64,000 bases of DNA. Origin: Halarchaeum grantii (GTDB lineage Archaea > Halobacteriota > Halobacteria > Halobacteriales > Halobacteriaceae). Shown here piece after piece: positions 1 through 64,000 of the stretch. The position numbers and the translations under genes are program-made. The notes beneath the pieces were generated by a model, which was given only the letters and a program-made list of their open reading frames with translations, was not told the origin of the DNA and did no database searches. Numbering within the stretch: the stretch's first letter is position 1; each line of letters starts with the position of its first letter. The stretch lies in assembly GCF_014647455.2 (NCBI RefSeq), contig NZ_BMPF01000002.1:310001-374000 (forward strand), in the 5' to 3' direction.

Positions 1-17
1 GACCCCCGTCTCTCGGT

Positions 18-356
18 ATGAAGCAGGTCATCGCCGCCCGGACCGACCTCGGGATGGGGCGGGGGAAGCTCGCCGCGCAGGTCGCTCACGCCGCCCTCCA
101 GGCGGCCGAGAAAGCGGACCCCGACGCCGTCCGCGCGTGGAAGGACGCCGGGCAGCCGAAGATCGTCGTGAAGGTCGGCTCCGAGGACGAACTCCTCGGC
201 GTCGCGGAGGAGGCGCGGCGCGCCGGCCTCCCGAGCGCGATCGTCCGGGACGCCGGCCGCACCGAGCTCGAACCCGGCACCGCGACGACGTGCGCGGTCG
301 GCCCCGCGCCCGGCAATCAGGTGGACGCCGTCACGGGCGACCTCTCGCTCTACTGA
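18..356 (+). CDS. pth2: Peptidyl-tRNA hydrolase Pth2
   Basis: A 112-residue protein of the archaeal/eukaryotic PTH2 family, which cleaves the ester bond of peptidyl-tRNA released from stalled ribosomes. The family signature [15 protein letters not shown] lies at residues 12-26, with the conserved Lys17, Gln21 and His24, and Asp78 sits in the IVRDAGRT segment as in other PTH2 enzymes. Length is normal for the family. The stop codon TGA shares its A with the ATG of truD, so the two are translationally coupled RNA-maintenance genes. The call is secure. Confidence 0.95.
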
Positions 357-1696
357 TGCGCGAGGCCCACCCGCTCGAGCGCGCGGTCGGCATGGAGTAC
401 TACGCGAGCGACGCGCCCGGCACCGGCGGGTCGCTGCGCGAGTCGGCCGCCGACTTCCGCGTGCGCGAACTCGAGGCCTTCGACACCGAACCCGCGGACG
501 CCGACACCGGCGACTACCCGCACCTCGTCTTCCGCGCGACGCTCACGAACTGGGACACGAACGGCTTCGCGCGCGACCTCTCGAACAAGCTCGGTATCAG
601 CCGCGAGCGCGTCTCGTGGGCGGGGACGAAGGACCGCAACGCCGTCACCACACAGCTCTTCAGCGTGCGCGGCGTCGCCGCCGACGACCTCCCCGAGGTC
701 TCGAACGCGGAACTCGACGTCGTGGGGCGCGCCGGCCGCCCCATCCGCTTCGGCGACCTCCGGGGGAACGACTTCACCATCGTCGTCCGCGACGCCGACT
801 CGGAGCCCGTGGCGGCGGTCACCGACGAACTCGCGGCGTTCGGCGGTGACTGCGGTGACGGCGACGCCGGGACGAGCACGACCGTCGGCGTCCCGAACTA
901 CTTCGGCCAGCAGCGCTTCGGGAGCTATCGCGCGATCACCCACGAGGTCGGCCTCCACGTCCTCCGGGGGGAGTGGGAGGACGCCGTGATGACGTACGTC
1001 GGGAACCCCTCCGAGCACGAACCGCCGGAGACCCGCGAGGCCCGCGCGCGCGTCGAAGAAGAGCGCGACTGGAGCGCGGCCATCGAGGCGTTCCCGCGCC
1101 ACTTGCGCTACGAGCGCGCCGTCCTGAACACGCTCGCGGAGAACGGCGGAAGGAGTGCGGGGGACTTCCGCGAGGCCCTCGAGACGTTCCCGTCGAACCT
1201 CCAGCGCCTCTTCGTGCACGCCGCCCAGTCCTACGTCTTCAACCTGATCCTCTCCGAGCGCCTCGAGCGCGGCCTGCCGTTCGACCGAGCGGTCGAGGGC
1301 GACGTCGTCTGCTTCGCCGACGACGACGGCGACCCCGTCCTCCCCGACACGGACCGCCGCCAGCGCGTCACCGGGCGGCGGGTCGACGTCGTGAACCGCC
1401 ACGTCGAGCGCGGGCGCGCGTTCGTCACCGCGCCCCTCGTCGGCACCGACACCGAGTTCGGCGACGGCGAACCCGGGGAGATCGAGCGCGGGGTCTGCGA
1501 GACGGTCGGCGTCGAGCCCGGCGATTTCGACCTCCCGGGCGCGTTCGACTCCACGGGGACGCGGCGCGCGATCCTCCTCACCACGGACCTCGACGTCACG
1601 CGCGACCCGCTGACGTTCGATTTCGCGCTCCCGAAGGGGAGCTACGCGACCGTGCTCCTGCGCGAGTACCTCAAGGCCGGCCCGCTCGACCTCTGA
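356..1696 (+). CDS. truD: tRNA pseudouridine(13) synthase TruD
   Basis: A 446-residue TruD family enzyme that converts U13 of tRNA to pseudouridine. The family motif GTKDRNAV begins at residue 90, with the catalytic Asp at 93, and [11 protein letters not shown] marks the second conserved block before the TRUD insertion domain. The ATG at 356 overlaps the pth2 stop by one base; a second Met 12 codons downstream (MEYY) is a possible alternative start. Length fits archaeal TruD. Large overlapping frames on both strands here are shadows. Confidence 0.94.
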
Positions 1697-1765
1697 GCGC
1701 TCGCACCCGCACCGACCCCCACTGAACCCACACGGGTTTTACGTCCGAGTCGCCTTCCCGGCGGT

Positions 1766-2488
1766 ATGGAGTGTTCGCGCTGCGGGACGCCTCTCGAGAA
1801 ACCGGGCGACTACTGCCTGGTCTGCGAGACCCGCAACGCGGACACCGTCGTCGTGCACGCCGACCCCGACCACGCGACGCTGACGTTCCTCGACGAGGAC
1901 GACGTCGTCGGCCGGACGGACATCGCCACCACACCCGAGGAGGACGCCGACCTCGAGGGGCGACGCCTGCGGAACTTTGCGGGCCGGATCGCCGACGAGG
2001 TGCGCCGCAAGCGCCCCGAGGAGGTGTACGTCGCGGGCGACCGGTCGGTCGTGCAGGCGGTGCGCGCCGACCTCCACTACACCGTCTACCGCGTCCCCGA
2101 GGACGACCCCGTGGCGGCCGTCCTCGAACGCCGCGGGGAGCGCGAGCTCGACGTCGTGGAGAAGGCGCCAGCGGAGAAGATCGGCGGCACGCACAGCACG
2201 CTCATCGGCGGGCGCGTCGGCCAGCGCGCCATCCGCGAGGTCGCCGCGCACCCGCACGTGAAGAAGGTGATTCCCGGCCCCATCGAGGCGGGCGGCTCGG
2301 GCGCTCGCGGCGGCGTCCGCGCGAAGGTGACGCGCGCGGACGCGAACGGGAACGTCCGCCTCCTCATCCGCGACGGGTCGAGCGTGCAGGAGAACCGCGT
2401 CGTCACGACGGCGATGGACCGCGAGACCGGCGAGCGGGTGCGCGACGACCTGAACGAAGCGCTCGCGGACGCGGACCTCGACCGATAG
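1766..2488 (+). CDS. DUF2103 predicted metal-binding protein
   Basis: A 240-residue archaeal protein that I match to the DUF2103 family. It opens with a zinc-ribbon half-site pair CSRC (residues 3-6) and CLVC (17-20), followed by an alpha/beta region and a conserved-looking glycine-rich part around GGTHSTLIGGRVGQ and PIEAGG. The family's function is not established; metal binding is inferred from the four cysteines. A TATA-like GGGTTTTACG lies about 30 bases ahead of the ATG, supporting this start and a nearly leaderless transcript. It sits upstream of ribosomal and RNA polymerase genes, a conserved archaeal neighbourhood. Confidence 0.8.
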   Translation: MECSRCGTPLEKPGDYCLVCETRNADTVVVHADPDHATLTFLDEDDVVGRTDIATTPEEDADLEGRRLRNFAGRIADEVRRKRPEEVYVAGDRSVVQAVRADLHYTVYRVPEDDPVAAVLERRGERELDVVEKAPAEKIGGTHSTLIGGRVGQRAIREVAAHPHVKKVIPGPIEAGGSGARGGVRAKVTRADANGNVRLLIRDGSSVQENRVVTTAMDRETGERVRDDLNEALADADLDR

Positions 2489-2539
2489 GAGACGCGACTC
2501 GCAGGGCTTATGTGCGCGCTGGGGCTAGTGGTCGATATC

Positions 2540-2827
2540 ATGGCCAGCAAGGGCTCCAGTAACACCGGAAGCGCGGGCCGGTTCGGTGCACGCTACGGTC
2601 GCGTCGCCCGACGCCGCGTCAGCGACATCGAGAGCGACACGAACGACGACCACACCTGTCCCGATTGCGGCACGGACGCCGTCGACCGCAAGGGCACGGG
2701 CATCTGGCAGTGCGGCAAGTGCGGCTACAAGTACGCCGGCGGCGCGTACCGCCCCTCCACGCCCGGTGGCGAGGCCGTCACGCGCTCCATCCGGACCGCG
2801 CTCGCCGAGGACGAGACCGAGGCGTAA
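2540..2827 (+). CDS. rpl37ae: 50S ribosomal protein L37Ae (eL43)
   Basis: A 95-residue ribosomal protein with a zinc-binding C4 motif, CPDCG and CGKCG, separated by about 14 residues, and the conserved [17 protein letters not shown]-terminal region. An upstream in-frame ATG at 2510 would add ten residues, but that ATG lies inside the TATA-like GGCTTATGTG, so the start at 2540 is preferred. Two bases separate its stop from rpoP, so the two are cotranscribed. Both proteins bind zinc. Confidence 0.95.
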
Positions 2828-2829
2828 GC

Positions 2830-2964
2830 ATGTCCTACAAGTGCTCCCGCTGTAAGCGCGACGTCGAACTCGACGCCTACGGCGGCGTCCGGTGCCCCTA
2901 CTGCGGGCACCGCGTCCTGCTGAAGGAGCGGAGCCGAGACGTCAAGGAAGTCGACGTCCAGTAA
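2830..2964 (+). CDS. rpoP: DNA-directed RNA polymerase subunit P (Rpo12)
   Basis: A 44-residue subunit of archaeal RNA polymerase, equivalent to eukaryotic Rpb12. It has the expected zinc ribbon CSRC (residues 5-8) and CPYCG (22-26) followed by the basic RVLLKERSR tail. It sits two bases after rpl37ae and 18 bases ahead of pcc1. Length and motif match the family exactly. Confidence 0.95.
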
Positions 2965-2982
2965 GTCGACACGAGGGGGACA

Positions 2983-3249
2983 ATGACACATCGGACGTCC
3001 CTCGTTTTCTCCTACGACACGCCCCGCGTAGCGGCAGCCGTGTACGGCGCGGTTCGCGTGGAAGCCGGCGACATCGAGGGCGACCGGACGGACGCGGCCG
3101 TCGAGCGCGACGGCGACACCGTCCGCGTCACCGTCGAGGGCGCGGACCTGACGGCGCTCCGGGCGGGCGTGAACACGTGGACGACGCTCGTCGGCGTCGC
3201 CGAATCGACCTACGAGACCGGGCGGCGCACGGCGACCCAACACAGCTAG
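2983..3249 (+). CDS. pcc1: KEOPS complex subunit Pcc1
   Basis: An 88-residue Pcc1 homologue, the dimerising subunit of the KEOPS complex that makes N6-threonylcarbamoyladenosine at position 37 of tRNA. The order of a beta-rich N-terminal half ([17 protein letters not shown]) and a C-terminal helix containing [17 protein letters not shown] is typical of the family. It follows rpoP closely and is placed with rpl37ae and rpoP, as is common in archaea. No catalytic residues are expected. Confidence 0.88.
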
Positions 3250-3406
3250 GTCGTGGGCTCTCGTGGGTCGGGTCCGTCGCGACGACACGAGTCCACAGCC
3301 CGAGCCGACGACGCCGTCTCTCAGCGCCTCGACGAGCCCGCCCGCTGACGGGGCGCGACGGAACGCAAAGCGGGGGTTTTTACCTCCGGGCGTGCACCAT
3401 CCACGC

Positions 3407-3790
3407 ATGCAGGGCAACCTTCCGCCCGAGGCACAGGAGAAGCTCGAGGAGCTGCAGGACCTTCAGGAGAAGGCCCAGACTGTCGCGACGCAGAAGCAGC
3501 AGGCCGAGACCCAGCTCACCGAGGCCGAGACGGCGCTCGAGGAGCTCGAAGACATCGACGGTGACACCGTTATGTACCGCGAGGTCGGCGAGCTGCTCGT
3601 CGAGACCGACTACGAGGAGGCGCAGGCCGACCTCGAGGACAAGGTCGACAACCTCGAGATCCGCGTGCAGTCCCTCGAGAAGCAGGAGCAGCGCGTGGAG
3701 AGCCAGTTCGAGGAGCTCCAGGAGGAGCTTCAGGACATGCTCGGCGGCGCGGGCGGCATGATGGGCGGTCCCGGCGCGGGCGGCGCGTAA
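3407..3790 (+). CDS. pfdB: Prefoldin subunit beta
   Basis: A 127-residue prefoldin beta subunit, part of the hexameric chaperone that hands unfolded proteins to the thermosome. Two long coiled-coil helices (residues about 6-45 and 75-115, rich in E, Q, L) flank the central hairpin [18 protein letters not shown]. The C-terminus ends in a glycine/methionine tail ([11 protein letters not shown]), usual for archaeal prefoldin. The start at 3407 is chosen because a TATA-like GGTTTTTACC lies about 27 bases upstream; the longer frame from 3263 would run through the promoter. Confidence 0.93.
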
Positions 3791-3797
3791 GCCACCC

Positions 3798-4040
3798 ATG
3801 CCGAGTGACGAAGAAGTCGTTCAGACCGCCGCGGAAGCCGCAGAGGGCTACATCTTCTCGCGGGTGAAACAGTCGGACGTTCGCGACCTCGACGTCGCGG
3901 TGTCGTTCGAGGACGGCGTCCTCACGATGGACGTCTACCTGAACGCGCCGGAGGCGGACGTCGAGGCGGACGAACTCGCGGACGAGGCGGCACGCGTCGG
4001 CCAAGAAGCGGTCGACGACCTCTTCGCGGCGGAAGAGTAG
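3798..4040 (+). CDS. DUF3194 family protein
   Basis: An 80-residue acidic protein that I assign to DUF3194, a small archaeal family regularly found next to prefoldin beta. It starts seven bases after the prefoldin stop, so the two are cotranscribed. The protein has an alpha-beta-alpha appearance (EAAEGYIFSRV, DLDVAVSFEDGVLTMDVYL, then an Ala/Glu-rich helix). No catalytic residues are evident and the family's function is not known. Confidence 0.78.
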   Translation: MPSDEEVVQTAAEAAEGYIFSRVKQSDVRDLDVAVSFEDGVLTMDVYLNAPEADVEADELADEAARVGQEAVDDLFAAEE

Positions 4041-4343
4041 CCCCTCCGTTCTTCCGGTTCTCACGGCCCGCGTAGCCGGAGGTGTGGCGAAACGGCCGGC
4101 CTCGGTGGGTCGCGCGGCGGTGTCTCGCGGGGCCGCCGCGCGGTCGCTCGGTTACACGTACGGGGGTGGTGCCGTCATCGCTGAAGAACCCTCACTCCAG
4201 GACGCGGGCGATGCAGTGGGTGCGGAACTGCGACGCATCCACCGCGAGCGCCGCCGGCGCTCGCGGCCTTTTTAGTGGAGGTTTTTGTCGCGAGCGGTGT
4301 GGTTCGAGAGAGCGGGCTCTCTCGTCATCACGGCAAAAAAGTC
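4041..4343. other. 303-base gap with three stacked hairpins and a T-run
   Basis: No secure gene lies here. On the + strand there is a perfect 10-bp hairpin (4111-4142, 12-base loop), a 9-bp hairpin with one G-U pair (4216-4242) and an 11-bp palindromic stem (4243-4265) followed by TTTTT at 4269-4273. A 63-codon frame from GTG 4084 to 4275 exists (starting MAKRPASVGR), but its third-position G+C is clearly lower than in neighbouring genes and its end is the terminator stem, so coding is doubtful. An 8-bp inverted repeat GAGAGAGC-GG-GCTCTCTC follows at about 4307-4324. Confidence 0.5.
4243..4273 (+). terminator. Hairpin plus T-run terminator-like site
   Basis: CGCGAGCGCCG and CGGCGCTCGCG form a perfect 11-base inverted repeat with a single-base centre, followed three bases later by five Ts. 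It could end transcripts coming from the rpl37ae-to-DUF3194 block. Archaeal termination relies mainly on the T-run, so the hairpin may instead be part of a folded RNA. Confidence 0.55.
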
Positions 4344-6281
4344 CTACGTCAGGAAGAAGATGAGCGCGCTGATGAGGACGGTGACGGCGACGACGACGGC
4401 GCCGAGGACGCTCCCGAGGGCGATGACGGCGTTGGCGTGGCTGGCGAGCGTCTCGGTGCGGTCGTTGCCGAAGACGGTAACTTCGGCGTGCTCGGTGGCG
4501 ACGCCGGCCTCGACGGGTTCGCGGTCGGCGACGGCGTCGCCGGCGAGGTCGAGGACGACGTCGCGGAGGGCGTCCTGATCGAGGGCGTCGCCGACCTGGT
4601 TCTCGGACTTGACGGTGTTGACGATGTGGGTGTCGGTCGTCATGATCTCGACGGCGTCGCGCGCGAAGCCGTGGGCGTCGACGAGCGCGTCGACGAGCGC
4701 GTCCCGGAGGCCGGGCTCCATGTTGTTGCCGTCGACGAGGACGTAGCACGTCCGCTGGCCGTCGACGGCGGTGACGGCGACGCGGACGCCGAGCGGCCCG
4801 ATGCCTTCCGTAGGCGTCCAGACGGTGCGGTCCCACGCGGTGCCGAGTTCGAGCGGGGCGGTGTCGGCGTCGGCGAGCGCCTCGCCGAGGTCGCCGGCGC
4901 CCTCGATGAGGTTGAAGGAGCGATGCGAGCCGGGGACGACGTGACCGAGGTCCTCGCCTTGTAGGCCGTTGTTGGAGTTGTGCGCGTCCGCGAGGAGGAC
5001 GTCACCGAGGCCGGCGCAGCGCGCTTCGGCGGCGGCGGCGAGGCCGACGGCGTACTCGATGTCGTCGGCGAACGCGGGCGCGAACGTGACGGCCATGAAC
5101 GCGTCGTCGTCGCCGAAGCCCTGCCCGATGAGGCTCGCGTCGCCGCGCTGGACGCGCGTGCTCCGCGTGGCGTCACGGGTGTACTCGACGTTCGCGGCGG
5201 CGCGCTCGGCGGCGTCGACGAGCGTGTCGACTTCGCGCTCGGTGACGAGGTTGAAGTCGTGGCCGGCGGTGGCGTGCGGGGGGAAGGCGAGGCCGTCTGC
5301 GGTCTCGGCGATGCGCTGGGGGAGGTTGCCGCCGCCGATTTCGCCCATCGGCCCGGGGTGGATCATCGGGAGGACGAAGCGCGCTTTCTCGTCGCCGTCG
5401 GGCTCGCCGCTGGCTCCGCTCGCTCGTTCGGCGTCGCTTCGCTGGCTCTCAGCGCCGCCGAGGCGACGAAAGGAGAGGACGGTGACGGGGACGATTGCGT
5501 CCTCGCCGATCTGCTCGAAGAAGTCCTCGAGTTCGCGCGAGCCCTCGGCGATGTGGCCGATGAACCCGCGGAGGAAGTCGAGACCCGACACCCCGAGACT
5601 CTGGCGCCACGGGCGGTCGACGGTGCGGACGAAACCGTACGCGACGAGGGCGTAGAGGGCGCTCATGCCGACGAGGAGGAGGAGGTCGTCGGGCGTGATG
5701 AGGAGGAGCCGGGAGGGCGCGCTCTGGGGGCGCGAGAGGAGGGCGGTGAAGAGGGGGCCGCCGCCCTGGTAGACGTAGCGCATCGCGCCGCTGTAGACGA
5801 AGAGCAGGAGGCCGGCGGTGGCGGTCTGGATGCTCGCGGGGATGGCGGCGAGCGGGAGGCTGTTGCGCGAGACGGCGAGCACGACGAGGAGACGCAGCGC
5901 GAAGATGAGCGCGAGCGCGGCGATGAGGACGTCGAAGACGAAGTTCTGGCCGAGGCTCGTGAGGACGGCGATGACGCTGGCGACGGCGAGGAGCGCGATG
6001 ACGATGAGCTCACAGCAGAGGGCGAGCAGGGAGGAGCGGTTGTAGGTGAGTTGGCCGTCGAGCCACCGGTCCACGGGCGTGGTGAGGAGGCTGGCGGCGA
6101 CGGTGGGGAGGCCGATGTAGAAGACGCCCTGCCAGGCGTCCTCGAGGATGTAGGAGGCGTCGAAGGCGCCGATACCCGCGAGCGCGGCGACGAGGAGGCT
6201 GAAGCCGACGCTGACGTACCAGTTCGGGGCGCGGAAGATGAACCGGGAGAGCGCCGCGAGGTCGCCCTGCGTCTCGGTCAT
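4344..6281 (-). CDS. DUF2070 integral membrane protein
   Basis: A 645-residue membrane protein that I match to DUF2070. About six hydrophobic helices fill the first 230 residues (for example NWYVSVGFSLLVAALAGIGAF), then comes a large soluble domain containing PMIHPGPMGEIGGGNLP and a His/Asp-rich block (ADAHNSNNG), and one last helix at the C-terminus. Function is unknown for the family; the soluble part looks enzyme-like. A short hydrophilic stretch (AESQRSDAERASGASGEPDG) encoded by a CGCTCG-rich repeat-like segment near 5400-5460 looks inserted. It starts six bases after the guaA subunit stop, so the pair is probably one operon. Confidence 0.8.
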   Translation of the reverse strand: MTETQGDLAALSRFIFRAPNWYVSVGFSLLVAALAGIGAFDASYILEDAWQGVFYIGLPTVAASLLTTPVDRWLDGQLTYNRSSLLALCCELIVIALLAVASVIAVLTSLGQNFVFDVLIAALALIFALRLLVVLAVSRNSLPLAAIPASIQTATAGLLLFVYSGAMRYVYQGGGPLFTALLSRPQSAPSRLLLITPDDLLLLVGMSALYALVAYGFVRTVDRPWRQSLGVSGLDFLRGFIGHIAEGSRELEDFFEQIGEDAIVPVTVLSFRRLGGAESQRSDAERASGASGEPDGDEKARFVLPMIHPGPMGEIGGGNLPQRIAETADGLAFPPHATAGHDFNLVTEREVDTLVDAAERAAANVEYTRDATRSTRVQRGDASLIGQGFGDDDAFMAVTFAPAFADDIEYAVGLAAAAEARCAGLGDVLLADAHNSNNGLQGEDLGHVVPGSHRSFNLIEGAGDLGEALADADTAPLELGTAWDRTVWTPTEGIGPLGVRVAVTAVDGQRTCYVLVDGNNMEPGLRDALVDALVDAHGFARDAVEIMTTDTHIVNTVKSENQVGDALDQDALRDVVLDLAGDAVADREPVEAGVATEHAEVTVFGNDRTETLASHANAVIALGSVLGAVVVAVTVLISALIFFLT

Positions 6282-6287
6282 GGGCGC

Positions 6288-6839
6288 TTACTCGCAGCGC
6301 GCGAGGAAGTTCTCGAAGACGACGTCGCCGCGTTCGGTGTGGGCGACTTCGGGGTGCCACTGGACGCCGTAGCGCTCGCGCTCGGTGTCGCTCATGGCCT
6401 CGACGTCGCAGACGTCGCTGGTGGCGGTGCGCGTGAAGCCGTCGGGGACCGCTTTCACTTCGTCGGCGTGGCTCGCCCAGACGCGCGTCTCGGGGGCGAG
6501 CGAGCCGACGAGCGGGTCGTCCGCCTCGACGATTTCGACGGTGACGTCGGCGTAGCCGCCGTACTCGCCACCGCCGACCTCGCCGCCGTATTCGGCGGCG
6601 ATGAACTGCATGCCGAGGCAGATACCGAGGATCGGCACGTCGAGGTCGAGGTACTCGTCGCAGCGGCCCGTCCGGTCCATACTGGGGCCGCCGGAGAGGA
6701 CGAGGCCGTCGTACGCGGCGAGGTCGCTCGGCGCGGTGTCGTTGTCGACGAGGTCGGTGTCGACGCCGAGGTCGCGGAGGGCGCGATGTTCCAGATGCGT
6801 GAACTGGCCGTGGTTGTCCACGACGGCGATTCGAGTCAT
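6288..6839 (-). CDS. guaAA: GMP synthase subunit A (glutamine amidotransferase)
   Basis: A 183-residue class I glutamine amidotransferase, the separate glutaminase subunit of archaeal GMP synthase; it supplies ammonia for amination of XMP. The catalytic triad is visible: Cys74 in GICLGMQ, His162 and Glu164 in QWHPE. The oxyanion-loop LSGGPS is at 48-53. The length fits the stand-alone archaeal subunit; the ATP-pyrophosphatase subunit is not in this window. It leads the DUF2070 gene with only a six-base gap. Confidence 0.92.
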   Translation of the reverse strand: MTRIAVVDNHGQFTHLEHRALRDLGVDTDLVDNDTAPSDLAAYDGLVLSGGPSMDRTGRCDEYLDLDVPILGICLGMQFIAAEYGGEVGGGEYGGYADVTVEIVEADDPLVGSLAPETRVWASHADEVKAVPDGFTRTATSDVCDVEAMSDTERERYGVQWHPEVAHTERGDVVFENFLARCE

Positions 6840-6914
6840 GGCTCACGGTAGAGTGCGTCGGCCTAAAAAGTCCTCGTAGTCCCGTCGGAGCGGAAGCCGA
6901 CCGTCCGACGGGAG

Positions 6915-7730
6915 TTAGGCGACGACGTCGGCGTCCGGGAGGTGAGTCTCGCGGACGCGCCGTGCTTCGGGGCCTTCGGGGACGAGACACGGCGCGTCGA
7001 CGGCGTCCGCGAAGCGCTCGGGGTCGGGCGCGACCGGTTCGAGGAGGTCGGCGAAGACGTCGTCTCGCCGCCCGGTCATGTAGGTGAAGCCACCGTATCC
7101 GCGTTCCGTGAGCGGCGTCGTCCCCGGGTCGGGGAACTGCTCCCGGACGACATCGCCGCCCTCGCGGACGTAGTCGGCGGCCTCGCGCTGGGCGTACTGG
7201 CTCTCCGCGTAGTAGCGCTCGGCGTACTCGTCGTCGGCGTCGACGCCGGCGTGGGTCGGGGACTCGAAGCGGACGCCGCCCTCCGGGAGCGCGCCCTCGG
7301 CGAAGCAGAAGTTCACCGTGAACGAGTCGGGATAGCGCAGGACGACGAGCACGCAGACCTGGTCGTCGACGGCGGTGTGCTCCTCGATACGGTGGAGGCA
7401 CTCGCGGTAATAGACGGCGAGTTCGCCGACCCAGTCGTCGCGCTCGCCGGCGGCGTAGGCGTCCGCGACGCCGTCGTAGTCGTCGCCGACGAGCCGGCGG
7501 AGGCGGTGCTCGAAGCCGTTTCCCATCTCGTCGACGAGGTAGTCGAGCGCCGCCGAGAGCGGGGCGTCCGGGTCGGCGAGCAACGCGGCCTGCCGGTCCC
7601 GGCCGTCGGCGACGCGCGTCATGTTCTCGTAGTGCGTCCGCTCGGCCTCGGGGTCCGGCAGGGGGACGCGCACCGCCCGCCCGTAGAGTTCGCGGACGCC
7701 GCGCTCGAACCGGTCGCGCCTCTGGCTCAT
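6915..7730 (-). CDS. Conserved haloarchaeal hypothetical protein
   Basis: A 271-residue soluble, acidic protein that I do not recognise beyond seeming haloarchaeal. It has no membrane segment and no metal motif. The middle contains a beta-rich part, VCVLVVLRYPDSFTVNFCFAEGALPEGGVRFES, described here only as a strand-rich core, and the C-terminus has GYGGFTYMTGRRDDVFADLL. It lies between the guaA subunit and DUF7097, both on the same strand, with a gap of about 75 bases to guaA. No function is proposed. Confidence 0.7.
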   Translation of the reverse strand: MSQRRDRFERGVRELYGRAVRVPLPDPEAERTHYENMTRVADGRDRQAALLADPDAPLSAALDYLVDEMGNGFEHRLRRLVGDDYDGVADAYAAGERDDWVGELAVYYRECLHRIEEHTAVDDQVCVLVVLRYPDSFTVNFCFAEGALPEGGVRFESPTHAGVDADDEYAERYYAESQYAQREAADYVREGGDVVREQFPDPGTTPLTERGYGGFTYMTGRRDDVFADLLEPVAPDPERFADAVDAPCLVPEGPEARRVRETHLPDADVVA

Positions 7731-7882
7731 GCTCGGGGGGAGGGCGGGAGCGAAGCGGCATCAATACGTCGTCCGCGTCAGTCGCGTGTCGGTATCGTCG
7801 CTCTCGCGGCCCGCGACGCGTCGCCGCCCCCCGTTCGGCCTGCGTGGCTCGCGCTTTCAGCGCTCGCTCTCGTCGCGGTTCC

Positions 7883-8569
7883 TCACTCCGTTCGGAACCG
7901 CGTAGCCGCCGTCTCGAAGCCGAGCTCGTCGAGTTCGTCGCTGCGTCGGCCCTCCGCTTCGGCGAGCGCCTCGGCGGACGGGCTCGCGTCGTCGTCGATG
8001 CGCGCCCACGAGTCGTGGACGGCGCTGTGACACCACCGACAGAGCGTGACGGTTATCTCGTGGCTGACGCCGTCGTCGCCGCTCGCTTCGTCCGCGGACT
8101 CGCTTCGCTCGTCCGTACTGCTCACGGTTTCACCGTTCGCGTGTTCTGCCGGCTCACTACGTTCGCCGGCGTTGCTCGCGCCTCCAGCGCTCGCTTCGTC
8201 TGCGGACTCGCGTCGCTCGTCCGCATACGCCAGATGGTGTTCTTCGAGGAGCGGGCGGCTGTCGTCGTGGGCGTTCCGGCGTTCCGCGAGGCCGCAGCGC
8301 GCGCACTCGTGGCCGTCGCTCTCGGCCGTGTCACCCGGCCCCGCGTTCGCCGTCGAGCGGTAGTGCGGGCAGTCGCGCCACGCCGCGTCGTCGGCCGCGA
8401 CCGGACAGCGGTAGTCGTCGGCGGCGCGCCGGTCGGCGAACGCGGGGTCGTGCTGGGGGAAGTCGAAGGCGTAGCGGCACTTTCCGTCGCCCGTGACGTG
8501 GTCGCAGACCCCGGCGTGTTCGTAGGGGTCGTCGACGCCCACGGCGGTCCCGGTCGGCGTCTTCTTCAC
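7883..8569 (-). CDS. DUF7097-like Cys/His-rich protein with repeat insertion
   Basis: A 228-residue protein beginning VKKTPTGTAVGVDDPYEHAG, which I match from memory to DUF7097. Cys/His pairs are spread through it: CDH...GDGKCRYAF, YRCPV, CPHYRS, CARCGL, HHLAYAD and LCRWCHSAVHDSW, giving an HNH-like zinc-finger look. The start GTG at 8567-8569 is chosen over the longer upstream frame because family members begin at this point. About 55 residues between HHLAYAD and HEITVTLC are low-complexity (ADERRESADEAS and ADERSESADEAS repeated) and appear to be an insertion encoded by a 35-base near-perfect direct repeat. Confidence 0.72.
   Translation of the reverse strand: MKKTPTGTAVGVDDPYEHAGVCDHVTGDGKCRYAFDFPQHDPAFADRRAADDYRCPVAADDAAWRDCPHYRSTANAGPGDTAESDGHECARCGLAERRNAHDDSRPLLEEHHLAYADERRESADEASAGGASNAGERSEPAEHANGETVSSTDERSESADEASGDDGVSHEITVTLCRWCHSAVHDSWARIDDDASPSAEALAEAEGRRSDELDELGFETAATRFRTE
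8081..8223. repeat. 35-base near-perfect direct repeat inside DUF7097 gene
   Basis: Copies at 8081-8115 and 8189-8223 differ at two positions and share the core GCGGACTCGC. They encode the peptides ADERSESADEAS and ADERRESADEAS on the minus strand. The block between them holds a GCCGGC...GCCGGC inverted pair. It interrupts an otherwise conserved-looking Cys/His protein without breaking the frame. Confidence 0.85.
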
Positions 8570-8625
8570 ACGCGTCGCCTCGCGTCGCGGCGCCAAAAGC
8601 GCTTCCCGTGCGCCGGACGGAAAGC

Positions 8626-9000
8626 GTGAAGCCGTCGCGTCGCCTCTCGGTGGACGTGCGAGTCGTCCACGAGCGCGGCGGCGAGTCGGTCCTCGCGAGC
8701 GACGTCGACGTCGCGGACTCCGTCCTCTCGCGGGCGCGCGGGCTGATGTTCCGGCGCTCGATACCGCACGGGTACGCGCTCGTCTTCGAGTTCGGGGGGC
8801 GAAAACGCCGGGGCGTCCACATGGTCTTCGTCCCGTTCGCCATCGACGTGCTCTGGCTCGTCGATGAGGAGGTCCAGCGCGTGGAGACGCTGGCGGCGTG
8901 GACGGGCCTCGCGAGCGCGGAGGCGGACCGGCTGATCGAACTCCCGGCCGGCCGGGCCGACGGCGTCCGCGTCGGCGACAGGGTTCGCGTCGAACCCTGA
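8626..9000 (+). CDS. DUF192 family protein
   Basis: A protein of about 124 residues of the DUF192 family, whose hallmark SRARGLMFRRSIPHGYALVFEF and the later HMVFVPFAIDVLWLVDEE block are both present. The function of the family is not established. The start is uncertain: in-frame GTG codons lie at 8608, 8626 and 8656. The one at 8626 is listed because an A-rich CCAAAAGC element lies about 30 bases upstream, the spacing for a leaderless message. Other haloarchaeal members start near the VRVVHE segment (8656). It is divergent from the DUF7097 gene. Confidence 0.8.
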   Translation: MKPSRRLSVDVRVVHERGGESVLASDVDVADSVLSRARGLMFRRSIPHGYALVFEFGGRKRRGVHMVFVPFAIDVLWLVDEEVQRVETLAAWTGLASAEADRLIELPAGRADGVRVGDRVRVEP

Positions 9001-9059
9001 CGGTCGTTCGTGTCGGACCCGACCGGTTTATGTAGTTCGGGCGTATTCGTGCAGACACG

Positions 9060-9131
9060 ATGACGACACCACAGTCGTCGGAGGATAGAGGAAGTCGCCG
9101 CAAGGCGGCTGGCCGTGAAATCCGACGGTAA
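9060..9131 (+). CDS. Possible 23-residue upstream ORF ahead of cimA
   Basis: ATG at 9060 opens a 23-codon frame (MTTPQSSEDRGSRRKAAGREIRR) ending in TAA at 9129. A TATA-like GGTTTATG centred at 9029 is about 30 bases upstream, so this ATG sits where a leaderless message would start. The frame ends before the citramalate synthase start at 9163 and is in a different frame from it. It contains CGCC-GCAA-GGCG, a GNRA-loop hairpin. It has one Ile and no Leu or Val, so a classical branched-chain attenuator peptide is not obvious. It may equally be a frameshifted old N-terminus. Confidence 0.3.
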   Translation: MTTPQSSEDRGSRRKAAGREIRR

Positions 9132-9162
9132 CGAAACCCCGAACACAACCAGCGAGTTCTCG

Positions 9163-10689
9163 ATGGACTTCTTCTCGAACGACACCCTCAGCGACGGCGA
9201 CGTACAGTTCCTAGACACGACGCTCCGGGACGGCGAGCAGGCGCCCGGAGTCTCCCTCAGCGCGGACCAGAAGGCGGGTATCGCCCGCCGACTGGACGAC
9301 GCGGGCGTCGCGGCCATCGAGGCCGGGAGCGCCTGCACGAGCGCGGCGGAGCGCGAGACGATCCGGCGCGTCACGGGCCTCGGCCTCGACGCGCGCATCA
9401 CGAGCTTCTGTCGCGGCGTCCAGCGCGACGTCGACCTCGCGATGGACTGCGGCGTCGACGGCGTCCACATCGTCGTTCCGGCGAGCGACCGGCACGTCGA
9501 GGGGAAGGTCGGCTCGACGCGCGAGGAGGTCGTCGAGAAGACGAGCGAGCTCGTCGCGTACGCGAAGGAGAACGACCTCTGGGTCGAGGTCATCGGCGAG
9601 GACGGGTCCCGGGCCGATTACGACTACCTCGAAGCGCAGGCCGAGGCCGCCTTCGAGGCGGGCGCGGACCGCTTCTGCTTCGCGGACACGGTCGGGCACG
9701 CCTCCCCGGAGGAAGTCTACGAGGGCGTCAGTCGCCTCGCCGAGCACGGCCCGGTCGGCGTGCACACGCACGACGACCTCGGGCTCGCGGTGACGAACGC
9801 GCTCGCGGGCATCGCGGCGGGCGCGGACCTCGTGCACGGCACCATCAACGGCATCGGCGAGCGCGCGGGCAACGTCGCCCTGGAGGAGATGGCGATCGCG
9901 CTCTGGCACTGCTACGACGTCGAGCCGATGGAGACCGAGCACCTCTACGAGGTCGCGTCCTACGTCGCGGAGGCGACGGGTATCCCGCTCCCGCCGAACA
10001 AGGCGGTGTCGGGCGAGAACGCGTTCGCGCACGAGTCCGGCATCCACACGGACGGCACCCTGAAGGACGAGCGGATGTACGAGCCCTATCCCCCGGAGGC
10101 CGTCGGCCGGGAGCGCCGCCTCGTCCTCGGGAAGCACGCGGGGCGCGCCGGCGTCCGCGCGGCGCTCGCCGAGCACGACGTCGACCTCGACGACGAGGCG
10201 CTCGCGGCGGTCGTCGAGCGCGTGAAGACGCTGGGCGAGAAGGGCCGTCGCGTCACGGACGCGGACCTCCTCACCATCGCGGAGGACGTCCGCGGGCGCT
10301 CGCGCGAGCGCCGCGTCGAGCTCCTCGACCTGACGGCGGCGAGCGGGTCGGGGACGCCGTCGGCGAGCGTGCGCGTGCGCGTTGACGGCGACGAGCGCAC
10401 GGCCGCAGGGACGGGGAGCGGCCCGGTCGACGCCGCGCTCTCCGCGACGCGCCAGGCGCTCGGCTCCGAGTTCTCCTTCCACCTCGAGTCCTACCACGTG
10501 GACGCGATCACGGGCGGGACGGACGCCGTGGTCACGGTCGACGTCGAGGTCTCGCGCGGCGACCGCTCGGTGTCGGTCTCCGCGAGCGACGCCGACATCA
10601 CGGTCGCGAGCGTCACGGCGGTGCTGGACGCGCTCGACCGCCTCCTCCCCGAGGTCGAGAACGAGGAGACCGTCCCCGCCGACGACTGA
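9163..10689 (+). CDS. cimA: Citramalate synthase / isopropylmalate synthase family
   Basis: A 508-residue enzyme of the alpha-isopropylmalate/homocitrate synthase family. The DTTLRDGEQAPG active-site motif opens the TIM barrel, followed by the VHTHDDLGLAVTNALAGI metal site and GIGERAGN; the C-terminal third is the LeuA dimer/allosteric domain. I favour (R)-citramalate synthase, which condenses pyruvate and acetyl-CoA on the route to isoleucine, because the sequence resembles haloarchaeal proteins so named; 2-isopropylmalate synthase remains possible. The ATG at 9163 (MDFFSNDTL) is chosen over GTG at 9115. Confidence 0.82.
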   Translation: MDFFSNDTLSDGDVQFLDTTLRDGEQAPGVSLSADQKAGIARRLDDAGVAAIEAGSACTSAAERETIRRVTGLGLDARITSFCRGVQRDVDLAMDCGVDGVHIVVPASDRHVEGKVGSTREEVVEKTSELVAYAKENDLWVEVIGEDGSRADYDYLEAQAEAAFEAGADRFCFADTVGHASPEEVYEGVSRLAEHGPVGVHTHDDLGLAVTNALAGIAAGADLVHGTINGIGERAGNVALEEMAIALWHCYDVEPMETEHLYEVASYVAEATGIPLPPNKAVSGENAFAHESGIHTDGTLKDERMYEPYPPEAVGRERRLVLGKHAGRAGVRAALAEHDVDLDDEALAAVVERVKTLGEKGRRVTDADLLTIAEDVRGRSRERRVELLDLTAASGSGTPSASVRVRVDGDERTAAGTGSGPVDAALSATRQALGSEFSFHLESYHVDAITGGTDAVVTVDVEVSRGDRSVSVSASDADITVASVTAVLDALDRLLPEVENEETVPADD

Positions 10690-10776
10690 CGCGAGTCGCG
10701 ACGCACGTCGGTGACTCGCCACGGGGCACCCTCGGTCCGCCGGACCGACTTTACGTGTCGCGTGCCAACACCCTGC

Positions 10777-10809
10777 ATGGTGATGCAGGATGAGCGACCC
10801 ACCGAGTGA
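10777..10809 (+). CDS. Possible 10-residue leaderless upstream ORF
   Basis: ATG at 10777 opens MVMQDERPTE and stops at TGA 10807, overlapping the DUF7522 start at 10790 out of frame. A TATA-like CTTTACGTG is centred about 26 bases upstream, so transcription probably begins at or near this ATG. It could be a leader that lowers or couples translation of the downstream gene. Confidence 0.25.
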   Translation: MVMQDERPTE

Positions 10810-11155
10810 GAAACTGACGCGCGCGTGTCGAAGCGCCATCGGCGACTCGTTGCGCAGCGTCGTCTACTTCACCGAAGACGACTACGAACAGGTCTACCTC
10901 CGCGACGACTTGGAGCGAAGCGCGGACCTGGCGTCGTTCGTGGAGAACGAGCGAAGCGGCTTCGAACGCCGGGAGACCGGCGCGAACTCCGAGTTGGGGC
11001 CGTACGACTACACCATCCACAGCCACGCGGACGGCGCGTTGACGCGCGTCATCCTCGGCGAGGAGGGCGTCTTCGTCACGACCGACCCGCTCTCGACGGC
11101 GCGCTTCGAGGAGGTCGCGATCGCCGTCCGTGACGTCCTCGACGGCGCGACGTGA
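10790..11155 (+). CDS. DUF7522-like haloarchaeal protein
   Basis: A 121-residue acidic protein that I match from memory to DUF7522. Recognisable parts are CRSAIGDSLRSVVYFTEDDYEQVYLRDDLE-type N-terminal half (residues about 11-42) and a beta-rich C-terminal half with DYTIHSHADGALTRVI and GEEGVFVTTDPL. It looks like a small alpha-beta sensor-like fold, but no ligand residues are evident and the function is unknown. Translation must start inside an out-of-frame upstream ORF beginning at 10777. Confidence 0.72.
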   Translation: MSDPPSEKLTRACRSAIGDSLRSVVYFTEDDYEQVYLRDDLERSADLASFVENERSGFERRETGANSELGPYDYTIHSHADGALTRVILGEEGVFVTTDPLSTARFEEVAIAVRDVLDGAT

Positions 11156-11237
11156 CGCCGGCGGCGCCGCACGGAGCGACCGCTATCCGGATGCGAGCGA
11201 GGGACCCGTCGCTATCGCGTGCGGGTTCGTCAGAAGA

Positions 11238-11322
11238 CGCCGAGGGTGAGATTTGAACTCACGAGTCCGTATGGACAGTTGCTTTCGAGGCAACCGCCTT
11301 GGCCAGGCTAGGCTACCTCGGC
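11238..11322 (-). tRNA. tRNA-Ser (anticodon CGA)
   Basis: The minus strand folds into an 85-base class II tRNA. The acceptor GCCGAGG pairs with CCTCGGC, the anticodon arm is GTTGC-CTCGAAA-GCAAC giving CGA, a long variable arm GTCC-ATAC-GGAC follows, and the T arm is GTGAG-TTCAAAT-CTCAC. The discriminator is G, as for serine. CCA is not encoded and no intron is present. It reads UCG codons. Confidence 0.95.
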
Positions 11323-11419
11323 TCACTTCCCCCTATTCGGGGTTCGACTTTAGCCGTTTCGATTCGCGGGCGAGCGACGCGGCGGGGTCGACCCCGACGT
11401 GTCCGAACGACCGGCAACC

Positions 11420-11445
11420 CTATGGTGATACGTGTCACCGCATAG
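11420..11445. promoter_or_regulatory. Dyad operator-like site ahead of moxR
   Basis: GGTGATACGTGTCACC (11424-11439) is a 16-base palindrome with a single mismatched pair (positions 6 and 11), and CTATG / CATAG extend it on either side. It ends four bases before the moxR ATG at 11449, so it would cover the transcription start of a leaderless message. That placement suits a repressor. Confidence 0.55.
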
Positions 11446-11448
11446 ACC

Positions 11449-12399
11449 ATGAACGTCGAGGAGGCGAGTGCGGACGTCGAATCGGTGCTGGACGCCGTCG
11501 CGGACGCCGTGGTCGCCGACCGGTCGTTTCTCGAAACGGTTTCCGTCGGACTGCTCGCGCGCGGGCACGTCCTCCTCGAGGACGTCCCCGGGACGGGGAA
11601 GACGCTGACCGCGCGCTCGCTGACGCGCGCGCTCGGCCTCGAGTTCTCGCGCATCCAGTTCACCCCCGACCTCCTGCCCTCGGACGTCATCGGGACGCAC
11701 GTCTTCGACGAGGCCGAACGCGAGTTCGAGTTCAACGAGGGGCCGATCTTCGGGAACGTCGTGCTCGCCGACGAGATCAACCGCGCGCCGCCGAAGACGC
11801 AGGCCGCGCTCCTCGAGGCCATGGAGGAGGGCCAAGTGACGGTGGACGGCGAGACGCACGCCCTCCCCGACCCCTTCTTCGTCGTCGCCACCCAGAACCC
11901 CGTCGAGCAGGAGGGAACCTTCCAACTCCCCGAAGCCCAGCTCGACCGCTTCGTCGTGAAGTCCTCGGTGGGGTATCCCGACCTCGAGGGCGAGCGCGAG
12001 ATACTGCGCCGGCGCGCCGGCCGGACGAGCCAGTCGCCGGACGTCGAGCGCGTCCTCTCCATCGAGGGGGTCCGCGACCTCCAGACCACCCCCGAAGCCG
12101 TCCGCGTCGAGGACGACGTCCTCGACTACATCGCGGACGTGGCGCGCGCGACCCGCGAGGACCGCCGCGTCGAGGTCGGCGTGAGCCCGCGGGGCACCCA
12201 GCGGCTCTTCGAGGCGGCGCGCGCCTACGCCGTCGTCGCGGGCCGCGAGTACGTCACGCCGAGCGACGTGAAGCGCGTCGCGACGCCCGTGCTCGCCCAC
12301 CGCCTCGTGCTGACGCCGGACGCGACGGTGAGCGGGACGGAGAAGGCGTCCGTGGTCGATTCGGTCCTCGAGCGCGTCGCGGTACCGACCGTCGACTAG
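11449..12399 (+). CDS. MoxR family AAA+ ATPase
   Basis: A 316-residue MoxR-type AAA+ ATPase. Walker A is GTGKT at 48-52, Walker B is VVLADE ending at residue 109, and sensor 1 lies in VVATQNPVEQEGTF. MoxR proteins act as chaperones that help mature metal- or VWA-containing complexes and are usually paired with DUF58 proteins, as here. Unusually the partner genes are convergent rather than in the same operon: its TAG stop shares the tetranucleotide CTAG with the stop of the DUF7519 gene. A dyad overlaps its predicted transcription start. Confidence 0.92.
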   Translation: MNVEEASADVESVLDAVADAVVADRSFLETVSVGLLARGHVLLEDVPGTGKTLTARSLTRALGLEFSRIQFTPDLLPSDVIGTHVFDEAEREFEFNEGPIFGNVVLADEINRAPPKTQAALLEAMEEGQVTVDGETHALPDPFFVVATQNPVEQEGTFQLPEAQLDRFVVKSSVGYPDLEGEREILRRRAGRTSQSPDVERVLSIEGVRDLQTTPEAVRVEDDVLDYIADVARATREDRRVEVGVSPRGTQRLFEAARAYAVVAGREYVTPSDVKRVATPVLAHRLVLTPDATVSGTEKASVVDSVLERVAVPTVD

Positions 12400-12893
12400 C
12401 GCAGCGTCCACGCGAGGACGAGCGCGCCGACGAGGAGCGCGACGAGCGCGCCGACCGGCCGGCCCCCGAAGCCGCCGAGCGCGACGCCGTAGACGGCGGC
12501 CCCGGCGAGCGCGAGGACGCCGGCGCTCGCGGCGGCGTGAACGAGTTCGGCGTCGCGCGTCCGCGCCTCGACGCCGAGTTGCTCGCCGAGCGAGAGCGCG
12601 TTCTCCCCGACGTCCCACGCGAAGAGCGCGGCGGCCGCGACGGCGAGCGCGGGGAGCGGCCCGGCGTCGAAGGCCCCGAGGAGGACGGCGGCGAGCGCGA
12701 GCAGGACCGCGCCGACCGCGAGGTCGCGGCGGCGGCCACGGCGCACGCCGGCCGCGAGCGCCGCCGTCCCGGCGATAGCTGCCGTGACGGGGTAGAGGCC
12801 GCCGACGGCAGCGACGGCGACGCCGAGGACGCCAGCGAGGACGGCGAGCGTCGCGCCGAGTCGCGTCGGCGCGCGCGCGACGGGGTCGCTCAC
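12396..12893 (-). CDS. DUF7519-like membrane protein
   Basis: A 165-residue hydrophobic protein with about five membrane segments, Ala/Gly/Val/Leu-rich throughout. It is the last gene of the DUF4129-DUF7269-DUF58 operon and starts at GTG 12893, overlapping the DUF58 stop by four bases (GTGA). I assign DUF7519 from memory of the usual neighbourhood. Function is unknown; the context suggests a membrane partner of the MoxR/DUF58 module. Confidence 0.7.
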   Translation of the reverse strand: MSDPVARAPTRLGATLAVLAGVLGVAVAAVGGLYPVTAAIAGTAALAAGVRRGRRRDLAVGAVLLALAAVLLGAFDAGPLPALAVAAAALFAWDVGENALSLGEQLGVEARTRDAELVHAAASAGVLALAGAAVYGVALGGFGGRPVGALVALLVGALVLAWTLR

Positions 12894-14155
12894 CGCGACC
12901 ACCTCGTGGCCGTCCGGGCGAGCGCGACGGCGAGCGGGGTCACCGGGTCCCAGTCGACGACGCGGACGCCGGCGCTCCGGAGCTCGCGGACGCGGCCGCG
13001 ACGCTCGACGGCGGCGAGTCGCCCGCCGACGCTCTCGCGGCCGGTGACGTCGGGACTGAGCACGGTGACGGGGTAGCCGTGGCTCTCGAGGCGGCGCGCG
13101 GTGAACGCGCTCGTGCCGTCGAGGAGGGGCGTGGCGAGGACGATCTGCGCGTCGCGGGGGACGTTCTTGCGGAGGCGGCGGAACGCGAGCGCGTCCGCCG
13201 TCGACACGTCGGGGTCGCTCGGCGGGAAGGCGTCGTCGAGCGCGAGGCGCTCGCGGAGGCGGAGGCGGTGGTCGCGCCCGCTCCCCGGCGCGAGCCACGT
13301 CCACGTCGGCCCGTAGGCGGCGAGGCCGACCTGGTCGCCGGCGTCGAGGAGGGCGGCGGCGACGTCGCCGGCGCCGCGCAGTTCGTGCTCGAGCGCGGCG
13401 ACCCCCTCCGCGTCGGTGGCATAGGCGTGCGCGCGGGCGTCGACGACGAGGACGACGCTCGCGGCGCGCTCCTCGCTGAACTGGACGGTCGAGAGGTCGC
13501 CGGTGCGCGCCAGGCGGCGCCAGTCGACGCGCGAGAGCGGGTCGCCGGGGCGGTACTCGCGGACGGCGTTGAACTCGACGCCGCTGCCCGGGGAGCTGGT
13601 GGTGACGCGGCCGACGCGCCGGAGCGTCTGCGGGCGGAGCGGCGGCGCGTCGATCACGGTGAGCGGGGGCACGCAGGTGAGCGCCGTCTCGGTGGCGACG
13701 CGCGTCTCGCGTTCGAGCGACCCCGGGAGGTTGCGCGCGTAGGCGGTGAGCGGGGCGAACTCGTGGCGGCCGCGCGTCGCCTCGACGGTGTACGTGAAGG
13801 TGAGCGTGCGGCCGCTGCGGAGCGCGCTCGCGGCGCGCGGCGAGCCGTCGACCACGTCGAGGGCGTCGGGGACGCCGTCGACGACGCGGAGGTCGGGGAG
13901 GAACGCGCCGTCGTTCGTGACGGTGACGGTGACGCGCACGTCCTCGCCGGGGTCGGGGTCGGTCTCGGAGAGCGTGCGCTCGAGGGTGAGCGCGGGGTCG
14001 GGGGCGTCGGCGGCGTCGGCGTAGCCGGCGACGGCGACCGCGAGCGCGCCGACGAGGAGGACGGCGGGCGAGCGCAGTATCGCGGCGAGGCCGGCGGCGG
14101 CGAACGCGAGCGCGGTGACGCCCGTCCAGCGCTCGGTGCGTCGCGGGTCGCTCAC
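12890..14155 (-). CDS. DUF58 domain protein
   Basis: A 421-residue DUF58 protein with two N-terminal membrane helices (residues about 11-45), an extracytoplasmic-looking beta-rich region with VTVTVTNDGAFLPDL, and the DUF58 core EYRPGDPLSRVDWRRLARTGDL near residue 213. A VWA-like segment follows (VVLVVDARAH). DUF58 proteins are standard partners of MoxR ATPases. Start GTG overlaps the previous stop by four bases, as at every junction of this operon. Confidence 0.88.
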   Translation of the reverse strand: MSDPRRTERWTGVTALAFAAAGLAAILRSPAVLLVGALAVAVAGYADAADAPDPALTLERTLSETDPDPGEDVRVTVTVTNDGAFLPDLRVVDGVPDALDVVDGSPRAASALRSGRTLTFTYTVEATRGRHEFAPLTAYARNLPGSLERETRVATETALTCVPPLTVIDAPPLRPQTLRRVGRVTTSSPGSGVEFNAVREYRPGDPLSRVDWRRLARTGDLSTVQFSEERAASVVLVVDARAHAYATDAEGVAALEHELRGAGDVAAALLDAGDQVGLAAYGPTWTWLAPGSGRDHRLRLRERLALDDAFPPSDPDVSTADALAFRRLRKNVPRDAQIVLATPLLDGTSAFTARRLESHGYPVTVLSPDVTGRESVGGRLAAVERRGRVRELRSAGVRVVDWDPVTPLAVALARTATRWSR

Positions 14156-14778
14156 GGCGCCACCTCCGTGCGGTCGGACGCGTCGCCGGCGGCGTCAGCG
14201 CTCGCGCCGGACCCGTCGTCGTGCAGGCCGGCGATGCGCTCGATTTCGGCGAGCGCGTGGCGGAAGCGGACGTCGAAGACGGACGCGCGCCCGAGGAGTT
14301 CGCGGAGGCGGAGGCGTCGCGGCGGGGCGGGCGGGTCGGCGGCGAAGAACGCGGCGGCGTGCGGGTTGTCCGTCCATGTCCCCGCCTCGAGGCGCGCCTC
14401 GGCGTCGGCTTCGGTGAGGCCGTCGGCTGTGACGAGGGTGTCGACGGCGAGGCGACGGAGGCGCTCCCGGGCGGTGGTGCGGGCACTGACGCGGGTGCCG
14501 GCGCGCGCGTTGGCGTACGTCCGGTCGAAGTCGCGGCCGGGTCGGTCGGCCGCTCGGCGGGTCTCGACGTCGGGCGTCGTGGGGCGGCGGACGGCGGCGC
14601 GTGTCGCGCGCGCGTCCCGGTAGACGAGGTAGGCGACGAGGAGCGCGACGCCGCCGACGACGGTAATGGCGGCGGTAGTGAGGGTGATACCGGCGACGAG
14701 GCCGGGGACGAACGCCGCCGCGGCGCCGCCGAGGGCGACGAGGACGCCGACGAGCGGGAGGAGGCGGCGACCGTTCAC
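14152..14778 (-). CDS. DUF7269-like membrane protein
   Basis: A 208-residue protein with two N-terminal membrane helices (residues about 7-55) followed by a soluble, Arg/Ala-rich helical domain. It sits between DUF4129 and DUF58 with four-base overlaps on both sides, so it is translated in step with them. The DUF7269 label is from memory of haloarchaeal MoxR/DUF58 loci. The cytoplasmic part has no visible catalytic motif. Confidence 0.7.
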   Translation of the reverse strand: MNGRRLLPLVGVLVALGGAAAAFVPGLVAGITLTTAAITVVGGVALLVAYLVYRDARATRAAVRRPTTPDVETRRAADRPGRDFDRTYANARAGTRVSARTTARERLRRLAVDTLVTADGLTEADAEARLEAGTWTDNPHAAAFFAADPPAPPRRLRLRELLGRASVFDVRFRHALAEIERIAGLHDDGSGASADAAGDASDRTEVAP

Positions 14779-15734
14779 GCCCCATCACCCCCGTCGTCGC
14801 CGTAGGCGGCCTCGATGGCGCGCAGCGCGTCGCGGGCGCGCCGAGCACGCTCGTCGTCGACCGCCGCGCCGCCGTAGCGGACGTCGTTGAACAGCTCGGT
14901 GAGGGTGTCGACGTGTTCGGCGGCCATGCCGGCGTCGCGGGCGGCGGCCGCGAACTCCTCGGGCGTGCTCGACTCGGGGTTGGGGACGTCGAGCAGGGCG
15001 GTCATCTCGCGCCACGCGCGGTAGACCTCGTTCTCGGCGTCGGTGCCGGCGTCGTCGATGCGGTCGGCGGCCGCGCCGGCGGCGCGGCCGACGTCCGTGA
15101 GCGTCTCCTCGTCGGGCGCGTCGTCGTCGGTGGTCGCGGGGTCGTCCGACCCGGCGGTCGCGTCGGTGTCGCCGCTGGCGCGGAGGAGGAGGACGGCGAG
15201 CACGAGGACGGCACCGACGAGGAGGAGCGCGAGCGCGGGCGGCGTGCTGACGGCGCCGACGGCCCCGCCGCCGCCGGAGCCGTTCCCGGTGAAGGGGAGC
15301 GGGGTGCTGGAGACGTTCGTCGAGACGGGCGGCGGTTGCTGCGTGGGGTAGTCGAGCGGGCCGCAGTTCGTGAGGAGCGCGTAGGCGACGAGGCCGGGGA
15401 GGAGGAGGACGCCGTAGACGGCGACCAGCGTCAGCCAGTCGTAGCGATAGACGAGGAGCGCGCCGACGAGGAGCGTGGCGAGGAGGACGCCGAGTTTGAA
15501 CTGCCACGTGAGGAGCGCGGGGACGCACGTCCCGACCGGAATCGGCGGCGGGCCGCCGCCGGACGCACCGCTCGCGTTCTGCTCGCTGCCGAGGACGCCA
15601 CCGCCACCGAGACCGCCACTGCCGCCGTTGCCGCCGACGCCGGTGGTGGTCGGGTCGGTGATGGTCGCCGCGGCCAGCCCGAGCGCGAGCAGGCAGACCC
15701 CGACGACGAGGAGGGCGCGAAGGGCGCGGTGCAC
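14775..15734 (-). CDS. DUF4129 domain protein
   Basis: A 319-residue membrane protein leading the operon. It has a signal-anchor-like first helix, a Gly/Ser-rich external loop with a single cysteine pair region, three further helices (residues about 70-120 and 165-190) and a C-terminal soluble DUF4129 domain containing VYRAWREMTALLDVPNPESSTPEEFA. In bacteria DUF4129 is often fused to transglutaminase; here no transglutaminase domain is present. The GTG start is supported by an excellent TATA box (15751-15763, reading TAATTATAACGC) 24 bases upstream, a leaderless arrangement. Confidence 0.83.
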   Translation of the reverse strand: MHRALRALLVVGVCLLALGLAAATITDPTTTGVGGNGGSGGLGGGGVLGSEQNASGASGGGPPPIPVGTCVPALLTWQFKLGVLLATLLVGALLVYRYDWLTLVAVYGVLLLPGLVAYALLTNCGPLDYPTQQPPPVSTNVSSTPLPFTGNGSGGGGAVGAVSTPPALALLLVGAVLVLAVLLLRASGDTDATAGSDDPATTDDDAPDEETLTDVGRAAGAAADRIDDAGTDAENEVYRAWREMTALLDVPNPESSTPEEFAAAARDAGMAAEHVDTLTELFNDVRYGGAAVDDERARRARDALRAIEAAYGDDGGDGA

Positions 15735-15750
15735 GGGTCAGTTGTTACCC

Positions 15751-15763
15751 GCGTTATAATTAG
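15751..15763 (-). promoter_or_regulatory. TATA box of the DUF4129-DUF58 operon
   Basis: On the minus strand CTAATTATAACGC is the most A+T-rich element of the 148-base gap before mnhG. Its centre is about 24 bases from GTG 15734, the spacing for a leaderless haloarchaeal transcript, and it fixes the start of the DUF4129 gene. Confidence 0.7.
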
Positions 15764-15882
15764 ACCTGTCGACATCGTGTGACTCGACCGCATGGAGCAG
15801 GGCGGGTGAGTGCGGGGGACGCGGGGGCGACGGCACGGTGGTGCGGCACGGCGACCGCCCCGCGACGCGAGCGCCGCGCGCG

Positions 15883-16293
15883 TCAGTCGTCCGAGTCGTC
15901 GGCGTCGGAGGGAGACGCGCGGAAGCCGTCCGGGTTCTCGTACATCGCGACGCCGAGTCTCCGCGCGGCGAGCGAGATGAGGTGCGCGCCGGTCGGCGCG
16001 GTGGCGAAGAGGAAGACGATGCCGACGAGCGAGGTGAGGCCGGCGTCGAACGGTCCGAAGCGGACGAAGCCCGCGAGGAACATCGACGCGGCGCCGAGCG
16101 TCGTCGCCTTCGACGTGGCGTGCATCCGGTTGTAGATGTCGGGGAAGCGCCAGAGGCCGACGGTCCCGACGATGAGGAAGAACGTTCCGACGAGCACGAG
16201 CGCGGCGACGACGGCGAGCCGGAGGTCCGAGGGGCCGGCGTGTGCGGCCTCGCTCGCTCCCTCGGTCGCGGCGGTGATGGCGGTCTGAATCAT
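15883..16293 (-). CDS. mnhG: Mrp antiporter subunit MnhG
   Basis: A 136-residue subunit of the multisubunit Na+/H+ antiporter. The signature GLWRFPDIYNRMHATSKATT lies around residues 46-65, with three membrane helices. The C-terminus carries an acidic tail (SPSDADDSDD) typical of halophiles. It is the last gene of the seven-gene mnh operon and overlaps mnhF by four bases. Confidence 0.92.
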   Translation of the reverse strand: MIQTAITAATEGASEAAHAGPSDLRLAVVAALVLVGTFFLIVGTVGLWRFPDIYNRMHATSKATTLGAASMFLAGFVRFGPFDAGLTSLVGIVFLFATAPTGAHLISLAARRLGVAMYENPDGFRASPSDADDSDD

Positions 16294-16577
16294 TCGATGA
16301 TGTCACCCTCGGTGAGGTATTTCGCGGCGACGACGGTCGTGACGAACCCGACGATGGCGAGCATGACGCCGACGAGGACGAAGAAGGACTGCTCGACCTC
16401 GATGGCGTGCAGGACGACGATCGCGACGACGCACGTCCCGATGGCGTCGAGCGCGACGGTGCGGTCGGGGACGGTCGGCCCGACGACGACGCGCACCGCG
16501 CACGCGAGCGTCGCGAGCGCCGCGACGACGGTTCCGAACGTGAGCACCGCGTAGTAGACGGTCTCGACGCTACTCAT
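16290..16577 (-). CDS. mnhF: Mrp antiporter subunit MnhF
   Basis: A 95-residue subunit with three membrane helices and the family block VVVGPTVPDRTVALDAIGT around residues 30-48. MnhF/MrpF is needed for assembly of the Na+/H+ antiporter complex. It overlaps mnhE by eight bases and mnhG by four, keeping the tight operon spacing. Confidence 0.9.
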   Translation of the reverse strand: MSSVETVYYAVLTFGTVVAALATLACAVRVVVGPTVPDRTVALDAIGTCVVAIVVLHAIEVEQSFFVLVGVMLAIVGFVTTVVAAKYLTEGDIIE

Positions 16578-17142
16578 CGTCGCTCACCTCCAGGCGCGAG
16601 GGCGCGGGCGCGGGCGCGTCGGGGTCAGCGTCCTCGTCGAAGATGACGAGCGCGTAGCGCTCCCAGCGCCGCACCGGTTCGACGAGACCATCGAGATCGG
16701 CGGCGTCGACGGCGTGGACGTGGAGCGCGTTCGCGTCGCCGTCGTAGTCCATGGTGAGCGTTCCGGGCGTGAGCGTGATGGAGTTGGCGATGACGGTGAC
16801 GGCGGCGTCGGACTCGACGCGGAGCGGGATGACGACGACGCCGGGGTCGAGCGGCATCGACGGCGCGAGCACGCGCTTGGCGACCTCGACGTTCGCCGTG
16901 AGGAGCTCGTAGACGAACGTCCCGACGTAGCGGGCGACCGCCGGGACGACCGCCGTCGTGCGCGAGAGGTCGCTCCGGCCGGGAAAGAGCGCGCGGAAGA
17001 CGTAGGCGACCGGCAGGGAGAGCGCGAGGCCGATCACGAGGTTGGCGGCGACCGCGCGCGGCGTGCCCGGCGTCTCCGCGACGAATATCCAGACGACGGC
17101 GAGCGCGAACCCGGCGGTCACCCAGCGCGGGACGTCCCTCAC
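16570..17142 (-). CDS. mnhE: Mrp antiporter subunit MnhE
   Basis: A 190-residue MnhE subunit with two to three N-terminal helices (WVTAGFALAVVWIFV and LVIGLALSLPVAYVF) and a C-terminal soluble domain ending in acidic residues. The block SITLTPGTLTMDYDGDANALHVHAVDA is typical of MnhE and lies near residues 117-143. Start GTG at 17142 overlaps the mnhD stop by four bases; a much longer frame running upstream lies inside mnhD and is a shadow. Confidence 0.9.
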   Translation of the reverse strand: MRDVPRWVTAGFALAVVWIFVAETPGTPRAVAANLVIGLALSLPVAYVFRALFPGRSDLSRTTAVVPAVARYVGTFVYELLTANVEVAKRVLAPSMPLDPGVVVIPLRVESDAAVTVIANSITLTPGTLTMDYDGDANALHVHAVDAADLDGLVEPVRRWERYALVIFDEDADPDAPAPAPSRLEVSDDE

Positions 17143-18701
17143 GCGCCACCACCCCCGAGGACCGCGCGGACGTAAGCGTCGCGCCCGGCGCCCGTGGCGA
17201 CGTGGCCGGCGGCTTCGGCGAAGCGATAGACGGGGTCGAAGCCGACGCCGACGGCGAGCACGCACGCGGCGAAGGCGACGACGACCGCGACCTGCACGCG
17301 GTCGGGCGACGCCATCGTCTCGACGGCGGCGGTGCGCTCGCCCCAGAAGCCGCGGTTCCACGTCCGGGAGACGTAGGCGATGGTGAGTATCGCGCCGGTG
17401 ACGGCGACCGCGAGCACGCCGAGCGAGCCGCCGACGGCGGCGACGCGGAAGACGAGGAGCTTCGAGAAGAAGCCGGCGAGCGGCGGGATGCCGACGAGCG
17501 AGAGGCCGCCGACGAGGAACGCGCCCGCGAGCACGGGCGTCCGCCCCGCCAACCCGCCGAGGTCGCCGAGGTCGGTGGTTCCGGCGGCGTCGCTGATGGT
17601 GCCGGTGACGAGGAAGAGGAGGGGTTTCGCGAGCGCGTGGTTGAGCGCGTAGACGAGCGCGGCGGCGACGCCGGCGGCGCGCAGGTCGGGGACGGCGGCG
17701 GCGACCGCGAGCGGGAGGACGATGAAGCCGACCTGCGCGATGCTCGAGTAGGCGAACGTCTCCTCGAGCGTCGGCCGGTCGAGCGCGACGAAGCCGCCGA
17801 CGAGGGCGGACGCGCCCGCGAGCACGAAGAGGACGGGCCCGTAGACGCCGAGGAGGCCCGATTCGACGCCGGGGAGGACGACGCCCGGGCTGGCGGCCGC
17901 GAACACCGTGAAGCCGAGGCGGACGATGGCGTAGACGCCGACCTTCTTCGCGACGCCGGCGAGCATCGCGGCGGCGGGCGCGGGCGCCGCCGAGTAGGCG
18001 GCGGGAACCCACCACTGGAAGGGGACGAGGCCGGCCTTCAGCCCGAAGACGGCGAGGAGGAGGAGCGAGAGGCCGAGGACGGGCGCGGACTCGGCGGGCG
18101 TCGCGCTCGCGAGCCAGCGCGCGATGTCCGCCATGTTGAGCGTCCCGGTGACGCCGTAGATGCCGCCGACCGCGAGCAACATCACGCTGGAGCCGACGAG
18201 GTTGAGGACGACGTAGCGCGTCGCCGCGAGCGTCCCGTCCTTCCCGCTGTAGAAGGCGACGAGGCCGTAGGAGGCCATCAGCGTCACCTCGAACCAGACG
18301 AAGAGGTTGAAGACGTCGCCGGTGAGGAACGCGCCCGTCGCGCCGACGAGGAGGAAGTGGAAGAGCGCGTGGTAGGAGACGCGCTGGCCGGGCGCGTTCA
18401 CGTACCGGAGGCTGTAGACGAGCGTCAGGGGCGCGACGACGGCGGTCATCGCGAGCATGAACACGGAGAGCGGGTCGGCGACGAGGGTGATGCCGTAGGG
18501 CGCGGGCCAGTCGCCGACCTGGTAGGCGAGCGTGTCCGCCGGCCAGAGCCGGGCGACGAGCGCCGCGACGGCGAGCGCGTAGCCGACGACGCCAGCGAGG
18601 CTGAGCGCGCGCTGGAGGCGGGGGGCGGTGCGGACGAGCATGCACGCGACCGCGCTCACGAGCGCGACGAGCAGCGGCGCGACGACGAGGTTCGTCGTCA
18701 T
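17139..18701 (-). CDS. mnhD: Mrp antiporter subunit MnhD
   Basis: A 520-residue NuoN/NuoM-like proton-translocating subunit with about 14 membrane helices. Family landmarks include NLFVWFEVTLMASYGLVAFY, GLKAGLVPFQWWVPAAYSAAP with the key lysine, and ALNHALAKPLLFLV. It works with MnhA in exchanging Na+ for H+. Start ATG overlaps the mnhC stop by four bases. Confidence 0.93.
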   Translation of the reverse strand: MTTNLVVAPLLVALVSAVACMLVRTAPRLQRALSLAGVVGYALAVAALVARLWPADTLAYQVGDWPAPYGITLVADPLSVFMLAMTAVVAPLTLVYSLRYVNAPGQRVSYHALFHFLLVGATGAFLTGDVFNLFVWFEVTLMASYGLVAFYSGKDGTLAATRYVVLNLVGSSVMLLAVGGIYGVTGTLNMADIARWLASATPAESAPVLGLSLLLLAVFGLKAGLVPFQWWVPAAYSAAPAPAAAMLAGVAKKVGVYAIVRLGFTVFAAASPGVVLPGVESGLLGVYGPVLFVLAGASALVGGFVALDRPTLEETFAYSSIAQVGFIVLPLAVAAAVPDLRAAGVAAALVYALNHALAKPLLFLVTGTISDAAGTTDLGDLGGLAGRTPVLAGAFLVGGLSLVGIPPLAGFFSKLLVFRVAAVGGSLGVLAVAVTGAILTIAYVSRTWNRGFWGERTAAVETMASPDRVQVAVVVAFAACVLAVGVGFDPVYRFAEAAGHVATGAGRDAYVRAVLGGGGA

Positions 18702-19102
18702 CGCACCGCACCCCCGATGTCCTCGAGGTCGATACTGCCGTGTTCCTCGTACGTCCGGTAGACGAGGACGAGCAGGAGCGCGGTGGTCGCGAAGCCGATG
18801 ACGACTGCGGTGAGCACGAGCGCCTGCACGAGCGGGTCCGTGACCGCGCCCTCCTCGTGGCCGATTATCGGCGCGATGCCGCCGATACCGCCCATCGTAA
18901 CGAGGTAGACGTTCGTGGCCTGCGAGAGGATGAGCACGCCGAAGACGACGCGAACGAGGTCGCGCCGGAGGACGAGGAACGTCCCGACGGCGAAGAGCAC
19001 GCCGAGCGCGACCGCGAGGACGACCTCGACGGGCGACCCGGACGTGCCCGCCATCCCGGTGCCGGTTCCGGACCCGGTCGCGGCGATGACGGCGCCGCTC
19101 AT
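18698..19102 (-). CDS. mnhC: Mrp antiporter subunit MnhC
   Basis: A 134-residue NuoK-like subunit with three membrane helices and the conserved VVFGVLILSQATNVYLV near residues 51-67 plus DPLVQALVLTAVVIGFATTA. The first 20 residues are Gly/Thr-rich and look like a haloarchaeal extension. Four-base overlaps link it to mnhB and mnhD. Confidence 0.92.
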   Translation of the reverse strand: MSGAVIAATGSGTGTGMAGTSGSPVEVVLAVALGVLFAVGTFLVLRRDLVRVVFGVLILSQATNVYLVTMGGIGGIAPIIGHEEGAVTDPLVQALVLTAVVIGFATTALLLVLVYRTYEEHGSIDLEDIGGAVR

Positions 19103-19575
19103 TCCGCACCCACCACCGAGATTATCGTGAGGAGCGCGCCGACGACGACGGCGTAGACGCCGAGGTCGAAGACGAGGGCGGACGCGAGCTCGATGTCTCC
19201 GAAGAGCGGGACGGTCGCGTGGCGGAACGTCTGAGTCATGTATGGGATGGTCGTGCCGGTGAGGTAGCCGTAGGCGATCGAGGCGAGGCCGCCGGTGACG
19301 GCGATGCCGAGGCCGGCCGCGTAGAGCGATTGGTAGTCCCGAACGATGCCGTGCTGGACGTGCTCGACGGCGGTCTCGACCTCGCGGCCGAGGACGTCGT
19401 CCTCGACGCCGTCGAGGCCGTAGGCGAGGTAGGCGAGCGCCATCGCGGAGGCGGCGAGGACGCCGGCGATGAAGCCGCCGCCCGGGAGGTTGTGCCCCTG
19501 CAGGAAGAACGCGAACGAGACGACGAACCCGAGGGGGACGACGACGCGCGCGACGGTGCGGAGGATGACGGTCAC
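19099..19575 (-). CDS. mnhB: Mrp antiporter subunit MnhB
   Basis: A 158-residue MnhB subunit with the signature FLQGHNLPGGGFIAGVL near the N-terminus and four helices. Two in-frame GTG starts exist, at 19584 (adding three residues) and 19575; the latter is listed because its GTGA overlaps the stop of a 51-codon frame that in turn overlaps the mnhA stop, matching the coupling used elsewhere in the operon. The 150 bases before it hold three hairpins. The GTGACC of this start recurs twice upstream at 57 to 59-base intervals. Confidence 0.88.
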   Translation of the reverse strand: MTVILRTVARVVVPLGFVVSFAFFLQGHNLPGGGFIAGVLAASAMALAYLAYGLDGVEDDVLGREVETAVEHVQHGIVRDYQSLYAAGLGIAVTGGLASIAYGYLTGTTIPYMTQTFRHATVPLFGDIELASALVFDLGVYAVVVGALLTIISVVGAE

Positions 19576-19727
19576 GCGAGCCACCTCCGCGTGGCGAGTG
19601 TGGCCCAGCCAGACCGCCGTCTGGCGCTGGTCACGAGAATCCCCCCCGGGTTCTCGTTACCCAGTTGGACCACAGGTCCAACGCTGGTCACGCAAGCTAC
19701 CTCCCGCCGGTCGGCGTCGCGTGTCAT
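19572..19727 (-). CDS. Possible 51-residue ORF bridging mnhA and mnhB
   Basis: ATG at 19725-19727 overlaps the mnhA stop (ATGA) and the frame runs 51 codons to a TGA that overlaps the second mnhB start (GTGA). The first residues, MTRDADRREVA, resemble the short polar N-terminus expected of MnhB, while the rest runs through three hairpins and looks non-coding. It is either a relic of the original mnhB start displaced by an insertion or a translation-coupling leader. No homologue is recognised. Confidence 0.35.
   Translation of the reverse strand: MTRDADRREVACVTSVGPVVQLGNENPGGILVTSARRRSGWATLATRRWLA
19608..19692. repeat. Triple-hairpin cassette with 11-base direct repeats in mnh operon
   Basis: Three consecutive inverted repeats: GCCAGAC/GTCTGGC (19608-19625), ACGAGAA/TTCTCGT with an inner CCC/GGG (19633-19657), and GTTGGACC/GGTCCAAC (19664-19682... 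arms 8 bases, 3-base loop). CGCTGGTCACG occurs at 19625-19635 and 19682-19692. It separates mnhA from mnhB, the only junction of the operon that is not a short overlap. Confidence 0.8.
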
Positions 19728-22084
19728 GGCGTCTCACCTCGCTCGCGCATAACGATGAGAGTCAACACCGCGACGGCGGCCATCGCGATGACGGAAATCT
19801 CGCCCATCGTGTCGATACCCCGGAAGTCCACGAGGATAACGTTCACGAGATTGTGGCCGCCAGCCTCGGGGACGGAGTTCTCCACGAAGTAGGAGGCGAT
19901 GCTGTCGGGGGTCGCGCCGGTCGCGACGAGCGTGGTGACGGTGACGAACCCGCCCACGAGAACGGAGAGGACGGCGTCCCGTGCCGCCCGCGAGCGCTGG
20001 ATGCGCCCGTAGTAGCTCGGGAGTTTGTCGAGGATGACGAGGAAGACGACGAACGTCACGGTCTCGACGACGACCTGCGTGAGCGCGACGTCGGGCGCGC
20101 TCGCGAGCACGAAGAAGACGGTGACGCCGAAGCCGACGACGGAGAGCGCGAGGACGCCCGCGACGTGCGAGGGCGCGCGGATCGCGGCGAGCGCGGCGAG
20201 CGCGGCGACGGCGAGGATGACGGTGAGCGGGATGCCGAGCGTCGGCGTCGCGAGCGGGACGCCGACGCTCGTCGCGAGATAGCCGAGGCCGCCGAGGCCG
20301 ACGGCGCCCGCGAACGTCCACGTCGCGTACGTGCGCAGTCGGTCCGTCCAGAGCGTCCGGTGGGTGGCGGTGCTCGCGCGGTTCGCGCCGAAGACGAGCG
20401 TGTCGTACCACCAGTCCGCGCCGAGCGGCGGGACGGCATCGAGCGCCCCGGTGACGGCGGCCTGTACGCGCTCCCAGACGAGGTAGGTGAGCGCGCCGCC
20501 GCCGAGCGCGAGGGCGCTCATGACGACGGCGGGGGAGACGTACGTCGGGAGGTAGTAGTGGAAGGAGAGGTGGTCGGCGCCCGGCGGGAGCGTGCTCGCG
20601 GCGACGTGGCCGACGAAGGACTCGACGGGCGCAAGGGGAAATCCGAGCGCGGCCGTCACGCCGCCGAGGCCGACGACGCCCGCGAAGCCGGCGAGGAGGA
20701 GGGGCGGGCCGTTCATCGACCACGGCGCGCGGTGGACGTGCCCGAGCGCCTCCGGTTTCTCGCCGAAGAAGACGGCGAGGAAGCGCAGCGAGTAGACGAG
20801 CGTGAAGACGCTCCCGACGACGGCGATGACCGGGTACGCCCACGTGAGGCCGCCGTCGTGGGCGGCGAGGTGATAGGCGGCCTCGAAGAGGAGTTCCTTC
20901 GAGTAGAAGCCGTTGAACGGCGGGACGCCGCCCATGCCGAGCGCGGCGACGGCGGTGACGCCGGCGACGACGGGGAGGTCACGCCAGAGGCCGCCGAGTT
21001 CGGAGAACTTCCGGGTGCCGGCCTCGTGGGCGACGATGCCGGCGACGAGGAAGAGCGCGGCCTTGAACGCGGCGTGGTTGAGGATGTGGAAGACGCCGGT
21101 CTCGGCGCCGACGGCCGTGGAGAAGCCGAAGCCGGCGACGATGAGGCCGAGGTGGCTCACCGTCGAGTAGGCGAGCAGCTCCTTCAGTTCGGTCGCGCAG
21201 ACGGCGAGTATGGCCGCGATGAGCATCGTGACGAGGCCGAGCGTGACGAAGATGTGCGTCCAGTCGTCGCCGACGAGGATGGGGCGCATCCGGCCGAGGA
21301 GGAAGACGCCGGCCTTGACCATCGTCGCGGAGTGGAGGAACGCGGAGACGGGCGTCGGCGCGGCCATGGCGTTCGGGAGCCAGACGTGCAGGGGGAATTG
21401 CGCGGATTTCGCGGCGGCGCCGACACCCACGAGGGAGACGATGGGGAAGAGGAGGCCGGCTTGCTCGACGGCGGCGCGCGTCGCCGCCGGGTCGGCGAGC
21501 ATCGCCGCGAGGCTGTACGTCCCGGTGGCGGAGGCGAGGAGGACGAAGCCGACGAGCATGAAGAGCCCGCCCCCGACGGTGAGGAGCATCGCCTTGCGCG
21601 CGGAGTAGCGCGACTCGCGCTCCTCGGAGTAGTGGCCGACGAGGAGGAAGGAGGCGACGCTCGTCAGCTCCCAGAAGCAGAAGAGGACGACGAGGTCGCC
21701 GGCGTAGACGACGCCGAGCATCGACCCCATGAAGGCGAGCATCGTCGCGTAGTACTTCGTCTGTCCCGGTTCTTCGCGCATGTAGCCGGCCGAGTAGACG
21801 AAGACGAGGACGCCGACGCCGCTGGCGAGCGCGCCGACGAACGTCGCGAGCCCGTCCACGTAGAAGCCGAACGTGACGCTGAGCGGGCCGACCCACGTGA
21901 CCGAGGCGCCGCCGTGGGTGCCCGCGAGCGAGGCCACGAGCGCGAGGCAGACGGCCGCGACGGCGGCGGCGTAGTACGCCGTCCGGTTGCCGAGCTGTCG
22001 TGCGACCGCGGGCGTCGCCGCCGCCGCGGCGAACGGCAGGCCGACGAGGGCGACGAGCACCCACAGGTCGGGTGTCGGTTGCAC
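19724..22084 (-). CDS. mnhA: Mrp antiporter subunit MnhA (A plus B-like domains)
   Basis: A 786-residue subunit with the NuoL-like proton-channel domain (FCFWELTSVASFLLVGHYSEERESR, described as the residue-130 block; KSAQFPLHVWLPNAMAAPTPVSAFLHSATMVKAGVF as the channel lysine block) and a C-terminal DUF4040/MbhE-like part (DVALTQVVVETVTFVVFLVILDKLPSYY). About 20 helices. The start chosen is GTG at 22084: a clear TATA box TTTATAGTC (22106-22114) lies 26 bases upstream, and the longer frame from TTG 22123 would include the TATA box itself. First gene of the mnh operon. Confidence 0.93.
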   Translation of the reverse strand: MQPTPDLWVLVALVGLPFAAAAATPAVARQLGNRTAYYAAAVAAVCLALVASLAGTHGGASVTWVGPLSVTFGFYVDGLATFVGALASGVGVLVFVYSAGYMREEPGQTKYYATMLAFMGSMLGVVYAGDLVVLFCFWELTSVASFLLVGHYSEERESRYSARKAMLLTVGGGLFMLVGFVLLASATGTYSLAAMLADPAATRAAVEQAGLLFPIVSLVGVGAAAKSAQFPLHVWLPNAMAAPTPVSAFLHSATMVKAGVFLLGRMRPILVGDDWTHIFVTLGLVTMLIAAILAVCATELKELLAYSTVSHLGLIVAGFGFSTAVGAETGVFHILNHAAFKAALFLVAGIVAHEAGTRKFSELGGLWRDLPVVAGVTAVAALGMGGVPPFNGFYSKELLFEAAYHLAAHDGGLTWAYPVIAVVGSVFTLVYSLRFLAVFFGEKPEALGHVHRAPWSMNGPPLLLAGFAGVVGLGGVTAALGFPLAPVESFVGHVAASTLPPGADHLSFHYYLPTYVSPAVVMSALALGGGALTYLVWERVQAAVTGALDAVPPLGADWWYDTLVFGANRASTATHRTLWTDRLRTYATWTFAGAVGLGGLGYLATSVGVPLATPTLGIPLTVILAVAALAALAAIRAPSHVAGVLALSVVGFGVTVFFVLASAPDVALTQVVVETVTFVVFLVILDKLPSYYGRIQRSRAARDAVLSVLVGGFVTVTTLVATGATPDSIASYFVENSVPEAGGHNLVNVILVDFRGIDTMGEISVIAMAAVAVLTLIVMRERGETP

Positions 22085-22399
22085 ACTCGATTCGTAGGGG
22101 AGTTTGACTATAAATCTGGTCAAGATAGCGTCCGACGCGTCGAGCGTTCGCGGAGGGGCGCGCCCCGGCGCTACTCGCCGGTGGGCGCAGCTCCGTGCGC
22201 TCGGGTTCGGCCACCCCGGCGAAGAACCGACCGGGGTTCCGGGCGGGCGTCGCCGACCCGCCCCGCGTCCGTTTAAGTACTTCTCGTCACAAGTAGTAGA
22301 TACGAGCGAGGGACGGCCCGTCTGGGCCGCACCGATTCTACCGTGGTCCCGCGTCGAGTAGTCGTGCGTTTATCCGTCTGCGCGCGGTAGCGGGGCGTG
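22085..22399. other. 315-base divergent promoter region mnhA / RNAP epsilon
   Basis: No gene is visible. The left end holds the mnhA TATA box (22106-22114). A second A+T-rich element GTTTAAGTACTT at about 22271-22282 is followed by a small dyad TACTT...AAGTA, and CGGCCC-GTCT-GGGCCG (about 22313-22328) is a perfect 6-bp hairpin. GCGTTTATCC at about 22366 lies at leaderless distance from the ATG at 22400. Confidence 0.5.
22106..22114 (-). promoter_or_regulatory. TATA box of the mnh operon
   Basis: TTTATAGTC on the minus strand, centred 26 bases from GTG 22084. It decides the mnhA start and predicts a leaderless seven-gene message. Confidence 0.7.
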
Positions 22400-23155
22400 A
22401 TGACCGACGCCGCCACGTCGGCCCCCGAGTTCGAGGTGGTCGACGAGGAGCAGTTCAGCGCACGTCCCGGCGACGGCGCACTCGCGCGCTCCGCCCACCG
22501 CCGCGACACCACCGTCGGCCGCTGGGGCCCGACGAGTCCGAGCGCCACCCAGATCGGTCGCGCGCGCTCGCCCGAGGGGGACGTCTCCGAGAACCTCCGG
22601 CGCCTCCACGACGAGCGCCACCCCGCGACCGAGGGTCACGGCGCGCGCCAGCACCGACTCGAGAAACTCCGCATCACGCAGGCGCTCTGCAACGACCTCG
22701 ACGTGACGCCGTGGCAGCGCGACCGCGCGCTCGGCGTGATGGTCGACCTCGACCTCACGGCGTTCGGGAGCCAGCGCGCCATCGAGAAGGTCGCGCTCGT
22801 CACCATCCGGCACGTCGTCGACGACGAGCGCGAGCGCTATCTCGGGTTGCAGGACCAGGAGTGGCTCGCCGAGCGGTCCCCGGAGCGACTGGAGGCGCTC
22901 TACGAGCAGTTCACCTCCATCACGGACGACCCGCACTTCGAGGCGCTCGCCGCGAAGCACGGCCTCGAAATCACGAACCTCAACCGCCTCCGGCGCGTGC
23001 TACGCGACCAACTGGACGAGCAGGACCTCCACGGCGCCGTCTACGGGCGCAACCCCTACCGGGACCCGAACCTCCCGAGTTCGGACCTCCGCGAGTCCGA
23101 GCAGCGCGGTTCCGACGACAGGAGGAACCGCGAAGAGACGAGCGGGGAGCGGTAG
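22400..23155 (+). CDS. Haloarchaeal RNA polymerase subunit epsilon
   Basis: A 251-residue protein I recognise as the haloarchaeal RNA polymerase epsilon subunit. The central core, HRLEKLRITQALCNDLDVTP then WQRDRALGVMVDLDLTAFGS and IEKVALVTIRHVVD, is helical and highly characteristic; the N-terminal 70 and C-terminal 30 residues are polar and low-complexity. The biochemical role of epsilon is poorly known. A GTG one codon upstream is an alternative start; ATG 22400 is preferred for its spacing to GCGTTTATCC. Confidence 0.82.
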   Translation: MTDAATSAPEFEVVDEEQFSARPGDGALARSAHRRDTTVGRWGPTSPSATQIGRARSPEGDVSENLRRLHDERHPATEGHGARQHRLEKLRITQALCNDLDVTPWQRDRALGVMVDLDLTAFGSQRAIEKVALVTIRHVVDDERERYLGLQDQEWLAERSPERLEALYEQFTSITDDPHFEALAAKHGLEITNLNRLRRVLRDQLDEQDLHGAVYGRNPYRDPNLPSSDLRESEQRGSDDRRNREETSGER

Positions 23156-23249
23156 CGACCCGCGAGCGACGCGACGGCGGCGCGCGAACCGTCGCGCACC
23201 GGGCGTCGCCGGTGCCGTTATGGTCCCGGGTTGCGTGCGTACTCGTGTC

Positions 23250-23444
23250 ATGGCAACCGGAACGGTCGACTTCTTCAACGACACGAAGGGGTACGGCTTC
23301 ATCGAAACCGACGACGCGGACGACGACGTCTTCTTTCACATGGAGGACATCGGCGGCGAGGACCTCGAGGAGGGCCAAGAGGTGGAGTTCGACATCACAC
23401 GGACCGACAAGGGTCCGCGCGCGGAGAACCTGAAACGGCTGTAG
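23250..23444 (+). CDS. cspA: Cold-shock domain protein CspA
   Basis: A 64-residue single cold-shock domain. RNP1 is KGYGFIET (residues 13-20) and RNP2 is DVFFHM (27-32); the domain binds single-stranded RNA or DNA. The start at 23250 is preferred to a GTG-adjacent longer frame since CCGTTATGG sits about 30 bases upstream. A T5 run follows the stop (GGTGTTTTTACGG), a likely transcript end. Confidence 0.95.
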   Translation: MATGTVDFFNDTKGYGFIETDDADDDVFFHMEDIGGEDLEEGQEVEFDITRTDKGPRAENLKRL

Positions 23445-23498
23445 GGCGGGCGGGTGTTTTTACGGAGTGCGTTCGAGCCGGTTCGAGCGGCGGCGCCG

Positions 23499-25109
23499 TC
23501 AGTCGGCGGACTCGGCGTCGCCGCTGTGACCGCTCTCGGTCGCGGGCTGGGAGGGCTTCTCGGGCTGGGCTTCGGTGATGATGGAGTCGTCGGTTTCACC
23601 GAGGATTTCGCGCGCGGCCCGGTAGCTCGCGTAGACGATGGCGAGCAGGAACACCGTGAACGGCAGGGCGAGCACGCCGGCGAAGGACTCGATGGCGCCG
23701 AAGCCGGAGAGCTGGAGGCTCATGATGCCGAAGACGGCGAGGAGGACGCCCCACCACGCGCGGATGCGGGCGTTCGGGTTCTCGTCGCCGAGCGTGATCG
23801 CGGACACCATGAAGACGGCGGAGTCGAGCGAGGTGATGATGTAGCCGGCGATGACGAGCACGAAGATGACGGCGAGGAGTTCGCCGAACGGCGTGACGGA
23901 GAGCGCCGTGGAGATCGCGGCGGGGATACCCGAGGACGTGTAGGCGGCGGTGACGGGTTCGCGGTAGCCGGGCGCGAGCACCCAGCCGCCGATGAGGGAG
24001 TGCTGGATCCACGTCAGAACGGCGGGCGCGAGGACGAGCACGAGGAACATCTCGCGGATCGTCCGGCCCTTCGAGACGCGGGCGACGAAGCTCCCGACGA
24101 AGATGCTCCACGCGGCCCACCACGCCCACCAGAAGCCGGTCCACTGGCCGGCCCACGAGCTCGCGGTGCCGGGGACGGTGTAGAGCGAGAGCCGGAGCAT
24201 GTTCGAGAGCCAGACGCCGGTGGCGTTCAGGCCGAGTTCGAGCATGTAGATCGTCGGCCCGACGACGACGAGGAGCGCCATCGCGACGCCGATGAGCACC
24301 ATCGTCGCGCGCGCGGCGTTCCGGATGCCGGCTCGGAGGCCGAGCCAGACGTCGAAGAGGAAGACCGCGCCGATGACGGCGAACAGCAGGTAGGTGAGCG
24401 ACGCGGACTCGAGGCCGAACGTCCCGCCGAGGATGGAGGAGACGGTCTGCGCGCTGAACCCGAGCGTGGTCGCGATGCCGCCGATGGAGGCGACGATCGC
24501 GGAGAGGTTCACCAGCCAGTGGAACCAGCGGTGGTCCTCGACGCTGATGAGGTTGCCGAGCATCGCGCCGACCTTGTACTCGCCGACGCCCTGCGTGTAG
24601 ACGATGATGCCGAACGCGATGCCCACCGGCAGGTACCACATCGCGAGGCCGGGGAAGACCTCGTGGATGTACATGAACGCGAGGCCGATGGTGCCCGGCG
24701 TCGCCGAGATCGGCATGTTCGGCGGCGGCGAGTTCGCGATGCTGATGGGTTCGCCGACGCCCCAGATGAGGATGGAGGCGCCGAAGCCGACGGTGAACAC
24801 CATCGAGAGCCACGAGAACGTGTCGAAGTCGGGGGTGGCGTCCTCGCCGCCGATGCGGAGTTTCCCGTACTTGGAGAACGTGAGGGCGGTGACGAGGATG
24901 AGGAGGAGGAAGCCGAGGAGGATGAACCACCAGCCGAACCACGTGAGTATCCAGTCGAACGCGCCGTTCATCGTCGTGCTCAACAGCGCGGGGTCGACGA
25001 GGCCGACGCCGGCGAGTCCGAGGAGGACGCCCATCGCGACGACGAACAGACCGAGTTCGGCGCGGTCGGCGTCCTCGAGGCCGAAGAGGTAGCGGAGTGA
25101 GAGTTTCAT
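23499..25109 (-). CDS. BCCT family glycine betaine/choline transporter
   Basis: A 536-residue BCCT transporter with 12 membrane helices. The substrate-site tryptophan region GFWWAWWAAWSIFVGSFVAR and the GFGASILIWGVGEP block are typical. BCCT carriers import betaine for osmoprotection. Start ATG at 25109 (MKLSLRYLF) is used; the longer frame starts inside the promoter region. The C-terminal 35 residues are polar and cytoplasmic. No TATA box lies close to the ATG; the best one is inside the dyad near 25295, which would give a leader of about 160 bases. Confidence 0.92.
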   Translation of the reverse strand: MKLSLRYLFGLEDADRAELGLFVVAMGVLLGLAGVGLVDPALLSTTMNGAFDWILTWFGWWFILLGFLLLILVTALTFSKYGKLRIGGEDATPDFDTFSWLSMVFTVGFGASILIWGVGEPISIANSPPPNMPISATPGTIGLAFMYIHEVFPGLAMWYLPVGIAFGIIVYTQGVGEYKVGAMLGNLISVEDHRWFHWLVNLSAIVASIGGIATTLGFSAQTVSSILGGTFGLESASLTYLLFAVIGAVFLFDVWLGLRAGIRNAARATMVLIGVAMALLVVVGPTIYMLELGLNATGVWLSNMLRLSLYTVPGTASSWAGQWTGFWWAWWAAWSIFVGSFVARVSKGRTIREMFLVLVLAPAVLTWIQHSLIGGWVLAPGYREPVTAAYTSSGIPAAISTALSVTPFGELLAVIFVLVIAGYIITSLDSAVFMVSAITLGDENPNARIRAWWGVLLAVFGIMSLQLSGFGAIESFAGVLALPFTVFLLAIVYASYRAAREILGETDDSIITEAQPEKPSQPATESGHSGDAESAD

Positions 25110-25290
25110 GTGTGTAGGCGAGCGTCGGTCGGTCCCGGGTCGTGCGTGGACGGCCACTCGTCGTCGCCGGCCCCGCGGACGGGCAGCCGGTGGTCGATGC
25201 GCGAACCTGCGGCCGCCGCGCTCGCGCGGCCGCTCACCGTGTCGCGATTCCGTCGAGTCATCGTAACGTAGCAGGGCTTGAACGTCGTCC

Positions 25291-25307
25291 CACAGTTATA
25301 CCCTGTG
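25291..25307 (-). promoter_or_regulatory. TATA-containing dyad upstream of BCCT transporter
   Basis: CACAG and CTGTG flank the TATA-like core TTATACC. A protein bound to this dyad would block the basal factors directly. It is the only good TATA candidate for the betaine transporter, 180 bases from its ATG. Confidence 0.4.
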
Positions 25308-25435
25308 ATAGAGGCGCGAAATCGGCCACGACAGGCCTCGTGGGTGTCGTTCACACGAATCGCGGGTGAAGTGGCGAGTCCCGCCGCATCCCCGCGACCG
25401 ACGCGGTGCTATGGATACGCATAACCAACCTCGTG

Positions 25436-25443
25436 CTTATACC
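25436..25443 (+). promoter_or_regulatory. TATA box of type IV pilus-like operon
   Basis: CTTATACC centred 28 bases before ATG 25467, giving a leaderless start for the whole seven-gene operon. Confidence 0.7.
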
Positions 25444-25466
25444 CATACGTCTCCTGACAGAACAGT

Positions 25467-27596
25467 ATGGTTTTCTCCCTCCCTCCGCTCGCGCCGCCCT
25501 CGGACCCGGCGGCGTGGTACGCCCCGGACGTCCGCGCGCAGTACGAGTCCCACCCCGGCACCGTCGTCACCGTCCGCGACGACGGCGCGGGGTTCTCGTA
25601 CGACGTCCGCGAGCCCGTCCTCCCCGCCGCCGACGCCGCCGCCCGCGAGCGCGTCGAAGCCCACTTCGCCGACGCCCACCTCGAACGCCCGCTCACCCGC
25701 GAAGGCACCGTCGAGCGCGCCGCCGCCGGCCTCGACGCGAAGTACCGCCGCATCGTCGACCGACTCGCCCCGGACGCGCCCGCGAGCAGGCGCCGCCTCC
25801 GGTACTACGCCCTTCGGGACCTGCGCTGTCTCGGCGACCTCACCGCGTACGCCCTCGACGAGCGCATCGAGGTCGCCGACGCCGCCGACGACCACCTCGT
25901 CGTTCACACCACCGACTACGCGCCCGCGCGAACGCGACTCCCCGCGCGCCCCGCCCACCTCGGGCGCTTCCTCTCCGAGCGACTCGACGCCTACACCGTG
26001 CCGTTCGGCGAGTTCGACGTTCCCGTCGTCGTCTACCGCGAACACCTCCTCGGCGCCGACCCCTTCGACCTGCAGTACGCCGTCCAGGAACCGCCGCTCC
26101 TCCCCGGCGACGCCGAACTCGTCGAGGCCTGCAAGGACGCCATCTGGGAGACGAACGTCGACGACGTCGTCGACGACCGAACGCGCTTCGTCCGCGAGTA
26201 CGCCGAGGGCCACCTCTCGCGCGCGCTCAGCGCCCGTCAGACCCGCGCGTGGCGCGACGCGCTCGCCTACCGCGCCCGGAGCGCGCTCGCCGCCTACGAC
26301 CTCGCCGTCCCGCCCGTGAGCCGGCGCTTCAGCGCCGACCGCCTCGACGACCTCGTCTACTACGTCCTCAGGGACTTCGTTGGCGACGGCGAACTCACCG
26401 TCCCCATCCGCGACGACCGCCTCGAGGACGTCGAAGCCAACCGCGTCGGCGAGCGCGTGAAGGTCGTTCCCCGGGGCGGCGACGAGCGGGTCCCGACGAA
26501 CCTCGTCTTCGAGGACGAGACGCACTTCGTCAGCCTCGTCACCCAGCTCGCCGCCCACGACGGCGTCGAGCTGAACGCCGCCAACCCCTCCGCGAAGGTG
26601 AACCTCCGCCCGCCGGAGGTGGACGCCGACGTCACCATCCGCTGTGCGGTCGCGCTCCCCGTCATCAGCGAGGGCGGCCCGCACGTCTCCATCCGAAAGC
26701 AGGCCCCCGACCCGCTCACGCCCGTCGACCTCGTGAAACAGGGCAGCATCCCCACCGAGGCCGTCGCGATGCTCTGGATGGCCTACGAGCGCCACGCCGC
26801 CGTCCTCTTCAGCGGCCCCACCGGCGCCGGGAAGACCACGCTCATGAACGCCCACCTCCCCTTCGTCCCGTTCGACGACCGCCCCATCAGCATCGACGAG
26901 GGCTCCCGCGAGGTCAGACTCCCCCACGAGACCGGCGTCTCCCTCACCACGCGCGACCACGAGAACCCCTTCAAGCGCGTGACGATGGCCGACCTCATGA
27001 CCGAGACCAATTACTTGAACCCCGACGTCGAGGTCATCGCCGAGATCAACACGCCCGCGAGTTTCGAGACGTTCGGCGAGGTCCTCAACACCGGCCACGG
27101 CGTCATCGGGACGACGCACGCGGAGGACATGGAGACGCTCGTCAACCGCGTCGTCGAGCGCGGCCTCCCCGCCTACCTCCTCCGCGAAGTCGACTTAGTG
27201 GTGTTCCCCCGTCACGTCGACGGCGCGCGCTACGTCGGCGAACTCGTCGAGCTCGTTCGGGACGCCGACGCCCCCGCGGACGGCGAGATCGTGAAGGGCG
27301 AGACGACGGTCAGGTATCGCCGCCTCGTCGCGCGCACCCACGACGGCGGCTTCGACGTCCGGGACGCCGACTCCGCGTTCTTCGCGCGCCTCGCCGCCCG
27401 CACCGACCGGAGCGTCGGCGCCGTCCGGGCCGAGTACGAGCGCAAGCACCGCTACGTCCGCTACCTCGTCGAGGAGGACGTTCGGGACGCCGACGCCCTC
27501 TTCGCGTTCCTCGCCGACCTCCGGGTCGACGAGGCCGCGACCGTCGAGCGCATCCGCGGCGAGCGGAGCGCCCGCACCGACGGAGGCGCGCGGTGA
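25467..27596 (+). CDS. Type II/IV secretion system ATPase (pilus assembly, PilB/TadA-like)
   Basis: A 709-residue secretion ATPase. Walker A GPTGAGKTT is near residue 450, preceded by the VSIRKQAPDPLTPVDLVKQG N-domain/linker block, and HTTHAED-type sequence appears as GTTHAEDMETL with Walker B in VEVIAEINTPASFETF; the Asp box is ISIDEGSREVRLP. It powers assembly of a type IV pilus-like structure. The 300-residue N-terminal region is long and haloarchaeal in style. The TGA stop overlaps the GTG of the platform gene by three bases. Confidence 0.9.
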   Translation: MVFSLPPLAPPSDPAAWYAPDVRAQYESHPGTVVTVRDDGAGFSYDVREPVLPAADAAARERVEAHFADAHLERPLTREGTVERAAAGLDAKYRRIVDRLAPDAPASRRRLRYYALRDLRCLGDLTAYALDERIEVADAADDHLVVHTTDYAPARTRLPARPAHLGRFLSERLDAYTVPFGEFDVPVVVYREHLLGADPFDLQYAVQEPPLLPGDAELVEACKDAIWETNVDDVVDDRTRFVREYAEGHLSRALSARQTRAWRDALAYRARSALAAYDLAVPPVSRRFSADRLDDLVYYVLRDFVGDGELTVPIRDDRLEDVEANRVGERVKVVPRGGDERVPTNLVFEDETHFVSLVTQLAAHDGVELNAANPSAKVNLRPPEVDADVTIRCAVALPVISEGGPHVSIRKQAPDPLTPVDLVKQGSIPTEAVAMLWMAYERHAAVLFSGPTGAGKTTLMNAHLPFVPFDDRPISIDEGSREVRLPHETGVSLTTRDHENPFKRVTMADLMTETNYLNPDVEVIAEINTPASFETFGEVLNTGHGVIGTTHAEDMETLVNRVVERGLPAYLLREVDLVVFPRHVDGARYVGELVELVRDADAPADGEIVKGETTVRYRRLVARTHDGGFDVRDADSAFFARLAARTDRSVGAVRAEYERKHRYVRYLVEEDVRDADALFAFLADLRVDEAATVERIRGERSARTDGGAR

Positions 27597-29419
27597 GTCG
27601 GCAGTTCGATGCGCTCGACCGGGCGTGCTACGCGCTCTTCGGCCAACGTGCCGCGACGCCGCGCCACGACCGCGACCGCCAGCACTACCGCGCGACCACC
27701 GTTCGCGCCGGCTTCGACGTCTACCTCGCGCGCGTCTACGCGCTCGCCGCCCTCGTCGGCCTCCTCACCGGCGCGCTGAGCGCCGGCGCGCTCCTCGTCC
27801 TCGCCGGCCCCCTCCTCGCGTCGCTCCCCGCACCGCCGCTCGCCGTCGCACTCCCCGTCGGATTGGTGGTCGCTGTCCTCGCCGGCGATCTGACGATACG
27901 CGCGGGCGGGCGCTACCTCCAGTTGCAGGCCCGCGCGCGGCGCGCCGACATCGAGCGCACGCTCCCCGGCGCCGTGCGCTACCTCCGCGTCCTCGCCTCC
28001 GGCGGTGCCGACGAACGCACCCTCGTCCAGCGCGTCGCCGAGCGCCCCGACGCCTTCGGCGAGACCGCCGTCGAGTTCCGCGCGGTCCACTCGCGCACCG
28101 CCCTCACCGGGAGCATCGACGAGGCGCTTCGCGGCGTCGCGCGCGACACGCCCTCGCGCGACCTGCTCGCGCCCTTCCTCCTGAAGTTCCGCGAGCACGC
28201 CCAGCAGGGCCCGGACGCCGTCGAGAGCTACCTCGAGCTCGAAGCGCGCATGCTCGCGAACCGCCAGTCGCGCGCCGACCGCGAGGCCGCCGGCGTCCTC
28301 GAACTCCTCGCCGAGCTCTTCGTCGTCCTCCTCGTCGTGCCCGTCCTCCTCGTCATCGTCGTCACCGTCCTCGGCGTCCTCGCGCCGTCGCTCGGCCGCA
28401 CCGTCCCCACCGTCGTCGGCCCCGTGACGCTGCGCACGCTCGTCGTCTACGGCTGTGCGGCGTGCGCCGTCGTCGTCGGCGCGGGCGCCGCGACGCTCGT
28501 CGACTCACTGCGCCCCGCCGGCTACGGCCTCGACTGGTACGCCCGGAGCGCCGACCTCCCCGGGATGGTCCGGGGCGCGCTCGACAACCCCGCGGACGCC
28601 ATCGTCGCCCTCCCCGTCATCGGCGTCCTCGTCGGCGTCGGCCTCTGGCTCGCCGGCGTCGACGCCGTCAGCAGCGCGCTCCTCGGCTACGCCGCCGGGG
28701 CCGTCCCCGTCGGCCTCGTCGCCGTCCGGCGCGCCCGCCGCGACGACGCGAAGGACCGCGAGATAAAGGACTTCGTCCACGGCGTCGCCGGCTACGTCGG
28801 CCTCGGGAACCCGCTCCCGCGCGCCGTCGACGCCGTCGCCCGCGACGGCCACCTCGGCCCCCTCAAAGCCGACGTCGCCGACCTCTCGTTCAACCTCGGC
28901 CTCACCGCCTACGGCGACGAGGTCCGGCGCGAGGCGCTCGCGCGCTTCACCAGCAAGGTGGGGACGCCGCTCGCCGACCAGTCCATCGGCCTCGTCACCG
29001 GCGCGCTCGACACCGGGAGCGACGCCGAGACCGCCTTCGAGGCGCTCCAGACCGAGATCGGCCGCCTCTACGACGAGCGCAAGGGCCTGCGCTCGCAGCT
29101 CCAGATCTACGTCGCGGTCGGCTGGACGACCGCGCTCCTCGTCGTCGGCATCGTCGTCGTCGTGAACGCCTACGTCCTCGGGAGCTTCGCCCAGCTCGCC
29201 GCCGTCCACGGCGTCGGCGCGAGCCTCGCTATCGACCCGGGCGCCGTCGACCCCGAGCGCGACCGCTATCGCTTCTACGTCGTCACGCAGGCGACGATGC
29301 TCGCCTGCGGCTGGTTCGCGGGCGCCGCGAGTCGCGGGCGCTACGAGGCGCTCCTCCACTCGGGCGCGCTCGTCGCGCTCACGTACGCCGTCTTCGCGCT
29401 CACGGGGATGATGGGATGA
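27593..29419 (+). CDS. Type II secretion system F family platform protein (TadC-like)
   Basis: A 608-residue polytopic protein with two GspF/TadC repeats: each has a cytoplasmic helical domain (ADIERTLPGAVRYLRVLASGG; KDREIKDFVHGVAGYVGLGN) followed by membrane helices (LAELFVVLLVVPVLLVIVV; GWTTALLVVGIVVVVNAYVL). It forms the membrane platform for the adjacent ATPase. GTG 27593 is the start, overlapping the ATPase stop; the longer frame starting at 25406 is a shadow of the ATPase gene. Confidence 0.9.
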   Translation: MSRQFDALDRACYALFGQRAATPRHDRDRQHYRATTVRAGFDVYLARVYALAALVGLLTGALSAGALLVLAGPLLASLPAPPLAVALPVGLVVAVLAGDLTIRAGGRYLQLQARARRADIERTLPGAVRYLRVLASGGADERTLVQRVAERPDAFGETAVEFRAVHSRTALTGSIDEALRGVARDTPSRDLLAPFLLKFREHAQQGPDAVESYLELEARMLANRQSRADREAAGVLELLAELFVVLLVVPVLLVIVVTVLGVLAPSLGRTVPTVVGPVTLRTLVVYGCAACAVVVGAGAATLVDSLRPAGYGLDWYARSADLPGMVRGALDNPADAIVALPVIGVLVGVGLWLAGVDAVSSALLGYAAGAVPVGLVAVRRARRDDAKDREIKDFVHGVAGYVGLGNPLPRAVDAVARDGHLGPLKADVADLSFNLGLTAYGDEVRREALARFTSKVGTPLADQSIGLVTGALDTGSDAETAFEALQTEIGRLYDERKGLRSQLQIYVAVGWTTALLVVGIVVVVNAYVLGSFAQLAAVHGVGASLAIDPGAVDPERDRYRFYVVTQATMLACGWFAGAASRGRYEALLHSGALVALTYAVFALTGMMG

Positions 29420-30120
29420 GCCGCGGCCAATCGCACGTCGTCGGCATCGTCCTCCTGCTCGGCCTCGCGATGCTCTCGCTCACCACGATCACCGCCGGCG
29501 TCGGCGTCGTCGTCGACGATACCGCCGCCGGCGCGGACGCGACGCGCGTCGCCACCGCGCTCGACGACGCGTTCCGTCCCACCGCGCTCGCGGGCACGCG
29601 GACGGTCCCGGTTCCGTTCGCCGACGGCGACCTCCACACGGAGTCGCGCACGATCAGCGTCCTCGACGCGAACGGCACCGCCGTCTACGAGGCCCGGACG
29701 AACGCCGTCGTCTTCGATGCCGCCGGTCACGGCGTCACCAGCCTCGCGGGCGCGACGCTCGTCCGGAGCGGCGACTGGGCGCAGGTCCGGCGCGGCCTCC
29801 CCGTCACCGTCGGCGAGGACGTCCTCGTCGTCGGCGCCGTCCGCGTCCGCGGCGACGTCGCCGTCGCCGGGACCGGCGGGACGGGCGCCCGCCTCGAAAC
29901 CACCGTCGCGCACGAGCGCCGCGCCCTCGGGCCGGGCGACTACCGGCTCGCCGTCGAGACCGACCACCCCGAGGCGTTCGCGTCGTACTACGCCGAGCGG
30001 AACGTCACCGTCACGACGCGCCCCGGCGGGGGCGACGCGGGCCGCGCGAGCGTCGAACTCGACTTCCCGCCGACGAGACACGCGTACGTCGTCGTCCACG
30101 ACGTCGAGGTGGCGACGTGA
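29416..30120 (+). CDS. Pilin-like protein, DUF7289-type
   Basis: A 234-residue protein with a short polar N-terminus (MSRGQSHVV) and a single helix GIVLLLGLAMLSLTTITAGVGVVVDD, then a beta-rich external domain with GTGARLETTVAHERRALGPGDYRLAVETD. This is the shape of an archaeal pilin or minor pilin. I assign DUF7289 from memory. ATG overlaps the platform-gene stop by four bases. A class III signal-peptide site is not clearly visible, so processing by prepilin peptidase is uncertain. Confidence 0.72.
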   Translation: MSRGQSHVVGIVLLLGLAMLSLTTITAGVGVVVDDTAAGADATRVATALDDAFRPTALAGTRTVPVPFADGDLHTESRTISVLDANGTAVYEARTNAVVFDAAGHGVTSLAGATLVRSGDWAQVRRGLPVTVGEDVLVVGAVRVRGDVAVAGTGGTGARLETTVAHERRALGPGDYRLAVETDHPEAFASYYAERNVTVTTRPGGGDAGRASVELDFPPTRHAYVVVHDVEVAT

Positions 30121-30566
30121 CCGACCGGGGAATGACGCCCGTCGTCGGGAAGACGCTCGAAATCGGCATCGTCCTCCTCTACGTCGCGCTCGTCACCGCC
30201 GCGCTCTACGGCGGCGTCGTCCCGAGCGCGCAGGCGGACGCCGCGAGCGTCGTCGGCGACCGAACGCTGAACGCCGCCGCGACGAGCGTCGAGGACGCCG
30301 TTCCCGGAGTCGCCGCCGACGCCGTCACCGTCCGCGCACGCGTCGCGCTCCCCGACACCATCGGCGGCCAGCCGTACGCGCTCCGCGCGGAGGACCGAAC
30401 GCTCGTCCTCGACAGCCCCCTCACCGGCGTCGGCGGCCGCGCGGCGCTGAGCCTCCCCGGGCGCGTCGCCGGCGTCTCCGGCGAGTGGCACAGCGGACGC
30501 GACCTGCTCGTCGTCGTCACCGGCGGCGACGCCCTCAGCGTCGAACTCCGCGAGGTGGCGCGATGA
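30117..30566 (+). CDS. Small membrane-anchored protein, DUF7266-type
   Basis: A 149-residue protein: polar start MTDRGMTPVVGK, one helix (LEIGIVLLYVALVTAALYGG), then an external beta-rich domain with GQPYALRAEDRTLVLDSPLTG. It resembles a minor pilin. GTG start overlaps the previous stop (GTGA). The DUF7266 label is from memory of similar haloarchaeal loci. Confidence 0.7.
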   Translation: MTDRGMTPVVGKTLEIGIVLLYVALVTAALYGGVVPSAQADAASVVGDRTLNAAATSVEDAVPGVAADAVTVRARVALPDTIGGQPYALRAEDRTLVLDSPLTGVGGRAALSLPGRVAGVSGEWHSGRDLLVVVTGGDALSVELREVAR

Positions 30567-31279
30567 CCGGGCGCGCGCAGGCGAACCTGCTCGCGCTCTG
30601 CGTCGCCCTCCTCCTCGTCTCCGGCGCGCTCGGCGTCGCGCTCGCGTTCGCCGGCGGCGCGTTCGGGAGCGTCGACAGGAGCGCCGACGACGCCCGACTC
30701 GCGGACTCGCTCGCTGCGAGCGCCGTCGCCGCCGACGGCCCGCTGGCGATGCGCGCGAACGTCCTCGACCGCGACGCCCTCGACGACCTGGATGCGGCGT
30801 CGGTCGGGGCGTCGTTCCCGGCGGCGCGCGGCCACGCCGTCAGACTCACGCTCGACGACGCGGTGCTCGTCGACACCGGCGACGCGAGCGGCGGCGCGCG
30901 CGTCGACCGCCTCGTCCTCGTCGCCGAGCGCCAGACCCGCTCGTACGCGCCCGCGTTCGACGCGGACACGGTGCTCTCGCTCCCCCGACGCACCGACCGC
31001 CTCACCGTCGCCGTCACCCCGCCACAGGGCGTCGTCGTCGAAGCCGTCGCCGTGGACGGCCGCGTCGTCCTCAGAGAGCCCGCGACCGCCGGGGGGAACG
31101 CGACGACCGGGCTCCCCATGGGCGGGTTGGGCGGGACGTACGACGTCTCGGTGAGCCGGTATCGCGACGCGACCGTCACCGTCGCCGCGAGCGCGCCGCT
31201 CCCCGCCGGGAGCGTCGTCGTCACGTCGTATCCGGTCGTCACGCACAAGGCGACGCTGGGGGTGCGCGTCGATGCGTGA
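30563..31279 (+). CDS. Small membrane-anchored protein, DUF7263-type
   Basis: A 238-residue protein starting MTGRAQANLLALCVALLLVS with one N-terminal helix and a long external domain containing YDVSVSRYRDATVTVAASAPLPAG. Fourth member of the set of single-helix proteins after the ATPase and platform. It overlaps its neighbours by four and eight bases. The DUF7263 assignment is tentative. Confidence 0.7.
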   Translation: MTGRAQANLLALCVALLLVSGALGVALAFAGGAFGSVDRSADDARLADSLAASAVAADGPLAMRANVLDRDALDDLDAASVGASFPAARGHAVRLTLDDAVLVDTGDASGGARVDRLVLVAERQTRSYAPAFDADTVLSLPRRTDRLTVAVTPPQGVVVEAVAVDGRVVLREPATAGGNATTGLPMGGLGGTYDVSVSRYRDATVTVAASAPLPAGSVVVTSYPVVTHKATLGVRVDA

Positions 31280-31685
31280 CGCCGACCGCGGCCAGCTCAG
31301 CATCCCGGTCATCGAGGCGGCCATCGGCGTCGTCCTCGTGCTCGCGGTCGTCGTCGGGTTCACGCTCGGCGTCCCGCACCCGGACGGGACGGAGCGCCAA
31401 CTCGACGCCTACGCGCACGACGCCGCGACCGTCCTCGCCGAGGAGCCGCCGCGCCACGGCGGCGCCACGCGACTCGAGGAGGTGAGCGCGTCCGCGGCGC
31501 GCTTCGAGCGCGAGCGCGCGGCGCTCGAGGAGCGCCTGACGCGCGTCCTGCCCGCGAACTGCATGTTCCGCGTCACGACGCCGCACGGCACCGTGGGCTA
31601 TCCGCGCCCCGCCGGCGTCCCCGTCGGCGAGGCGACCGTGCCGACCGCCGGCGGCCCCGTCACGGTCGAGGTGTGGTACGTATGA
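31272..31685 (+). CDS. Small membrane-anchored protein, DUF7262-type
   Basis: A 137-residue protein starting MRDADRGQLSIPVIEAAIGV with a single helix (IEAAIGVVLVLAVVVGFTLG), a helical middle (LDAYAHDAATVLAEE) and a C-terminal beta part. The Glu five residues into the helix region (PVIEAAIG) recalls the conserved Glu5 of mature type IV pilins. Overlaps on both sides show tight operon coupling. Confidence 0.7.
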   Translation: MRDADRGQLSIPVIEAAIGVVLVLAVVVGFTLGVPHPDGTERQLDAYAHDAATVLAEEPPRHGGATRLEEVSASAARFERERAALEERLTRVLPANCMFRVTTPHGTVGYPRPAGVPVGEATVPTAGGPVTVEVWYV

Positions 31686-32200
31686 GGGACCGTGGCCAGC
31701 TCGTCCTGATCGCGGCCGTCGTCGTCGCGCTCGCGTTCGTCCCGGTGCTGTTCGCCTACCTCCAGTTCGGCTACGCGGGCGACGCGTCCGCGATGACCGC
31801 GCGCGACGACACCGGCGCGGCCACCGTCGCCGCGCTCGACCGGAGCGTGGACACCGCCGCCCCCCTCCTCGCCCAGCAGTACGCGTGGGGCGCGCGGAGT
31901 CGGGCGGTCGCCGCCTACCGCGACGCGCTCGACGCGCGCATCGACGGCATCACGGACGGCACCCTCGCGGCCGGCGGTGCGGTCGTGGTCGCATACGACG
32001 CGGACGGCGCGGCGGCGTACGCCCGAGCGCACTGCCCGTCCGGCGTCGGGCGCGCCTTCGGGTCGTGCGAGGCGCACGACGGCGTCGTCGTCCAGGAGCG
32101 CGACGGCCGGACGCACATCGTCGCCGTCGCCGTCGAGGTCACCGTCGTCACCGGCGGGAGCGAGACGCACCTCAGCGTGGTCGTCGAACGCGCCGGCTAG
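31682..32200 (+). CDS. Small membrane-anchored protein, DUF7261-type
   Basis: A 172-residue protein starting MRDRGQLVLIAAVVVALAFV, with one helix then an external domain holding two cysteines (HCPSG and GSCEAHDG) that could form a disulfide. Last gene of the pilus-like operon. Start ATG 31682 overlaps the previous stop by four bases; a slightly longer frame from 31673 is rejected. Its TAG stop abuts the stop of the convergent gene with no gap. Confidence 0.7.
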   Translation: MRDRGQLVLIAAVVVALAFVPVLFAYLQFGYAGDASAMTARDDTGAATVAALDRSVDTAAPLLAQQYAWGARSRAVAAYRDALDARIDGITDGTLAAGGAVVVAYDADGAAAYARAHCPSGVGRAFGSCEAHDGVVVQERDGRTHIVAVAVEVTVVTGGSETHLSVVVERAG

Positions 32201-32449
32201 TCAGTCGGCGCTCGCGTCCGCGACGACGGCGTGGAGACCCTTCGCGACCTCCTTGAGACCGACGTAGACGCAGCCCGCCCAGACGACGGCCGCGAGCGGG
32301 ACGCCGAGCCACAGGTCGAGTTCCGAGAGGGCGGCGTCGGCCAGAAGCGTGCCGAGAGTGATGATGGCCGTTCCGAGGAGACCGTAGAAGGCTCCGACCC
32401 GGACGGCATCGGTGCGCGTCATACGCACCGTGAGACGAGCGGCGTTCAT
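32201..32449 (-). CDS. Small two-helix membrane protein
   Basis: An 82-residue hydrophobic protein with two helices (FYGLLGTAIITLGTLLADAAL and VPLAAVVWAGCVYVGL). An internal Met at 32422 (MTRTDAV) would give 73 residues and is an equally good start. It is not recognised; it lies alone between the pilus operon and the gene downstream of the MinD-like ATPase, convergent with the former. Codon use matches neighbours, supporting a real gene. Confidence 0.6.
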   Translation of the reverse strand: MNAARLTVRMTRTDAVRVGAFYGLLGTAIITLGTLLADAALSELDLWLGVPLAAVVWAGCVYVGLKEVAKGLHAVVADASAD

Positions 32450-32519
32450 GAAGGTAGGGTACGACGCACGCGCGTTCGGCGGGAGGCGACCCGTGGCGTC
32501 GGACCGGGCGGGAACCGTC

Positions 32520-33059
32520 TTACGTGCCGTCGGCGTCGCCGACCGGGTCGAAGCCGAGTTCGGCGGCGCGGGCCTCGGCCTCGTCGCGGGCTTGTGCGCG
32601 GATCTCCGCGATTCGGTCGGCGTCGTCGAGGAACGCCGCGACCGCGTCCTGCCCGACGTCCGGGGAGTCGGGGGCGCGCTCGCGGGTGCGCTCGGCGAGC
32701 GCGGGGTCGCCCGCGAGCCGTTCGGCGAGCGCGTCGGGTTGGACGGCCGACGCCGCGTCGAGCGGCGGGTCGGCGTGCTCGTAGAAGCGGACGTGGAGCG
32801 GGCCGTCGAGGCCGGCGCGCACGAGCGCCGCGACCGCGTCCGCGCCGACGGCGCCGGCGGAGTGGCGAGCGCGCACCGGCACGCCGTCCTCGAAGGCGAC
32901 GAGGCCGTCGCCGCCCTCGCCGAGGAGGAGCGCGTCGGCGGGGACGAGTTCCGCGTAACCCGTGAGCGCGTCGTCGAGCGCCTGCGAGAGCGCGGCTCCG
33001 GGGTCGGCGACGACTCGGGAGTACGCGAGGTCGCCACCGAGGTCCACGCCGACCGCCAT
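32520..33059 (-). CDS. Hypothetical protein paired with MinD-like ATPase
   Basis: A 179-residue acidic soluble protein starting MAVGVDLGGDLAYSRVVADP. The ATG immediately follows the stop of the MinD-like gene with no gap, so the two are cotranscribed and probably act together. The N-terminal VDLGG recalls actin/ASKHA-type nucleotide folds but is too little to assign. The C-terminal 60 residues are helical and Ala/Glu/Arg-rich. Function unknown. Confidence 0.65.
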   Translation of the reverse strand: MAVGVDLGGDLAYSRVVADPGAALSQALDDALTGYAELVPADALLLGEGGDGLVAFEDGVPVRARHSAGAVGADAVAALVRAGLDGPLHVRFYEHADPPLDAASAVQPDALAERLAGDPALAERTRERAPDSPDVGQDAVAAFLDDADRIAEIRAQARDEAEARAAELGFDPVGDADGT

Positions 33060-33833
33060 CTAGATGGCCTCGGGGATGACGGCGCTGCGGAAGCGGTCGG
33101 CGAGCGCGTCGCCGTCGCCCCGGTCAACGTCGATGGTCGCGGCGGCGTCCCGGTAGGCCCGCGCGGCCGGGCTGTCGGGCGCGTACGCGAGGAGGGGTTC
33201 GCCGGCGCGGCGGGCGGCGCGCGCCGCATCGTCGTCCGGCACCGTCCCCACGACCGGCCCCTCGAAGTAGCGCTCGGCCTTCGGCGCGATGGCGTCGATG
33301 CCGTCCGCGGGGCGGACCTTGTTGAAGAGGACGCCCGCGACGCCCGTCCCGTAGGACGCCGCGTACTCCTGGACCTTGAGCGCGTCCGAGAGCGCGGGAA
33401 TCGTGGGCTGGGTGACGATGATCGTGCGGTCCGCGAGGACGATGGGGAGGACGGACGCCGGCGACCCGAGCGCCGCCGGCGAGTCGAGGAGGAGGACGTC
33501 GGTGTCGGCCGCGAGTTCGGCGACGACGTCGCGCAGGCGCGTCGGGTCGGCGTCGCGGAAGCCCGCGAGGTCCGTCCCGCAGGGGACGACGGTGAGCCCG
33601 AAGCGCTCGTAGCGGGCGTCCGCGACGGCGGCGTCGCTGTCGGTGAGCAGGAGGTCGTGGAGCGTCACCGGGGCGTCCTCGAGGCCGGCGTGAAAAAGCA
33701 GGTTCGCCATCCCCGTGTCCGCGTCCACGACGGTCACGTCGTACTCCTCGGCGAGTGCGAGGCCGAGCGCGAGCGTGCTCGTCGTCTTCCCGGTGCCGCC
33801 CTTGCCGCTCGCGACGGCGAACGCTTCGACCAT
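33060..33833 (-). CDS. MinD/ParA family ATPase
   Basis: A 257-residue deviant-Walker ATPase. The motif GKGGTGKTT spans residues 10-18, with the signature lysine at 11 and P-loop lysine at 16; switch region VVDADTGMAN (around 37) and LLLDSPAALGS follow. These proteins position cell structures using ATP-driven dimerisation on membranes. No obvious C-terminal amphipathic helix is seen. Start ATG 33833 is supported by CTTATACG (33857-33864) 27 bases upstream. Several MinD paralogues occur in haloarchaea, so no number is assigned. Confidence 0.88.
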   Translation of the reverse strand: MVEAFAVASGKGGTGKTTSTLALGLALAEEYDVTVVDADTGMANLLFHAGLEDAPVTLHDLLLTDSDAAVADARYERFGLTVVPCGTDLAGFRDADPTRLRDVVAELAADTDVLLLDSPAALGSPASVLPIVLADRTIIVTQPTIPALSDALKVQEYAASYGTGVAGVLFNKVRPADGIDAIAPKAERYFEGPVVGTVPDDDAARAARRAGEPLLAYAPDSPAARAYRDAAATIDVDRGDGDALADRFRSAVIPEAI

Positions 33834-33906
33834 TTGACGTACATCGGCGAGCAGAGCGTATAAGCACGCTGGTGCGTTCGAGAGCGCGACGCTCGCAGAC
33901 GGGGCC

Positions 33907-34362
33907 TTACGCGTCGAGTCCGTCCTCGCGAAGCAGCGCCGCGAGGTCGTCGTCGTCGAGGTCGTCGAGGTCGGCAAAGCGCGTGTCGACGGCGTCACGT
34001 GACCCCGCCTCGCCCCGGCGGCACGCCTCGTAGAACTCGGTGACGGCGTGGCGATAGGAGACGAGACGGCGGGCGTGGTCGACGGCGGCGGCGACGCCGG
34101 CCGCGTCCGAGGCCACGGCGTCGTATCGCTCGCGCTCGGACTCCGAGGGTGCGTCGGTGAATGCGACGACGGCGAGCGGCCCGTGGGAGCGCTCGCGGGC
34201 GGCCGCGACGAGCGCCCGCGCATCCGAAACGGCGCCCGGATCGACCAGGAGAGCGCCGCCTTCGGGGATGGTTTCGGGGAGGTCGTCGACGGAGTCGACG
34301 GGTACGCGCTCCTCGGTGAGCGCGGCGGCGACCGACGGATCCGGACCGGCAACCAGTATCAC
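33907..34362 (-). CDS. Haloarchaeal hypothetical, receiver-like N-terminus
   Basis: A 151-residue acidic protein starting at GTG (MILVAGPDPSVAAALTEERV) with an alternating strand/helix N-terminal two-thirds that looks like a response-regulator-type fold (GALLVDPGAVSDARALV, LAVVAFTDAPSESE), but no conserved phosphoacceptor Asp set is evident. The C-terminal 40 residues are Asp-rich. TATA-like GTATTATCC lies about 26 bases upstream. Function unknown. Confidence 0.6.
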   Translation of the reverse strand: MILVAGPDPSVAAALTEERVPVDSVDDLPETIPEGGALLVDPGAVSDARALVAAARERSHGPLAVVAFTDAPSESERERYDAVASDAAGVAAAVDHARRLVSYRHAVTEFYEACRRGEAGSRDAVDTRFADLDDLDDDDLAALLREDGLDA

Positions 34363-34556
34363 GGCTTCGGAGGATTTCGGCGCGTCGTGGATAATACTTT
34401 GGAAACGAGAGGTGAAATTACCGTCACACGCGGGTACAACGCGTTCTACGGCGTCGGGGTGCGGTGTGCCACACGATGCGGCCGAGCGAGGGCCAGAGAG
34501 TGTTTTGAAATGAACTAGTGCGTGTAATTAAGCCCAAAGTGGACGAATATTGTCGT

Positions 34557-34584
34557 GTCGGCCGCGCACTCGGGCGTGGCCGAC
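34557..34584 (+). other. 5-prime leader hairpin of UbiA gene
   Basis: GTCGGCC and GGCCGAC form a perfect 7-bp stem with a 14-base loop ten bases before the UbiA start. TATA-like GTAATTAAG (34524-34532) predicts a transcript start just before it, so the RNA would begin with this hairpin. Confidence 0.5.
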
Positions 34585-34594
34585 GGCAGACAAC

Positions 34595-35539
34595 ATGTCG
34601 AGTGAAACGAAACAGCTCCCCGCGCAAGTCGGGGACACCAGCACGCAGCACAGTTCGGTCCGCAACGCGCTCTTCGCGTACGCCAAGCGAGCGCGTGACG
34701 GACTCGTGTACAGTTCCGCCTACCTCGTCGTCGTCGCGATAGTGATGGCGACCACGGTCACCTACGGCCTCTCGCTCTCGGCGTCGCCCGCGATCGCCGT
34801 CATCGGACTCGTCGTCTTCGCCGTCTACGTCGGCGACCGCATCGCGGACGTCGAGAGTGACGAGGCGTCGAACCCCGAACGGAGCGCGTTCGTCCGCCGC
34901 TACCGTCGCGTCCTCTCGATCCTCTCGGCCGGCGCGTACGGTGTCGCGGTCGCCCTCTCGGTCCTCGGCGGCCCCGACGCGCTCGCGCTCACGCTCCTCC
35001 CCGGCGCCTTCTGGATACTCTACGCCTCCGACTGGCTCCCGTCGACCCGCCTCTCGGTCGGCCGACTGAAGAACGTCCTCCTCGTCAACTCCGCCCTCGT
35101 CGCCGCCGGGTGGGTGCTCGCCGTCGTCGGCCTCCCGCTCGCGTTCGCCGACGCGGCGCTCACTCCGGCCGTCGCCGTCGTCGCCACCTACATCTTCCTC
35201 GACGTCTTCGTCAACACCGAGATCCCGAACGTCCGCGACGCCGCGGGCGACGCCGCCATCGGCGTCGACACCCTCCCCGTCGTGCTCGGCGTCACACGGA
35301 CGCGCCGCGTCCTCTACGGCCTCGACGCCGTCCTCGGTGCCGTCCTCGTCGTCGCCGCCGTCCAGGGCGTCGTCCCGGCCGCGTTCGCCGGCGCCGTCCT
35401 CGTCGGCGTCGCCTACGCGTTCGGCCTCGCCACCGCCGTCGGCCGGAGCGACCACCACGAACTCCTCGCCGTCGCCGGCGAAGTCGAGCAGGTCGTCGTC
35501 GTCCTCGTCCTCGCGGGACTCGTCGCCGTCGGCGTCTGA
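34595..35539 (+). CDS. UbiA family prenyltransferase
   Basis: A 314-residue membrane prenyltransferase with about eight helices. The first Asp-rich motif is GDRIADVESDE, which lacks the leading Asn of the canonical NDxxD, and the second is NTEIPNVRDAAGDAAIGVDT. Haloarchaeal members make archaeol-type ether lipids, menaquinone or C50 carotenoids; which of these applies cannot be told here, although the altered first motif argues against a standard digeranylgeranylglyceryl phosphate synthase. Start ATG 34595 is preceded by a leader of about 40 bases with a hairpin. Confidence 0.82.
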   Translation: MSSETKQLPAQVGDTSTQHSSVRNALFAYAKRARDGLVYSSAYLVVVAIVMATTVTYGLSLSASPAIAVIGLVVFAVYVGDRIADVESDEASNPERSAFVRRYRRVLSILSAGAYGVAVALSVLGGPDALALTLLPGAFWILYASDWLPSTRLSVGRLKNVLLVNSALVAAGWVLAVVGLPLAFADAALTPAVAVVATYIFLDVFVNTEIPNVRDAAGDAAIGVDTLPVVLGVTRTRRVLYGLDAVLGAVLVVAAVQGVVPAAFAGAVLVGVAYAFGLATAVGRSDHHELLAVAGEVEQVVVVLVLAGLVAVGV

Positions 35540-35659
35540 ATCGGCCGACGACGCGCGGAAGGCATATTTCACGTCCGGCCGATGACCAGTCACTATCTAA
35601 TTGTTTTCTCGATTTTTGCGGTTGGTTTATGTCTATCCAGGGTGTCTGAGAGGGTAGCG

Positions 35660-37336
35660 GTGACACCCGAGACTGTACTGACGGGGCTGTTGTTCGTCTC
35701 CATCGGCGTCGGGTTCGCGGCCGCGATCCTCGCGTGGCGCGAGCGGCCCGAGCCCGGGGCGACACCGCTCGTCGCCCTCCTCGCCGCACAGAGCTGGTGG
35801 GCCGTGTGTATCGTCTTCCGACTCCGCGCGCCGACCGTCCCCGCCAAACTCCTCTGGGCCGACCTCGCGTGGCTCGGCGTCGTCAGCATCCCGCTCGCGT
35901 GGCTCCTCTTCGCCCTCGAATACACCGGCCGCGACACCTACGTCTCCCGTGGCACGTTCGCCGGCCTCGCCATCGTTCCCGTCGCCACCGTCGTGCTCGC
36001 GTTCACGACACCGTACCACGACCTCCTCACCGTACACGTGGACACCGTCGCGGGGAGCGGCGTCCTCCAAGTCGAACACGGCGGCCCGTGGTACGCCGTC
36101 GTCGCCGGCTACACCTACCTCCTCGGCCTCGCGGGCGCGGTCGCCATCCTCGACCTCGTCTCGAGCGACTCCCTCCCCTTTCGCGGGCAGGCCGCCGCGC
36201 TCCTCGTCGGCGTCTCCGTCCCGTGGGCGACGAACGCCCTCTACCTCGTCGAGGCCCTCCCCACCGCCGGCATCGACCCGACGCCGATCGCGTTCTCCGT
36301 CTCCGGCGTCGCGTACCTCGGCGCACTCACCCAGTTCAGCCTCCTCCACACCAACCCTGCGCCGCGTAAACGCGCGCGACAGATAATCTTCGACGGGATG
36401 CAGGAAGGCGCCGTCGTCCTCGATACCAACGACTACGTCGTCGACGCCAACGACTACATCGCCGACGCGCTCGGCACCCCGCGATGCGACCTCCTCGGCC
36501 GCCCCGGGAGGACCGTCATCCCCGAGTACGAACGCCTCCCCGCCGAGGGCACCCTCGACGGCTACCTCACGATCGAGACCGACACCGGCACCCGGCCGTT
36601 CGACGTCGGCGTGACGCCCGTCGAGAACGGACGCGGCGACACCATCGGCCGCGTCGTCACTCTCCACGACATCGGACGCTACCTCCGACAGCAACAGCGC
36701 CTCGAAGTGCTGAACCGCGTGCTCCGACACAACATCCGCACCGAGACGAACGTCATACACGGCTACGCCGAGGAGTTCGGCGACGAGCGCGCCGCCGACA
36801 TCATCAAAGAACGCGCGCTCCGCATCGACGCCATCGGGCAGAAGGGCCGGGACGCCGTCGAGCTCTTCCAAGACGCCCGAAACGGCGAACGCGCGAGACG
36901 CCTCGACGACCTCCTCGACACCTGCATCGCGGCCATCTACGAAGCCAACCCCGCGATCAGCATCGAACGGGAGTACGACGCCGCCGACGTCGACGCCGCC
37001 GTCTCCGACCTCCTCGAACCCGTCCTCGAGAACCTCCTCGAAAACGCCGTCCGACACGGTACCCACGACAGCCCGACCGTCCGCGTCGGCGTCGAACGCG
37101 ACGAGACCCGCGTCCACGTCACCATCACCGACGACGGCCCCGGCATCAACGACACCGAACTCGCCGTCCTCGAGGACGGAACCGAGAGCGCGCTCCGACA
37201 CGGGAGCGGCCTCGGCCTCTGGATCGTCAAGTGGGGCACCGAGATGATGGGCGGCGACGTCAGCTTCGCCGAGAGCGACCCGCACGGAACCGCCGTCACC
37301 GTCTCCGTCCCAATTCTCGCGACCGACGACGCGTGA
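35660..37336 (+). CDS. 7TM sensor histidine kinase
   Basis: A 558-residue kinase: about seven N-terminal helices (residues 1-210), a PAS-like domain (IFDGMQEGAVVLDTNDYVVD onward), the phosphoacceptor helix VLRHNIRTETNVIHGY, and an intact HATPase domain with N box ENLLENAVRHG, G1 DDGPG and G2 GSGLGLWIVKW. It would sense an unknown signal at the membrane. No response regulator is adjacent. The frame is open from ATG 35582, but the region before 35660 is A+T-rich and contains the TATA-like GGTTTATG (35624-35631), so GTG 35660 is chosen. Confidence 0.87.
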   Translation: MTPETVLTGLLFVSIGVGFAAAILAWRERPEPGATPLVALLAAQSWWAVCIVFRLRAPTVPAKLLWADLAWLGVVSIPLAWLLFALEYTGRDTYVSRGTFAGLAIVPVATVVLAFTTPYHDLLTVHVDTVAGSGVLQVEHGGPWYAVVAGYTYLLGLAGAVAILDLVSSDSLPFRGQAAALLVGVSVPWATNALYLVEALPTAGIDPTPIAFSVSGVAYLGALTQFSLLHTNPAPRKRARQIIFDGMQEGAVVLDTNDYVVDANDYIADALGTPRCDLLGRPGRTVIPEYERLPAEGTLDGYLTIETDTGTRPFDVGVTPVENGRGDTIGRVVTLHDIGRYLRQQQRLEVLNRVLRHNIRTETNVIHGYAEEFGDERAADIIKERALRIDAIGQKGRDAVELFQDARNGERARRLDDLLDTCIAAIYEANPAISIEREYDAADVDAAVSDLLEPVLENLLENAVRHGTHDSPTVRVGVERDETRVHVTITDDGPGINDTELAVLEDGTESALRHGSGLGLWIVKWGTEMMGGDVSFAESDPHGTAVTVSVPILATDDA

Positions 37337-37422
37337 GTGACGCGAGCGCGAAAGAGCGTGGAGGGAACCCGACTCGGCGTGTCCGGCGGTTCCACTCTGC
37401 CACGAATCGACGGGAGAAGTAG

Positions 37423-37496
37423 TCCGCCCTCCCCGATTTGAACGGGGGGCAAGCCGATCTACAGTCGGCTGCTCTACCAGTCTGAGCTAAGGGCGG
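37423..37496 (-). tRNA. tRNA-Tyr (anticodon GTA)
   Basis: A 74-base tRNA on the minus strand. Acceptor CCGCCCT/AGGGCGG with discriminator A, D arm GCTC...GAGC, anticodon arm GCCGA-CTGTAGA-TCGGC (anticodon GTA), T arm CCCCG-TTCAAAT-CGGGG. The C1-G72 pair is the archaeal tyrosine identity pair. CCA is not encoded, no intron. Confidence 0.96.
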
Positions 37497-37599
37497 GCGC
37501 ATCAAACAGTAGGCCGTGGATCGAATTTAAGACTTCTCATTCGACACCGGTGGCGCCACCTAGTTTGATATATCCGGGGGCGGTACTGTGTGCCACCTC

Positions 37600-38142
37600 A
37601 TGCCGAAGATAACGTTCCGGGCGGACGCCGAGCTCGTCGAGCGCGTCGAGGACCTCGACGCCTCGAAGAGCGAGGTGATGCGGCGTGCGCTCCGGGCGTA
37701 CCTCGACGGGGGCGAGGGCGGCGACGCGGCGGCGACGCGTAAGACGGAGCGCGGGGCGATCGACGCGCTGGTGGAGGCGCGGATCAACGAGCGCCTCGAC
37801 GCGCGTCTCGACGAGCGGCGGGCGAGCGACGCTGGCGGACGCGGCGACGACGTGACGGTGAACGTGAACGTGAACGAGGCGCGCACGAATCGGGACGGCG
37901 AACGCGGTGGCGGAATGGAGGCGGACACGACGACGGAGGCGGCACCGGACGCGCCGTCGGACGCGCCGATGTGCTCGCAGTGCGGGGAGTCGCTCGACGA
38001 CGGGCACGCGTTCTGCCCGAACTGCGGGGAGCGTGCGGCACGGCATCCGACCTGTGAGTGCGGCGCGGAGCTTCGCTCGGACTGGGCGTTCTGTCCGGAC
38101 TGCGGGCGTCGGACGGTTTCGGCTGATGTATTCGACCGGTAA
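37600..38142 (+). CDS. cdrL: RHH plus double zinc-ribbon regulator (CdrL-like)
   Basis: A 180-residue protein: ribbon-helix-helix DNA-binding domain at the N-terminus (MPKITFRADAELVERVEDLD, then SKSEVMRRALRAYLDG), a polar linker, and a C-terminal double zinc ribbon CSQCGESL, CPNCGE, CECGAEL, CPDCGRR. Position directly upstream of the cdrS-ftsZ2 operon and domain plan fit CdrL, the long partner of the cell-division regulator CdrS described in haloarchaea. Start ATG 37600 lies 27 bases after TATA-like GATATATCC (37569-37577), so the message is leaderless. Its TAA stop lies within a GTAAGAC site. Confidence 0.75.
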   Translation: MPKITFRADAELVERVEDLDASKSEVMRRALRAYLDGGEGGDAAATRKTERGAIDALVEARINERLDARLDERRASDAGGRGDDVTVNVNVNEARTNRDGERGGGMEADTTTEAAPDAPSDAPMCSQCGESLDDGHAFCPNCGERAARHPTCECGAELRSDWAFCPDCGRRTVSADVFDR

Positions 38143-38299
38143 GACGAGCGTTTACACAGCCATTAACTATTTATGCAGGTCCGTTGTCGTTGTGGGTACG
38201 TAAGACGGGCGTCTTACATTGAATCGGCGTGATGCGGTGCGGTACGCCCGGTTCGAGACGAACGTAAGACAGAGAACGGGGATGACCCCGCCGTCTTGC
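38139..38299. promoter_or_regulatory. cdrS-ftsZ2 control region with GTAAGAC repeats
   Basis: A perfect dyad GTAAGAC-GGGC-GTCTTAC lies at 38200-38217. A degenerate copy, GTAAGAC-GAGC-GTTTAC, is at 38139-38155, and the separated half-sites GTAAGAC (38264-38270) and GTCTTGC (38293-38299) flank a GGGGATGACCCC hairpin. TATA-like TATTTATG (38168-38175) predicts transcription starting on the perfect dyad. RHH regulators bind such short repeats; CdrL or CdrS is the obvious candidate, by inference. Confidence 0.7.
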
Positions 38300-38313
38300 A
38301 GGGGAATACAATA

Positions 38314-38487
38314 ATGGAGCGTGTGACACTCCGGATTCCGAAGCAGCAGATCGAGGAGGTCGAGCAGATGGTCGAACTCGGGAAGTACCCGAACCGATCC
38401 GAGGCCATCCGCTCCGCCGTCCGCGAGATGCTGGACGAACAGACCGACTCACAGTCGAACGAAAACCGCAGCTGGGCGAAGGTGTAA
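38314..38487 (+). CDS. cdrS: Ribbon-helix-helix cell-division regulator CdrS
   Basis: A 57-residue RHH protein: beta strand ERVTLRIP, helices [11 protein letters not shown] and [15 protein letters not shown], then a short polar tail. In Halobacterium CdrS has been shown to control ftsZ2 and cell division, and here it sits one base ahead of ftsZ2. ATG 38314 is the start; an in-frame ATG at 38296 is earlier but lies in the half-site region. A leader of about 115 bases precedes it. Confidence 0.9.
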
Positions 38488-38488
38488 C

Positions 38489-39661
38489 ATGCAAGACATC
38501 GTCAATCAAGCCCTCGAGAACGCGGAGGCCGAACAGCGAGACCTGAGCGACGTCGACAACGAGGGTGACGAGTTCGGCGACCCGCGAATCGTCATCGTCG
38601 GCTGCGGCGGCGCCGGCAACAACACGATCAACCGGCTGTACAACATCGGCGTGGAGGGCGCGGACACCGTCGCCATCAACACCGACAAACAGCACCTGCA
38701 GATGATCGAGGCCGACACGAAGATCCTCGTCGGGAAGTCCCTGACGAACGGCCTCGGCGCCGGTGGCGACCCCTCGATGGGCGAGCGCGCCACCGAGATG
38801 GCCCAGGGCACGATCAAGGAGGTCCTCGGCGACGCCGACCTCGTCTTCGTGACCGCGGGCATGGGCGGCGGGACGGGGACGGGTGCGGCGCCCGTCGTCT
38901 CGAAGATCGCCAAGGAGCAGGGCGCCATCGTCGTCGGGATGGTCTCGACGCCGTTCAACGTCGAGCGCGCCCGCACCGTGAAGGCCGAGGAGGGTCTGGA
39001 GAAACTCCGCGAGGAAGCGGACTCCATCATCGTCCTCGACAACAACCGTCTCCTCGATTACGTCCCGAACCTCCCGATCGGGAAGGCGTTCTCCGTGATG
39101 GACCAGATCATCGCGGAGACCGTGAAGGGCATCTCGGAGACGATCACCCAGCCCTCGCTCATCAACCTCGACTACGCCGACATGACCGCGATCATGAACC
39201 AGGGCGGCGTCGCGGTGATGCTCGTGGGCGAGACGCAGGACAAGAACAAGACGGACGAAGTGGTGAAGGACGCGATGAACCACCCGCTCCTCGACGTCGA
39301 CTACCGAGGCGCCTCGGGTGGCCTCGTCCACATTACTGGTGGACCGGACCTCACGCTCAAAGAGGCCGAGGGCATCGCGGACAACATCACCGAGCGCCTC
39401 GACGCCTCCGCGAACGTCATCTGGGGCGCGCGGATTCAGGAGAACTACAAGGGCAAGGTCCGCGTCATGGCGATCATGACCGGCGTCCAGTCCGCGCAGG
39501 TCCTCGGCCCGAGCACGCAGAAGCAGGCCGATAAGTCCCGCGCGGAGCTCCGCGAGGTCGAGGCGGACGGCGCTTCCTCCACGTCCGAGTGGGAGGGCGC
39601 GCACAGCGACGGCGGGCAGGACGAGATCGAGCAGAACAACGGACTCGACGTCATCCGCTAA
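38489..39661 (+). CDS. ftsZ2: Cell division protein FtsZ2
   Basis: A 390-residue tubulin-like GTPase of the haloarchaeal FtsZ2 class. The tubulin signature GGGTGTG is at 126-132, the nucleotide-binding [17 protein letters not shown] at 35-51 and the T7-loop INLDYADM region near 226. The C-terminal linker ends in NNGLDVIR, the FtsZ2-type tail. It constricts the division site together with FtsZ1. GGTG eight bases before the ATG, inside the end of cdrS, may serve as ribosome site. Confidence 0.95.
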
Positions 39662-39764
39662 GCGATTCTTCTTTCCGAACGCGTGACCGGGAGCCCCCTC
39701 CCGTCACGGCTTCACCGTCCCGACGCCACAGTCGTGTAGCGTCGCGTCAGACGTGTAAGACGCG

Positions 39765-40736
39765 TTAGTCGGCGGCGTGGACGGCGTCGACGAGATAGCA
39801 CTTCCGACAGACGTCCCGCGTGGTGGGCGCGCCACATTCCTCGCACTCGTTCAGGTCGGCCTCGCTCCCGGCGGAGCGATAGCGGTCGGCGGCCATCGCC
39901 GCCATCTCCTCGTAGCCCGCCATGATGCTGTGTCGGGTGCCGGGGTGGGCGTCCTCGAGCGAGAGGAGGAGGTCCTGTATCTCGCCGCGAAAGGCCTCGC
40001 TCGAGTGCGGGCACTCGGCCATGTGGACGGGGAGGTCGCGCAGTTGGGCGTAGAGCGCGACTTCCTTCTCGGGGATGTCCCGAAGCGGCTTCGCGCGCGG
40101 GACCATCCCGCCCTGCTCGTTGCGCTCGTCGAACGGCCCGAGGGAGGCGTCGAAGTGCTTGCCCATCTGCTCGACGTTCCCTTCGAGGACGTTCATGAGC
40201 GCGGTCTCGGCCTCGTCGTCGAGGTTGTGGCCGGTGAGGAGTTTGTCGGCCTCGTACCCCTGCGCGTACGTCGCGAGGAGGTCGCGCCGGAAGACGCCGC
40301 AGTACGCGCACGCGGCCATCTCCTCGGGGTCGGAGTCGACGACGTCGTCCATCTCGACGTCGAACTCCTCGCTGTAGGAGACGACTTCGTGGCCGATGTC
40401 GAGGTCGGCGACGAGCTCCTCGCAGGCGTCCACGCTCTTGTCGCGGTAGCCCGCGATGCCCTCGTGGATGGTGAGCGCGACGAGTTCGACGCGGGGGTCC
40501 TCGGCGAACGTCTCGTGGAGGATCTGCGTGAGCACCACGGAGTCCTTCCCGCCCGAGAGGCCGACGAGCCACGTCTGCGGGTCGTCGGGCGTCGCGGAAC
40601 TCGGGAGGAGGTCGTCCTCGCGGATCCGTCGGCGCACGCGGCGCTCGACGGACTCCCGGAAGTGGCGCTCGCAGAGATGCGTCCCCGAGTACGCCGCGTG
40701 CATGACCGCCTCGCGGTCGCACTTCGTACACTCCAT
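39765..40736 (-). CDS. ncsA: tRNA 2-thiolation enzyme NcsA
   Basis: A 323-residue adenylating thiouridine synthase of the Ncs6/TtcA group (TIGR00269), which uses the archaeal ubiquitin-like sulfur carrier to thiolate U34 of tRNA. PP-loop SGGKDS spans residues 61-66. Zinc/iron cysteines: CTKC at 3-6, CAYC at 143-146, and C-terminal CEECGA and CRKC. Convergent with ftsZ2. A GTCTTAC site lies 8-14 bases ahead of its ATG, the same half-site found at cdrS. Confidence 0.88.
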   Translation of the reverse strand: MECTKCDREAVMHAAYSGTHLCERHFRESVERRVRRRIREDDLLPSSATPDDPQTWLVGLSGGKDSVVLTQILHETFAEDPRVELVALTIHEGIAGYRDKSVDACEELVADLDIGHEVVSYSEEFDVEMDDVVDSDPEEMAACAYCGVFRRDLLATYAQGYEADKLLTGHNLDDEAETALMNVLEGNVEQMGKHFDASLGPFDERNEQGGMVPRAKPLRDIPEKEVALYAQLRDLPVHMAECPHSSEAFRGEIQDLLLSLEDAHPGTRHSIMAGYEEMAAMAADRYRSAGSEADLNECEECGAPTTRDVCRKCYLVDAVHAAD

Positions 40737-40828
40737 CGCGTGCGTCTTACGCGCGGAGGCGTTTGACCTGTTCGGTCGCCGGACCCGCGATGCCTAGCTT
40801 CTTGACGCGCGCTACCGTCACACGAGCC

Positions 40829-40921
40829 ATGACGCAGACGACGCGATTCGGAGCGGATCGGACGCGGCGCGGTGCGCCGCGAACCCCCGGGCGGGCCGCA
40901 CACCCGGAGGCGGGTCGCTGA
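40829..40921 (+). CDS. Possible 30-residue upstream ORF coupled to SDR
   Basis: ATG at 40829 opens MTQTTRFGADRTRRGAPRTP and ends with a TGA that shares its A with the SDR ATG (TGATG, 40919-40923). The peptide is Arg-rich and unlike any family I know. Such exact stop-start overlap suggests translation of the SDR is re-initiated after this frame. Confidence 0.35.
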   Translation: MTQTTRFGADRTRRGAPRTPGRAAHPEAGR

Positions 40922-41703
40922 TGGGGCGACTGCGCGCGGACTTCTCGGACGACGTCGTGGTCGTGACGGGCGGCGCCTCGGGCATCGGGCGCGCGGTGGC
41001 GCTCCGCTTCGGTGAGGCGGACGCGACGGTGATCGTCGCGGACCTCGCTGAGGAACCGAAGGACGCGGACGTGCCGACCCACGAGGTGATCGAGGAATCG
41101 GGCGGCGACGCGGTGTTTGTGGAGACGGACGTCACCGAGCGCGCACAGGTGGAGTCCGTCGTCGAGGCCGCCCGCGAGTTCGGCGGCGTGGACGTCATGG
41201 TGAACAACGCTGGCTTCCCGGTCGGCGGCTCCATCCTCGAATTGGACGACGAGGACTTCGCGCACACCATCGACGTGAACGTGAAGGGCGTCTTCCTCGG
41301 GACGCAGGTCGCCGCCCGCGACATGGTGGAGCGCGAGGACCCGGGCGTGATCCTCAACACGGCCTCGATCAGCTCGACCCTCGCGCAGTACGATCAGGTC
41401 GGATACGACGCCACGAAGGGCGCGGTGCGGATGCTGACGCGCGGGTCGGCGCTCGACCTCGCGGAGCACGGCGTCCGGGTAAACGCCGTCGCGCCCGGCC
41501 AGATCGCGACCGAGTTCTTCGAGGGGTGGACGGAGATGGCGCTCGAGCAGGCCGAGGAGGACGAGTTCATCAAGCCCGTGCCGCTCGGGCGCGCGGGCAT
41601 CCCGGACGACCTGCCGGGGGCCTACCTCTACCTCGCGAGCGAGGACGCGTCCTACGTGACCGGGGAGTTCGTCCACGTCGACGGCGGGTGGCAGGTCTTC
41701 TGA
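40921..41703 (+). CDS. SDR family oxidoreductase
   Basis: A 260-residue short-chain dehydrogenase/reductase. The nucleotide motif TGGASGIG is at 16-23, NNAG near 97, and the catalytic YDATK (YxxxK) follows the serine in NTASISS. An acidic residue after strand beta-2 (VADLAEE) suggests NAD(H) preference. Substrate unknown. It is divergent from ncsA and precedes the TetR gene on the same strand by about 90 bases. Confidence 0.9.
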   Translation: MGRLRADFSDDVVVVTGGASGIGRAVALRFGEADATVIVADLAEEPKDADVPTHEVIEESGGDAVFVETDVTERAQVESVVEAAREFGGVDVMVNNAGFPVGGSILELDDEDFAHTIDVNVKGVFLGTQVAARDMVEREDPGVILNTASISSTLAQYDQVGYDATKGAVRMLTRGSALDLAEHGVRVNAVAPGQIATEFFEGWTEMALEQAEEDEFIKPVPLGRAGIPDDLPGAYLYLASEDASYVTGEFVHVDGGWQVF

Positions 41704-41772
41704 GGGACACGGCGCGTCCAGTCGGGCGCGTCGGGCCACGCGGCGGTCGCCGTAATCGACACGTTTTCCCGT

Positions 41773-41792
41773 CTGACTAACCAATTAGTCAG
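41773..41792. promoter_or_regulatory. Perfect dyad operator of the tetR gene
   Basis: CTGACTAACCAATTAGTCAG: 8-base arms around CCAA. It ends two bases before the TetR ATG and would cover the transcription start, as expected for autorepression. A close copy lies in front of the ABC exporter at 50883-50901. Confidence 0.75.
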
Positions 41793-41794
41793 CA

Positions 41795-42391
41795 ATGGGA
41801 GACGACGGGGCGCGCACGGAGACGCAGACCGCCATCATGGAGGCGACCTATCGGGCGCTCTGCGAGCACGGCTACGCCGACCTGACGATGCAGGCCATCG
41901 CCGACGAGTTCGAGAAGTCGAAGTCGCTCATCCACTACCACTACGACACGAAGGAGGAGCTACTCGTCGCGTTCCTCGACTACCTCCTCGCGGAGTTCCT
42001 CGAGAACGTCGAGGCGACGAACGACGGGACCCCGCGCGAGCGACTCGACACGCTCGTCGACGCGCTCCTCTCCGGGCCCGACGAGGCCGGCGACTTCCAG
42101 GTCGCGATGCTCGAGTTGCGCTCGCAGGCCCCCTACGTCGAGAGCTACCGGGAGGCGTTCGCCGCGAACGACGACCACCTCGCCGAACTGCTCGCCGACA
42201 CCGTCCGCGACGGCGTCGAGGCGGGCGTGTTCCGCGACGTCGATCCGGACGCGGTCGCCGAGACCATCCTCGTGCTGATCGACGGCGCGCGCACCCGGAG
42301 CGTCCTCTTCGGCGACGACGACCCCGTCGCACACACCCGGCGCGCCATCGACGGCTACCTCCGCAGTCACGTCCTCGTCGACGACCAGTAG
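41795..42391 (+). CDS. TetR/AcrR family transcriptional regulator
   Basis: A 198-residue repressor. The N-terminal helix-turn-helix reads IMEATYRALCEHGYADLTMQ followed by AIADEFEKSKSLIHYHYDTKEELL (described as residues 27-50), and the rest is a helical ligand-binding domain. Haloarchaeal members of this type usually control an ABC-2 multidrug exporter beside them; here the exporter is 7 kb away but carries a matching operator. A perfect dyad just upstream suggests autoregulation. Confidence 0.9.
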   Translation: MGDDGARTETQTAIMEATYRALCEHGYADLTMQAIADEFEKSKSLIHYHYDTKEELLVAFLDYLLAEFLENVEATNDGTPRERLDTLVDALLSGPDEAGDFQVAMLELRSQAPYVESYREAFAANDDHLAELLADTVRDGVEAGVFRDVDPDAVAETILVLIDGARTRSVLFGDDDPVAHTRRAIDGYLRSHVLVDDQ

Positions 42392-42422
42392 GCGTTTAGG
42401 CGCTCGCCGCCCTTCTGCGGAC

Positions 42423-43061
42423 ATGGACCGCGACGCCGCGCTCGACCGCGTGGAGCGGATTCTCGACGCCATCACGGAGGAACGCCTCCCCGTTCCCGTC
42501 CGGGAGTGCTGGGTCTACGGCGACGTCGCACTCGGGAAGGACCCCCTCACGCGCCTCGACGTCTACGTCACGAAGGACCTCCTCCTCGGGGGTGACCCCG
42601 CGCCGGACCTCGACGCGGAGCTCGGCGTCGAGGGGATCGGCCGCACCGTCGACGCCGAGTGGGCGCGCGAGCACCCCGAGCGGGTGCGCGTGAACGACAG
42701 CGGCCACGTCGCCCCCGAGAAATGCCTCGCCGCCCACCTCCTCCCCGAGGACGAACCCGTCCACTTGGAGGTGTGTAACGCGGGCTTCGAGCGCAACGTC
42801 ACCCAGCGTGCGGAGGGCGCGCGGGCCCGCGAGAGCTACGAGCAGGTGATCGACCCGCGCGGCGTCTGCCTCTACGCGGAGGGCCAGCGCAGCGACGACG
42901 CGCTCGCGAAACTCCGCGACGGCGCGCTCGCCTTCCCGACGCTCGAGGAGGCCCTCGGCATGCTCGGGTTCGACGAGGCGGCCGCCGCGGACGCGGCGGA
43001 GGCGATGCGCGCCTACGAGGCCGCACAGGAGGGCGCGACGGTGCGCGGCGACGTCGTCTAG
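42423..43061 (+). CDS. DUF7095-like haloarchaeal protein
   Basis: A 212-residue protein I match from memory to DUF7095. It starts MDRDAALDRVERILDAITEE and contains VRECWVYGDVALGKDPLTRLDVYVT, a nucleotidyltransferase-like opening (G-D then D-V pattern), then CLAAHLLPEDEPVHLEVCNA and the tail EGATVRGDVV. A minimal nucleotidyltransferase fold is a guess. TATA-like CGTTTAGG lies 27 bases upstream. The TAG stop shares CTAG with the convergent methyltransferase stop. Confidence 0.75.
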   Translation: MDRDAALDRVERILDAITEERLPVPVRECWVYGDVALGKDPLTRLDVYVTKDLLLGGDPAPDLDAELGVEGIGRTVDAEWAREHPERVRVNDSGHVAPEKCLAAHLLPEDEPVHLEVCNAGFERNVTQRAEGARARESYEQVIDPRGVCLYAEGQRSDDALAKLRDGALAFPTLEEALGMLGFDEAAAADAAEAMRAYEAAQEGATVRGDVV

Positions 43062-43867
43062 TCGCCCGTCTCGTCCGACGCGACGCGGCCGACGACGACG
43101 TAGAAGGGGACGACAGCGCGGCGCTCGTACGTTCGCTCGCCCATCTGCCCGACGACGGTCCGGCCCATCGAGCGCCACTCGTTCTTCAGCTCGTCGACGG
43201 CCGTCGCGCTGAGGCCGCCCCGTCTGAGCGTGGGGGTCTGCTCGACGATCCGGGTGCCCGCCGCCTTCGCCTTCGCGGCGGCGAGCGCCGCCTCGTCGTA
43301 CGGCGGCGCGACGGTGCGCTCGTGTTCGTAGCGGCGGCTCTCGACGCCGGTGAGGTCGGCGTCCGCGAAGAGGTCGGCGGCGCCCGACCCGAGCGTCACG
43401 TCCGTCTCGACGCCCGCGATGTAGGTGTCGCGTGCACGCTTCGCGAGCGGGGCTTCCGCCGCCACGCTCGACTCGACGACGACCTCCGAGTTGTCGGGTT
43501 CGACGCACGCGACGAGGTCCGCGGAGACGCGCGCGAACTCCTCGACGGCCGCGAGCGGGTCCGGGAGGTTGATGAGGAGCGCCTGACAGACCACGAGGTC
43601 GAAGGCGTCGTCCGCGAAGGGGAGGCGCGTCGCGTCGCCGAGCGCGCGCGCGTCGGCCTCGGCTTCCGCGAGCAGGGCCCGATCGGCGTCCATCGCGACG
43701 ACCTCGGCGTCCGACTCCTCGCGGAGGACGCGCGTGAGTTCGCCGGTGCCACAGCCGACGTCGAGGATCCGGGAGCGCGAATCGAGGGCGAGGGGCGCGA
43801 GCGCCGAGCGGTCCTCCCACATCCCCCGGCGGGTGTCCCGCAGGTAGTCGGACGAGAAGCGTCTCAC
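43058..43867 (-). CDS. Class I SAM-dependent methyltransferase
   Basis: A 269-residue methyltransferase. Motif I is ILDVGCGTGEL near residue 34, the acidic residue after beta-2 is in VVAMDADRALLAEA, and motif IV is FDLVVCQALLINLPDP. Substrate cannot be assigned. It begins MRRFSSDYLRDTRRGMWEDR, a start common in haloarchaeal members. Convergent with DUF7095, overlapping by four bases at CTAG. Confidence 0.87.
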   Translation of the reverse strand: MRRFSSDYLRDTRRGMWEDRSALAPLALDSRSRILDVGCGTGELTRVLREESDAEVVAMDADRALLAEAEADARALGDATRLPFADDAFDLVVCQALLINLPDPLAAVEEFARVSADLVACVEPDNSEVVVESSVAAEAPLAKRARDTYIAGVETDVTLGSGAADLFADADLTGVESRRYEHERTVAPPYDEAALAAAKAKAAGTRIVEQTPTLRRGGLSATAVDELKNEWRSMGRTVVGQMGERTYERRAVVPFYVVVGRVASDETGD

Positions 43868-44097
43868 TACGCGGGCGTAGGAGCGGGAGGGAGGAAACGC
43901 TGACGACCGACGCGGCAGGGTTCGCGGCGCGCGTCGCGCTACTCGGCGTTCGTCGTTTCGCGGCCCCTCCCGCTGGTCGTCGCCACGCAGCTCGCGGGTC
44001 GTTCCTCCCCGCTCGCTGGAACGTCGGCCCGCGCGGTACTCGGCCCGACGGAGGCTCGCGGGTCGTTCCTCCCCGCTCGCGTCAACGTGACGGCTCC
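43868..44097. other. 230-base gap with 27-base perfect direct repeat
   Basis: Between the methyltransferase start and the endonuclease IV stop. Holds two identical 27-base copies beginning GCTCGCGGGTCGTTCCTCCC at 43990-44016 and 44054-44080, 64 bases apart, plus CGCTC/GCGCG-rich sequence. No frame in it looks coding and no clear TATA box was found. Confidence 0.6.
43990..44080. repeat. 27-base perfect direct repeat pair
   Basis: Copies at 43990-44016 and 44054-44080 are identical (start GCTCGCGGGT, end CCCCGCTCGC). The spacer is 37 bases. They lie downstream of endonuclease IV on the minus strand. Nothing resembling a transposase or att core accompanies them. Confidence 0.85.
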
Positions 44098-44940
44098 CTA
44101 CTGGTCGCCGTCACGGAGCTCCCGAACGTGCTCGATGTTCCACTCGTAGGAGCGCCCGTCCTCGGTCGGCGTCTCGAGCGCGAGCGGGACGTCCGCGAGG
44201 GCGTCGTGGTTCAGGAACGCCTCGAAGCCGCGGTCCCCGATGTGGCCGTCCCCGATGTGCGCGTGCTCGTCCTTGTTCGTGCCACATTCGTGCTTCGAGT
44301 CGTTCAGGTGGACGTACGCGAGGTGCTCGAGGCCGACGACGTCGTCGAGTTCGGCGAGCGTCTCCTCGACGCCCTCGGGAGTGGAGAGGTCGTAGCCGGC
44401 GGCGAACGCGTGCGCGGTGTCGAGGCAGACGTCGAGGTCGGTGTCGGCGAGTTCGAGGACGGTCGCGAGGTGCTCGAAGTCGCCGCCGAGTTTCGTGCCG
44501 CTCCCCGCATCGCTCTCGATGAGGACGGTGACGTCGTCGGGGACGTCGAGGCTGTCGATGACGGACGCCGCGTTCTCGAGGCCCTGCTCGACGCCCGCGC
44601 CGGTGTGAGCGCCGAGGTGGACGTTCACGTACGGAATCCCGAGTTTGTGCGCGGCGTCGACCTCCTCCTGCATCGCCGTGCGGGACTTCTCGCGCAGGTC
44701 CTCCTTGGGCGTGCAGAGGTTCACGAGGTAGGAGGTGTGGATGACCCACGGCCCGACGTCTTCCGACTCGCTCTCCGCGCGGAAGGCCTCGGCCTCCCCG
44801 TCGTCGACGTTCGGCGACTGCCAGACCTGTGGGGAGTGCGTGAAGATCTGCCCGCAGTTCCCGCCGACGTCGAGTTGGCGTTCGACGGCGTTGTCGATGC
44901 CGCCCGCGATGGAGACGTGCGCGCCCACGTTGAGAGTCAT
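44098..44940 (-). CDS. nfo: Deoxyribonuclease IV (endonuclease IV)
   Basis: A 280-residue AP endonuclease of the Nfo family, which cuts DNA 5-prime to abasic sites using three zinc ions. Family blocks: [14 protein letters not shown] at 6-19, [11 protein letters not shown] near 105, [29 protein letters not shown], and [25 protein letters not shown] (metal ligands). ATG 44940 is 28 bases from CCTTTTGCG, a leaderless arrangement; the longer frame upstream is a shadow of the peroxiredoxin gene. Confidence 0.93.
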
Positions 44941-45030
44941 GGCCGTCGAGAGGGCGCGGGACGCAAAAGGGACTTCGGAGTTCCGCCGGGTGGGCAAGAG
45001 GCTTATCCGAGTGTCGCGTGAGCTACGTCT

Positions 45031-45564
45031 ATGGGTGACCCGCTCTCGGTCGGTGCGCGCGCGCCGGACGTGAGCGCCCCGCTCGTCTACCCGGACGGCC
45101 GCGTCGCGGACGTCGCGCTCTCGTCGCTCGTCGAGGAGCGACCCGTGTTGCTCGCGTTCTACACGAACGACTTCAGCCCGGACTGCATGGAGGAGTGGTG
45201 TTCGTTCCGGGACTACGGCTGGTTCGCGAACGACGAGCGCGTGCAGGTGATCGGCGTCTCGAAATCCCGCGCGGCGACTCACCGGCGCTTCATCGACTAC
45301 CTCGACCTCGACTTCCCGCTCTACTCGGACCGCGACTTCGCGCTCACGGAGGCGTTCGGCGTCGACTACCGCGTTCTCAGGCTCCTGCGGCGCCCGAAGC
45401 GCTCGGTGTTCCTGCTGGACTCGGAGCTGACGGTGCGCTATCGGTGGGTGGGCGAGCATCCGGTGGACGCGACGCGTGCACAGCCGCCGATAGCGGCGGT
45501 CCGCGACGCCATCGAGGACGCCTTCGGCCCCGCCGATTCGGAGTCGTTCGGCTTCGACGTCTGA
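45031..45564 (+). CDS. Peroxiredoxin / redoxin family protein
   Basis: A 177-residue AhpC/TSA-like redoxin. Cys52 and Cys57 are in the motif [15 protein letters not shown], the position of the peroxidatic cysteine, and the [20 protein letters not shown] and [17 protein letters not shown] blocks are typical of BCP-type peroxiredoxins. It reduces peroxides using thioredoxin-like donors. TATA-like GCTTATCCG (45001-45009) precedes the ATG by about 27 bases. Next to it lies an iron-box-like site. Confidence 0.87.
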
Positions 45565-45587
45565 GTCCGCCGAAAAGCTTTTTGCGT

Positions 45588-45603
45588 TTTAGGCACACCT
45601 AAA
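45588..45603. promoter_or_regulatory. Perfect iron-box-like dyad TTTAGG-CACA-CCTAAA
   Basis: Perfect 6-base arms with a four-base centre, of the TTAGGn-nCCTAA type bound by DtxR-family iron regulators (Idr/SirR) in haloarchaea. It lies 23 bases after the peroxiredoxin stop and just after a T/A-rich AAAAGCTTTTTG that could be a TATA region, so it would sit at the start site of a + strand transcript into the gap. Confidence 0.65.
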
Positions 45604-45604
45604 T

Positions 45605-45690
45605 CGTGTGTCGGGACCGGACGCACGTCGTCGTGCCCCCTGCACCAGCGGTCCCGGACACGGGCAGCACCGAGAGAGAATCGTCCCATA
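45605..45690 (+). ncRNA. Candidate small RNA downstream of the iron-box-like dyad
   Basis: The first bases after the dyad fold into a long hairpin: GTGTCGGGACCG (45608-45619) pairs with CGGTCCCGGACAC (45649-45661) over 12 bp with one bulged base, and GCACG-TCGT-CGTGC (45623-45636) forms an inner stem. The region lies between convergent genes, so the operator has no ordinary gene to control. A frame from GTG 45606 is open but runs antisense through the tRNA-binding protein gene and is not credible. The 3-prime end is a guess. Confidence 0.4.
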
Positions 45691-45758
45691 GCCACTATTC
45701 GACGGTTGTGTTCAGCGGGTCGGCGCTCGGGGGTGAGGGCCTCGACGCCGGTCTCGTC

Positions 45759-46079
45759 TCAGTAGAGTTCCCCGCCGAGCGGCACGTCCGCGTCGGGGCC
45801 GACGAGCATCGGGTTCCCGTCGGCGTCGGGCACGCCGAGCGTGAGCGCCTCCGACTCGAAGCCCGCGATGTTCACCGTGCCGAGGTCGACCGCACAGAGC
45901 ACCTGCCGGCCGACGACGTCCGCGGGGTCGTGGTTGTAGCCCAACTGGGCGGCCGACTGGCGCGTCTCGTCGCCGAAGTCGATTTCGAGCTTGAACAGCT
46001 CGGGCTTGCGCGCTTCCTCGAAGCGTTCGGCGCTCCGGATTTCGCCGACGCGAACCGTCGTCTCGAGCGGACCGGACAT
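45759..46079 (-). CDS. tRNA-binding (EMAP/CsaA-like) domain protein
   Basis: A 106-residue stand-alone OB-fold tRNA-binding domain like that at the C-terminus of methionyl-tRNA synthetase or in CsaA. Typical blocks: VRVGEIRSAERFEEARKPEL, KLEIDFGDETRQSAAQLGYN, GRQVLCAVDLGTVNIAGFES and the ending GVPDADGNPMLVGPD. Start ATG 46079 (MSGPLET). It is divergent from the next gene across a 103-base region with a strong dyad. Confidence 0.85.
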   Translation of the reverse strand: MSGPLETTVRVGEIRSAERFEEARKPELFKLEIDFGDETRQSAAQLGYNHDPADVVGRQVLCAVDLGTVNIAGFESEALTLGVPDADGNPMLVGPDADVPLGGELY

Positions 46080-46121
46080 ACCCGGACGTGGCTCGCGCGG
46101 AGCGCTTGAAGCTTCGCGTTT

Positions 46122-46138
46122 CGGACGGCGACCGTCCG
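46122..46138. promoter_or_regulatory. Dyad in a divergent promoter region
   Basis: CGGACGG-CGA-CCGTCCG, a perfect 7-base inverted repeat, with GTTTCG and CGAAAC flanking it and AGCGCTT on both sides (about 46101 and 46139). It lies midway between the divergent starts at 46079 and 46183. Confidence 0.45.
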
Positions 46139-46182
46139 AGCGCTTTCGAAACACGCGTAGGCGTCGAGGCCCACGCGAGCGT

Positions 46183-46596
46183 ATGGCGCTCGACTCGCTC
46201 CCGAACCGGCCGCTCGCACACGACGATGTCGCCGTCCTCGACGCCGCCGGCGCGTTCGCCGCCGTCCGCCCCGTCAACGCCTTCCACTTCCCGGAGCGCG
46301 ACACGCGACTCGTCACCGCGCTCATCCTCGTCACCGGGACGGGCCTGCGCGCCGTCGAGTACGACCCGACGACGCGCGAGTGGACCGTCGTCCGCACCGA
46401 GGCACTCGACGACCCCGACGGCCTCGAGGACGTCCCGGACGAGCTGCTCGCCACCGTGCAGGGCGAACTCGAGGACCGCGTCAGCGAACTCGAGGAGGCC
46501 GGCGTCGTCGGGCAGCCGGCCGCGCGCGACGGCGACGTCGAAGTCCGGGACGCGACCAGCCTCGGAACCGTCCTCTACGAGCAGTACACGGACTGA
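46183..46596 (+). CDS. Haloarchaeal hypothetical protein
   Basis: A 137-residue soluble protein starting MALDSLPNRPLAHDDVAVLD that I do not recognise. It has a beta-rich centre (TALILVTGTGLRAVEYDPTT), a C-terminal helix with ELLATVQGELEDRVSELEEAG and no cysteines or membrane segment. ATG 46183 is chosen; the frame stays open upstream through the divergent promoter. Codon use is normal for the window. Confidence 0.68.
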   Translation: MALDSLPNRPLAHDDVAVLDAAGAFAAVRPVNAFHFPERDTRLVTALILVTGTGLRAVEYDPTTREWTVVRTEALDDPDGLEDVPDELLATVQGELEDRVSELEEAGVVGQPAARDGDVEVRDATSLGTVLYEQYTD

Positions 46597-46602
46597 GGCG
46601 CC

Positions 46603-47751
46603 TCAGTAGAGGCGCTCGGTCGCGATTTCCGCGCCCTCGACGAGCGCTTCGAGCTTCGCCCACGCGAGCTCGGGGCTGACCATCCCGAGGCCGGCTTGCG
46701 TGCCGAAGCCGCAGTCCGGCGCGGCGACGATGTCGGTGTCGTCGGGGGCGGCGTTCGCGACGCGCTCGATGCGGTCGGCGATGGTCTCCGGGTGGTCGAT
46801 GATGTTCGTCTTCACGTCGACGACGCCGGGGATGAGCGTCCAGTCGTCGGGGAGGGGTTCCTCCGCGAACGCGCGGTATTCGTGCTGGTGGCGCGGGTTC
46901 GCCTGCTCGACGCTCAGTCCCGAGATGTCCGCCTCGTAGATGACGGGCAGCATCTCGACGAGGGCCGTGTCGAGGTGGCCCGGCCCCTCGTAGCTCCCCC
47001 AGCAGGTGTGGAGGCGAACCTGTTCTGCGGGGACGTTCTCGAGCGCCTGATTCAGCGCCTCGATGTGGAGGCGCGTCGCGTCCTTGATCTCCTCGAGGGA
47101 GCGGTCGGCGTACGCCGCCGTCTGGCCGACCGTGAGGAGTTCGGGCGCGTCGATCTGGAGCGTCATACCCGTCTCGGCGACGAGCTCGTACTCCTCCTGC
47201 ATCGCGTCGGCGGCCGCGAAGAGGTAGTCCTCGTAGTCCTCGTAGTACTCATCGACGTGCGTGGACGTGACGATGCTCGGCGACGCCGACGTCATGAAGG
47301 TGTCCTCGACGTCCCCATCGACGGCCTCGAGCGCGTCGAGGAACTCCTCGATCTCCGCTTCGGCCTCCGCGTGGCCGGTGTACTCGATGGGGCCGGTGAC
47401 GACGGGGTGCATCGAGAGGTCGATGACGTCCGTCTTGAACGTCTCGTCGGCGTACTCGGGGTACTCCTGAAGGTCCGCCCAGAGCTCGGTCTCCTGCGTG
47501 CCGTCGATGCCGCTGAGGCGGTTCGCGACGTACCAGTTGAAGGAGACGCGGGGCTGTTCGCCGTCGTTGATGGAGTCGAGTCCGACCTCGCGCTGGCGCT
47601 CGACGACGCGCTCGGTCGCCTCGCGGGTCGCTCGCTCCCACTCCTCGTCGTCGACGTCCTCGCCCTCCTGTTTCCGCTGGAGGAGGTCGAGGAGTTCGGG
47701 CGGGCGCGGGAGGCTGCCGATGTGCGTCGTGCGGATGCGGTCGTCCGTCAT
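46603..47751 (-). CDS. Cobalamin-independent methionine synthase family (MetE C-terminal type)
   Basis: A 382-residue protein like the catalytic C-terminal half of MetE. It begins with the THIGSLPRPPELLDLL block; candidate zinc ligands are the HTCWGSYEG cysteine, an ancillary acidic site and the AAPDCGFGTQAGL cysteine. Archaeal short MetE proteins methylate homocysteine from a corrinoid or folate donor still debated. ATG 47751 is 27 bases from TATA box TTATATCC (47775-47782); the longer frame would read through it. Confidence 0.85.
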   Translation of the reverse strand: MTDDRIRTTHIGSLPRPPELLDLLQRKQEGEDVDDEEWERATREATERVVERQREVGLDSINDGEQPRVSFNWYVANRLSGIDGTQETELWADLQEYPEYADETFKTDVIDLSMHPVVTGPIEYTGHAEAEAEIEEFLDALEAVDGDVEDTFMTSASPSIVTSTHVDEYYEDYEDYLFAAADAMQEEYELVAETGMTLQIDAPELLTVGQTAAYADRSLEEIKDATRLHIEALNQALENVPAEQVRLHTCWGSYEGPGHLDTALVEMLPVIYEADISGLSVEQANPRHQHEYRAFAEEPLPDDWTLIPGVVDVKTNIIDHPETIADRIERVANAAPDDTDIVAAPDCGFGTQAGLGMVSPELAWAKLEALVEGAEIATERLY

Positions 47752-47774
47752 ACACGTGTAATAATATGCGGCGA

Positions 47775-47782
47775 GGATATAA
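47775..47782 (-). promoter_or_regulatory. TATA box of MetE-like gene
   Basis: TTATATCC on the minus strand, 27 bases from ATG 47751. It decides the start 12 codons inside the open frame. Confidence 0.65.
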
Positions 47783-47970
47783 CTCACGGTATTCGGGCGA
47801 GCGGTACCGACGGGCGGCGGCGCGGGTCCGCACGCACGCCGAGGCGTCGCCGACGGTCCGACCGCGGCTCAGGCGCGGGAACCGCCGACGGCACCGATTC
47901 CGTATCGCGGTAGGTGGTGTATCGGTGCTGTCGCGGGGCTTTTATCGCGCGCCACCGACTCTAGGGGTAG

Positions 47971-48879
47971 ATGGTACGGAACGTCGCCGAGGACGTCGCG
48001 GCCCTCGAGCAGGAGGACTTCAACCTCCTCTCCGGAGTCGAGCACGGCATGCGCTTCTCGGAGTGGGTGAACCGGGAGAAGCTCCCGGAGTTTGCACGCC
48101 TCACCGAGGAGGAGGTGGATTATCGCCTCGACCGCGTCGAGGACCGGGGACTCGTCGAGCGCCAGACGATCCAGTACGAGGGGTTCCGGCTCACCTTCGA
48201 GGGCTACGACACGCTCGCGCTGAAGGCGTTCGCCGAGCGCGACACCCTCAGTGGGTTCGGCGCGCCGCTCGGCGTCGGCAAGGAGAGCGACGTCTTCGAG
48301 GTGCAGTCCTACAAGCCCCTCGCGCTGAAGTTCCACCGCGAGGGCTACACGAACTTCCGCGAGGTACAGAAGGAGCGCGACTACACGAGCGACAACGACC
48401 ACGTCTCGTGGTTCTACACGGCCAGAAAGGCCGCCGAGCGCGAGCACGAGGCGCTCCACTCGCTCTATCCGGACGTGAGCGTCCCGCAACCCGTCGACCA
48501 GAACCGCCACGCCATCGTGATGGAGAAGGTGGACGGCGTCGAGTTGAACCGCGCGAAACTCGAGGACGGACAGGTCGTCGGCGTCCTCGACCTCGTCCTC
48601 GACGAGATTGCGACGGCGTACGACGAGGGGTTCGTGCACGCGGACGTCAGCGAGTACAACGTCTTCGTCCGCGAGGACGGCGTCGTCCTCTTCGATTGGC
48701 CCCAGTCCGTCCCGACCGATCACGAGAACGCCCGCGAGTTCCTCGGCCGGGACGTCCGCAACATCGTCTCCTACTTCCAGCGCAAGTACCCGAACCCGAC
48801 GCCGGACATCGATACGGAGGCCGTCGCGGACGCGGTGGCGGCGAACGAGTTCGAGACCGTCAGGGCCCACGGCGAGTAG
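47971..48879 (+). CDS. rio2: RIO2-type serine/threonine protein kinase
   Basis: A 302-residue RIO2 kinase: N-terminal winged helix (residues 1-85), ATP loop GVGKESDVFE at 101-110, ATP lysine in ALKFHREG, catalytic loop HADVSEYNVFV near residue 222 and metal-binding LFDWPQSV. RIO2 acts in maturation of the small ribosomal subunit in eukaryotes and probably archaea. CTTTTATCG lies 29 bases upstream, giving a nearly leaderless message. Confidence 0.93.
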   Translation: MVRNVAEDVAALEQEDFNLLSGVEHGMRFSEWVNREKLPEFARLTEEEVDYRLDRVEDRGLVERQTIQYEGFRLTFEGYDTLALKAFAERDTLSGFGAPLGVGKESDVFEVQSYKPLALKFHREGYTNFREVQKERDYTSDNDHVSWFYTARKAAEREHEALHSLYPDVSVPQPVDQNRHAIVMEKVDGVELNRAKLEDGQVVGVLDLVLDEIATAYDEGFVHADVSEYNVFVREDGVVLFDWPQSVPTDHENAREFLGRDVRNIVSYFQRKYPNPTPDIDTEAVADAVAANEFETVRAHGE

Positions 48880-48958
48880 TCGGTAGGCGTTTCGCGACGC
48901 CGCGGAGAGCGCGGCGCGACGGCGCGGCCGGCGACCCGAGTGTTCCGTTTGGTCCGAG

Positions 48959-49849
48959 TCAGCGCGCGTCGGCGCTCGTCGCGCGCGCCATGAAGTAGAC
49001 GGCGACGACGCCGAGCGCGAGGTCGAGCGCGCCGAGGACGACGACGGCGGGGGCGAGCGTGTTCCAGATGCCGCCGAACGCCGACACCTCGATGGCGGTC
49101 ATGACGTCGCGGCCGAACATGAGGGCGCGCGCGGCGTCGATGCCGTACGTGAGGGGGTTGAGCGAGGCGACGACCTGCACCCACCCGGGGAGCGCGTCGA
49201 GCGGGAGGAAGGCGCTCGAGAGGAAGAGCAGGGGGAACTGGAGGACGTTCACGGAGATCATCGTGGACTCCTGGTCGCGCGTGACGAGCGCCATGACGTT
49301 CGAGAACGCCGTGAACCAGACGGAGAAGAGGACGCCGACGAGGACGATGCCGACGGCGCCCGCGAGGCCGGTGGCGACGTACGTGCCGGGGTCGCCGCCG
49401 GTGTCGATCCAGAGGAGGACGTAGCCGAAGACGAGGATGATACAGACCTGCACGACGATGCGCAGCACCTCCGAGAGGGACTTCCCGAGGAAGACCGCGC
49501 CCCGGTGCATCGGGGAGACGAGCGCCTTCTCGAACATCCCGGACTCGATGTCCTCGACGAGGCCGATGCCGGAGGTGGTGGCGGCGATGAGCGACACCTG
49601 AATCGCGATGGCGGGCACGAGGAAGGTGATGTAGCTCGTGTCGCCGCCGACCGCGCTCCCGATGGCGCCGCCCGTGATGCCGCCGAACACCTCGGTGAAG
49701 AGCACGAGGAACATGATGGGGTTGAGGAGGGAGAAGACGAGCACGAACGGGTTGCGCGTCGTCTTGATCAGCCACCGCTTGAGGTTCACCCACGTGTCGA
49801 CGACGAAGCCGTTCCCCGCCGCTTTCTCGCCCGGCGCGGACGCGCTCAT
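48959..49849 (-). CDS. ABC-2 type transporter permease
   Basis: A 296-residue permease of the daunorubicin-resistance DrrB type with six helices. The family segment GLVEDIESGMFEKALVSPMHRGAVFLGK, seen near residues 75-102, is clear. It overlaps the ATPase gene by four bases (ATGA), forming a two-gene exporter operon. Substrate unknown. The C-terminus ends MARATSADAR. Confidence 0.9.
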   Translation of the reverse strand: MSASAPGEKAAGNGFVVDTWVNLKRWLIKTTRNPFVLVFSLLNPIMFLVLFTEVFGGITGGAIGSAVGGDTSYITFLVPAIAIQVSLIAATTSGIGLVEDIESGMFEKALVSPMHRGAVFLGKSLSEVLRIVVQVCIILVFGYVLLWIDTGGDPGTYVATGLAGAVGIVLVGVLFSVWFTAFSNVMALVTRDQESTMISVNVLQFPLLFLSSAFLPLDALPGWVQVVASLNPLTYGIDAARALMFGRDVMTAIEVSAFGGIWNTLAPAVVVLGALDLALGVVAVYFMARATSADAR

Positions 49850-50847
49850 CGCGTCACCCCCGTCGGCTCGGCGCCGTCGGCCTCCTCGCTCTCGGGGTCG
49901 TACGCTTCGCCGGTGACGGAGAGGAAGACGTCGTCGAGCGTCGGACTGCGGACGTTGAAGCCGGTGATGGTGAGGCCGGCGTCGCGGAGCGCGACGAGGA
50001 GGTCGGTGCCGTGGCGGCGCGCCACGCTCGACGTGACGCGCACCCCCTCGTCGGTCGCTTCGACGGCGTCGGCGTCCGCCGCGAGGCGGGAGTCGACGGC
50101 GACCTCGCGGGCGCGCTCGACCTCCGCGTCGCTCGGGTCGTCGAGGTCGACTTCGAGGACGTCGCCGCCGACTTCGGCCTTCAGTTCGGCGGGCGAGCCG
50201 GTGACGGCGATCTCGCCGTCGACGATGACGCCGATGCGCTCGCAGAGGTGGTCGGCCTCCTCGAGGTACTGGGTGGTGAGGAAGACGGTGGTTCCCCGGT
50301 CGTTGATGCGCTCGAAGTAGTCCCAGAGGCGGTTGCGGGCCTTGGGGTCGAGGCCGGTCGTGGGTTCGTCGAGGAAGACGACCGGCGGCTCGTGGACGAG
50401 GGCGGTGGCGACGTCGAGCCGTTTCTGCATCCCGCCGGAGAAGCCCTTCGCGGGCTTGTCGGCGACGTCGGCGAGGTCCACGAGGTCGAGGAGGTCGTCG
50501 ATGCGCGCCTCGCGCTCCTCGCGCGGGACACCGTAGGCCTCACACGCGTAGCGGACGTTCTCGCGCGCGGTGAGTTCGCGGTCGATGCTCGTCTCTTGGG
50601 CCATGTAGCCGATGGATTCGCGGACCTCGCGGGGGGAGTCCGCGACGTCGTAGTCGTTGACGGCGACGCGCCCCTCTGTCGGGTTGAGGAGGGTGACGAG
50701 GGTCTTGATGGTCGTCGTCTTCCCCGCGCCGTTCGCGCCGAGGAAGCCGAAGAACTCGCCGTCGGGGACGTCGAGCGTGACGTCGGTGACGGCCTCCGTT
50801 CCGTCCGCGTACGTCACCGCGAGGTGCTCGGCGTGGATCGCGCTCAT
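49846..50847 (-). CDS. ABC-2 exporter ATP-binding protein (DrrA-like)
   Basis: A 333-residue ABC ATPase. Walker A GANGAGKT at 37-44, signature GFSGGMQKRLDVA, Walker B VVFLDEPTTGLD, and the DrrA-type C-terminal extension (VRVTSSVARRHGTDLLVALR) in place. Start ATG 50847 is used; a nine-codon longer frame would place the start in the leader. TATA-like AAGCTTATG (about 50874-50882) lies 28 bases upstream, next to a TetR-type dyad at 50883-50901. Confidence 0.92.
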   Translation of the reverse strand: MSAIHAEHLAVTYADGTEAVTDVTLDVPDGEFFGFLGANGAGKTTTIKTLVTLLNPTEGRVAVNDYDVADSPREVRESIGYMAQETSIDRELTARENVRYACEAYGVPREEREARIDDLLDLVDLADVADKPAKGFSGGMQKRLDVATALVHEPPVVFLDEPTTGLDPKARNRLWDYFERINDRGTTVFLTTQYLEEADHLCERIGVIVDGEIAVTGSPAELKAEVGGDVLEVDLDDPSDAEVERAREVAVDSRLAADADAVEATDEGVRVTSSVARRHGTDLLVALRDAGLTITGFNVRSPTLDDVFLSVTGEAYDPESEEADGAEPTGVTR

Positions 50848-50882
50848 ACGTGACGGGAGAGCGCGCGCTGACACATAAGCTT

Positions 50883-50901
50883 TGACTGACCGTTCATTCA
50901 G
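50883..50901. promoter_or_regulatory. TetR-type dyad at the ABC exporter promoter
   Basis: TGACTGACCGTTCATTCAG matches the tetR operator TGACTAACCAATTAGTCAG at 14 of 19 positions. Arms TGACTGA/TCATTCA pair at six of seven positions. It abuts the exporter TATA box and is 46 bases before the ATG of the divergent sensor kinase gene. Confidence 0.65.
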
Positions 50902-50946
50902 ACCGGTGGCCCCGTGTCTTATGGAGCGGTGTCACCGAGAAAGCGT

Positions 50947-52989
50947 ATGCCGTGGTCCGAGACGCCGTTCGCGGTGCCGCTCCTCCTCGCGGCAGTCACG
51001 GGGCTCCTCCTCGCGGCGTACACGCTCGGCCGGCGCGAGCGCCTCGACCCGCCCGCCGTGGCGGCGTTCGTCACCGTCGCGCTCGCCACCGCCCTCTGGA
51101 CGGGCGCGTACACGCAGCAACTCGCCGCCACGACCGTCGCCGCGAAACTGTTCTGGACGCGCGTCGTCTGGATCGGCGTCGCGCTCACCGCCGTCGGCTG
51201 GCCGGTCTTCGTCCTCGCGTACACCGGGCACCGCCGCGTCCTCCGTGCGCGCGTCCTCGCTGCGCTCGCCGCGCTCCCGGCGCTCTGCGTGCTCGCCGTC
51301 TGGAGCGCGAACTACCGGTGGCTCCTCACGCCCGTCGGCCTCCGCGACGTCGCGGGCATCACCGTCCTCGAAATCGCGCCCGGCCCCCTCTTCGTGCTCT
51401 TCCTCTGCTACTCGTACGCGCTCGATGTCGTCGCCATCGGCCTCCTCGCGCGCGCCGCCATCACCCGACGCGGCACTCGACGCCGCGAAGCCGCCGTCCT
51501 CTGTCTCGGCTCCGTCCTCCCGCTCGCCGCCAGCGTCGCCAGCGTCGCCGTCCTCCACCCCTACCCGTACGTCGACGCGACGCCGATGGCGTTCGGCGTC
51601 ACCCTCCCGCTCGTCGCCGTCGTGCTCTTCCGCTATCGGCCGCTCTCGCTCGTCCCCGTCGCGCGCACCCAGCTCCTCGAGAAGATGAGCGACGGCCTCA
51701 TCGTCCTCAACGCCGACGAGCGCGTCGTCGACGCGAACGCGACCGCTCGCGCGCTCCTCGCCAACGGCGACGGCCTCATCGGCCGCCCGGCCGAGCGCGC
51801 GCTCGCCGACCACCCCGCTCTCCTCGACGCGATCGAGCGACCCGACGACGACGGCGAGCGCAGCGTCGTCATCGAGCGCGACGGCGAGCGGCGTCACTAC
51901 GACGTCTCCGTCTCCGTCGTTCGGGACTCGCTCGGCGCCGTCAGCGGCACGCTCGTCAGCCTCCGGGACATCACGCGGCGGCGCGAGCTCGAGCAGTGGT
52001 ATCAGAGCATCGTCGACCGGTCCACGACCATCGTCGCGGTGGCCGACGCCGAGGGCAGGCTCCGCTACGCCACGCCGTCGTTCGAGCGGACGCTGGACTA
52101 CGACCCCGGCGACATCGTCGGCGAGCGCGTGACCGACTTCATCCACCCGGACGACGTCCCCACGTTCCAGAGCGCGCTCGCGGACGCGAACGAGCACGGG
52201 ACCGGCGCGCTCCGGGAGGTGCGCGTCCGGGACGCCGAGGACGGCTGGCACGTCATCGAGGGCCAGGCGCGCGACCTGCGCGACGACCCCGTCATCGGCG
52301 GCTACCTGCTCTCCGGCCACGACGTCACCGCGCGCCGCCGCACCGAACAGCGCCTCCAAGCGCTCAATCGCGTCCTCCGCCACGACGTCCGCAACGAGCT
52401 CTCGGTCGTGCAGGGCTACGTCTCGATGGCGCGCGAGCGCATCGACGACGAGGAGGTGCGCGAGTGGCTCGAGCGCGCCCACAGCGCGAGCGAGAAACTC
52501 CTCGACGTGAGCGAGACGTCGCGATACGTCGACGCCGAACTCGAGCGCGACCCCGAGGTGGCGCGCCGCGACGTCACCGACGCCGTCGCGGACGCCGTCG
52601 CCGCCGTCGAGCGCACGCACCCCGACGTGCGCGTCGCGGTGGACGCCCCGGAGTCGGCGCGCGCGGACGTCACCCGGCTCTTCGAGTTCGCCGTCGAGCA
52701 CCTCGTGCGGACCGCCGCCGAGCACGCCGCGAGCACCGACGAGGACGTCGAGGTGCGCGTCGAGCGAACGACCGCCGGGGTCGAGCTCCGCGTACGGCTC
52801 GGCGAGCGGTGGCTCTCCGAGGGCGACGAGCGCGTGCTGGAGCAGGGCGAGGAGTCCCCGCTCGCGCACGCCGACGGCCTCGGCTTCTGGATCGTCCACT
52901 GGGCGGTGACGGCCGCCGACGGCACGCTCGCCGTCGCGGAGGACGGCCGCGTCGTCGTGCTCCGCCTCCGCGACCCCGACGCGTCGTGA
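50947..52989 (+). CDS. 7TM-PAS sensor histidine kinase with degenerate ATPase domain
   Basis: A 680-residue protein: seven N-terminal helices (1-235), a PAS-like domain (MSDGLIVLNADERVVDANAT), a clearer PAS (STTIVAVADAEGRLRYATPS through RRTEQRL) and the phosphoacceptor helix NRVLRHDVRNELSVVQGY. The HATPase region is unusual: the N box reads FAVEHLVRTAAEHA with no asparagine, and no DxGxG G1 box is present, though a GLGFWIVHW G2 remains. It may not bind ATP normally. TCTTATGG (50917-50924) precedes ATG 50947 by 27 bases. No response regulator is adjacent. Confidence 0.85.
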   Translation: MPWSETPFAVPLLLAAVTGLLLAAYTLGRRERLDPPAVAAFVTVALATALWTGAYTQQLAATTVAAKLFWTRVVWIGVALTAVGWPVFVLAYTGHRRVLRARVLAALAALPALCVLAVWSANYRWLLTPVGLRDVAGITVLEIAPGPLFVLFLCYSYALDVVAIGLLARAAITRRGTRRREAAVLCLGSVLPLAASVASVAVLHPYPYVDATPMAFGVTLPLVAVVLFRYRPLSLVPVARTQLLEKMSDGLIVLNADERVVDANATARALLANGDGLIGRPAERALADHPALLDAIERPDDDGERSVVIERDGERRHYDVSVSVVRDSLGAVSGTLVSLRDITRRRELEQWYQSIVDRSTTIVAVADAEGRLRYATPSFERTLDYDPGDIVGERVTDFIHPDDVPTFQSALADANEHGTGALREVRVRDAEDGWHVIEGQARDLRDDPVIGGYLLSGHDVTARRRTEQRLQALNRVLRHDVRNELSVVQGYVSMARERIDDEEVREWLERAHSASEKLLDVSETSRYVDAELERDPEVARRDVTDAVADAVAAVERTHPDVRVAVDAPESARADVTRLFEFAVEHLVRTAAEHAASTDEDVEVRVERTTAGVELRVRLGERWLSEGDERVLEQGEESPLAHADGLGFWIVHWAVTAADGTLAVAEDGRVVVLRLRDPDAS

Positions 52990-53035
52990 GGCGGGGGTTT
53001 CGAAGCGCTTAACCCCGACACGACAGTAGCACCAC

Positions 53036-53129
53036 CAACTCGCTGGTGCGGGCCCAGCGGGCACCCGTCTCGACGGGACGAAATGTGGACCGCCTCGCGG
53101 TCTGAATCGACAGCGCCCGCGGACAACAC
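53036..53129 (+). promoter_or_regulatory. Structured 5-prime leader of rpl15e
   Basis: GCGCTTAACC (53006-53015) predicts transcription from about 53036, leaving a leader of roughly 94 bases, unusual where most messages are leaderless. It holds GCTGG/CCAGC (53042-53058) or the exclusive alternative GGTGC/GCACC (53045-53065), then CCCGT-CTCG-ACGGG (53064-53077 region) and GACCGC-CTC-GCGGTC (53088-53102). An autoregulatory L15e site is a reasonable guess. Confidence 0.5.
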
Positions 53130-53717
53130 ATGGCACGAAGCTTCTACTCCCACATCAAGGACGCGTGGAAGCAGCCCGGCGAGGGCAAACTCGCCGAGCT
53201 GCAGTGGCAGCGCAAGCAGGAATGGCGCCGACAGGGCGCGATCGAGCGCGTCGAGCGCCCGACCCGCCTCGACAAGGCCCGCGAGCTCGGCTACAAGGCC
53301 AAGCAGGGCGTCGTCGTCGCGCGCGTCTCCGTCCGGAAGGGGACCGCCCGGCAGTCCCGCCACAAGGCGGGTCGCCGGACGAAGCGGCAGGGCGTCAACC
53401 GCATCGGTCGCGCGAAGAACCTCCAGCGCATCTCCGAGGAGCGCGCGACGCGCAAGTACGTCAACCTCCGCGTGCTGAACTCCTACTGGGTGGGTGAAGA
53501 CGGGTCGCAGAAGTGGTTCGAAGTCATTCTCCTCGACCCGGAGCATCCCGCCATCCAGAACGACGACGACCTCGGCTGGATCGCGAACAACAGTCAGGAG
53601 AACCGCGCGCTGCGCGGTCTCACCTCCGCCGGCCGGAAGGGCCGCGGTCTCCGCAAGCGCGGGAAGGGCACGGAGCACGTCCGTCCCTCGAAGAACGGCG
53701 GCCAGCGCAAGAAGTAA
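53130..53717 (+). CDS. rpl15e: 50S ribosomal protein L15e (eL15)
   Basis: A 195-residue ribosomal protein of the eL15 family. It starts MARSFYSHIKDAWKQPGEGK and holds the basic block KAGRRTKRQGVNRIGRAKNLQ and the RVLNSYWVGEDGSQKWFEVI segment, ending in a Lys/Arg/Gly-rich tail. It binds 23S rRNA. Length is normal. Preceded by a structured leader. Confidence 0.96.
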   Translation: MARSFYSHIKDAWKQPGEGKLAELQWQRKQEWRRQGAIERVERPTRLDKARELGYKAKQGVVVARVSVRKGTARQSRHKAGRRTKRQGVNRIGRAKNLQRISEERATRKYVNLRVLNSYWVGEDGSQKWFEVILLDPEHPAIQNDDDLGWIANNSQENRALRGLTSAGRKGRGLRKRGKGTEHVRPSKNGGQRKK

Positions 53718-53770
53718 CGCCGCGCGTTTCGGTTTCTCCCGTTTCCCTCGCCGCGTAGCGACGGCGCCGT

Positions 53771-54748
53771 TCAGCGCCCGCGCCAGACGACGTCCGCCGC
53801 GATGTCGTCGCGCGTGACGACGCCGACGAAGCGCCCGTGGCTGTCGGTGACGGCGGCGTGCGCGGCGCCCGTCTCGCGGAACTCGGTGACGAGTTCGTCC
53901 ACGGTCCACGAGTCGAGAGCGGCGGGAACGTCCGCGAGGGCGTCGCGGAGCGTGCCGCCGGATTCGACGGCGCGCACGGCGGCGGCGAGCGTCACGATAC
54001 CGACGACGCCACCGTCGGCCCCGACGACGGGAACGGCGTCGACGCCGGCCTCAAGGCAGGCGTCGCGCGCGGCGGCCGGCGTCGCGTCCGCGTCGAGCAC
54101 GGTGGCGGTTTCGCGCGGCGTCATCACCTCAGCGACGGCGGTCTGTTCGAGGTCGAGGACGGCGTGCACCATCTCGCGCTCGTGGGGTGCGACGACGCCG
54201 AGCTGTGCGCCCGTCACGAGGAGCGCGCGGATCTCCTCGCGCGTCACGTACGGCGTCGCCGCGTCGGTGCCACCGAGGAGCGAGGTGATGGCGTTCGCGG
54301 CGGTGTCGAACGCCCAGACGACCGGGGAGAGCGCGCGTTCGAGGACGTGGACGGGGCGCGCGATGGTGAGCGCCCACGATTCGGCGTGCGCGACGCCGTA
54401 GGCCTTCGGCGCGATCTCGCCGAAGAGCAGGACGAGCACGCTCGTCACGACGGTGGCGGCGACGATGGCGGAGCCGGCGGGGAGGAGCGACACCGTGAGC
54501 GTCGCGATGATGGTGGAGAAGGCGACGTTCACGACGTTGTTCCCGACGAGGATGGTGACGAGGAGGCGGTTCGGGTCCTCGCGGAGCGCGTGCAACGCCG
54601 TCGCGCGGGCGTCACCGGTGGCGGCGAGCGACTGGATGCGGTGCAGTTGGAGCGAGAACGTCGCGATTTCGGCGGACGAGAAGAAGGCGCTCGCCACCAG
54701 GAGGAGGAGGCAAGCGCCCGCGAGCACGACGAGGGTGGCGTCGACCAT
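53771..54748 (-). CDS. CNNM/DUF21 and CBS domain membrane protein
   Basis: A 325-residue protein with a DUF21 (CNNM) membrane domain of four helices (residues 1-140; FFSSAEIATFSLQLHRI is characteristic) and a CBS pair (about 185-310; MTPRETATVLDADATP, then VVGVVTRDDIA at the end). CNNM/CorC proteins move or regulate Mg2+ and other divalent cations. The C-terminal CorC domain is absent, which is common in archaeal members. Confidence 0.88.
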   Translation of the reverse strand: MVDATLVVLAGACLLLLVASAFFSSAEIATFSLQLHRIQSLAATGDARATALHALREDPNRLLVTILVGNNVVNVAFSTIIATLTVSLLPAGSAIVAATVVTSVLVLLFGEIAPKAYGVAHAESWALTIARPVHVLERALSPVVWAFDTAANAITSLLGGTDAATPYVTREEIRALLVTGAQLGVVAPHEREMVHAVLDLEQTAVAEVMTPRETATVLDADATPAAARDACLEAGVDAVPVVGADGGVVGIVTLAAAVRAVESGGTLRDALADVPAALDSWTVDELVTEFRETGAAHAAVTDSHGRFVGVVTRDDIAADVVWRGR

Positions 54749-54793
54749 ACCGATGGGAGTGGCCCGAGGGCCGTAAGCCCACCCGGAGTCCCC

Positions 54794-56503
54794 CTACTCG
54801 GCGTCGCCGACGACGCCCTGCAGGGTCTCGAAGGCGTCGCGCTCGGCGTCGTCGTCGGCGTTCGCGACGAGGCGCTCGACGATGAACTCGGGCGTGCTGC
54901 GCCCGACGACGCCGAAGCGCGGCTGGTAGTCGACTTCGAGGGCGAGGTCCGGGGAGAGCCCTTCGGCGAAGACGCCGTCGACGCGCGCGCGCCCCGGGAG
55001 CGGGTCGAGGTCGTCCGCGAGGTGGGTGACGTAGACGCCGAGCGCGTCGTGGTCGGCGGTGAGCGAGACCAACCCGTGGAGGAGGTCGGCGGCGCTCCCG
55101 GGTTCGGTGATGGCCTCGAACTCGTCGACGAGCATGAGCGTGCGGCCGTCGCGGGCGAGCGGCGGCACGACGGAGCGCAGCGTCGTCTCGAGGACGCCGG
55201 CGTTGAAGCTCGCGTGGCGGCGGTGGAAGACGAGGCGGTCGAACCGCCCGACGACGGCGTGGTCGGCGGGGACGGGAAGCCCGAGGGCGGCGAGCGTCGC
55301 GACCTCGGCGAGCGTCTCGAGGAGCGTCGTCTTCCCGCCGGAGTTCGCGCCCGTGAGGACGGCGACGCGGTCGCCGACCGGCGGCCCCGCGAGGTCGTGG
55401 TCGCCGAGCGCGTACGTCACGGGTTGGACGCTCGCGCCGGACGCGCGGAGGCCGAGGTTGCGCGCGCCCGCGACCGCGAGCGCGGCGTCGTCGGTGTACG
55501 CGGGCCGCGTGAGGTCGTAGGCGACGGCGAAGCGCGCGAGCGAGACGGTGAACGCCACGTCGGGGACCGCCTCGGTCGCGGCCTCGACGTCGGTGTCGGC
55601 CTCGGCGACGGCGCTGTCGAGGTCCGCGCGCACCGATTCCTCGCGGCTCGCGGCGTCCGCGCGGAGGGCGTCGGCGAGCGAACGGAGCGTCCCGCTCACG
55701 AAGTCGGCGGCGTCGGCGGCGTCGGTCGCGGCGTGCTCGCGGATCCGCGCGGGGCCGACGCCCGTGACGTCCGCGACGTGCTCGACGACGGCTTCGCGGA
55801 ACTCGTCCGGCCCGCGGAGGTCGCCCGAGCGGACGTCCTCGAGCACGCCGAGCGCGTCGCGTTCGAGGCGCTCGACGGCGGCCGCGCGCTCGCGGAGGTC
55901 GTCGAGGCGGTCGTCGTAGCCGTCACGGACGCCGTCGCCGTCGCGATAGCGCAGGGCGTCGGCGGCGTCCCGGAGGGCGTCGGCGTCCAGGTCGGCGAAC
56001 GCCGCGAACGCCCCCGAATCGAGGCCGGCGTCGACGAGCGCGAGCGCGGTTTCGACGGCCGCGCGCTCCCCGCCGTCGCGGCTGTCGTGCTCCTCGAAGG
56101 CGGCGATGGCGGCCTCGCGCTCGCCCTCGTTGAGCTCGCGCCACGTCTCGACGGCGTCGAAGACCGCGTCGAGGCGGGCCTCGCGCGCGTCGGCGTCCGC
56201 GAGCGGCGTGAGGACGCGGATGCGGTCGCGGGCGCGGCGCGTGAGCGCGAACTCGGCGGCCGTCCCGAGGACGCGCTTGTAGACGTCGCGGGCGTCGTCG
56301 GTCGCGAAGCGATCGGCGTCCCCGCCGCCATCGGCGCGCCGGAGAATGCGGGTGGCTCGACCCGGCGAGACGCCGGCGTCGACGAGCGCGGAGACGTCGG
56401 CGGACTCGATGGCGCGGATCGCGGCGGCCTCGCCCAGCGCCTCGGTGAGGCGGGCGGCGGTCTTCGGGCCGACGCCCCAGTAGTCCTGTAGGTCGCTCTC
56501 CAT
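54794..56503 (-). CDS. MutS-related ATPase with helix-hairpin-helix N-terminus
   Basis: A 569-residue MutS-family ATPase lacking the mismatch-recognition domain. The N-terminus carries helix-hairpin-helix motifs (YWGVGPKTAARLTEALGE and DAGVSPGRATRILR), the middle is helical lever/clamp-like, and the ATPase has Walker A TGANSGGKTTLLET near residue 386 and Walker B TLMLVDEFEAITEPG. It resembles archaeal MutS5/MutS2-like proteins involved in DNA structure processing rather than mismatch repair. No Smr nuclease domain is present. Start ATG 56503. Confidence 0.83.
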   Translation of the reverse strand: MESDLQDYWGVGPKTAARLTEALGEAAAIRAIESADVSALVDAGVSPGRATRILRRADGGGDADRFATDDARDVYKRVLGTAAEFALTRRARDRIRVLTPLADADAREARLDAVFDAVETWRELNEGEREAAIAAFEEHDSRDGGERAAVETALALVDAGLDSGAFAAFADLDADALRDAADALRYRDGDGVRDGYDDRLDDLRERAAAVERLERDALGVLEDVRSGDLRGPDEFREAVVEHVADVTGVGPARIREHAATDAADAADFVSGTLRSLADALRADAASREESVRADLDSAVAEADTDVEAATEAVPDVAFTVSLARFAVAYDLTRPAYTDDAALAVAGARNLGLRASGASVQPVTYALGDHDLAGPPVGDRVAVLTGANSGGKTTLLETLAEVATLAALGLPVPADHAVVGRFDRLVFHRRHASFNAGVLETTLRSVVPPLARDGRTLMLVDEFEAITEPGSAADLLHGLVSLTADHDALGVYVTHLADDLDPLPGRARVDGVFAEGLSPDLALEVDYQPRFGVVGRSTPEFIVERLVANADDDAERDAFETLQGVVGDAE

Positions 56504-56540
56504 ACGGGAGTGGTACGGCGGCGGGAGAAAAACCGTTGCC

Positions 56541-56990
56541 CTAAGCGAGCGCGAACCACTCGCTGCCCGCGTAGTTCCAGAGGCCCCCACCGGTGACGGC
56601 CGAGAGGGAAGCCATCCAGTAGGGGAGCGTGAGCCACTGGATCGTCGCGGTGAGGAGGGCGGTGTAGACGGCGTAGCCGACGATGCAGACGCCGAGATAG
56701 CGCGCGAAACGCCGGCGGAGGCGGTCGGTGGCCGCGAAGGTGTAGCGGCTGTTCAGCCCGAACGTCCAGACGGCGCCGCCGAAGAACGCGACGAACGCCG
56801 CCCGCGACGTCGGGAGGGCGCCGGCGAGCGCGAGGAAGACGGCGACGTTCACGAGCGCGCCCGAAACGCCGATGGCGCCGAACTCGGTGAGTCGAACCGC
56901 GCGCTCGGCCGGACAGACCCGCGTGACGCCGAGCCGGCGGAGGCCGGCTTCGAGGAGTGGTTCGATGCGCGCGAGCGGTGTCGCACTCAT
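56541..56990 (-). CDS. GtrA family membrane protein
   Basis: A 149-residue GtrA-type protein with four helices: RLTEFGAIGVSGALVNVAVF, the AAFVAFFGGAVWTFGLNSRYTF block that is the family hallmark, YLGVCIVGYAVYTALLT and a last one. GtrA proteins are thought to flip or support transfer of lipid-linked sugars. Start ATG 56990 (MSATPLAR) is used with TTTATCC about 30 bases upstream. Confidence 0.87.
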   Translation of the reverse strand: MSATPLARIEPLLEAGLRRLGVTRVCPAERAVRLTEFGAIGVSGALVNVAVFLALAGALPTSRAAFVAFFGGAVWTFGLNSRYTFAATDRLRRRFARYLGVCIVGYAVYTALLTATIQWLTLPYWMASLSAVTGGGLWNYAGSEWFALA

Positions 56991-57187
56991 GTCCCGGTCG
57001 GGACAACAGTATCGGCGAGAGACGGATAAAGGTTGGTGCGGACTCCCACGTTGAGCGGCGTGCCCGCGCCGAGCGGCCGTCTCGAACGACGGGGGAGAAA
57101 GCACTTACCGGGTCGCGGCGGCGCCGCCGCTCGGCGCGCGGCGAACAGGGGAAAGCAGGGGAAAGAAGCGTGTGGGCGTCGGCCGGG

Positions 57188-59410
<2,223 letters not shown>

Positions 59411-59587
59411 GTAATATTCCCACCAGAGGGCGAAGATGTTTTTCTGAAGGGAAGATATTTTTGTGCTTGTGTCCGGTGGGTTCGCAGTATCTGTTGGGCA
59501 GGCGGCGACGCAGGAAAAAGACGGGCCGGCATCTCGTGTGCGAGACGTTCTGGCGCGTGGTATCGCCGTTCGGCTCGCGATGCCGTG

Positions 59588-60205
59588 TTACTCGCCTTCG
59601 ACGAGGCGGCGGAGCTGTTCGGGAGGGACGGCACCGCGCGCCGCGTACCCCTCGTACGCGAACGTCGGCACGCCCGTCACGCCCTGCTGGTGGGCCGCCC
59701 GGAACTTCTCCGTCACCGTCTCGTGCAGGTCCTCGTCCGCGACGGCGTCGCGGACCGCCTCGGGGTCGACGCCCGCCTCGTCGGCGAGGTCGGCGAGCAC
59801 GTCCACGTCGCCGATGTCGCGCTCGTCCTCCCAGAGCGCCGCGAAGAGCGACTCGTCGAACGCCAGCCACGTCTCGTAGTCCTCGTGTTCGGCCACGTAG
59901 TAGGAGGCGATCTGCGCGTCCAGCGAGTCCACGTCCCCCACGAGGTCCGTCTGCATCTCCTCGGCGTCGTACTGCTCGCGGAGGCGTTCGACGTTCTGCT
60001 TCGCCTGCTCGTAGTACTCGTCGTCGTGCCCGCTCTCCTGCACGATTTCGCCCGACTCGTTGCGCTGGTTCGACCGGAGGTCGAAGGGGTGCCACTCGAT
60101 CTCCAGTTCCTCCTCGCGCGACTCCTGATACGTCTCGAGCGAGCGGCGCCCGAGGTAGCAGAACGGACAGACGTAGTCGCTGAACACCGTTATCGTGTCG
60201 GCCAT
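59588..60205 (-). CDS. DsbA family oxidoreductase (FrnE-like)
   Basis: A 205-residue thioredoxin-fold protein with the active site CPFC at residues 13-16 (FSDYVCPFCYLGRR) and the cis-Pro loop GVTGVPTFAYEGY near 180, as in FrnE/DsbA-like disulfide isomerases. No signal peptide, so it acts in the cytoplasm. Start ATG 60205 (MADTITVF). A T5 tract downstream (minus strand, about 59515) could end its transcript. It lies next to katG, so both may serve oxidative stress, by context only. Confidence 0.88.
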   Translation of the reverse strand: MADTITVFSDYVCPFCYLGRRSLETYQESREEELEIEWHPFDLRSNQRNESGEIVQESGHDDEYYEQAKQNVERLREQYDAEEMQTDLVGDVDSLDAQIASYYVAEHEDYETWLAFDESLFAALWEDERDIGDVDVLADLADEAGVDPEAVRDAVADEDLHETVTEKFRAAHQQGVTGVPTFAYEGYAARGAVPPEQLRRLVEGE

Positions 60206-60318
60206 ACGGCGTGAAGGGGACGGGGACGCAAGAGGGCCACGCCCCCGGCACTGAACGCGCGAAACGGGACGCGAGCGAGGCACAGCACTTTACCCTTCAG
60301 CGCGCGCACACGACAGGT

Positions 60319-60375
60319 ATGAACTCGGAGACGGGACGGGAGCCGTGGCGGCGCGGGAGACACCCCACATGGTGA
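60319..60375 (+). CDS. Possible 18-residue upstream ORF overlapping kinase start
   Basis: ATG 60319 opens MNSETGREPWRRGRHPTW and stops at TGA 60373, overlapping the kinase ATG at 60369 (ATGGTGA). CACTTTACCC is centred about 29 bases upstream, so this may be the first codon of the message. A weak GGGAG lies nine bases ahead of the kinase ATG. Confidence 0.3.
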   Translation: MNSETGREPWRRGRHPTW

Positions 60376-62114
60376 ACGCCCTCCTCGCCGGGCACGTCGC
60401 GGCGTTCGCGCTCGCCGCCATCGCGTGCGTCCTCGGCGCGTGGCGCGCACTCGACGCCGAGCACGACGGAACGCGCACGGGCCTCGTGGCCTTCTTCCTC
60501 GCGAGCGGCGGGTGGGCCGCGACAACAGTCGGCTTCCTCCTCATCCCCGTCGTCCCCGTCCAGCGCGCGCTCGTCATCCTCGGGTTGCTCTTCGGCCTCC
60601 TCACCGTCGGCGCGTGGCTCTACTTCGCCGCCGCCTACACGGGGCGCTCGCCGAGCGCGCTCCCGTACAGCCGCCTCACCGCCGGCGTCCTCGTCGCCGT
60701 CGGCGTGTTCAAGGCCACGAACCCCATCCACCACGCCTACTTCGGCGTCGAGGCGGTGGCGGAGCCGTTCCCCCACCTCGCCGTCCACTACGGCATCGGG
60801 CACTGGCTCTCGCTCGGCCTCGCGTACGTCCTCGCGTTCGTCGGCGTCTACATGATCCTCGAGCACTTCCACCTCGCCGGCGCGGACACCCGCCCGCTCG
60901 CCGTCCTCGTCGGCTTCACCGCGCTCCCCGTGCTCCTGAACATCGTCGCGCTCGACACGCCGTGGCTCCTGCCCCTCCTCTACGAACCGCTCGGCGTCGC
61001 GGCGTTCGCGCTCGGCGTCGGCTTCGTCTACTTCGAGCGCTTCGAGACCATCCACCTCGCCGCCGACATCGACGACCCCGTCGTCTTCCTCGACCGCGAG
61101 GGGTACATCCGCGACTACAATCAGGAGGCTGCGGCGCTCTTCGGCGAACTCGACGGCGCGACGGGCGAGCGCCTCGCGGACGTCCTCCCGACGCTCGCGG
61201 CGGGCATCGAGGACGGCGCGTCCGTCGTCGCGCTCGAACGCGGCGGGGAGACGCGCTACTACGACGTCACGACGAACCCCTTCATGGCGGGGGAGACCCG
61301 GACGGGCGAATCCATCGTCGTCTCGGACGCCACGGAACGCGAGCGCTACCGCCGGCGTCTCGAGGCGCGCGGCGAGCAACTGGAGGCGCTGAACCGCGTC
61401 GTCCGCCACGACATCCGCAACGACATGGCGGTCGTGACGGGGTGGAGCGAGGTGCTCGAGGACCACGTCGACGAGGACGGGCGGGACGCCCTGTGGCGGA
61501 TCCGCCGCACCGCCGAGCACACCATCGAGATCACGGAGAACGTCCGGGACTTCGTGGACGCGCTCGCGGACGAGGGCGAGATGTCGACGCACCGCATCGA
61601 CCTCCACGCGCACCTCGACGCCGAACTCGAGCGCGTCCGCGAGGCCTACCCGAACGCGCGCTTCGAGACGCCGACCGGCCTCCCGGACGTCGCCGTCGAG
61701 GCGAACGAACTGCTCTCCTCGGTCTTCCGCAACCTCCTGAACAACGCCGTCCAGCACAGCGACGTCGACGACCCCGTCGTGACCGTCACCGCGAGCGTCG
61801 CCCCCGACACCGTCACGGTGCGCGTCGCGGACAACGGCCCCGGCGTCCCGGACGCGGAGAAGGAGCGCGTCTTCGGGAAGGACGCGAAGGGCGTCGAGAG
61901 CACCGGGACGGGCATCGGCCTCTACCTCGTGCGGACGCTGCTCACGCAGTTCGGCGGGAACGTCCACGTCGAGGACAACGACCCGCGGGGCGCGGTGTTC
62001 GTCGTCGAGTTACCGCGCGCCTCAGAGGGCGCTCGCGCCGAGGAAGACGCAGGCGACGACGGCGACGAGGGGGGCGGCGTACGCGACGCCGTCGCGGAGT
62101 CGTCCCCCGACTAG
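60369..62114 (+). CDS. 7TM sensor histidine kinase
   Basis: A 581-residue kinase with seven N-terminal helices (1-215), a PAS-like segment (DDPVVFLDREGYIRDYNQEA), phosphoacceptor helix LNRVVRHDIRNDMAVVTGWS and an intact HATPase domain: N box NLLNNAVQHS, G1 VADNGPGVPD, G2 GTGIGLYLVRTL. Starts GTG 60345 and ATG 60369 are both possible; the ATG is listed. The last 33 residues are acidic and encoded antisense to the end of the convergent platform gene, a 93-base overlap. No adjacent response regulator. Confidence 0.86.
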   Translation: MVNALLAGHVAAFALAAIACVLGAWRALDAEHDGTRTGLVAFFLASGGWAATTVGFLLIPVVPVQRALVILGLLFGLLTVGAWLYFAAAYTGRSPSALPYSRLTAGVLVAVGVFKATNPIHHAYFGVEAVAEPFPHLAVHYGIGHWLSLGLAYVLAFVGVYMILEHFHLAGADTRPLAVLVGFTALPVLLNIVALDTPWLLPLLYEPLGVAAFALGVGFVYFERFETIHLAADIDDPVVFLDREGYIRDYNQEAAALFGELDGATGERLADVLPTLAAGIEDGASVVALERGGETRYYDVTTNPFMAGETRTGESIVVSDATERERYRRRLEARGEQLEALNRVVRHDIRNDMAVVTGWSEVLEDHVDEDGRDALWRIRRTAEHTIEITENVRDFVDALADEGEMSTHRIDLHAHLDAELERVREAYPNARFETPTGLPDVAVEANELLSSVFRNLLNNAVQHSDVDDPVVTVTASVAPDTVTVRVADNGPGVPDAEKERVFGKDAKGVESTGTGIGLYLVRTLLTQFGGNVHVEDNDPRGAVFVVELPRASEGARAEEDAGDDGDEGGGVRDAVAESSPD

Positions 62115-63929
62115 CGCGCCGACGACGAGGCCGTTCCCGGCGGCCTGCACGAGCGCGGAGTGGTAGAAGAGCAGCCGGTAGGTGCCGGTGTCGATCTGGC
62201 CGACGTGGACGCCCGCGATGCCGGCGGCCGGGAGCGAAGCGGAGGCGCCGGCGGCGTCCGCGACGGCGGGGAGGAAGACGAGGTCGAACGCGAGGAGCAT
62301 CCCGACGTAGACGAGGACGCCGACGACGACGATGCCGGCGTAGACCCCGAGGGTGCGCCGGCGGTCAACCTCGCGCTCGTGGCGCTGGCCGAGGTCGTCC
62401 GCGACCGCCTCGAGCACCGGTCCGGGGTCGTCGGTGGTGCGGACGGCGACGACGGTGAGGCCGATGGCGCGCGTGACGTCGGGGACGCCGAGGCGGTCGG
62501 CGAACGTCCGGAGGGCGCGCGGGAAGTCCGCGGTCCACGCGACGTCCCGGCGGACGCGGTCGAGTTCGTCCGCGAGCGTTCCCGTGGTGCGCTCGGCGAC
62601 GAGGCCGACGGCGTCGGCGAGCGGGACGCTGTTGCTCGCGGCGTCCGCGACGACGCGGAGGGCGTCCGGGAAGCGCCCCCGGAGGTCGCGTTCGCGCCGG
62701 CGCTCGAGGAGGTAGAGGAGCGCGAACGGCGTGACGGCGACGAGGAACGGGACGGCGAGGAGGCCGGTCGTGGCGCGGATGGGGGTCGCGGCCATCCCCG
62801 AGACAGAGAGCGGGACGACGCCGATAGCGGCGAGCGCGAGGAGCGCGAGCGCGGCGAGCGGGACGCTCGCGAGGAAGAGAAGCCGGGGGGCGTCGCGGGC
62901 GGCGGCGAGCGGGGCGGCGAGGCGTTCGCGCCACGTCGCGCGCTCGCGCCCGGCGAGGTAGTCGTCTATCGGGCCGTCGTCGATGGCGGCGGGGTCGCAC
63001 TCATCGCCGGCGTCCACGGCGGCGACGGGGTCGGCGCCGTGGCGGCGGGCGCGCGCGAGCAGGCGCTTGAAGACGAGGGAGAACGCGACGAGGAGGAGGG
63101 GGAGGAGGAGGTAGGTGAGCGCGGCGAGCGCGCCGACGAGGCCGGGCGCGGTGAAGGAGGCGACGAGGACGACGACGAAGAGGAACGCGGGGCCGGCGAG
63201 CGCGACGGCGACGTACGCTTCGGCGGTGGTTTCGAGGTCCTCGAGCACGCGCTCCTGTCGGTGCTCGGCGCGCTCGCGCTGGTCGGTGACGGCGTCCGCG
63301 AGGAAGGCCTCGACGTCCCCGCCGGTCTCGAGGACGCCGACGAGTTCGTCGAGGAGGACGGTGAAGTCGTCGCTCGGCGTGCGCTCGCGGGTCGTGGTGA
63401 GCGCGTCGAAGAGGTCGGCGTTGAAGCGCTCGGTGTCCCGGACAGCGAGGCGGACCTCCTCGGCGAGCGGACCGTAGGCCTCCGTCTCGTCGGCGAGCCT
63501 GTCGAACGCCTCGTAGAGGTCGGTGCCGCCGTGGACGAGCGCGTAGAGGAAGACGGTTGCGTGCGGGAGCGCGCCGTCGATGGCGCGCCGTCGTCTCGCG
63601 ATGCGGCGCCGCAGGAGCGCGAGGTGGCCGCCGGCGACGCCGCCGCCTCCGAGGAGGAGGCCGAGCGGGACGCAGGCGAACCGCGCGAGCGCGGGGAGGG
63701 GCGCGAGCGCGGCGGCGAGGAGGCCGACGAGGAGGCCACAGAGCGCGCCGACGGCGCTGTGGCGGGCGACGCGCGCGACGTAGGCGTCGACGGTCTCGGG
63801 GACGTGCGCGCTCTCGAGGGCGTCGTCGAGGCGCGCGAAGCGCTCGGGGCGCGCGATGACGGACGTCCGAACCGGCCCGTAGCCGTCGGTGCGGACGCGC
63901 TCGCGGGCGCCCGGCTCTCGGTCAGTCAT
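62022..63929 (-). CDS. Type II secretion system F family platform protein (second locus)
   Basis: A 635-residue platform protein with two GspF/TadC repeats: cytoplasmic helices (RRRAIDGALPHATVFLYALV; RDLRGRFPDALRVVADAASN) and about nine membrane helices. It pairs with the ATPase whose end lies at 63922. It is a distant paralogue of the protein at 27593-29419. Its start overlaps the ATPase stop by eight bases. Its 3-prime end overlaps the kinase gene on the other strand. Confidence 0.9.
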   Translation of the reverse strand: MTDREPGARERVRTDGYGPVRTSVIARPERFARLDDALESAHVPETVDAYVARVARHSAVGALCGLLVGLLAAALAPLPALARFACVPLGLLLGGGGVAGGHLALLRRRIARRRRAIDGALPHATVFLYALVHGGTDLYEAFDRLADETEAYGPLAEEVRLAVRDTERFNADLFDALTTTRERTPSDDFTVLLDELVGVLETGGDVEAFLADAVTDQRERAEHRQERVLEDLETTAEAYVAVALAGPAFLFVVVLVASFTAPGLVGALAALTYLLLPLLLVAFSLVFKRLLARARRHGADPVAAVDAGDECDPAAIDDGPIDDYLAGRERATWRERLAAPLAAARDAPRLLFLASVPLAALALLALAAIGVVPLSVSGMAATPIRATTGLLAVPFLVAVTPFALLYLLERRRERDLRGRFPDALRVVADAASNSVPLADAVGLVAERTTGTLADELDRVRRDVAWTADFPRALRTFADRLGVPDVTRAIGLTVVAVRTTDDPGPVLEAVADDLGQRHEREVDRRRTLGVYAGIVVVGVLVYVGMLLAFDLVFLPAVADAAGASASLPAAGIAGVHVGQIDTGTYRLLFYHSALVQAAGNGLVVGALVGGRLRDGVAYAAPLVAVVACVFLGASAL

Positions 63930-64000
63930 CCGCGATACGCACCCGCTCGGCGCCCTCGCGCACGCCCTCGGGGAGGTCCGCGAGGACGCGCTCGGGGTTG
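63922..64000 (-). CDS. C-terminal end of an upstream gene, probably secretion ATPase (partial)
   Basis: The last 25 codons of a minus-strand gene that runs off the window, ending NPERVLADLPEGVREGAERV then RIADD. It overlaps the start of the platform gene by eight bases. In haloarchaea this platform gene normally follows a type II/IV secretion ATPase; the fragment itself is too short to prove it. Confidence 0.55.
   Translation of the reverse strand, partial: NPERVLADLPEGVREGAERVRIADD

Follow-up and report, generated by a model that had tools for sequence, protein, structure and literature searches.

The window, a stretch of 64,000 nucleotides of Halarchaeum DNA, contains at 45588-45603 a perfect TTTAGG-CACA-CCTAAA dyad (TTTAGGCACACCTAAA), its sole exact match within that stretch. 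The locus raises the question of what such an operator might control in a gap on which the flanking genes converge. The initial annotation had described the dyad, the A/T-rich sequence just before it and the convergence of a peroxiredoxin gene and the gene of a tRNA_bind protein, all of which are present. The features on which the following sections draw are these.

45031-45564, + strand: peroxiredoxin (AhpC/TSA) gene, upstream, serving as the syntenic anchor
45571-45584, + strand: BRE/TATA-like promoter element CGAAAAGCTTTTTG, conserved in the four Halarchaeum and placed as at regulon genes
45588-45603, no strand assigned: DtxR/Idr-type iron operator TTTAGG-CACA-CCTAAA, assigned by exact match, regulon and conservation
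45604-45718, + strand: proposed small RNA, with no coding potential and with both ends predicted
45608-45661, + strand: hairpin of the initial annotation (12 bp, one bulge, inner stem), not exceptional and not conserved in sequence
45682-45692, + strand: conserved motif CGTCCCATAGC, with 45683-45692 complementary to the start region of aconitase (-3 to +7)
45696-45708, + strand: TATTCGACGGTTG, forming 13 Watson-Crick pairs with codons 2-6 of a [2Fe-2S] ferredoxin gene
45703-45715, + strand: CGGTTGTGTTCAG, forming 12 Watson-Crick pairs and one G.U with codons 3-7 of a nitrite/sulfite reductase gene
45759-46079, - strand: tRNA_bind-domain gene, convergent, not kept beside the unit in H. acidiphilum

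The operator sits between the BRE/TATA-like element and the expected transcription start, which the spacing from the TATA element places near 45605. Use of the aconitase site would require the RNA to extend beyond 45692 at its 3′ end, and use of all sites beyond 45715; no terminator was recognised for the proposed RNA. The 155 bp behind the operator (to 45758) showed no coding potential to a codon-usage gene caller that recovered both neighbours.

Ten exact copies of the operator occur in the genome. Operator-like sites with at most one mismatch number 12 in the 2.42 Mb read, none of them inside a gene (0/12), and the site at 45588-45603 is the only one of the 12 between converging genes. Genes behind other operators encode periplasmic siderophore-binding-type proteins (Peripla_BP_2), a FecCD permease and a class-III aminotransferase, and a ferritin-like protein gene has the operator upstream with one mismatch. 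Two Fe_dep_repress proteins, with iron-dependent repressor DNA-binding and dimerisation domains, are encoded as well, at 109-113 kb of C6; the genome, that is, combines an operator common to iron-homeostasis genes with a repressor of the DtxR family. Several regulon genes have a TATA-like, A/T-rich element that is followed directly by the operator and, 4-8 bases further on, by the start codon. This TATA-operator-start geometry of the siderophore genes recurs, on the + strand only, at 45588-45603, where the promoter carries a palindromic TTAGG-N4-CCTAA operator. These shared sequence features give good support to the membership of the site in a genome-wide DtxR/Idr-type iron regulon, and binding of the repressor would be expected. 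In the DtxR-family regulons described from haloarchaea (Idr1/Idr2 in Halobacterium; Idr, SirR and TroR in Haloferax), the operator type and the kinds of genes regulated are alike (PMC11349517), whereas the unit controlled at 45588-45603 is no protein gene.

Conservation and folding of the unit

Promoter and operator lie behind the orthologous peroxiredoxin gene in all four Halarchaeum species available, namely that of the window, H. rubridurum, H. nitratireducens and H. acidiphilum. The promoter element reads CGAAA[A/C]GCTTTT in all four, and CGAAACGCTTTT is also found in the three relatives. The operator halves are perfect throughout, around four spacers that all differ (CACA, TAGA, CGAA and CTTA). 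This conservation of operator and promoter amounts to more than chance. Approximately 60-80 bases past the operator, the relatives carry CG(T/C)CCCATAGC(C)ACT, and CG(T/C)CCCATAGC is the sole block behind the promoter common to the four species. Operator and CCCATAGC occur together at matching spacing in 4/4 Halarchaeum and in 0/388 other Halobacteriales genomes; in other genera of the family, the peroxiredoxin is present and the unit is absent. Because the fourfold-degenerate sites of the neighbouring genes are only 61-81% identical among the Halarchaeum species, the conservation of the unit points to selection. The 11-base word common to the window and H. rubridurum was reached by 18 of 3,000 shuffles, and the 8-base core common to all four species by 69 of 3,000. 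Within the transcribed part, H. rubridurum and H. nitratireducens share 45 identical bases, and the RNA body of the window is highly diverged from its relatives.

The hairpin to which the initial annotation had drawn attention does exist, as a 12-bp stem (45608-45619 with 45649-45661) with one bulge and an enclosed second stem, but it does not go beyond chance, having a stability of z = -1.46 and a fold as good as that of 5.7% of intergenic 60-mers. The relatives fold differently (z from -1.3 to -2.3, against -0.9 for the window), and 0/17 pairs are altered on both sides in a comparison of only three sequences; compensatory changes, the test that had been set for this specific stem, therefore fail to bear it out. 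The covariance search suggested across Halobacteria fared similarly, in that a model built from the three relatives found no further match in 392 genomes and did not recover the window copy. No Rfam family was matched at the RNA. The hairpin, being of ordinary stability and showing no covariation, was rejected as the defining feature. Together with the differing folds and the failure of the model on the window copy, this means that the unit is not defined by a conserved fold; its conservation is confined to promoter, operator and a single short sequence. The proposal of an iron box driving a small RNA, in contrast to that of the stem, appears well supported by the iron regulon, the conserved promoter, the lack of coding potential and the conservation throughout the genus.

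Complementarity to the starts of iron-enzyme messages

The reverse complement of the motif core, GCTATGGG, has 10 copies in 2.42 Mb, and the one copy that falls on a start codon is that of aconitase. In the window, the aconitase target CCGCUAUGGGACAAA can pair with GUCCCAUAGC of the RNA over 10 bp (-3 to +7). In H. nitratireducens and H. rubridurum, the aconitase gene GGUGCUAUGGGAC matches the RNA GUCCCAUAGCACU with 12 Watson-Crick pairs and one G.U, and in H. acidiphilum the match to the aconitase start comprises 10 pairs and two G.U, with one mismatch in the site. Among the 2,406 gene starts of the window genome, into which each relative's own aconitase start was inserted for its ranking, aconitase came first or tied first for 4/4 tails. 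Shuffled tails matched aconitase equally well in 10 of 20,000 cases for the window and in 3 of 20,000 for H. rubridurum. An exact search with the 11-mer GCTATGGGRCG returned the locus itself only, missing aconitase because the latter matches 10/11 bases.

In outgroups, which lack the RNA, aconitase genes show the identical CGCTATGGGACA context; this indicates that the target sequence is older and that the signal is carried by the RNA side. As the start contexts of both aconitase and sdhC are alike in genera lacking the RNA, no target-side selection is visible except at two bases, -4 and -5, where additional pairs, with RNA and target both fitting, are found only in H. rubridurum, H. nitratireducens and H. 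acidiphilum. The aconitase TATA box lies 33 bases before the ATG, which argues for very short leaders in the target messages. The CAUAGCAC tail is predicted to be 88-99% unpaired in the three relatives; for the window, the corresponding figure at the aconitase site is 64% if the RNA ends at 45700, but for all target-pairing sites it is only about 30% once the RNA extends to 45718 or beyond.

When 45666-45735 of the window was scanned against the 2,406 gene starts with no preselection of genes, the two longest matches were to nitrite/sulfite reductase (13 pairs, one of them G.U) and to the [2Fe-2S] ferredoxin (13 Watson-Crick pairs). The apical loop of the H. rubridurum and H. nitratireducens RNAs has as its two best matches the nitrite/sulfite reductase start (12 bp, with the window's gene) and sdhC. 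In these two species, GACUCAUACC can pair with their own sdhC GGUAUGAGUC over 10 bp (-3 to +7), a match reached by 110 of 50,000 shuffles and retained in H. acidiphilum with one mismatch and one G.U. The capacity to pair with the starts of iron-protein mRNAs is therefore found in silico for aconitase in four species, for sdhC in two, and for the reductase and the ferredoxin in the window. Iron-dependent enzymes emerge from three separate stretches of the RNA, and nitrite/sulfite reductase is reached from two different places in two diverged RNAs. Matches this long arise readily by chance, with 13 pairs reached somewhere by 69% of random intergenic 70-mers, so that the weight rests on the identity of the targets; and since the target tests were picked after the data had been viewed, they provide strong indications, not proof. 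The strongest thermodynamic match of the window RNA tail was a near-continuous duplex with the htpX coding start (C2:416672, - strand; -38.1 kcal/mol, 0/160 shuffles), and HtpX was dropped as a target because the duplex is missing in H. rubridurum and H. nitratireducens.

The main alternative is that the iron-regulated small RNA is real but its mRNA matches are coincidental, the RNA acting via protein binding or on other targets. Chance matches of 10-13 bases are indeed frequent, and the RNA body diverges fast. Against this, the one block conserved among the four species is that which matches aconitase, and the best matches from three separate stretches all fall on iron-enzyme genes, so that we regard coincidence as unlikely.

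It seems distinctly less probable again that the unit gives iron-regulated transcription running antisense to, or colliding with, the convergent gene, or that it affects the peroxiredoxin message, and the two neighbours that the initial annotation had offered as targets lose ground with this reading. The promoter does face the tRNA-binding gene in the window, H. rubridurum and H. nitratireducens. In H. acidiphilum, however, a different convergent gene takes its place while promoter, operator and motif are intact, which means that antisense action on the tRNA-binding gene is not the conserved role; moreover, conservation stops at the CATAGCACT motif. As for peroxiredoxin, the proposed RNA starts downstream of its stop codon. 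The start regions of trans-encoded messages (aconitase, sdhC, nitrite/sulfite reductase and the [2Fe-2S] ferredoxin) would be better targets than either neighbour. The replacement in H. acidiphilum is a small zinc-ribbon gene, rearranged directly behind the RNA unit, the stop codon of which abuts the conserved CATAGCACT motif.

An iron-controlled, leaderless gene for a short peptide is very improbable. An ATG or GTG stands 2-6 bases behind the operator in 4/4 species, which is how many regulon genes begin, but the frames end differently in H. rubridurum, H. nitratireducens and H. acidiphilum, with a one-base frame shift between the first two; most differences between H. nitratireducens and H. 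acidiphilum would be non-synonymous, the window peptide is unrelated, and coding potential is lacking. That operator and promoter are the relic of a lost gene, as the want of a gene behind the promoter might suggest, can be practically set aside, because operator halves that stay perfect in four species around altered spacers, along with the motif conserved further downstream, speak for continuing selection.

A proposed iron-sparing RNA in archaea

From the sequence comparisons, the locus probably encodes an iron-repressed, trans-acting, iron-sparing small RNA, an analogue of RyhB under a DtxR-family repressor. This RNA is predicted to be transcribed, to respond to iron and to pair with its targets in the cell. 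In the presence of iron, an Idr-type repressor of the DtxR family would occupy the operator between the TATA element and the start, thereby blocking transcription, and under low iron its release would allow a short RNA to be made from near 45605. Stretches of this RNA may then pair, as their computed complementarity suggests, with the first codons of iron-dependent enzyme mRNAs, those of aconitase in four species, of sdhC for the H. rubridurum and H. nitratireducens RNAs, and of nitrite/sulfite reductase and the [2Fe-2S] ferredoxin for the window RNA. Pairing would mask the start codons of messages that are probably nearly leaderless and stop translation initiation; with fewer iron-rich enzymes translated, iron would be spared.

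Small RNAs that spare iron are known throughout the bacteria, typically under the control of Fur. RyhB of Escherichia coli, FsrA of Bacillus and IsrR of Staphylococcus are iron-sparing sRNAs, which the candidate resembles in its iron-repressor promoter and in its complementarity to the starts of aconitase, succinate dehydrogenase and other Fe proteins (PMC11257911). It differs from them in being archaeal, in having an operator of DtxR/Idr type and not of Fur type, and in the nearly leaderless nature of its targets; with no Rfam match it has no sequence relationship to them, and the likeness to RyhB is one of analogy, not of homology. Functionally, it would add a new, archaeal variant to the class of iron-sparing sRNAs, and by descent it belongs to no known family. 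With marginally less confidence than the role itself, we also consider it likely that this is an archaeal iron-sparing RNA controlled by a DtxR-family regulator rather than Fur, confined to one haloarchaeal genus and convergent with bacterial RyhB-type RNAs in its targets, through the masking of start codons on nearly leaderless mRNAs.

Few archaeal sRNAs, to our knowledge, have defined targets. Haloferax volcanii s479 has mRNA targets and is tied to zinc transport, and Methanosarcina mazei sRNA162 acts on cis and trans targets via two domains; in the accounts consulted, neither is described as iron-repressed or as targeting iron enzymes. No archaeal counterpart of an iron-sparing sRNA was found in the literature searched, a body of work separate from the main haloarchaeal iron-regulon papers. 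If the proposed role is correct, the same circuit and the same targets would have evolved convergently under another repressor family, and the archaea would gain an sRNA whose trigger is known and whose target pairs can be tested directly, as well as a test case for sRNA silencing of nearly leaderless messages.

Other operator sites in the genome

Paired operators 35-36 bp apart occur at C3:483620 and 483655, C5:130144 and 130180, C8:3492 and 3528, and C2:576471 and 576506, an arrangement that suggests stacked or cooperative binding of the repressor. The RNA promoter has a single operator, unlike these paired-operator iron promoters. Some 2.4 kb before the window begins, at C2:307539, a leaderless frame of 10 codons (MRRSSIREVA, stop) lies behind an exact operator, and its stop overlaps the start of a DUF7552/DUF7551 gene; the frame is possibly an iron-regulated upstream ORF, and the DUF7552/DUF7551 protein an unstudied member of the iron regulon. 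At 95-98 kb of C3, operators precede a ferritin-like (Dps-type) gene and a small unnamed gene (MTPTRRSTRTEHTED...), approximately 2 kb apart.
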